Source: Bacillota bacterium
GTDB lineage: Bacteria; Bacillota; Limnochordia; Darwinibacteriales; Darwinibacteriaceae
Direction of reading: 5' to 3'
Assembly (NCBI GenBank): GCA_012521465.1
Contig: JAAYMI010000196.1
Location: forward strand, 1-34,991
Length of the DNA: 34,991 nt
The translations under genes and the position numbers were made by a program. How positions within the stretch are numbered: position 1 is the stretch's first letter; each line of letters opens with the position of its first letter. The notes under the pieces are model-generated. The model saw nothing but the letters and a program-made list of their open reading frames with translations, made no database searches and was not told the DNA's origin. Positions 1 through 34,991 of this stretch are shown here, in pieces.

Positions 1-163
1 CGGGCTCGCCTACCAGAACGGCAATGTCACTCAGTACCACTGTCTTGCCTTCCACCCAAGCCTCTGCCTGAAGCTCAATCACAGCTTTAGACTCGGCACC
101 TACTTGTGCAGGAATGAGGAGAATACACAGGCAAATCGCCGTTAGCAGTCTAAACATCAGCAT
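1..163 (-). CDS. flgA: Flagellar P-ring assembly protein FlgA-like, N-terminal fragment cut by window edge
   Basis: Reverse strand from ATG 163-161, overlapping the flgG stop (TAATG): [54 protein letters not shown]. Signal peptide followed by the 'V.LsDIA.l.G' pattern typical of FlgA/SAF proteins; follows flgF-flgG. Confidence 0.7.
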   Translation of the reverse strand, partial: MLMFRLLTAICLCILLIPAQVGAESKAVIELQAEAWVEGKTVVLSDIAVLVGEP

Positions 164-951
164 TACCTGCGGAGATTGTTGGCAGTCTGCAGCATATCAT
201 CTGCAGCCTGAATCGCTTTAGAGTTAGTTTCGTATGCCCGCTGGGCTACGATCATGTTCACCATTTCCTCAACTACCTGCACGTTAGACATTTCCAGCCA
301 GCCTTGGGCAAGTTTGCCAAAGCCATCTAGTCCCGGGGTGCCAATCATCGGCGACCCGCTGGCTGCCGTAGCGGCAAAGAGGTTGCCGCCTTCGCTTTTC
401 AGGCCCGCAGGGTTGACGAACCGCACCAGCTCAATTTGCCCGATGGTCTCCGGCTCGCTCGCGCCTGGGCGCATGACGGATACGGTCCCGTCTGAACCTA
501 CGCTGAAATCGATGGCATCAATGGGCACGATAATCTCCGGCTCCAGGGGGAATCCGTCCGATGTCGTGAGACGTCCGTCGCTGTCCATCTTAAAGGCACC
601 ATCCCGGGTATAGCGAATACCCCCATCGGGCAAAAGGATCTGGAAAAACCCATCGCCCTCGATAACGATATCCATGGGGTTGTCTGTCTGTTGAAATGTA
701 CCTTGGGAAAAGATCCGCTGGGTGGCCACATGACGCACGCCGTGACCGATTTGGATGCCTGTGGGGACTTGCGCACCCGCGGTCGTTGGAGTACCAGCGT
801 AGCGCACCGTCTGGTAGAGCAAGTCTTGGAAATCAACGCGGCTTTTCTTGAAACCAGTGGTATTGACGTTGGCGAGATTGTTGGAAATAGTGTCAATTTT
901 GAACTGCTGCGCAGTCATTCCCGATGCGGCAGTCCACAGTGAACGCATCAT
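163..951 (-). CDS. flgG: Flagellar basal-body rod protein FlgG
   Basis: 262 aa; N-term [47 protein letters not shown] and C-term [43 protein letters not shown] are typical of FlgG. Confidence 0.95.
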
Positions 952-1069
952 AAAAAACCCTCCCTGTGTTGAGCTAACACAAAGGCAGGGGGAACACGGC
1001 TATCTCCGTCGTTCGACAGCCGCAGAGGGCTTCTGTTCACCAGTCCGGCCCTATATCCCCTGTTTGTGT

Positions 1070-1807
1070 TTAGATTTCATTGACAGCCTTACCGAGCGTC
1101 TCATCGTAAGCCTGTACTACCTTGGCATTGGCCTCATAGGCCCGCTGCACGCTGATGAGGTTCACCATTTCTCGGATGACATTCACATTGGCCATCTCCA
1201 CGGCACCCTGCACCACTGTTGTATCCCGATAGCGGAAAGGCGGCCCTGCCTCTGGAGTCGCTTCATAGAGATTTGCTCCACGGCGCAGTAGTCCATCACG
1301 GTCTGTAAACTCCACCACCAGCAGCTTGTCCACGAAGCGGCCATCCACCAGGACCTGCCCCGTGCCGTCGATCACGACGTCTGTGCCGTTAATCAAGATC
1401 GGCCCCCGTTCACCCCGCACGCGGTGACCGTCAAGAGTAACAAGCCACCCGGAAGCATTTGTGGTAAAACGGCCATCACGAGTATAGCGGGGCCCCTCAG
1501 GTGTCTCCACGGCAAAGAACCCAGGACCGACAAGAGCGGCATCGAGGGGGTTGCCAGTGCTTCTGAGCGCTCCAGGCAGAAATGACGAACGATCACCGTT
1601 CACTGCCGCTCCTGTGCCGAGGCGGCCAATAGGTACGCTGGTACCGTTATGTACGCGAGAAATGAGCATTTCGGGAAACGCGTAGATATGCGGCGCTTGG
1701 CGCTGAAATCCCGCGGTATCCACGTTGGCTAAATTGTTGCTGAGCATATCCATTCTAGCTGTCTGCACCAGCATTCCCGACGCGGCAGTGTACAGTCCTC
1801 TGAGCAT
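1070..1807 (-). CDS. flgF: Flagellar hook-basal body protein, FlgF/FlgG family
   Basis: 245 aa; MLRGLYTAASGMLVQTARMDMLSNNLANVDTAGFQRQ; C-term EMVNLISVQRAYEANAKVVQAYDETLGKAVN. Corresponds by position to flhO in the spoIIQ-spoIIID-mbl-flhO-flhP order. Confidence 0.9.
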   Translation of the reverse strand: MLRGLYTAASGMLVQTARMDMLSNNLANVDTAGFQRQAPHIYAFPEMLISRVHNGTSVPIGRLGTGAAVNGDRSSFLPGALRSTGNPLDAALVGPGFFAVETPEGPRYTRDGRFTTNASGWLVTLDGHRVRGERGPILINGTDVVIDGTGQVLVDGRFVDKLLVVEFTDRDGLLRRGANLYEATPEAGPPFRYRDTTVVQGAVEMANVNVIREMVNLISVQRAYEANAKVVQAYDETLGKAVNEI

Positions 1808-1885
1808 CGCCCCACCTCCTTCCCTACGCCCTTACTAATAGTATCGGTTTATCTGTTCGGGGCTTGAGAGAAAAACAGCAAAAAA

Positions 1886-2908
1886 CTAGCGGCTGAGGAC
1901 CCGCAGCGAAGTGAGAGCAGAGCGCTTCGTGAGATCATCAAGGCGTTCCAGTACTTCCCCCGTTCCCCGGGCCACACAGGTGAGAGGATCCTCTGCCAAA
2001 TGCACAGGCACGCGCGTCTCTTCCTGAATCAGCTGCACCATGCCATCCAAGAGAGCTCCGCCGCCGGTGAGCATCATACCATTGTTGACGATGTCCGCAG
2101 CTAATTCTGGCGGGGTAATCTCTAAGACGCGCTTGATTCCGTCGACAATTGTGCGAATCGGTTCTTCCAGAGAGGTATAAATATCATTGGACGAAAGAAC
2201 AATCGTCGCCGGTAAGCCCGAAACCAGATCTCGACCCCGCACCTGCATAGTCTTGTCCACCCCAGGCAGGGCAGTACCGATGTTAATCTTAATGTCCTCG
2301 GCGGTGCGATCGCCGATGGCCAGATTGTGGACGCGGCGAATATAGCGCACGATTGCTTCCTCAAAATCGGCGCCTCCTACCCGCAGTGATTCCGAAACTA
2401 CTTCGCCGCCCAGCGAAATCACGGCGATATCCGTTGTACCGCCACCGATATCCACGACCATACTGCCGTGGGGGGCAGCGATATCTAAACCGCACCCGAT
2501 GGCTGCGGCAATCGGTTCAGAGATGAGGTAAACGTCTTTGGCACCAGATTGAACTGCCGCCTCCAACACAGCGCGTTTCTCGACGCTGGTCACTCCCGAC
2601 GGAACACAGATCACAACTCGCGGCCGGAATAAGCGGTTCCGGCCGATCGCCTTGCGAATAAACAGCTTCAGGATTTCTTCCGTGATCTGATAATCCGCGA
2701 TGACACCTTCACTAAGGGGCCGAATTGCTCTAATATTGCCCGGAGTGCGTCCAATCATCTCCCGGGCTTCCGTTCCAATAGCACACACTTTTTGGGTATC
2801 TATATCCATGGCCACAACGGTTGGTTCGCTGATCACAACACCTTTACCGCGCACATAGACCAAAATATTAGCGGTACCAAGGTCAATTCCGATATCAAGT
2901 CCAAACAT
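1886..2908 (-). CDS. mbl: Rod shape-determining protein, MreB/Mbl family
   Basis: 340 aa; MFGLDIGIDLGTANILVYVRGKGVVISEPTVVAMD, VVDIGGGTTDIAVISLGG; adjacent to spoIIID as in Bacillus mbl. Confidence 0.93.
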   Translation of the reverse strand: MFGLDIGIDLGTANILVYVRGKGVVISEPTVVAMDIDTQKVCAIGTEAREMIGRTPGNIRAIRPLSEGVIADYQITEEILKLFIRKAIGRNRLFRPRVVICVPSGVTSVEKRAVLEAAVQSGAKDVYLISEPIAAAIGCGLDIAAPHGSMVVDIGGGTTDIAVISLGGEVVSESLRVGGADFEEAIVRYIRRVHNLAIGDRTAEDIKINIGTALPGVDKTMQVRGRDLVSGLPATIVLSSNDIYTSLEEPIRTIVDGIKRVLEITPPELAADIVNNGMMLTGGGALLDGMVQLIQEETRVPVHLAEDPLTCVARGTGEVLERLDDLTKRSALTSLRVLSR

Positions 2909-2986
2909 GCGACTGCCCCCTTCGACGAATCATTTTACATGTGTTCGACAAAGCCGGGGCAATTCCTGTCCAAATGCCGTTGAATC

Positions 2987-3247
2987 TTATGATGCTTGCG
3001 AACTCTTGCTGTATTTCTGCCTAGTTGCCTCGCCGCCGCGAATGTGCCGCTCAGACTTGTTGAGCTCCAGCACCTCCTTAACCTGCCGGGATAGTTCTTT
3101 ATTGATGCGGGGCAGCCTTTCGGTAACATCCTTGTGAATGGTGCTCTTGCTCACCCCAAACACAGAAGCCGCCTGCCGGACGGTCGCATTGGTTTTCAAA
3201 ATGTATTGGCTGACATCCACCACCCGCTTGCGGATATAGTCCCTCAT
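2987..3247 (-). CDS. spoIIID: Sporulation transcriptional regulator SpoIIID
   Basis: MRDYIRKRVVDVSQYILKTNATVRQAASVFGVSKSTIHKDVTERLPRIN; HTH; the ATG at 3247 has SD AGGGGGAG, so it is preferred over the ORF-track start at 3277. Confidence 0.95.
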   Translation of the reverse strand: MRDYIRKRVVDVSQYILKTNATVRQAASVFGVSKSTIHKDVTERLPRINKELSRQVKEVLELNKSERHIRGGEATRQKYSKSSQAS

Positions 3248-3310
3248 CTTCGCTCCCCCTAGCAGCTTTTTGTACATTTATATGCCAGGGATAGGCGATT
3301 ATGCTTCGGA

Positions 3311-4027
3311 TCAGCGGAGAAACGCCATGGGATTTACAGGCTTCCCGTTGTGGGAAAGGCTGAAAAACAGACTGCCGTTGGCCGCCCGCCCGATGGTTTG
3401 ATTCTGGCTGACCTCTTGGCCGGGGGAGACAGTGAGAGCTTCAACGGAGCGGTAAATGCTCTGCCAGCCGCCTCCGTGATCGATCACCAGTTCTGTTTGG
3501 AAACTGTCTGACCCCACTGATACGACCCGGCCCGGGAGAACGGTGCGCACCAGCTCATCCGTGACAGCCAGCTCAATTCCGGAATTGAACCGCCAGTCAT
3601 TGTACACCGGATGGCGATACCAGCCGAAAGGCGTGCTGATTTCGCCCTTCGCCGGCCAGATCAAATATTCGAATGAGACTGTCTCTGCCACCTCCGGTTG
3701 AGACAGGGGCTCTGTGGGACTGGGCCTTTCGGGCCCGGGAGGCTCCACCGCCACCGCGATGACAGGTTCTTCCAAGACCCACGGGTAAGACTCTTGCAGG
3801 ACCTGGTGAACCTGCTCCCGAATGGCTGCTGCCAGTGCTTCTTCCTGGAAGAGCTGTGCTGTCGTGGGCGGCGTCTCGGGCATCGGGGGCAGGCGGAAAT
3901 ATGTACCCGCGGAAATCCCCAGGATGAGCGCGACCACTGCCACTACCACGATCCGCGGCACGCCGCTGCGGGCAACTCTTCGCCACCACTGACCAAAACC
4001 GGCCTTTAACTGCTGTATATGCCGCAT
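3311..4027 (-). CDS. spoIIQ: SpoIIQ-like membrane-anchored M23/LytM-domain protein with degenerate active site
   Basis: N-terminal TM segment (IVVVAVVALILGISAGTYF), C-terminal LytM fold (GEISTPFGWYRHPVYNDWRFNSGIELA...GSLFFSLSHNGKPVNPMAFLR); located between atpC and spoIIID. ATG at 4027 has SD AAGGTGGTG. Confidence 0.82.
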   Translation of the reverse strand: MRHIQQLKAGFGQWWRRVARSGVPRIVVVAVVALILGISAGTYFRLPPMPETPPTTAQLFQEEALAAAIREQVHQVLQESYPWVLEEPVIAVAVEPPGPERPSPTEPLSQPEVAETVSFEYLIWPAKGEISTPFGWYRHPVYNDWRFNSGIELAVTDELVRTVLPGRVVSVGSDSFQTELVIDHGGGWQSIYRSVEALTVSPGQEVSQNQTIGRAANGSLFFSLSHNGKPVNPMAFLR

Positions 4028-4078
4028 ACTATCACCACCTTGGGGATAGTATGCACCCAAATATTGCCTAATATGCGC

Positions 4079-4108
4079 ACAAAAAACGGGCCCCGAACAA
4101 GGACCCCT
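4079..4108 (-). terminator. Rho-independent terminator downstream of atpC
   Basis: Minus strand GGGTCC-TTGTTCG-GGGCCC-GTTTTTTG; 6-bp stem (one G-U) followed by a T run. Confidence 0.7.
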
Positions 4109-4127
4109 CCCTTTTGCATTCGTGCGC

Positions 4128-4540
4128 CTATTTCCTGTTATTACCGCCCGCAGCCTTCAAGCGGGCAAGCGCCCTGCGCAGCGCCGCCTCAGCTCGGGCA
4201 AAGTCCACTGCCTCGCTGCGTTCCCTCAGCCGCTGCTCCGCTCTGGCCTTGGCTGCTTTGGCCCGCTCTACGTCAATCTCGTAAGAGAGCTCAGCGGAAT
4301 TACCCATCACCGTCAACGCATTACCGTGCATCTCAGCAAAGCCGCCGCCCAGGGCAAGAAACTCCCGCTCGCCCTGGCGTGAGCCGAACTCCACCACACC
4401 GATCTCCAGTACCGCTGCCAAGGGAGCGTGGTTGGCCAAGATGCCGAACTCACCATCCGTACCTGGTAGAGAAACGTACTCCACTTCCTGCTGCACCACA
4501 GTGCGCTCTGGTGTCACTACCTCGAACCGGAATGCCGCCA

Positions 4541-4541
<1 letters not shown>
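4128..4541 (-). CDS. atpC: F1 ATP synthase epsilon subunit
   Basis: 137 aa; FRFEVVTPERTVVQQEVEYVSLPGTDGEFGILANHAPLAAVLEIG; follows atpD. Confidence 0.96.
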
Positions 4542-5959
<1,418 letters not shown>

Positions 5960-5970
5960 TTATATCCCCC

Positions 5971-6858
5971 TTACCTTACGCGTTCCAAGGCATCTGCACC
6001 GCCTACGATTTCCGCAATCTCCTTCGTAATGGCAGCCTGGCGTGCCCGGTTAAAGGACAGCGTCAGTTCTTTAATGAGTTCACCAGCGTTGTCGCTGGCA
6101 TTGCGCATGGCGGTCATGCGGGCCCCAAACTCGCTGGCCTTCGCTTCCATCAAAGACTGGAAGATGGCCGCGTCAATCAAGAGGGGCACAACCACGTCAA
6201 TAACCTGGGATAGACTGGGCTCATAGAAATACACCGGATCGAACGCGGCCTGGGTTTCCTGCTCCCCGCCGGTATAGGCATCCCCAATTGGCAGGATTGG
6301 ACGCAGCTCTACTCGATGCGTAACTGTGTTTATAAACCTGGTATAGAGTATGCTGGCCTTGTCAAACAGATCGTGCACATAGAAATCATAGATCATCTGC
6401 CCAATCTGATGGGCCTGCCCAGTCGTGATGTTATCACCGAGGTTGACAAACTCACCGAGAGTATCCCGATTGCGGCGGCGGAAATAGTCTCTTGCCTTGC
6501 GCCCCACCACGACCAGCATCGTTTTGGGATGCTGCGCGGTAAACTCTGAAGCCCTGCGCAAAATGTTAGCATTGTACCCACCGGCTAGACCCCGTTCCGA
6601 TGTGACTACCACCAAGCAGTGCCTATCCCCCTGCCGCGAGCGGGCAATGGGTGGCAGTTCCTCTCCAACCCGCTCTGCCGCAGCCAAGGCTCTAGATAAT
6701 GACTGCTGCAGGCGGGCGAAGTATGGGCGGGTTGCTTCGGCGCTCTTTTGAGCCTGCCGCAGCTTGGAAGCGGCCACCATTTCCATGGCCTTGGTGATCT
6801 GCTGAATGCTGCGGATGGTGTTCATCCGCCGCTTAATGTCGCGGCCTGTTTGCGCCAC
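5971..6858 (-). CDS. atpG: F1 ATP synthase gamma subunit
   Basis: 295 aa; DIKRRMNTIRSIQQITKAMEMVAASKLRQAQ and C-term FNRARQAAITKEIAEIVGGADAL. Confidence 0.98.
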   Translation of the reverse strand: MAQTGRDIKRRMNTIRSIQQITKAMEMVAASKLRQAQKSAEATRPYFARLQQSLSRALAAAERVGEELPPIARSRQGDRHCLVVVTSERGLAGGYNANILRRASEFTAQHPKTMLVVVGRKARDYFRRRNRDTLGEFVNLGDNITTGQAHQIGQMIYDFYVHDLFDKASILYTRFINTVTHRVELRPILPIGDAYTGGEQETQAAFDPVYFYEPSLSQVIDVVVPLLIDAAIFQSLMEAKASEFGARMTAMRNASDNAGELIKELTLSFNRARQAAITKEIAEIVGGADALERVR

Positions 6859-6869
6859 TTCGCCCCCCC

Positions 6870-8378
6870 CTAACTCATGAAGCTTTGCTTGAATGTTTTG
6901 ATCGCTGTCTCTAAGCCAGCCTTTATCTCGTCTGTGATCTCCTTCTGCTCAGCGATGGCCACCAGAATATGGGGCTGCTCGCGGTGCATGTAGGCCAAAA
7001 GCTCCCGCTCAAAGCGCACCACGTCTTCCACCGCTATGCTGTCTAGGTGCCCGTTGACAGCGGTATACAGGGACACAACCTGCTCAGGCACTGACATGGG
7101 CTTGTACTGCTCCTGCTTGAGGATCTCGTAAATCCGCTCGCCCCGCGCCAGCCGGGTTTGGGTGACTCGGTCTAGATCAGAGCCGAATTGGGCGAATGCC
7201 AGCAGTTCCCGGTACTGCGACAAATCAAGGCGCAGCGTGCCTGCGACTTGGCGCATGGCCCTCACCTGCGCGGCTCCACCTACACGGGATACGGATCTGC
7301 CAACACTCACCGCCGGCCTGATGCCAGCATAGAACAGGTCCGGCTCAAGGTAGATCTGCCCGTCAGTAATAGAGATGACGTTGGTGGGAATGTAAGCAGA
7401 AATGTCCCCTGCCTGCGTTTCAATGATGGGCAGCGCGGTCATGGACCCTCCACCCAACTCGTCGCTCAACTTGGCAGCCCGCTCCAAGAGGCGGGAGTGG
7501 ATGTAAAAGACGTCCCCTGGGAAGGCTTCGCGGCCCGGCGGACGCCTCAAAAGCAGTGACATCTCCCGGTAAGCCGCAGCGTGCTTGGACAGATCGTCAT
7601 AGATCACCAGCACGTCTTTGCCCTTGTACATAAACTCTTCGCCCATGGCAGCACCCGCATAGGGTGCAATGTACAGCAGCGGCGCTGGTTCACTGGCAGT
7701 AGCAGAAACCACAATCGTGTAGTCCATAGCGCCGTGCTTCTGAAGCGTAGCAACTACGCCAGCCACCGTTGAGGCCTTCTGGCCGATCGCCACATAGATG
7801 CAGATCACATTTTGATCATGCTGATTTAGGATGGTATCGACGGCAATAGCAGTCTTCCCCGTCTGCCTGTCACCGATAATCAACTCGCGCTGGCCGCGAC
7901 CAATCGGGATCATGGAGTCAATCGCTTTGAGACCTGTCTGCAGAGGCTGATGCACGCCGCGCCGGTCCACTACTCCTGGCGCCCTAGATTCGATGGGGCG
8001 GTAGGCATTAGCCTTAATCGGACCTTTCCCGTCGATAGGCTGGCCAAGGGGATTCACCACCCGGCCAACTAGTTCTTCTCCCACAGGCACCTGCACAATG
8101 CGGCCGGTCCGCCTTACTGCATCGCCTTCTTTGATGTGTTCATATGGACCTAAAATAACGGCGCCGATGTTATCTTCCTCGAGATTGAGCACCATCCCAT
8201 AGGTCTCTCCGGGAAACTCCAACAGTTCGCCGGCCATTGCCTGCTCTAACCCGTAGACGCGGGCGATGCCGTCACCAACTGTCAGGACCGTGCCTTCCGA
8301 CTCAACCTGCAACTCCGCATCTAGTTCCTGGATCTGGCGGCGAAGGATTGCCACAATCTCATCAGGTCTCATGCTCAT
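6870..8378 (-). CDS. atpA: F1 ATP synthase alpha subunit
   Basis: 502 aa; [19 protein letters not shown]-terminal helix [49 protein letters not shown] 7 nt before ATG. Confidence 0.99.
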
Positions 8379-8391
8379 GCTTTTTCCTCCG

Positions 8392-9501
8392 TTACACCGT
8401 ATATTTCTGCTCTAGAATACCACAGATTCTTCGAGCTGCCCGGCCGTCCCCATAGGGATTGGGGGCCTGGGCCATTGCCATGTAAACGTCAGTATTGGTC
8501 AGCAGCTCAGCAACACTGGCGTAGATTCTTTCTGGGTCTGTGCCTACAACCCTGCAGGTACCAGCAGCTACCCCTTCGGGCCTTTCCGTATGTTCCCGCA
8601 GCACCAACACGGGCACATGGAGAGCAGGCGCTTCCTCCTGCAGGCCTCCGGAATCTGTAAGCAGCAGCTTGCTCCTGCGCATCAGGTTGGCAAACTCCCG
8701 GTAATCAGGCGCCTCAATCAGGTGGATGTGTTCGATGCCGCTGAGTTCCGCCCGCAGCACTGCCTGAAGGCGCGGATTGCGGTGCATCGCCACAACGATC
8801 TGGCAGTAATGGCTCGCGGCAATCCGCCGCAGAGCTTCACAGATTCCCACAAGGGGGGTTCCCCAATTCTCTCTGCGGTGCACCGTGACCACAATGACAG
8901 GCCGGGAAAAATCAAGCCCAGCCAGGATCGGAACGCGAAATGCATAATCATCCTGCACTACCTCGAGGAGTGCATCAATCACAGTATTGCCTGTTATGTA
9001 AACCTCTTTACTGCCCCGCACCTCTCGGCGGACATTCTCTGCCGCCTGCTCCGTGGGGGCAAAGTGAATGTCTGCCAGGACATCTGTCAAGCGGCGGTTC
9101 GCCTCTTCGGGAAAAGGATTGCCCAATTCCTCAGTGCGCAACCCCGCCTCCACATGGGCAATGGGTATTCTCTCATAAAACGCGGCAAGTGCCGCTGCAA
9201 AGGCAGTAGTGGTATCCCCATGCACCAGCACTAGGTCTGGGCGCCAACTGCGCAGGATCTCTCCCACACCCTGCAGCACCCTCGTGGTGATCTCTTCCAA
9301 AGTCTGGCCGTGGGTCATGATCCCCAGGTTATAGTCCGGTACGATCTGAAAGACCTCTAGTGCCTGGTCCAGCATTTCGCGGTGCTGTCCAGTACAGATC
9401 ACCCGTACCTCCCACTTGGGGTTCTCCCGCATGGCCAGCACCACCGGCGCCATCTTTATGGCCTCTGGCCGGGTGCCAAACACAACTGCAAATTTGACCA
9501 T
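8392..9501 (-). CDS. wecB: UDP-N-acetylglucosamine 2-epimerase (non-hydrolysing)
   Basis: [79 protein letters not shown]. Confidence 0.96.
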
Positions 9502-9502
9502 T

Positions 9503-10531
9503 TTACATTCTCCGCTCAATCTTTGATGGTACCTGGATCATACCGACCCGCGCCGACCCGTACAAGAAAGCTGCAGCAATCACAGGCACCAGGATGTAAG
9601 CTGCCCAAGCATACCGCGCTGCAAACAGGGCTGCACAGGCAGAAAGGCTGCTGAGGAAATAGGCCACAAATACGACTTGGCGCTGGGTTAGGCCGAGCTG
9701 GAGCATGCGGTGGTGGAAGTGGCTCTGATCTGCCTGGTAAAACGGAACTCCCTGCTGAATGCGGCGGACCACTGCGCAAAACGTGTCCACAATGGGCAGT
9801 GCAAAGATCAAGATCGGTACGGACAGGCCGATGGTGGCCGCTCCTTTGAGCGCACCTTCCGTGGATACCACCGCTAAGAGCAGACCCAGCAGCATCGCTC
9901 CCGCATCACCCAAATACAGCTTCGCAGGGTTGAAGTTGAAAGGCAGAAAACCAGCACTGACACCAACCAAAATCGCGGATAGCACTGCCGCTTCCATGCG
10001 CCCCAAATCCCACGCCAGACTCAACAAAGTGAGGGCGGCGATCAGGCTGATGCCTACCGCCAACCCATCAAGCCCGTCGATAAAATTCATGAGGTTAATC
10101 AAGGCCAAAATCCAAAACACGGTCACGGGCATAGATAAGTATCCGAGGTAAAACATCCCGCCAAAGGGGTTGCTGACAAACTCAATTCGCCCGCCCCAAA
10201 TTACATATACCAACACGGCCGCGAGCTGGCCGATAAACTTCTGACCAGCGTTGAGCCCTATCCGGTCGTCCACGAGCCCGACAGCTGTGATGATGGAAGC
10301 GGCCAAGAGCGTGGGGAGAATATGCGGTATGTCCGCCAGCCATGCAGCCACCACCACACCGGCCAAAACCGCCAGTCCCCCACCTGTAGGCATGGGTACC
10401 TTGTTGATGCGGCGCGGATTAGGTAGATCGACCAACCCCAGCTTCGGTGCCAGGCGCTTGACAAGCGGGGTGAGGGCAAAGGTGACGGCAAATGCCGCCA
10501 GACCGGGAACTGCTAATTGGAGTGGAATCAT
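9503..10531 (-). CDS. tagO: Undecaprenyl-phosphate GlcNAc-1-phosphate transferase, WecA/TagO family
   Basis: 342 aa multi-TM; PMPTGGGLAVL, NLMNFIDGLDGLAVG, FNFNPAKLYLGDAGAMLLG, SHFHHRMLQLGLTQRQVV. Confidence 0.94.
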   Translation of the reverse strand: MIPLQLAVPGLAAFAVTFALTPLVKRLAPKLGLVDLPNPRRINKVPMPTGGGLAVLAGVVVAAWLADIPHILPTLLAASIITAVGLVDDRIGLNAGQKFIGQLAAVLVYVIWGGRIEFVSNPFGGMFYLGYLSMPVTVFWILALINLMNFIDGLDGLAVGISLIAALTLLSLAWDLGRMEAAVLSAILVGVSAGFLPFNFNPAKLYLGDAGAMLLGLLLAVVSTEGALKGAATIGLSVPILIFALPIVDTFCAVVRRIQQGVPFYQADQSHFHHRMLQLGLTQRQVVFVAYFLSSLSACAALFAARYAWAAYILVPVIAAAFLYGSARVGMIQVPSKIERRM

Positions 10532-10532
10532 A

Positions 10533-11009
10533 TCATCCCTCCTGATTCTCTTTCCACTGTTCCACCACTATCCCCGCTTCGCAAAGGAGTTCACGGGCCA
10601 AAGGGTCAGGATAGCCGCCGCGAAACACAATCCGCTCCACACCGGCATTAATGAGCATCTTGGCACACTGGACGCAGGGCTGTGTGGTGCAGTATAAAAC
10701 TGCCCCTTGAGTGCTTACGCCGTGCAGGGCAGCTTGGATGATCCCGTTCTGCTCCGCATGGATGCCTCGGCAGATCTCGTGCCTTTCCCCCGAAGGGATG
10801 GCCAGCTGCTGTCTCAGGCAGCCAACTTCAGCACAGTGGGATACTCTTGTGGGGGCGCCGTTGTACCCAGTGGCAATAATCCTGCGGTCTTTGACTAAAA
10901 TGGCACCAACCTGTCGGCGGAGGCAGGTGGAACGACTGCTGACCAATTCAGCAATCTGCATAAAGTATTCGTCCCACGTCGGGCGTTCCTGCACGCTATC
11001 CCCCCACAC
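10533..11009 (-). CDS. comEB: dCMP/cytidylate deaminase family protein (ComEB-like)
   Basis: 158 aa; zinc motif [11 protein letters not shown] and [26 protein letters not shown]. Confidence 0.93.
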
Positions 11010-11012
11010 TCT

Positions 11013-11678
<666 letters not shown>

Positions 11679-12110
11679 CTACTTGTATTCGATTTTATCC
11701 ACCCTGCGCTGGTGCCTGCCACCTTCGAACTCCCCGGCGAGGTAAGCGCGCACGATGTCCTCCATCAGGCCTACTCCCAATACCCGTGCTCCCATGCAGA
11801 GCACGTTGCTGTTGTTGTGGGCGCGGGCCATGCGGGCTGAATAGGTATCATTGCACAAAGCCGCCCTGATGCCCGGAACTTTATTGGCGGCAATGGAAAC
11901 GCCGATCCCTGTCCCGCAGATCAGGATTCCGCAATCGTACGTCCCTGCGGCAACAGCTTCGGCCACTTTGTGAGCGATGTCTGGGTAATCACAGCTTTCT
12001 GCTGAATGGGTGCCGAAGTCGTCTACTGCATGTTGTTCCTGCTGGAGAAACCTGATGATCTCCGCTTTGGCTTGGAAACCACCATGGTCACTGCCGATCG
12101 CGATTCTCAC
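11679..12110 (-). CDS. rpiB: Ribose-5-phosphate isomerase B
   Basis: IAIGSDHGGFQAKAEI, CGTGIGVSIAANKVPGIRAALCNDTYSARMARAHNNSNVLCMGARV. GTG start at 12110 forms a GTGA overlap with the preceding phosphatase stop. Confidence 0.96.
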   Translation of the reverse strand: MRIAIGSDHGGFQAKAEIIRFLQQEQHAVDDFGTHSAESCDYPDIAHKVAEAVAAGTYDCGILICGTGIGVSIAANKVPGIRAALCNDTYSARMARAHNNSNVLCMGARVLGVGLMEDIVRAYLAGEFEGGRHQRRVDKIEYK

Positions 12111-12607
12111 TGCTTCCCCTCCTCCTGCTGCCAAGCATCTACGATTGCCTGCACAGCTTGGCTGATCTCATCCCGCACCTGGCGGTATACCTCTACGGAT
12201 CCCCCAAACGGATCGGTGATTCCATATACCTTCTCCCTCGTTTCCGCCAGTTCCTCCTGAGATTTGAGAGAGTCCTCATACTCCTGCAGCAGGTAGACTT
12301 TCGCTGCCAGCTCCGGCGCCAATTGGAGCAGCTGATCTTTGTGGCTCTTGGTCATGACGAGGATCAAATCGAATTCTTCAGCTAGTGCTGGATGGAACTT
12401 GCGGGAGCGGTGGCTGGCGAGATCCACCCCCAGCTCGGACATGGCGGCCACGGCCCCCTCACTTGCTGGGTCACCCGTAAAGGCCCCGAGACCGGCAGAG
12501 GCAGTTCTTACCGCAATGCCTGCCTGCTCAGCATAGTGCTTCAGCAGCGCCGCGGCCATGGGACTGCGGCAAGTATTCCCTGTACACACGAACAATACCG
12601 ATTTCAC
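12107..12607 (-). CDS. Low-molecular-weight protein arginine/tyrosine phosphatase family
   Basis: VLFVCTGNTCRSPMAAALL (CX5R loop) and the distal DPFGGSVEVYRQVRDEI. Confidence 0.94.
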   Translation of the reverse strand: MKSVLFVCTGNTCRSPMAAALLKHYAEQAGIAVRTASAGLGAFTGDPASEGAVAAMSELGVDLASHRSRKFHPALAEEFDLILVMTKSHKDQLLQLAPELAAKVYLLQEYEDSLKSQEELAETREKVYGITDPFGGSVEVYRQVRDEISQAVQAIVDAWQQEEGKQ

Positions 12608-12624
12608 ACCGAACCCTCCTGCTG

Positions 12625-13659
12625 CTAGTTCTCAGCCCAGATAATGTTGTCTCCTGCTGCCCGGCGCAGCCTGTTCATGATGGCCATACCTAAGCCTGTC
12701 TCGGGAAGGCTTTCCACAAAGAGCACATCCAGCTCCAGCGCGTCCGCTTCCCGGAGCAGGCGGTAGAGGTTTGCCGAAATCTCCTGGAGATTACTCACCG
12801 ATCCCATGGGCAGGGTGGCGAACTCGCTGTAGCGAGGGCAGTGCTCCGTGGGTGCCATAACCCCAACCCGCCGCCCCTGTGCCGCATGCTTCTGGCCTTC
12901 AGCGAGAATCCGCTCTTCTGGCCGATCTCCAAGTACAAGCACAACTTTGGCGTTGGGAGAATAGTGACGGTACTTCATCCCGGGGGATCGAGGCGGACTT
13001 CCCGGCTGCAGCTGACCGTAGACACCAGGATCCACTTCCACGGGCGTTACCGTCTGCAGCTCCTCCAGGGTAACCCCGCCAGGGCGCAAAAGCCGGAAGG
13101 GGAGCGCAGTGCAGTCCACCACCGTAGATTCCACGCCCCAGCCGGTCTCGCCCCCGTCCACGATAGCACGAATGCGGCCGTCCAGATCCGCGAGCACGTG
13201 GGCTGCGGTTGTGGGGCTGGGCCGGCCCGACAGATTGGCACTGGGCGCCGCCAAAGGCAGGCCGGAGAGCTCAATCAGCCGCAGGGCCACAGGATGGCTG
13301 GGGATCCGCACTGCCACTGTATCCAGGCCCGCACTCACCACAGGCGGTATTTTCGCTGTACGCGGCAGCACCAAAGTCAACGGCCCAGGCCAGAACTTCT
13401 GCATCAACTCTCGCGCTGTGGGATGTACCTCACCCACCAGATCCAAAACCTGCGCTTCACTGCAGCAGTGCACAATGAGAGGATTATCCTGCGGCCGCCC
13501 CTTAGCGGCAAAGATCGAGGCCACTGCCTGGGCATCGAGGGCATTGGCCCCCAAGCCGTAAACTGTTTCTGTGGGAAAGGCCACGCATGCGCCGGCCTGC
13601 AGAAAGGCGGCGGCCTGATCTAGTTCCTCAGGCTGAAGCACGATCGTTTTCATGCCCAT
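12625..13659 (-). CDS. tsaC: Threonylcarbamoyl-AMP synthase, Sua5/YwlC type
   Basis: 344 aa two-domain Sua5; GACVAFPTETVYGLGANALD, AAKGRPQDNPLIVH, PSANLSGRPSPTTAAHV, SPGMKYRHYSPNAKVVLV. Confidence 0.96.
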   Translation of the reverse strand: MGMKTIVLQPEELDQAAAFLQAGACVAFPTETVYGLGANALDAQAVASIFAAKGRPQDNPLIVHCCSEAQVLDLVGEVHPTARELMQKFWPGPLTLVLPRTAKIPPVVSAGLDTVAVRIPSHPVALRLIELSGLPLAAPSANLSGRPSPTTAAHVLADLDGRIRAIVDGGETGWGVESTVVDCTALPFRLLRPGGVTLEELQTVTPVEVDPGVYGQLQPGSPPRSPGMKYRHYSPNAKVVLVLGDRPEERILAEGQKHAAQGRRVGVMAPTEHCPRYSEFATLPMGSVSNLQEISANLYRLLREADALELDVLFVESLPETGLGMAIMNRLRRAAGDNIIWAEN

Positions 13660-14516
13660 TTAGCAACCACCACCCGGTCATGGCCCCCATAGTCCTGGAT
13701 GCATTCTTCCACACTAAAGCCGCATCCCTCTGCGATCGCTGCGACAGCTCGGGCTTGGTCAGCCCCGATCTCCACCGCAACATAGGCGGATGGAGCTAAG
13801 TGCGGCTGTGATTCTTGAAAGATGCGGTGGTAGAAGACCAACCCATCTTGTCCACCATCGAGGGCGGCCGCCGGTTCGAAACTCACTTCCGGCTGGAGCT
13901 GGGCCATTTCTGCTTTTGTCAGGTAAGGGGGATTGGAACAGATGATATCAAAAGTGCCCGAGACGTCGGAAAAAAGGTCGCTTACCACAAACCTCATTTG
14001 GTGATCGACTTCATGCCGGACTGCATTGCTGCGGGCAACTTCCAGAGCTTCGGAGGAAATATCTACAGCGGTGACGAGAAACTCCGGGTCCTGCCTAGCC
14101 GCGGCCACAGCCACGGCCCCGCTGCCGGTCCCCACATCAAGGATGTGCACCTGCTGCTGCCCACTGGCAAGCCTTGCCTTGGCCAGCTTTACCACCTTCT
14201 CCACCAAAAGCTCCGTTTCCGGGCGGGGAATGAGGACAGCGGGCGTCACCGCGAAGTCCAGAGAATAAAACTCCTTGACCCCTGTAATGTAGGCCACCGG
14301 CATGCGGCGGCCCCGCCTTGCGATGCACTCCCGGTAAGCATCCACTTCTTGTGTGGTCAGGGGCCGATCTAGATTGAGATAAAGCTCGATGCGGCTCAGC
14401 TGCAGGACATGTCCCAAGAGCAATTCTGCATCTAAGCGCGCCGCAGCACACCCCTTATCCTTCAGGTACTGTGTGCTGATGGCTAACAACTCACGAACAG
14501 TATACGGTTTTTTCAC
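13650..14516 (-). CDS. prmC: Peptide chain release factor N5-glutamine methyltransferase
   Basis: 288 aa; LIPRPETELLVEKV, ILDVGTGSGAVAVA, CSNPPYL. Confidence 0.97.
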   Translation of the reverse strand: MKKPYTVRELLAISTQYLKDKGCAAARLDAELLLGHVLQLSRIELYLNLDRPLTTQEVDAYRECIARRGRRMPVAYITGVKEFYSLDFAVTPAVLIPRPETELLVEKVVKLAKARLASGQQQVHILDVGTGSGAVAVAAARQDPEFLVTAVDISSEALEVARSNAVRHEVDHQMRFVVSDLFSDVSGTFDIICSNPPYLTKAEMAQLQPEVSFEPAAALDGGQDGLVFYHRIFQESQPHLAPSAYVAVEIGADQARAVAAIAEGCGFSVEECIQDYGGHDRVVVAKWA

Positions 14517-14523
14517 GCGGCAA

Positions 14524-15591
14524 CTACTCCACCATTTTCAGTTGTTCGATTTGGCGTGCGGTGATGAGAGCATCAATGATCTCATCGAGGTCGCCGTCTA
14601 GGATGGCATCAAGCTTATACAGAGTAAGCCCAATGCGGTGGTCGGTAACCCGGCCTTGGGGATAGTTATAGGTGCGGACCCTTTCACTGCGCTCACCGGT
14701 ACCCACCTGCGACCGGCGGGCAGCCGCTTGTTCCCGCTCTGCCTCTTCTTTGGCCAAATCGTACAAGCGAGCCCGGAGAATCTTCATGGCCTTGTCTCTG
14801 TTTTTGTGCTGCGATTTCTCATCCTGGCACGACACGACCAAACCTGTGGGAAGGTGAGTGATGCGCACAGCGGAATCAGTAGTATTGACGCTCTGGCCGC
14901 CGGGCCCTGAAGAACGGTACACATCGATGCGGAGATCGTTTGGATCGATGTTCACCTCAACTTCCTCTGCTTCCGGCAAAACCGCGACAGTGGCGGTGGA
15001 AGTGTGAATCCGGCCGCCTGACTCAGTGGTAGGAATGCGCTGCACTCGGTGCACGCCGCTTTCGAACTTCAACCGACTGTACGCGCCCTTGCCCTCAATC
15101 ATGAAGATCACTTCTTTGAAACCGCCCAGCTCAGTGGGGTTGCTGCTCATAATCTCCACGTTCCAGCGCTGCTCTTCTGCATAGCGGGAGTACATGCGAA
15201 ACAGGGTGCCGGCAAACAGGGCAGCTTCTTCCCCGCCAGTGCCACCCCGGATCTCCATGATGACGTTCTTTTCGTCGTTGGGATCCTTGGGCAGGAGCAG
15301 AATCTGGAGCCTGCGCTCAAGTTCCTCCTGCCTGCTCTCCAACGAATCTACCTCATCCCGCAGCATCGCAGTGAATTCCGGGTCATTGTCTTCCCTCAGC
15401 ATGGCCCGGGCGTCTTCGAGGTCCTGCAGTACACTTTTATAGCTTCGAAATTCGTTCACAATCTCCTCAAGTTCGGCATGGGCCTTGGCCAAGCGCTTAT
15501 AGGCATTAGGATCGCCGATCACCTCTGGGTCGCCGAGCTTCTTGTTGAGTTCCTCGTATTTTGCTTCCAATGACTCTAGCTTCTCAAGCAC
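14524..15591 (-). CDS. prfA: Peptide chain release factor 1
   Basis: 355 aa; [46 protein letters not shown]. Confidence 0.98.
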
Positions 15592-15605
15592 GTATTGATC
15601 GCCTC

Positions 15606-16526
15606 CTACACGGTGTTGCTGGAGCCGGGGAACTGTTTCACTTTGCGCTCCTCACTGTGGGAGGCATCGCGTTGAACCACAGTCTCCAGCGCCCGAATGG
15701 CTACTTCGATCTGGCTGTCATCAGGCTCTTTCGTGGTAAAGTGCTGCAGTGCCATGCCGGGCTTGGCAAGCCACTTGAAGAAGGGATGGCAGTCCTCCCG
15801 TCCCGCCTGCCGGATGATTTCGTAAGACAGCCCTGCCACCAGCGGCATAATGGCCAGATGAATCAGAATGCGCTGCACAAACGGTGGGCGCCCGAAAAAG
15901 GAAAACACAATCACGCTTGTAAACAAGACAATCAGCAGGAAATTCGTTCCGCAGCGGGCGTGAATGCGGCTGTGGCGGCGCACCTCTGCAACGCTAAGCT
16001 CGCAGCCCGCCTCGTAGCAGTTGATAGCCTTGTGCTCGGCTCCGTGGTATTGAAACACCCGCTGAATGTCCTTCATCCACGAAATACCGATGATATAAGC
16101 CACAAAGAAACTCACCTTGATGAGGCCTTCCACCAAATTCAGCAGTAAATTCACCTTGATGAGCGGCTGTATGAGCTTAATCACGAAGGCGGGCAGAACG
16201 ATGAAGAGACCCACCGTTAATAACACTGCCAGCCCCATGGTGAGCACCAGTTCCTTAGTAGTAAGCTGTTCCTCCTCTGATTCACCATACTCACTCGCCG
16301 AGTAGCTGAGGCTCTTAATGCCCATGATCAGCGTTTCGATCAGCGCTACCGCTCCCCGCAAAACCGGCTTTTTCAACATCGGAAATCTATCTGACCACGG
16401 CTTCAGGGCGTCGGTCCGCACCGTAATCTCGTGGTTCATCTTGCGCACAGCAATGGAGGAAAAGCGCTTTCCGCGCATCATGACGCCTTCAATAACCGCC
16501 TGTCCGCCGTATCTAAATTTGCTCAT
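15606..16526 (-). CDS. DUF1385 family membrane protein (YqhQ-like)
   Basis: 306 aa; [56 protein letters not shown]; upstream of prfA. Confidence 0.93.
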
Positions 16527-17424
16527 CTGTTTCTCTCCCTTTTGTCAAGGAAATCAGGGTATTCGTCTGCTCCGCAGGGAGCACTACCGTCAGCTGGTCA
16601 GTGGGGAGTATAACATCATCGCCCCGAGGTGAAATCACCTCTTCAGGTGAACGGTAAATCGACAGCACCCTGATTCCGTACAAGTTAGCAAGCTGAAGCT
16701 CTGCTAAGGTACGGTATGCAATAGGAGCGCCGTCGACCACTTCCACCTGCATGACGACCATATCATCGCCAAATCGGGTCACGTCCCGAAAGGGCTGCAG
16801 CCACAAGGGGCGCTCATAGGCACTGCTGCGTACACTGCGGTAGCCCCGGGGTAGAAACAAGCGGGTAACAACTCCAACCCCAACTCCCACGAGCCAGCCC
16901 ATAACAAGCCCCACGTAAGTGCTGTACACCAACTGCAGGATAGGTCCGCCGAGATCGTACCACCAAACTTCGCTGAGCTGCTCCAAACGGACCACCCGGT
17001 CGTAAATCGCAATAGCAGAAATCATACCCACATAGCTGGAGATGTTGCCCTTGATCCGCTCAGCGGCGCTGTACGCCAAGCCGAGGGTCAAAACCGCGCC
17101 TACCACCACAGGCAGGCCCACTTTTGTCAGTCCGCCAAACACGCCGCCTAGAGAAAGCCCCGCGCTCAGTGCCAGGGCCGTGGCACTCAGCCTAGGCAGC
17201 AGCACCACCACCATCTGGACCCAGTGCTTCGGGCGCAGCGAAAACTTCGGCATGGCTACAATCACATCGAACGCAAGAAATCCGGCAAATACTGCTACAA
17301 ATGAAGATGGGAGGTCAGGAATATTCCGCACTAAGTAGTAGGCAACGCCCACAACGATGGCTCGGGCGATAAGAATGAATCCGACGGCTACCTGAGACTT
17401 CCTGTGCGGCATATTATTCCCCAT
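16513..17424 (-). CDS. Multi-TM membrane protein with C-terminal TrkA-C/RCK-C-like domain
   Basis: 303 aa; several hydrophobic helices in the first ~190 aa, then a soluble tail [49 protein letters not shown] resembling TrkA-C. Confidence 0.75.
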
Positions 17425-18004
17425 CTCCTCCCCGGCCCAGCACTACATGGCAGCGGTTGCAGCGTGCTTCATAGTTTTCTGTGGCACCAATGAGGATAAT
17501 GGGATCGTGGTAACTTGCTGGTTTGCCGTTAATAATGCGCTGCGTGCGGCTAGCCGGCCGTCCACAGACGACGCAGATCGCGTTCAGCTTTGTGACCTCA
17601 TCTGCAAAAGCAAGCAGCTGCGGCACAGGGCCAAACGGCTCGCCCCTAAAGTCCTGATCCAAGCCCGCAGCAATCACTCGTTTGCCGCGCCCAACCAAAG
17701 TTCGGCAGACATCAATGATTTCGTCAGAGAAGAACTGCACCTCATCAATGGCAACCACATCGCAGCTCTCATCCACGTGCTGGAGAATCTCGCGCGCCGA
17801 AGCCACTGGAATGCAGTGCACCTCACTCCCATTGTGGGCTACAACTTTCTTCTGGCTGTAGCGGTTATCGATCGCCGGCTTCACAACCACCACATTCTGT
17901 TTGGCGATAGTTGCCCGCTTGACCCGGCGGATCAGCTCCTCCGATTTCCCCGAAAACATGCACCCTACAATCAGTTCCAGCCATGAAGCCTCCCGATACT
18001 GCAT
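17414..18004 (-). CDS. tdk: Thymidine kinase
   Basis: [61 protein letters not shown], Cys pairs CVVCG and CNRCH. Confidence 0.96.
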
Positions 18005-18086
18005 CTCTTCACCCCAAAAGCACATTTCGTCTTGACATGGTGCAATTCTCCAATCTGAACCGTAATCCTGCCAAGGCAAACCACGG

Positions 18087-19301
18087 TCAGATGCGGTAAT
18101 CCCGCATCAGGCCCGCCGTGACCGGATCAACTTCTGCAGTGATCTCCACCCCAGCCGCAGTATAGCGCTCGTCGAGCACCCTCCCCAGACTGCGCAGCTT
18201 GCTCGCACTGCCCAAGTCAGCAAAGCTAAACCGGAAGGTCTGCACCATGAAATACTTGTTGAAGAAGGCCATCACCTCTTCAGCCAAACGGTCCAGATTC
18301 TCGCCCGTTAGTCCAGAAACAGCTACCCCAGCTCCGCTGAACTCCCGCGTCTCGGGACAAAGGTCGATCTTATTATACACGTTAATCACTGGCTGCGCGG
18401 CACCAATCTCAGAAAGCACTTGCTCCACGGCCAGCTGCTGTTCCCGAGCTTGAGGATGGCTGCTGTCAATCACATGCAGCAAAAGATCGGCGTACAGAAT
18501 CTCCTCGAGCGTCGCTCGGAACGCTGCAACCAGGGTATGGGGAAGCCGGCGGATGAAGCCCACTGTGTCACCGAGGAACACCCAGCGCCCATCGGGCAGG
18601 TCCCACCGGCGAATAGTGGGGTCCAGCGTCGCGAAGAGCTGATCCGCCACAAAGGTATCTGCCCCGCTTAGAGCCCTGAGGAGAGTAGACTTCCCGGCGT
18701 TGGTGTACCCCACCAGTGCCACGTGGGGAACGGCCATCTTGCTCCTGCGGGCTCGTTGGGTGGCCCGCACACTGCGCACTGCTTCTAGCTCTGCCTTGAG
18801 ATCCGCAATCCGCTTGCGCACCCGCCTGCGGTCCGTTTCCAGCTTGGTTTCACCGGGGCCCCTGGTGCCAATGCCACCGCCTAAGCGGGAGAGGGCAGTC
18901 CCAGACCCGACCAGGCGGGGCAGCATGTAATTGAGCTGTGCCAGCTCGACTTGGATTTTGCCTTCCCTTGTCCAGGCCCGCTGGGCAAAGATGTCTAAAA
19001 TGAGCTGCGTGCGGTCGATCACGGCAGCACCAATGATGTCCACGAGATTCCCCTGCTGAGCTGGGGTGAGTTCATTGTCAAAAATAACAAGTTCATCCTC
19101 CTGGACAATCGCGGCCAGCTCCTGGGCCTTGCCTGAACCGATAAAGGTCGCCGGCTCTGGTTCGGAACGCTTCTGCACAAACCAGTCCACCACCTCCAGC
19201 CCAGCATCTTCCGCCAGATCCTTGAGTTCCCGGAGGCTGTCCTCTACATCCCAATCACTCTCCCCCGCAAGCTGCAGAGAGACGAGATATGCTCGCTGCA
19301 T
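18087..19301 (-). CDS. hflX: GTPase HflX
   Basis: [65 protein letters not shown]. Start at [10 protein letters not shown] (19301) with SD AGGTGGT; the longer ORF-track N-terminus overlaps divergent dinB. Confidence 0.95.
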
Positions 19302-19373
19302 CACACCACCTCGCTTCACGCCTGAAGGAATAGCACATTCCCCTCCAGAAATCTTACTGCGGAGGGATAGGCT

Positions 19374-20534
19374 ATGGCAACCATCATGCACGTTGATATG
19401 GACGCCTTCTATGCGGCCGTAGAGATCCTGGATAACCCGGAATACGCTGGTAAGCCACTGATCGTCGGCGGCTACAAGGACAGCCGCCGTGGCGTGGTAT
19501 CTACGTGCTCCTATGAAGCGCGCAGGTACGGTATTCACAGTGCCATGCCCATTGCGAAAGCAGCTGCCCTCTGCCCCCACGGGATATTCATTCCCGGCCG
19601 CATGGCCCGCTATCGGGAAGTATCTAACCAGATCCACGCCATCTTTCCAGAGTTTTCCCCAGTTGTGGAACCTCTCTCCATCGATGAAGCATTTCTGGAT
19701 ATGACCGGCTGCGAGCACTTCTATCCCAGCCTAGAAGCGATGGCACTCAGCCTCAAGCGCCGCATCAAGGAGGAAACTGGCCTCACCGCTTCGGTGGGCG
19801 TGGCACCCAACAAGTTCCTGGCCAAACTCGCCTCAGACAAGAACAAGCCCGATGGCCTGTGCATCATCTATCCCCACGAAGTGAACAGCTTCCTGCGGGA
19901 TCTGCCCGTGGGAAGACTGTGGGGCGTGGGCAAGAAGTCTGAGCAGGAACTGAACAAACTCGGTATCTATTACGTTCGAGACCTTCTACCCTATTCCCTA
20001 CAGGAATTAGAGGCCAAGTTTGGCAGCTCATTCGGCCCCCACCTGTACAACCTTGCCAGGGGCATTGATGAGCGCAGGGTTGAGCCCATTCATGAAGCGA
20101 AATCAATCGGCCATGAGATCACGTTTGATGACGACGTGGCCAGCCTTGGGATCCTCAAAAGCCAGCTGGGGCGGCTGGTGGAAGATGTTGGCTGGCGCCT
20201 CCGCCGCCACAATCTCTACGCCCGGACGGTGACGCTGAAGGTCCGCTACTACAATTTCAAAACGATCACCAGGAGCCACACCCACGAAACATCGTTCTGC
20301 GATGATGACACTATCTTCCAAACAGCGTTCAGCCTCCTGCAGGGCGTCAAACTGCAGCCTGTCCGCCTCTTGGGTGTGACAGTGAGTTCCCTGAGTGAGG
20401 CCGCTCAGCTCTCCCTTTTTCAGGACACGGAAACAGCGCACCGCGTCAGTGCCGTTATGGATAAGATCAACGCCCGGTTCCGCCGCGGCGCTATCACCAA
20501 GGGGCGCACCCTAATCCACGACGATTCGCAATAA
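19374..20534 (+). CDS. dinB: DNA polymerase IV (Y-family)
   Basis: 386 aa; IMHVDMDAFYAAVE, SIDEAFLDMTG, ASVGVAPNKFLAKLASDKNKPDG; SD GGAGG upstream. Confidence 0.97.
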   Translation: MATIMHVDMDAFYAAVEILDNPEYAGKPLIVGGYKDSRRGVVSTCSYEARRYGIHSAMPIAKAAALCPHGIFIPGRMARYREVSNQIHAIFPEFSPVVEPLSIDEAFLDMTGCEHFYPSLEAMALSLKRRIKEETGLTASVGVAPNKFLAKLASDKNKPDGLCIIYPHEVNSFLRDLPVGRLWGVGKKSEQELNKLGIYYVRDLLPYSLQELEAKFGSSFGPHLYNLARGIDERRVEPIHEAKSIGHEITFDDDVASLGILKSQLGRLVEDVGWRLRRHNLYARTVTLKVRYYNFKTITRSHTHETSFCDDDTIFQTAFSLLQGVKLQPVRLLGVTVSSLSEAAQLSLFQDTETAHRVSAVMDKINARFRRGAITKGRTLIHDDSQ

Positions 20535-20624
20535 TTCCTAATTTTCCTCTATATATGTAAAGGATTCTCACTGTGCTTGTAGAAATTCTGACACGGCGAC
20601 AATCCATTATCGGAGAGATTCGGT

Positions 20625-21860
20625 ATGCAACCTCAAGCCTTCAGCGAACTGCGAGACACGGGCATCGAGTTCCTTGATCGCGTCCCCTGGGGAACCCATA
20701 TGTGTGGGTTTTACGAGGGTGAACAGGACCACACCCACATGGCCATGGCCTTTTTCAAAGCAGGAGCTGCAGCGCATGAACACTGCCTCTGGATCACTGA
20801 CCGACTAACTCCCTCTGCCATCCTTGCCGCGGCCGAACAGAACGTAGAGATCTTCCCCTACACGGAGTGGTATCGCCCCGGAAGTGCGCAGCCCCAATTC
20901 CTCTTGGAGCAGTGGCACCGCAAGCTGGCCCGGGCGCTCAAGCAGGGCTATGCCGGACTGCGCGTCGTACACTGCGGGGCAGACACATTTCTGTCTGACC
21001 GCGCGGCACACCAGGCTCGCGAGACGCTTCTCGAACGGGCTGTAAAAAACAAACCGGTGATTGCTCTGTGCCCGTACCCGCTAAAGGACTTAAGCCTCAC
21101 CGATATAATCGAGCTGTCCAGCACCCACTCTTTCACGTTCTTCCGGGGAGGCGAGCCCGGCCATGAGGCTTTAGCCACCGCCAACCGCTACAACATGCTG
21201 AGAACAGCCACAGCCGAAGTGATTCATGAGATCCGCAATCCTATCACGGCCATCAGAGCGCTGATGGAACTGCTGCACACGAAGCCGGAGTTCCACGCCT
21301 ACAGCGATCTGTTCGGCAGAGTCATCGACGAAGTCGACCGCGTCGAACAACTGGCCAGCCAGTTTCTCAACCTAGCCCGGACGTGTGCACCCCCAAGCAG
21401 CGCGGGCTGCAATTTGAATGCGGTAATTGACGCCATGCGCCCACTCCTGGAAGCCTCAGCCGCGAAACGGGAGCAGATGGTGTGCCTCCAGCTCTCGCCC
21501 GTCCCAGATATCCCCTGCAGGCCCTCAGAAGCCCGGCAAGTCATCCTCAACCTAGCCCAGAACGCGTTTGAAGCAATGTCAGCCAACGGCATCTTGACCA
21601 TCACCACTTACGATCAGTATCCCTATGCCGTGCTCCAGGTGAAAGACACAGGCAGTGGTATCCCGCCCGAGATCATGGCTAAAGTAAGCACGCCCTTTTT
21701 CACTACCAAAGGGAACGGGACAGGGCTTGGGCTGCCGGTCTGCCTGCGGATTCTAGAGAAGTACGGTGCCCGGGCAGCGATTGATTCGTCTGAAGCCGGG
21801 ACTACTGTTACGGTAACGTTCCCTGCCGCTGACTTCGGAAATAGCAAAGGCCCTCGTTGA
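20625..21860 (+). CDS. Soluble sensor histidine kinase with N-terminal MEDS (DcmR-type) sensory domain
   Basis: 411 aa; MEDS-like GIEFLDRVPWGTHMCGFYEGEQDH...EHCLWITDRLTPS; H-box EVIHEIRNPITAIRAL; N-box QVILNLAQNAFEAM; G boxes KDTGSGIPPEIMAKVSTPFFTTKGNGTGLGLPV. No TM segment evident. Confidence 0.88.
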   Translation: MQPQAFSELRDTGIEFLDRVPWGTHMCGFYEGEQDHTHMAMAFFKAGAAAHEHCLWITDRLTPSAILAAAEQNVEIFPYTEWYRPGSAQPQFLLEQWHRKLARALKQGYAGLRVVHCGADTFLSDRAAHQARETLLERAVKNKPVIALCPYPLKDLSLTDIIELSSTHSFTFFRGGEPGHEALATANRYNMLRTATAEVIHEIRNPITAIRALMELLHTKPEFHAYSDLFGRVIDEVDRVEQLASQFLNLARTCAPPSSAGCNLNAVIDAMRPLLEASAAKREQMVCLQLSPVPDIPCRPSEARQVILNLAQNAFEAMSANGILTITTYDQYPYAVLQVKDTGSGIPPEIMAKVSTPFFTTKGNGTGLGLPVCLRILEKYGARAAIDSSEAGTTVTVTFPAADFGNSKGPR

Positions 21861-21868
21861 GGGCCTTT
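21846..21868. terminator. Candidate bidirectional terminator hairpin between convergent kinase and codY
   Basis: Perfect 10-bp stem AAAGGCCCTC-GTT-GAGGGCCTTT, overlapping the last codons of the kinase; T-tracts are weak. Confidence 0.6.
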
Positions 21869-21872
21869 CGCT

Positions 21873-22619
21873 TCAGGACTTGGTGTGGGGATACCACTGC
21901 CGATCGAATTCTTTCCTGATTTCCTTGTTGAGGATGCGCAGATAGGTGCCTTTCATCCCCAGTGAACGGGATTCGATTACATTGGCGGAAGCGAGTTTCC
22001 GCAGAGCGTTGACGATCACGGAACGGGTGATGCCTGCCTCGTCGGCAATGCGGCTGGCAACCAAGAGGCCTTCATCGCCGTCCAGCTCCTCAAAGATCCT
22101 CTGCATAGCCATGACTTCTGAGTACGAGAGGCTGTTGATCGCGGAACGAGCCGCCCGAACTTCCTGCACTTCATCTTCTTGGCGTTCATCAATGGCTCGG
22201 GAGATAATCATGCCAGCAGCGGTGGCAGCGAATTCTCCCAGAATCTGGTCATCCTCACCAAATTCCCCTACTTCTTTCACGAACATCAGGGAGCCTACCC
22301 GCTCATCTGCTCCAACCACTGGTGTAACCATGATGCGCTCATTGTTCGACCAAGTGAGCACGCTTTGGGCCGCTACACGGTTGATCGTAGCCTGCAGATC
22401 GTTGGGCACCTCGCCGTCTTCCAACCAAAGTTTGTCAAAGGGAGTGTTCTCGAACCCGTCTTCTAGAGCATAACCGAGGACCTTGCCTCTGCGCGAAACG
22501 AGATATATGTTGGCATCATTAACTCCGGCGCGAATAGCGCGGCACAGCTCGGTGAAGTCTACTGTCGCTCCCTCTCGCTGGAGAAGCTGCAAAAGTGTCT
22601 GCATCTTATTAATCAGCAT
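21873..22619 (-). CDS. codY: Global nutrient-responsive repressor CodY
   Basis: 248 aa; HTH region ASRIADEAGITRSVIVNALRKLASANVIESRSLGMKGTYLRILN, GAF-like N-terminus. Confidence 0.97.
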   Translation of the reverse strand: MLINKMQTLLQLLQREGATVDFTELCRAIRAGVNDANIYLVSRRGKVLGYALEDGFENTPFDKLWLEDGEVPNDLQATINRVAAQSVLTWSNNERIMVTPVVGADERVGSLMFVKEVGEFGEDDQILGEFAATAAGMIISRAIDERQEDEVQEVRAARSAINSLSYSEVMAMQRIFEELDGDEGLLVASRIADEAGITRSVIVNALRKLASANVIESRSLGMKGTYLRILNKEIRKEFDRQWYPHTKS

Positions 22620-22667
22620 TATTTGTCCACCTTTCAGAGATGTCGAGGAAAGCTGCCTCCGAAGTTG

Positions 22668-22696
22668 ATTATATTCCGAAATTTACCCATTGTCAA
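22668..22696 (-). promoter_or_regulatory. Consensus sigma-A-type promoter of codY
   Basis: Minus strand TTGACA-N17-TATAAT (-35 at 22696-22691, -10 at 22673-22668), both hexamers perfect, about 50 bp upstream of the codY start. Confidence 0.85.
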
Positions 22697-22981
22697 TGAT
22701 AGGGGATCTTGAGTGTTTACTATTTGGAATAATTTGCCTCATAGGCGAAAATTAACCCAAAACCACATAAGTTTACATAAACCAGACGCCTGCAGGAGGG
22801 GACGTGGTTATCATTTGCGGAATTCAAGCTACTTATTCTTGTCCACAAAAAACAAGACCTTCTACAAATCAGTAAAAAGTCTTGCATAGAACATCCATAA
22901 GCGAGACTGAACTTCCTTTATCGATTAGTATACCATGCTCAATTCAAAAGTCAACGCGCGGGCACGCAAATTGCCCCACGG

Positions 22982-24055
22982 CTACTCAGCCTCCCAACTG
23001 CCCTTCACCGCCACGATCCAGATCGCGGCAAGGGCCAGCCCACACAGAAGCAGCGTTTCCTGGATGAAACGCATCCCCGGCATTGGTTCCACACCCATCA
23101 CAAAACGAAAGCCGCGCGCCACATATGTAGCGGGCAAAACGAGGCTGGCCGCCTTGAAGTACGGAGGTAGAAACTCCAAGGGAAAATACACCCCGGAAAC
23201 AAACATCATGATCGTCATGCCCAGGCCTGCAATTTCCGACGCACTGCGGGCGCTTTTGGCCACTAAGGCAAGCACTGCCCCGGCTCCGCTCATAATCAAA
23301 GTGGCTGCCACCAGGTAGAGGGCAAACAGCGGCCAGTTAATGGGCAGGCGCACCCCCAAAACCAGTCCACCTACCACCAGCACGAGGCAAGCACTGAGGG
23401 CACTGAGAGCCATGCGCGTTGTAATTAGGCCGGCCAGAAAATACAGCTTTCGCATGGGTGTGGCCGCCAGCCGTTTCAGCACAAAGCGCTCTTTCATATA
23501 CAAAAACGAGGAAGAAATCAAGAACAGACCCGATGACATGACGCCCACTGCAATCACGCCAGGGAACATATAGCCCTGCTCGCCGCCGGCCTGGCCCATA
23601 GGTGCAGACTCCACGATGCGCACTGTGAGAAACTCCCGGATATCCATACGCTGTCTGTCGAGGTGGGACCGGATCCCCTCACTCAGCTGCCTAAAAATCT
23701 CATTGTCCTGAAAGCGGGCTGGATTCCTCAGCACCTCTAAGGTGGAACCATCCCACCCCAGACCGAAGTCTGCCTGCTGCAGGGCGACTTGGTAGGAGAC
23801 TTCCTCCAGACTGTCATAGTAGACCGCCTTTAATCCCGCTACCTGCCTAATGGCATTTTCCAAAAGCGCTCGATCAGCAGGAGCTGCCGTGGTGTAAACA
23901 GCGGCCGTGGCCATGCTGCGTTCGCCGGAGTCTGCGAACAGGGGACCAAAAATCAAGAGGAATATCAGGGGAAGCACAAGCGAAAAAAACAGCGCGGAGC
24001 GATCCCGCAGGAGACCAAGGAGTAAAGCTTTCGTGATGGCCAGATAGCTTCTCAT
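22982..24055 (-). CDS. ABC-2 type permease (second of pair)
   Basis: 357 aa; N-terminal TM, large extracytoplasmic region, then TM helices; GLGMTIMMFVSGVYFPLEFLPPYFKAASLVLPATYVARGFRFVM. Confidence 0.88.
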   Translation of the reverse strand: MRSYLAITKALLLGLLRDRSALFFSLVLPLIFLLIFGPLFADSGERSMATAAVYTTAAPADRALLENAIRQVAGLKAVYYDSLEEVSYQVALQQADFGLGWDGSTLEVLRNPARFQDNEIFRQLSEGIRSHLDRQRMDIREFLTVRIVESAPMGQAGGEQGYMFPGVIAVGVMSSGLFLISSSFLYMKERFVLKRLAATPMRKLYFLAGLITTRMALSALSACLVLVVGGLVLGVRLPINWPLFALYLVAATLIMSGAGAVLALVAKSARSASEIAGLGMTIMMFVSGVYFPLEFLPPYFKAASLVLPATYVARGFRFVMGVEPMPGMRFIQETLLLCGLALAAIWIVAVKGSWEAE

Positions 24056-24069
24056 GGCATAGGCACCCC

Positions 24070-25197
24070 TTATACATCCCAGTTAAACTTGGCCAGGCCA
24101 ATGGAGGTGCAGACCACTGCAAAGACAGCCGGCACAACGATATTAGCCCAGTGAGGCGTGGGCGATACGAGCACACCAGTGGTGTGGCGCAGGCCGTTAA
24201 CCAAGTACGTTACCGGGTTAACCAGCACCAAGAACCTCAGGGGGTACGGCACCTGCATCACGGGAAAATAGAGCCCCCCGAGAAACATCATGGGATACAA
24301 GAGAGCGTTGGACAAGGCAGAGGCAGAGTTGGCTGTTTTGGCCAGCGCGCTGATCACTAAACCAACGGACAAGAGCGTAGTCAGGGACAGCACCATGAAA
24401 AACACGGCCTCCAAGGAAAGCAGTTTCAGTTTCACCCCAAAAAACAGTGCCCCAGCCCCATAGATCAGGCCAACCTGCACTAGGGATAAGGCCAAGATAT
24501 ACAAGAGTACACCGCCGAAATACTGCCCCGGGGAAAGGGGCGAGGCAAACAGCCTGCGCAGGCGGCCCAGCTCACGGTCAATTCCCAGCCGCTGCACCAT
24601 GGGGCCAAGTCCCGATGACAAGAACACCATCAAAATGATACCAGGGACCATGTAAGCAGCGAAGCTGAACGAACCCTGGACGGCTGCGGCCGCATCTACG
24701 TCGCGGTATACCGTTCTGACTGTAGGGGCTGTAAGCAGACCTAAGCGCTCGTTAATGCCGAGGTTGAAGGAACGCAGTACCTGGGCGAGGGTATCCCCAG
24801 CGATCTCCGACATCATCCTCCCCGAGCGAATATGCACCTCCGCTTCCGTACCCTGGACATGCACAACGGCATGGCGCTCGCCGCGTGCCAGAGCTTCCAG
24901 TTCATCTGCGAGAGAGCTCTCCGTGTACAAGTTAAGCCAGGTAGGCTCGGCCGCGGCCATCTCCGCGAACGCCTCCTGCACGATCGCGCCAATGGGAACC
25001 AGTTCCCTGCCGGAGGGCGCGCTGGTCACAAGGCCGACGTCGAATACAACCTCGCTGAGAGTCTCTCCCAAGTTCCCAAAAATCGAGACTAGAATCACCA
25101 GCAGAATGATGGGAAAAACGAGGTCCCAAAACAGGGTATATTTGTCCCGCAGGCTGCTGAGGAGCAAGCCGCGGAACACAGCTCTCACCTGCCGCAT
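24070..25197 (-). CDS. ABC-2 type permease (first of pair)
   Basis: From MRQVRAVFRGLLLSSLRDKYTLFWDLVFPIILLVILVSIFGN; start ATG at 25197 overlaps the upstream ATPase stop (TGATG), suggesting translational coupling. Confidence 0.88.
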   Translation of the reverse strand: MRQVRAVFRGLLLSSLRDKYTLFWDLVFPIILLVILVSIFGNLGETLSEVVFDVGLVTSAPSGRELVPIGAIVQEAFAEMAAAEPTWLNLYTESSLADELEALARGERHAVVHVQGTEAEVHIRSGRMMSEIAGDTLAQVLRSFNLGINERLGLLTAPTVRTVYRDVDAAAAVQGSFSFAAYMVPGIILMVFLSSGLGPMVQRLGIDRELGRLRRLFASPLSPGQYFGGVLLYILALSLVQVGLIYGAGALFFGVKLKLLSLEAVFFMVLSLTTLLSVGLVISALAKTANSASALSNALLYPMMFLGGLYFPVMQVPYPLRFLVLVNPVTYLVNGLRHTTGVLVSPTPHWANIVVPAVFAVVCTSIGLAKFNWDV

Positions 25198-26126
25198 CAA
25201 TCCCTCAACCCCTTGCCTGTGAGAGTCAGGAACACATCCTCCAGGTTCGGGCGGCGCACGGCGAGGTGCTCGATTGCCATCCCCTGCTGCTTTGCCCATT
25301 CCACGATGCGGGTCAAATCGCCAGTGAGGTCCTTGGTATACACTGCCACCTTTTCGGCCCCCACCCTGAGGCCATCCATCTGCTCCAGTTCTTGGAGCTG
25401 CTCTGGGCCGAATCCGCCTCGGCTGAATTCGATGACATTCTCCTGCCCCAGGTTATCCACGAGGGACTGGGGCGTACCTTTTGCAATGATCTTGCCCTGA
25501 TCCATGATGTAGACAAAGTCGGACAGCTGCTCTGCTTCGTCCATGTAGTGGGTGGTGAGGAAAATCGTTTTGCCCTGCTCCTTGAGGGTCTCGATTAGAT
25601 CCCAGATGTTCCGGCGGGCCTGGGGGTCAAGCCCAGTCGTGGGCTCGTCCAGGAAGATCACTTCCGGATCGTTGACCAGCGCTAAACCGATCGCCAACCG
25701 CTGGCGCTGGCCACCGCTGAGCGTCTCCACCAAGGCGCCAGCCTTATCCGTGAGGCTGCACACTTCCAAAAGCTCGTCGGCCTTCAGCGATCGGCGGTAG
25801 AACGAGGCGAACATCTCCAGCATTTCCCGCACCTTCAGCTTGGGCAGCCAGTTCGTCTGCTGCAGGAGCACGCCGATCCGTTCCTTTTCCTCCCGGCCGA
25901 TGGTGCGGCACGGCTTTCCAAGGAAGATGATCTGGCCGCTGTCGGCCTGCCGCAGCCCCTCCAAGATTTCCACGATGGTCGTCTTGCCCGCGCCATTCGG
26001 CCCCAGCAGGGTAAAGACCTGGCCGCGCAGGCAGTAGAAGGATACTCCATCAACGGCCTTCACGCTGCCGTAGTATTTCTTCAAGTCGATGACCTCTACA
26101 GCTACCTGTGCCTGAGTGTCTGCCAT
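25197..26126 (-). CDS. ABC transporter ATP-binding protein, DrrA/LnrL-type exporter ATPase
   Basis: From MADTQAQVAVEVIDLKKYYG; Walker A GPNGAGKTTIVEIL, signature LSGGQRQRLAIGLAL, Walker B VIFLDEPTTGLDPQARR; C-term RRPNLEDVFLTLTGKGLRD. Start at 26126 with SD GAGGAGAGG. Confidence 0.95.
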   Translation of the reverse strand: MADTQAQVAVEVIDLKKYYGSVKAVDGVSFYCLRGQVFTLLGPNGAGKTTIVEILEGLRQADSGQIIFLGKPCRTIGREEKERIGVLLQQTNWLPKLKVREMLEMFASFYRRSLKADELLEVCSLTDKAGALVETLSGGQRQRLAIGLALVNDPEVIFLDEPTTGLDPQARRNIWDLIETLKEQGKTIFLTTHYMDEAEQLSDFVYIMDQGKIIAKGTPQSLVDNLGQENVIEFSRGGFGPEQLQELEQMDGLRVGAEKVAVYTKDLTGDLTRIVEWAKQQGMAIEHLAVRRPNLEDVFLTLTGKGLRD

Positions 26127-26139
26127 CAAACCCTCTCCT

Positions 26140-27231
26140 CTACAGACGCGGTTCTGGGTACTCCACAATCTTGCCCTCGTATGTGCGCAGAACAACCTTT
26201 TCGGGGGTTTGAGACACCACATACTGCGGGCTCACTGGGATCTTACCGCCGCCACCGGGCGCGTCGATTACAAATGTGGGTACTGCCAATCCAGAGGTAT
26301 GCCCCCTGAGGTTCTCAATAATCTCAATCCCCCGCGCCACCGGCGTGCGGAAATGATCGATCCCCTCCGCTAGATCACACTGATACAGGTAGTACGGGCG
26401 AATGCGGAGCTTGAGCAGCTCATGTACCAGCTGTTTTTGCACAGTAGTGCTGTCGTTAATGCCCCGTAAGAGCACCGTCTGGTTGCCTAGGGGAATCCCG
26501 GCATCCACCAAAGCCGTACAGGCCCGGGCCGACTCCTCGGTGATCTCCTTGGGATGGTTGAACTGCACGTTGATCCACAGGGGGTGGTACTTCCTCAGCA
26601 TCGCCGTCAGGTCAGGCGTGATGCGGTACGGATTAGTCACCGGTGCCCGCGTCCCAATCCGGACGATCTCCACGTGGGGAATGGCCCGGATCCGTGCGAG
26701 GATCCGCTCCAGCTGGCAGTTGGCCAAGGTTAACGGATCGCCGCCGCTGATCAGCACATCCCGAATCTCGGGGTGGTTGGCAATATACGCGGTGACACCC
26801 TCTAACTCAGCGCGCGTCAACCCCCGTTCGGCCATCCCTACCCGACGCCGGCGAGTGCAGTGCCGGCAGTACGTGTGGCAGGTTTCGGTTGCCAGAATTA
26901 CTACGCGGTCGGGATAGCGGTGAATGAGGCGCGGCACGGGCGACAGTCCATCTTCGTTCAAAGGATCGGCCATTGTCACCCCTTGGCCCAATGCCTCTGC
27001 AGCTAAAGGAATCACCTGCCTGCGGATGGGACAGTTAGGATCCGCCCGGTCCATTAGTGAAGCAAAATAGGGTGTAATCCCCACCACAAAGCAGGGGTGG
27101 GATAGCGCGTGTTCCTCCTCAGGTGTTAAGTCAATGATCGCGCCAAGCTGTTCTTTCGTCCGCAGGCGACTGCGCAGCTGCCATCGCCAATCACCCCACT
27201 GGTCAGACCGGCACAAACACACCGCTGGCAT
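26140..27231 (-). CDS. kamA: KamA-type radical SAM lysine 2,3-aminomutase
   Basis: 363 aa; WGDWRWQLRSRL, radical SAM cluster TCHTYCRHCTRRR, DVLISGGDPL, QFNHPKEITEES, PYYLYQCDLAEGIDHFRTPVARGIEIIENLRGHTSG, FVIDAPGGGGKIPVSPQYV. Confidence 0.95.
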   Translation of the reverse strand: MPAVCLCRSDQWGDWRWQLRSRLRTKEQLGAIIDLTPEEEHALSHPCFVVGITPYFASLMDRADPNCPIRRQVIPLAAEALGQGVTMADPLNEDGLSPVPRLIHRYPDRVVILATETCHTYCRHCTRRRRVGMAERGLTRAELEGVTAYIANHPEIRDVLISGGDPLTLANCQLERILARIRAIPHVEIVRIGTRAPVTNPYRITPDLTAMLRKYHPLWINVQFNHPKEITEESARACTALVDAGIPLGNQTVLLRGINDSTTVQKQLVHELLKLRIRPYYLYQCDLAEGIDHFRTPVARGIEIIENLRGHTSGLAVPTFVIDAPGGGGKIPVSPQYVVSQTPEKVVLRTYEGKIVEYPEPRL

Positions 27232-27235
27232 GCCA

Positions 27236-28621
27236 TCAGCTCCCCTCCACCATGGTCGGTGCCATTACCGCATCCACCATCCCATGGATCAGTTTTTTCT
27301 CCACAGGGCATATGGTAGCTAGAATTCCACCTAGGCTGACGCCAGAAGAATGGACAAAGTAATACGGACATAAGCGGACTCGCCCCCGCATGGCCGCAAC
27401 GCTGCCAGTCTCGGGGTCAAAGTAAGAGGCCTCCACCTGACGGGCTTTGCAGAATTCCTGCAGGATGTAGGGATGCGTGGGGAAACTGGCCAGGGCTTCC
27501 TCAAGCCGGGCGCTCCAGTCCGCTTGCGAAAGGTCGTGGCCGATGGAAACGCCTCGGCTTCCCCAAGCCAGCTCCGAAAAACCAGAGACTTTCAAAGCAA
27601 ACTCCCGCCCACTCTGGGAAGCCTGGGCCAGCTGGACAAAATCGGTCACTGGTCGGCCGCCCACTTCTAAGCCGGGAATCACTGCATGTGGCGGCAGAGG
27701 CCGGCTATCCACGATCCAGGTGCGGGGAAAGACCTGCTGTAGTTTGGCAAAGCCTGCTGCGCCCAAACGCTCTTCCCACCAATTGGCCAGGGCAGGATGG
27801 TGGAACAAAGCCAAGTTGAGTTTTTCCTCAAGATAGCTCTTTAGCGGTGGAGTCACGCGCACCAGGCGCTTGCGGATGGCGTAGAGCATCAAGTCGATCT
27901 TGGGAATATTCTTCAGGTCAAACAGCTCGAAAAAGCGGTACAAAACGGTAATGCGCTGCCGAACACCTGCTGCTTCCACGTAAAGGCCGTCTTCCTGAAA
28001 CAGTACTTCCCGCGGTGAAACGGCAAAGCAGGTGAAGCCCTTCTTGCGCAGAGCCCCGGCCAGCCAATCCATTTCTTCCCGGTAATCTGCCGATTCATCA
28101 GAAACCACGATGGCTGCCACCGGTTCCCCGTCATCAAGGCTCCTTACTCCCTGGGCAAAGCCCCGCACGATGCCATCGGCGCCGCCCACCACGGTATATC
28201 CCAGCTGGCTGTACACTCGCCCCAGCTCCCCGGTTAGGCCAAATCCCCCAGGGACGCTATCTAATTCCGTGATAGCGAGACCCGTTTCGGTCAGGAGCAT
28301 ATCAGGACGGATTATGAGGGGCAGGTCCCTGCGAAACCGCCGCATGCGGCCGTATTCAATCACCTGCTCCGGCTTGCCCAGCTCCAAGTACTCGCTGATC
28401 CAGCGGGGCATCCGACCAGCCGCCGAGCTGAGATACAATTCTTGGATGCTGCGATAGAACTCGACAAGCAGCGGGCCAAGCTGCTCAATCTCCGCATAGA
28501 TACTGGGAGAGACGCCAAACGGCCGCGGCGATACTCGCCATCTGATACTCTGCTGAAACTCTCGCTGGACGAATAAACACGCCTCTACCTCAGACGAACT
28601 GTGCAGCAACGCGCGTATCAC
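27236..28621 (-). CDS. ATP-grasp-like (circularly permuted/glutathionylspermidine synthase-like) protein
   Basis: 461 aa, GTG start with SD GGAG; motifs ETGLAITELDSVPGGFGLTGELGRVY, LKSYLEEKLNLALFHHP, FALKVSGFSELAWGSRGVSIGHD, PYILQEFCKARQVEASYFD, VRLCPYYFV. Stop lies a few bp from the kamA start. Confidence 0.65.
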   Translation of the reverse strand: MIRALLHSSSEVEACLFVQREFQQSIRWRVSPRPFGVSPSIYAEIEQLGPLLVEFYRSIQELYLSSAAGRMPRWISEYLELGKPEQVIEYGRMRRFRRDLPLIIRPDMLLTETGLAITELDSVPGGFGLTGELGRVYSQLGYTVVGGADGIVRGFAQGVRSLDDGEPVAAIVVSDESADYREEMDWLAGALRKKGFTCFAVSPREVLFQEDGLYVEAAGVRQRITVLYRFFELFDLKNIPKIDLMLYAIRKRLVRVTPPLKSYLEEKLNLALFHHPALANWWEERLGAAGFAKLQQVFPRTWIVDSRPLPPHAVIPGLEVGGRPVTDFVQLAQASQSGREFALKVSGFSELAWGSRGVSIGHDLSQADWSARLEEALASFPTHPYILQEFCKARQVEASYFDPETGSVAAMRGRVRLCPYYFVHSSGVSLGGILATICPVEKKLIHGMVDAVMAPTMVEGS

Positions 28622-28702
28622 CTCATCTCCGCCGACTTCCTACAACAATTCCATAGGATTCTCCAGTTTCCTTCTCTGGCTGAATATATTCGCCAAGTCA
28701 AG

Positions 28703-28729
28703 AAAAAAACCCCGGCAGAACCGAGGTTT
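28703..28729 (-). terminator. Rho-independent terminator downstream of copA
   Basis: Minus strand AACCTCGG-TTCTG-CCGGGGTT followed by TTTTT. Confidence 0.85.
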
Positions 28730-28740
28730 GATACACAGCG

Positions 28741-31194
28741 TCAGCGAACACTTGGCCGGAACTTTCTCAGCCGCAGGGCATTGCTCACCACAGACACCGA
28801 ACTGAAGGCCATAGCGGCTGCGGCAAACATGGGATTAAGCAGAGGCCCGCCAAAGATGTGCAGTACTCCCGCGGCAAGGGGAATCCCTGCAGTGTTATAG
28901 GCAAAAGCCCAGAAGAGGTTCTGCTTGATGTTCCGAATGGTAGCCCGGCTGAGTTCGATCGCAGCGGGCACATCGAGGAGATCGCTGCGCATCAGGACAA
29001 TATCAGCGGATTCCATAGCAACATCGGTACCCGACCCAATCGCAATTCCCACATCGGCCTGTGCCAAGGCAGGAGCATCGTTAATTCCATCACCCACCAT
29101 GGCCACTCGCTTGCCTTCCGCTTGGAGCTTCTGCACCTCCCGGGCCTTATCTTCAGGCAGAACTTCTGCCAAGACCCGGTCCACGCCCACCTGCCTCGCA
29201 ATGGCATTGGCTGTACGCTTGTTATCTCCAGTGATCATGGCCACCTCCACGCCCATCCTATGCAGCAGGTTGATGGCTTGCCTGCTGGTGGGCTTGATCA
29301 CATCAGCTACTGCGATGATCCCCACAAGCTTGCCGTTGAGGGCGGCGTACATGGGGGTCTTGCCGTCCTCTGCCAACTTGTGCGACTCTGCTTCTAGAGT
29401 GATGGCGATGCCGTGCTCGTCCATGAGCTTCTTATTGCCGAGCAAGATCGCTTGGCCGGAAATCCTCCCGACGATGCCCTGGCCCGGTACGGCTTGGAAC
29501 TCCTCGAGGGGGAGAAACTCCAGCCCATCGGCCTCCGCCTGTCTGACGATGGCCGCCCCTAAAGGATGTTCGGATCCCTTTTCGGCCGATGCGGCCAGCT
29601 GGAGCAGGTAGCTGCGGTTCATGCCCTCAGCCGCGATCACGTCCGTCACTTCGGGCCTGCCTTCCGTGATGGTCCCCGTTTTATCCAACACCACCACCTG
29701 TACCTGGTGAGCAGTCTCAAGCGCAGTACCGCTCTTGATCAAAATGCCGTGCTCGGCTCCTTTACCGGTACCGACCATAATGGCGGTAGGAGTAGCCAAG
29801 CCCAAGGCGCAGGGGCAGGCAATGACCAGCACGGAGATGAAGATGGTCAAAGAAAACACCGCTGACTGCCCCGAAATAAACCACGCCAGGCCAGCCAAAA
29901 CTGCAATTCCCATCACGATGGGCACGAAGTATCCCGCAACGATATCCGCGAGCTTGGCAATGGGTGCCTTGGATCCCTGAGCATCCTCCACCAGCTTAAT
30001 GATCTGGGCGAGCACAGTATCCTTTCCCACTCGTGTGGCCCGGAAGGTGATGGTTCCGTTCTGATTGATGCTGGCCCCCACCACTTCGCTCCCCACCTGT
30101 TTTTCCAAGGGGATGCTTTCTCCTGTGAGCATGGACTCATCCACCGAGGTATGGCCGCCCACCACCACGCCATCGACAGGGATGCGCTCTCCTGGCCTTA
30201 CCAGGATGATGTCTCCCACCGCCACTTCCTCAATGGGAATAACCTGTTCCTGCCCGGATGTTACCACAGTGGCCGTCTTGGGCGCGAGGCCCATGAGCTT
30301 CTTAATTGCTTCCGAAGTGCGGCCCTTAGCCACCGCTTCGAGATAGCGGCCTAGGAGGATGAGGGTAATGATCACGCCTGCTGTTTCGAAGTAGAGTTCA
30401 TGGGCAAAAGCGTGGTTGCCCTGCATGATCTGGAGCACAGCATACAAACCGTACACAAAGGCCGCCCCGGTACCGATGGCGATCAGGGAGTCCATATTTG
30501 GCTGCCGCCGCAGGAGATTGCCGAAGCCAACCGTATAGAAGCGGTAGCCCGCCGCTATGACAGGGACCGTGAGGAAAAGCTGTATTACTGCGAAAGCCAG
30601 TGGATTCAGCTGCGGCGAAATGAAGCTTGGGATTGGCAAGCCCAGCATATGCCCCATGGAGATGTAAAACAGTGGTGCCGTAAACAGCGCCGAAAACAGA
30701 AAGCGCTTCCATAGAGCCCTGATCTCAGCAAGCCGCCGCTCCTGGTGCTCATCTACCTGTTCGGATTGGGCTTCTAACGGTTCGTAGCCCGCCTTGACGA
30801 TGGCGTCTTTCACAGCAGATAGGCGCACCTCGGCCGGGTCATAGACCACTTGGGCCTGCTCAGCGGCTAGATTGACGCTCACCTCACGCACACCTGGCAG
30901 ACGGCCGACGGCTCGTTCCACCGCGGCCGCGCAGGCCGCACAGGTCATCCCGCTGATGGGAATGGTGATCCTTTGGGCTGCAGGCGCTTCCTCAGCCACT
31001 TCATACCCTGCCCGCTCAACAGCAGCTTTGATTGCTTCCAAGTCAACTGTATCGTCATACTCCACGTGGAGTTTTTCTGCAGCCAAGTTCACATTGGCAT
31101 GGGCGACACCGGCGACCTTACACACGCTCTTTTCCACTGCACTGGCGCAGGCCGCACAGGTCATGCCCTTGACCGCAAGTGTATCCTTCTTCAT
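28741..31194 (-). CDS. copA: Copper-exporting P1B-type ATPase with two HMA domains
   Basis: 817 aa; two GMTCAACA motifs, [76 protein letters not shown]. Confidence 0.97.
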
Positions 31195-31255
31195 GATTCC
31201 ATCACCACCTATTGCGACATAGGATTAGTTTATCCCAGATTGCTGGGTACGCCAT

Positions 31256-31316
31256 ACACCCTACCCCCCTGGGGTGTTCCTGGGTCAATTATACGCCGCC
31301 TCGACAGAGTTGTCAA
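31256..31316 (-). promoter_or_regulatory. copA promoter with CsoR-like operator
   Basis: Minus strand TTGACA (31316-31311) - N17 - TATAAT (31293-31288), then ACACCCCAGGGGGGTAGGGTGT (31277-31256), an inverted G/C-tract repeat like known CsoR sites. Confidence 0.8.
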
Positions 31317-31333
31317 ACAGTGGCCATACGGCA

Positions 31334-31358
31334 AAGGCGCCGGCAAAGCCAGCGCCTT
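31334..31358 (-). terminator. Possible terminator hairpin after the GH3 gene
   Basis: AAGGCGC-cGGCAAAGCCa-GCGCCTT inverted repeat between the GH3 stop and the copA promoter; only a short T run. Confidence 0.45.
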
Positions 31359-31374
31359 CCTGCTTCTCAAAGAT

Positions 31375-33693
31375 TTAACTTACTGTACTTGTGCTGAAGA
31401 ACGTCTCTCGCTTGGGGTAAACCCGGACATCACCCGTTAGGGTGATGACTGTCTCTAGAGGCAGATCCTGAGATGACCGGCCCACCGCCACGCGGAATTC
31501 CCCTGGTTCCACGATCCACTGGCCGTCCACGCTTAGGAACGACAGGAGCTCCACGGGAACCTGGAACGTGAGAGTTTTGGTCTCGCCTGGCGCAAGCAGG
31601 ATGGAGCGGAACCCCTTTAGTTCCAGAGAAGGCCGCACGCGGGAAGCCACCACGTCGGTCACATACAGCTGGGGTACTTCCCGGCCTTCCCTCTGGCCGG
31701 TGTTAGTTACAGTAAAGGACACAACCAGTTCTTCGCCCTGGAATGAGGCCTGCAGATCGCTGTAGGCAAACGTGGTGTACGACAAACCAAAGCCGAAGGG
31801 ATACAGCGGCTGGCTGTCCATGAGGAGGTAGTTTCTGTTCTTAGAGATGTAGCTGCGGCTGTAGTAGACTGGAGTCTGGCCCACATCTTTTGGGATTGAC
31901 ACAGGCAGGCGCCCGCTGGGATTATAATCGCCGAACAGAACATCCGCGACTGCGTGGCCGCCTTCTTCGCCAGGGAGCCAGGCCTCCAAAATCGCTGGTG
32001 CATGCTTGTTCAGCCAAGGCAGGGCCAGGGGACGGCCGTTGACTAACACCACTACCGTGGGTTTACCGACCGCGATGACCCGCTCAGCCAGCTCCTGCTG
32101 CATGCCGGGAAGACCGAGGTCGGTGCGGTCTTGGAACTCGCCATCCGAATCCAGCTGCGCATCGGAAAGCTCACCGCTGAGGTACCGTTCATCTTCATTG
32201 AGGACGTTAACTCCCGCCAGGCCGGAACGTCCGCCGACTACGAGCACCACCACATCTGCCTGCTCGGCTGCCTCTACGGCGGCGGGAATACCGGAGCGGT
32301 CTCGCCCTAAGATCGTGCAGCCCTCCGCATGAATTACCTTGGTGCTGCTGCCTACCGCAGCCTTAATCCCTTCTAATACACTGACGATGCGCACGGCATC
32401 CTCGGCGCGGTTGACGTGGGCACTATAGGCGTAATCCCCTAAAAGATTGCGAGTGGAAGCGGCGTTTGGCCCAATCACAGCAATACAGCCGATGTCCTTC
32501 CTTAGCGGCAACAGATCCCCTTCATTCTTAAGCAGTACCAGCGAGCGCCGGGCTGCTTCCCGAGCCAGACTGCGGTGTGCAGCTGTCTCAAACTGCTCTG
32601 CTTCCCGGACCTCTGGAATCAGCGGCTGCTTAAAGATACCTAAGGCAAACTTCAGGGCAAGGTGGCGTTCTACCGCTCGATTAAGGACTTCCTCACTGAG
32701 CAGGCCGGAGCGCACAGCAGCTGCCAGCTTCTCTCCGTAGCACAGAGTCTCTGGAAGCTCGACATCGAGGCCTGCCTGCAGGGCCAAAACTCCTGACATC
32801 TGCTCGCCGGTGGAAACGTGGTGATCGGTGTGAAGCATGGGTATGCTCCAATAATCAGATACAACGACGCCCTGGAATCCCCATTCGTCGCGGAGGATCT
32901 GCGTCAAGAGCCTATGCGAGCAGGCGCACGGCACTCCATCCCAGTCGTGATACGCGTTCATCACGGAAAGGGCGCCCTCGCTTTTCACAACCGCCTCAAA
33001 GGGATAGAGGTGCTGTTCCCGCATTATCCGTTCCGATACGTACACTGGCGCGTGATTTCGCCCCCCTTCGCACACGCCGTGCCCACCGTAGTGTTTGAGG
33101 GTAGCGGCAATCCCGGTTTCCAGGTTAGGACCGTGCAGTCCGCGCACATAGGCAGCGGCCATTACGGACGTTAAGTAGGGGTCTTCGCCAAAGGTTTCCT
33201 CTACTCGGCCCCACCGTAAATCCCGAGCGAGGTCCAAAACGGGTGACAGCCCTAAGTGGGCACCGATGGCCCGCATCTGGCCGCGCGTCACAGTTGTGGT
33301 CTGTTCCACAAGCTCCGGCTCAAAGGCCGCGGCCATGCCTAGATTCTGGGGGAAAGAGGTGCCGCCTTTGCCCATGTAGCCCGACAAACACTCTTCGTGG
33401 AAGAGGGCAGGAATTCCCAGCCGCGTGTGGTTGATCAGATAATCTTGAATTTCATTGGCGGCCCGTCCCGCATCTGCGGGATCCAGGTCGCTGGCACCGG
33501 CCAGACGGGTGATCTGACCGATCCCGTGCCGCAGCAGCTCTTTGCCCTTCGCACTCAGTCTGCCGTTCTCCAACAGCTTGTCCGGTCCATATGATCCCAG
33601 CTGCGCAGCCTTTTCTTCTAAGGTCATCTGCTGCACAAGTTTGCGCGCCTTGGCGAGGTGCTCTTCCGTGATCCACTTCTTGCTCACGCCCAA
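31375..33693 (-). CDS. Glycoside hydrolase family 3 (beta-glucosidase/beta-xylosidase type) with C-terminal FnIII-like domain
   Basis: 772 aa; RVEETFGEDPYLTSVMAAAYVRGLHG, TLKHYGGHGVCEGGRNHAPV, nucleophile region GVVVSDYWSI, VLLKNEGDLLPL, PFGFGLSYTTFAYSDL. No signal peptide seen. Confidence 0.95.
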   Translation of the reverse strand: MGVSKKWITEEHLAKARKLVQQMTLEEKAAQLGSYGPDKLLENGRLSAKGKELLRHGIGQITRLAGASDLDPADAGRAANEIQDYLINHTRLGIPALFHEECLSGYMGKGGTSFPQNLGMAAAFEPELVEQTTTVTRGQMRAIGAHLGLSPVLDLARDLRWGRVEETFGEDPYLTSVMAAAYVRGLHGPNLETGIAATLKHYGGHGVCEGGRNHAPVYVSERIMREQHLYPFEAVVKSEGALSVMNAYHDWDGVPCACSHRLLTQILRDEWGFQGVVVSDYWSIPMLHTDHHVSTGEQMSGVLALQAGLDVELPETLCYGEKLAAAVRSGLLSEEVLNRAVERHLALKFALGIFKQPLIPEVREAEQFETAAHRSLAREAARRSLVLLKNEGDLLPLRKDIGCIAVIGPNAASTRNLLGDYAYSAHVNRAEDAVRIVSVLEGIKAAVGSSTKVIHAEGCTILGRDRSGIPAAVEAAEQADVVVLVVGGRSGLAGVNVLNEDERYLSGELSDAQLDSDGEFQDRTDLGLPGMQQELAERVIAVGKPTVVVLVNGRPLALPWLNKHAPAILEAWLPGEEGGHAVADVLFGDYNPSGRLPVSIPKDVGQTPVYYSRSYISKNRNYLLMDSQPLYPFGFGLSYTTFAYSDLQASFQGEELVVSFTVTNTGQREGREVPQLYVTDVVASRVRPSLELKGFRSILLAPGETKTLTFQVPVELLSFLSVDGQWIVEPGEFRVAVGRSSQDLPLETVITLTGDVRVYPKRETFFSTSTVS

Positions 33694-33880
33694 TCCTCCT
33701 TAGGACTATGTATGATGGGTGCACCAGCTTTCTGCAGAAAGATTCGCTCCTCAGTGCAAATCATTTACTTAATTCCCAATCACATCCCACTTTTCCTCTT
33801 TTTGACCTATATTTCACTTGACCTTATCACACCGCATATGAGCTGTGCGGTGGGAGAAGATATGCCCAGGGGTGATCGAG

Positions 33881-34618
33881 GTGAATTTCTGGCACGGCCA
33901 GCCCACCCTGACGGTTGCGGGTTGGATTTTGCGGTCCACCGTTACGTTCTTGTGGCTGATGCTCCTTACCAAACTTATGGGCCAGCGGGAAATCGGCCGC
34001 ATGAACATGTTGGACTTCGTAGTGGCCATCACCATCGGCAGCGTGGCCTCTGCCCACCTCGCAGACAGTGAAGTGCCGATTATGGGTGGCCTAATATCCG
34101 TGGCATCCCTAGGTGTGCTGGATGTCCTGTTCGCCTATCTAAGCCTGAAAAACTCGAAACTGCGCCGCATAGTGCAGGATGAACCGATCATCCTCATTGC
34201 AAACGGCCAGATCTGCTATGACATGCTGGCCAAGACGATGTATAACCTCGACGACCTTTTGGCAAGCCTGCGGTTGAAGAATTACCCCAATATCCACGAT
34301 GTGGAATTCGCGTTTTTGGAAGCGAACGGGCAGCTGAGCGTGATACCGAAATCCCAAGCCCGGCCCGTGACTCCGGCAGACCTGGGACTGCCTACTGATT
34401 ACGAAGGACAGCCAGTAGTGCTGGTTGAAGATGGCAACATCCTCCTGGACAACCTAGAGAAGAACTCCCTCACCAAGGACTGGCTGCTGGAAGAACTGAA
34501 AAAACAGGGCATTGACGACACAGCTGAACTGGCGGCCGTAATCCTCGATACGAGGGGCAGGCTTTACATCGGGCGGAAGATTACAGGGGCCTCTGGATAT
34601 ATGAAAAACCGCCGGTAA
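33881..34618 (+). CDS. DUF421/YetF family membrane protein
   Basis: WILRSTVTFLWLMLLTKLMGQREIGRMNMLDFVVAITIGSVAS; ORF open from 33845, but GTG at 33881 has the better SD (AGGGGTG). Confidence 0.88.
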   Translation: MNFWHGQPTLTVAGWILRSTVTFLWLMLLTKLMGQREIGRMNMLDFVVAITIGSVASAHLADSEVPIMGGLISVASLGVLDVLFAYLSLKNSKLRRIVQDEPIILIANGQICYDMLAKTMYNLDDLLASLRLKNYPNIHDVEFAFLEANGQLSVIPKSQARPVTPADLGLPTDYEGQPVVLVEDGNILLDNLEKNSLTKDWLLEELKKQGIDDTAELAAVILDTRGRLYIGRKITGASGYMKNRR

Positions 34619-34634
34619 AAACCCCGGCAAAGGA

Positions 34635-34663
34635 TTGACATTTTCGCTCGTCCATGGTAACCT
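34635..34663 (+). promoter_or_regulatory. Candidate promoter of tRNA-Leu
   Basis: TTGACA (34635-34640) - N17 - TAACCT, about 20 bp before the tRNA. Confidence 0.5.
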
Positions 34664-34683
34664 AATAATCGTCAAAATGATGT

Positions 34684-34770
34684 GCCGAAGTGGTGGAACT
34701 GGCAGACGCGCTGCGTTCAGGGCGCAGTGGGCACAAGCCCGTGTGGGTTCAAATCCCACCTTCGGCACCA
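34684..34770 (+). tRNA. tRNA-Leu, anticodon CAG, encoded CCA
   Basis: Acceptor GCCGAAG/CTTCGGC, anticodon stem-loop CTGCG-TTCAGGG-CGCAG, long variable arm TGGGCACAAGCCCG, T-arm GTGGGTTCAAATCCCAC, then ACCA. Confidence 0.97.
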
Positions 34771-34780
34771 TTTGGAAATT

Positions 34781-34807
34781 AACCCCAGATTAGCTGGGGT
34801 TTTTTTA
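34781..34807 (+). terminator. Rho-independent terminator after tRNA-Leu
   Basis: AACCCCAG-ATTAG-CTGGGGTT followed by TTTTT. Confidence 0.92.
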
Positions 34808-34991
34808 GTTTATTTAGAATCCTGCGGTTATTCCACATCAAATCTGCTCTTATTAACCTGTCTTGACGTATTTGTAGGCGGGTGAGATCAGCAAGGTTCC
34901 CAACGCCGGTTCACCGCTGGAACTGTTCGATACAGGAAAGGGATGCATCCGGATTCGGAAATCCATAGACATTCCCAGTACCGGGCTGGAA

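Follow-up and report, generated by a model that had tools for sequence, protein, structure and literature searches.

On the reverse strand of the window, by which we mean the whole analysed stretch of DNA (34,991 nucleotides), positions 27236..28621 hold a coding sequence of 461 amino acids with a GTG start at 28621 and a stop ending at 27236, and its product falls in an unnamed family of circularly permuted ATP-grasp proteins (hereafter, the ligase). The next gene on the same strand, kamA (26140..27231, -), starts 4 nt after the ligase stop and encodes a homologue of the radical-SAM enzyme lysine-2,3-aminomutase. It is followed by genes for a DrrA/NodI-like ABC exporter ATPase (25197..26222, -; PF00005, E 1.5e-29) and for two ABC-2 type permeases (24070..25299, -, and 22982..24055, -; both PF01061/PF12698). 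The listed start of the ATPase gene lies inside the KamA gene, and the real start is probably further downstream. A sequence-only reading of this DNA had quoted four segments of the ligase frame as resembling an ATP-grasp active site, and the frame and all four segments are present in the window sequence, as residues 117-131 (28273-28229), 344-361 (27592-27539), 385-397 (27469-27431) and 415-423 (27379-27353).

Neither a search with the window ligase alone nor profile searches with its family returned anything significant in Pfam, NCBIfam or PDB sequences, which bears out the earlier remark that no characterised homologue was recognised; no curated family was found there either. The window protein has no match to the glutathionylspermidine synthase (GspS) family PF03738, for which the best family member reached E 0.0067, below the curated score, with weak matches in 9/40 members; matches to CP_ATPgrasp_1 and CP_ATPgrasp_2 (PF04174, PF14403) were weak as well (best E 0.018 and 0.13). 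The AF2 model of the ligase, built on an input alignment of 40 sequences, has a pLDDT of 93.3 and a pTM of 0.92, and its comparison with the PDB in Foldseek gave 60 matches at E <= 0.001, the lowest E being 4e-16 (glutathione synthetases, GSS). The best 50 of the 60 matches are all GSS, GSS-like proteins, GspS/trypanothione synthetase, YgiC/YjfC, Cp1B, or the entries 3n6x/3k1t; human, yeast, plant and homoglutathione synthetases come first, then GspS, Cp1B and YgiC/YjfC. The predicted fold is therefore not unrelated to ATP-grasp; it is of the circularly permuted glutathione-synthetase/GspS type, as the sequence-only reading had proposed. Judging from this model, the window protein is probably a carboxylate-amine ligase of that class.

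Profile comparison identified a GshA-linked Bacillota ATP-grasp family (L089-L094) as the nearest sister family recognised; hhalign aligned it to the ligase family over the full length with 99.2% probability and E 6.5e-20. Its members (~440 aa) match GSP_synth and CP_ATPgrasp_2 above cut-off, and have no NCBIfam model; in 6/6 loci read the neighbouring gene encodes a glutamate-cysteine ligase of the GCS2 type (e.g., L089:4654-5973, -, next to GCS2 at 5987-7276, -), and this family is probably a non-orthologous glutathione synthetase. It differs from the ligase family in having the GCS2 ligase rather than KamA as neighbour, and in lying across a long, fully supported branch. In a tree with this sister family, 80 ligase members form a single fully supported clade. 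The ligase is thus a member of an unnamed and uncatalogued family inside the circularly permuted ATP-grasp class; what is new is the family together with its cassette, while the chemistry is of an already known type.

Residues R105, D107, E119, D121, K267, K344, S346, G347, W353, G354, Q388 and R416 are identical in 81/81 aligned members, so the quoted segments are not a chance resemblance; the residues for acyl-phosphate chemistry are among those kept throughout, and the predicted ATP and Mg ligands are hence not missing, a point on which the earlier reading had made its assignment depend. Since the ligase family was aligned to GspS via the GshA-linked family (hhalign between the two families, then alignment of the latter to GspS), R105-P-D107 (28301..28309, -; 81/81) can be placed at GspS R316/D318 and Cp1B R139/D141. 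The segment ITELDSVPGGFGLTG (28229..28273, -), which contains E119, D121 and the family signature SVPGG, corresponds to GspS E330/N332 and Cp1B E163/N165, with the Asn of the E-x-N core replaced by Asp (D121) throughout the ligase family. In Cp1B, each of R139, D141, E163 and N165 is required for activity (PMC12568646). The earlier reading had called this region an N-terminally located acceptor/substrate segment; this needs refinement, as ITELDSVPGG aligns with the Mg/acyl-phosphate E-x-N of GspS and Cp1B. Further along, E265-E266-K267 (27821..27829, -; 81/81) contains K267, a proposed ATP-binding lysine that aligns with the invariant K283 of the GshA-linked family; KVSGFSELAWGSRGVSIG (27539..27592, -) would supply a second proposed ATP-binding lysine, K344, and a glycine-rich lid loop, and YILQEFCKARQVE (27431..27469, -) an ATP-grasp strand with the invariant Q388, both assigned from the alignment and the comparison of the two families. 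RVRLCPYYFV (27353..27382, -), with R414/R416, appears from the alignment and the AF2 model to be a C-terminal core strand.

The invariant acidic residues E176 and E183 (28073..28096, -) fall, by sequence mapping only, in the acyl-donor region of GspS/GSS (GspS E391/N393/Q397), GspS Q397 being E183 in the ligase; E176, E232 and D235 are invariant in the family. These four acids may line a binding pocket for an acyl donor with positive charge, the mapping near E232 being ambiguous. Serines S335 and S337 of GspS contact glutathione. In the alignment they become P124 and G126 of the ligase, i.e., the γ-Glu-binding serines are not kept.

Among known proteins, eukaryotic-type glutathione and homoglutathione synthetases (8fbz, 1m0w, 3kal) have the fold in common with the ligase over the whole length (TM ~0.6), with the permuted-order ATP-grasp and the R-x-D and E-x-N core; however, identity is ~14%, the Asn is changed to Asp, the acyl-donor pocket serines are absent, and the ligase is coupled to KamA in genomes of which nearly all are without a GCS2-type γ-glutamylcysteine synthetase. 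GspS and YgiC/YjfC (PF03738) also have the fold, and the GspS R316/D318/E330/N332 core aligns with the ligase, which unlike GspS has no amidase domain and no glutathione partner genes. CP_ATPgrasp_1/CP_ATPgrasp_2 (PDB 3n6x) belong to the same circularly permuted class, but the ligase has another signature (ELDSVPGG) and other neighbours. Cp1B of E-64 biosynthesis (9cjn, PMC12568646) is a stand-alone amide ligase of the same fold with the equivalent residues; it differs in being fungal, in joining epoxysuccinate and hydrophobic amino acids, and in having 17% identity to the ligase in the structural alignment.

In GTDB genomes, a scan for the ligase yielded 47 homologue loci, and the ligase occurs in Bacillota, Nitrospirota, Nitrospinota, Chloroflexota, Armatimonadota and Tanganyikabacteria. 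It is carried by 25/61 genomes (the own genome plus relatives), by 37/301 genomes of a Chloroflexota sample as full-strength members, and by 11/300 genomes of a Bacillota sample, where distant relatives occur in addition. Several carriers are marine, and others belong to freshwater, hot-spring and digester lineages. One ligase gene (L067, genome G046) is split into two frames by an in-frame TAG, which may be decay, recoding or an assembly error. A distant sister family of Chloroflexota with ~25% identity (L203:2867-4339, L204:2642-4066, L205:3738-5165) is encoded in a run of four genes that is conserved and also specifies a 553-572 aa protein and two more proteins.

The KamA of the window scores 511.3 bits against the AblA equivalog model TIGR03820, just short of its cut-off (525.4), is over the cut-off for the KamA family TIGR00238, matches PDB 2a5h with E 9e-143, and keeps D293, D330, K337 and the CxxxCxxC motif. 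All adjacent KamAs with a complete motif likewise retain CxxxCxxC, K337 and both aspartates. We take the D293/D330 pair to hold the lysine ε-amine, as in the C. subterminale enzyme, and K337 to be the PLP lysine. In 42/47 loci, over five phyla, KamA lies directly downstream of the ligase; in one of the five other loci (L010) the contig ends before the KamA site. Among Chloroflexota, KamA is present in 36/37 ligase-positive vs 5/20 ligase-negative genomes (Fisher p 1e-8, an optimistic value because the genomes are related; the 20 negatives were the first listed), and in many Chloroflexota carriers with non-adjacent genes the two lie ~11-28 kb apart on one contig. Nearly all genomes with an unlinked ligase have a KamA elsewhere, mostly of the lysine type. 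Part of this co-occurrence is background, since KamA enzymes are common (over cut-off in 46/61 relatives).

In the KamA tree, a fast tree whose deep branches are provisional, the ligase-adjacent enzymes make up three lineages. That of the Bacillota is sister to the C. subterminale enzyme, a QAD-type occurs mainly in Nitrospirota, Nitrospinota and Chloroflexota, and the Armatimonadota have a short divergent type. Either the pairing has arisen repeatedly or the pair is very old; in both cases a functional link via β-lysine is suggested, and, as three lineages are paired with the ligase, it is the reaction that is conserved and not one linked gene pair.

No KamA was found in three ligase-positive genomes, G046 (87% complete), G381, where the L010 contig ends just past the glutaredoxin, and G656, where the ligase is split across contig ends. 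In one clade (L033-L036, L095-L098) the ligase has no KamA beside it, and at three loci of this clade it adjoins glutamate-semialdehyde-type aldehyde dehydrogenases. These flank the KamA-less subclade L035, L036 and L095, and the two that were tested (L036:10440-12389 and L095:7185-8732) are L-glutamate-γ-semialdehyde dehydrogenases, over cut-off for TIGR01237. In relatives (L120, L121 and L116) there is, in addition, a second type of KamA that has INAPGG instead of the D330 motif and resembles glutamate 2,3-aminomutase.

Among the other neighbours, the ABC ATPase and two permeases accompany the ligase and KamA in close relatives only (L001, L002), so that product export is a local trait at best. 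All Nitrospirota and Nitrospinota loci have a gene for a dithiol glutaredoxin (~79 aa) between those for the ligase and KamA, and three Armatimonadota loci have one behind the KamA gene; the two gene orders suggest that the association is real in these three phyla. None was found near the ligase and KamA in Bacillota and Chloroflexota loci, nor in the window. At one Nitrospinota locus (Nitrospina sp. LS_NOB, L019:9386-10646), a repeat-rich adhesin-like coding sequence of ~1 kb follows a truncated glutaredoxin start and precedes an intact glutaredoxin copy; the interruption is an insertion or an assembly artefact. Lgt, DUF502-like proteins, sigma factors, a LON domain, siroheme-type and HlyD/ABC neighbours (names assigned by eye) differ between lineages, and we do not count them as functional partners.

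From the synteny and co-occurrence with KamA, we consider β-lysine the most likely substrate of the ligase, with a probability of about 0.62. β-Lysine (3,6-diaminohexanoate) would be made from L-lysine by KamA; the ligase, with ATP and Mg2+ and through E119, D121, R105, D107, K267 and K344, would activate a carboxylate as an acyl phosphate and join it to an amine to give a β-lysyl amide. The carboxylate of β-lysine is slightly more likely to be the activated group, because the region corresponding to the GspS/GSS acyl-donor site has the invariant acids E176, E183, E232 and D235, so far as sequence can place them; the reverse, an acid capping one of the amino groups of β-lysine, is possible. 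The arrangement resembles the AblA/AblB system of Nε-acetyl-β-lysine and EpmA/EpmB β-lysylation, where a KamA-family enzyme also feeds a dedicated transfer enzyme, but whereas AblB is a GNAT and EpmA a LysRS-like protein, that enzyme would here be an ATP-grasp ligase. Regarding the role of the product, our belief falls from compatible solute to novel thiol to protein modification.

As a compatible solute, the product would carry an acid on an amino group of β-lysine, or β-lysine on an amino acid, with neutralised charge, and the ligase would replace the AblB acetyltransferase; the chemistry is a sub-case of β-lysine ligation and only the role differs. Nε-acetyl-β-lysine is known to be made on this principle, by KamA and a capping enzyme, the marine carriers fit, and in the relatives of family f5 the gene after an unlinked KamA was taken by eye as AblB, so that β-lysine would be available to both enzymes. 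The freshwater, hot-spring and digester carriers do not fit, however, and a cassette glutaredoxin is not expected in an osmolyte pathway, so we regard this role as doubtful. It seems similarly unlikely that the coupling with KamA is indirect, the substrate of the ligase being glutamate, lysine or some other acid and the two enzymes having no more in common than regulation or pathway context. The unlinked loci speak for this, as does the clade with glutamate-semialdehyde dehydrogenases at its flanks, but the pairing is repeated with three KamA lineages over five phyla.

The glutaredoxin of the cassette, and the lack in carriers of the tested GCS2-type glutathione and bacillithiol routes, raise the thought that the cassette makes a new low-molecular-weight thiol, e.g., β-lysyl-cysteine, with glutaredoxin as its redox partner, which we hold to be quite unlikely. 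If true, the β-amide bond of β-lysyl-cysteine would resist peptidases, like the γ-glutamyl bond of glutathione. BshC of bacillithiol synthesis was found in 0/80 genomes, 45 of them carriers; its absence in carriers and non-carriers alike makes mutual exclusion with bacillithiol uninformative.

That the ligase places β-lysine on a macromolecule, e.g., on Lys34 of EF-P in place of EpmA, is in our opinion very unlikely. Such a use of a KamA-family product is known, EpmA is over cut-off in 0/46 ligase-positive genomes, and those ligase-positive relatives whose EF-P loop was read have PGKG there; but ligase-negative relatives share the PGKG loop and 13/14 of the ligase-negatives are also without EpmA over cut-off, which leaves no correlation, and the link to EF-P does not discriminate, and characterised members of the fold join small molecules, spermidine or peptides. 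Finally, a glutathione-type synthetase acting on γ-glutamylcysteine would agree with the shared fold, with the GCS2 neighbour of the closest recognised sister family and with the glutaredoxins, but GCS2 (the PF04107 type of GshA, which the search covered) is found in 0/25 carrier relatives and 3/35 other carriers, which makes this role unlikely, and P124 and G126 stand in place of the GspS serines, so that we give this route to a glutathione-like product hardly any credence.

β-Lysine ligation thus remains our preferred reading, and the family and KamA together point to a widespread β-lysine-based small molecule. Judged by title and abstract, those of the searched papers that mention both an aminomutase and ATP-grasp describe no such pair, and our analysis predicts a common metabolite for which no description was found. 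The ATP-grasp family, which is uncatalogued and does not vary in its active site, is thereby linked to the supply of β-lysine across five phyla, nitrite oxidisers and marine Chloroflexota among them, and its ligase may provide a stand-alone catalyst for amide bonds of β-amino acids.
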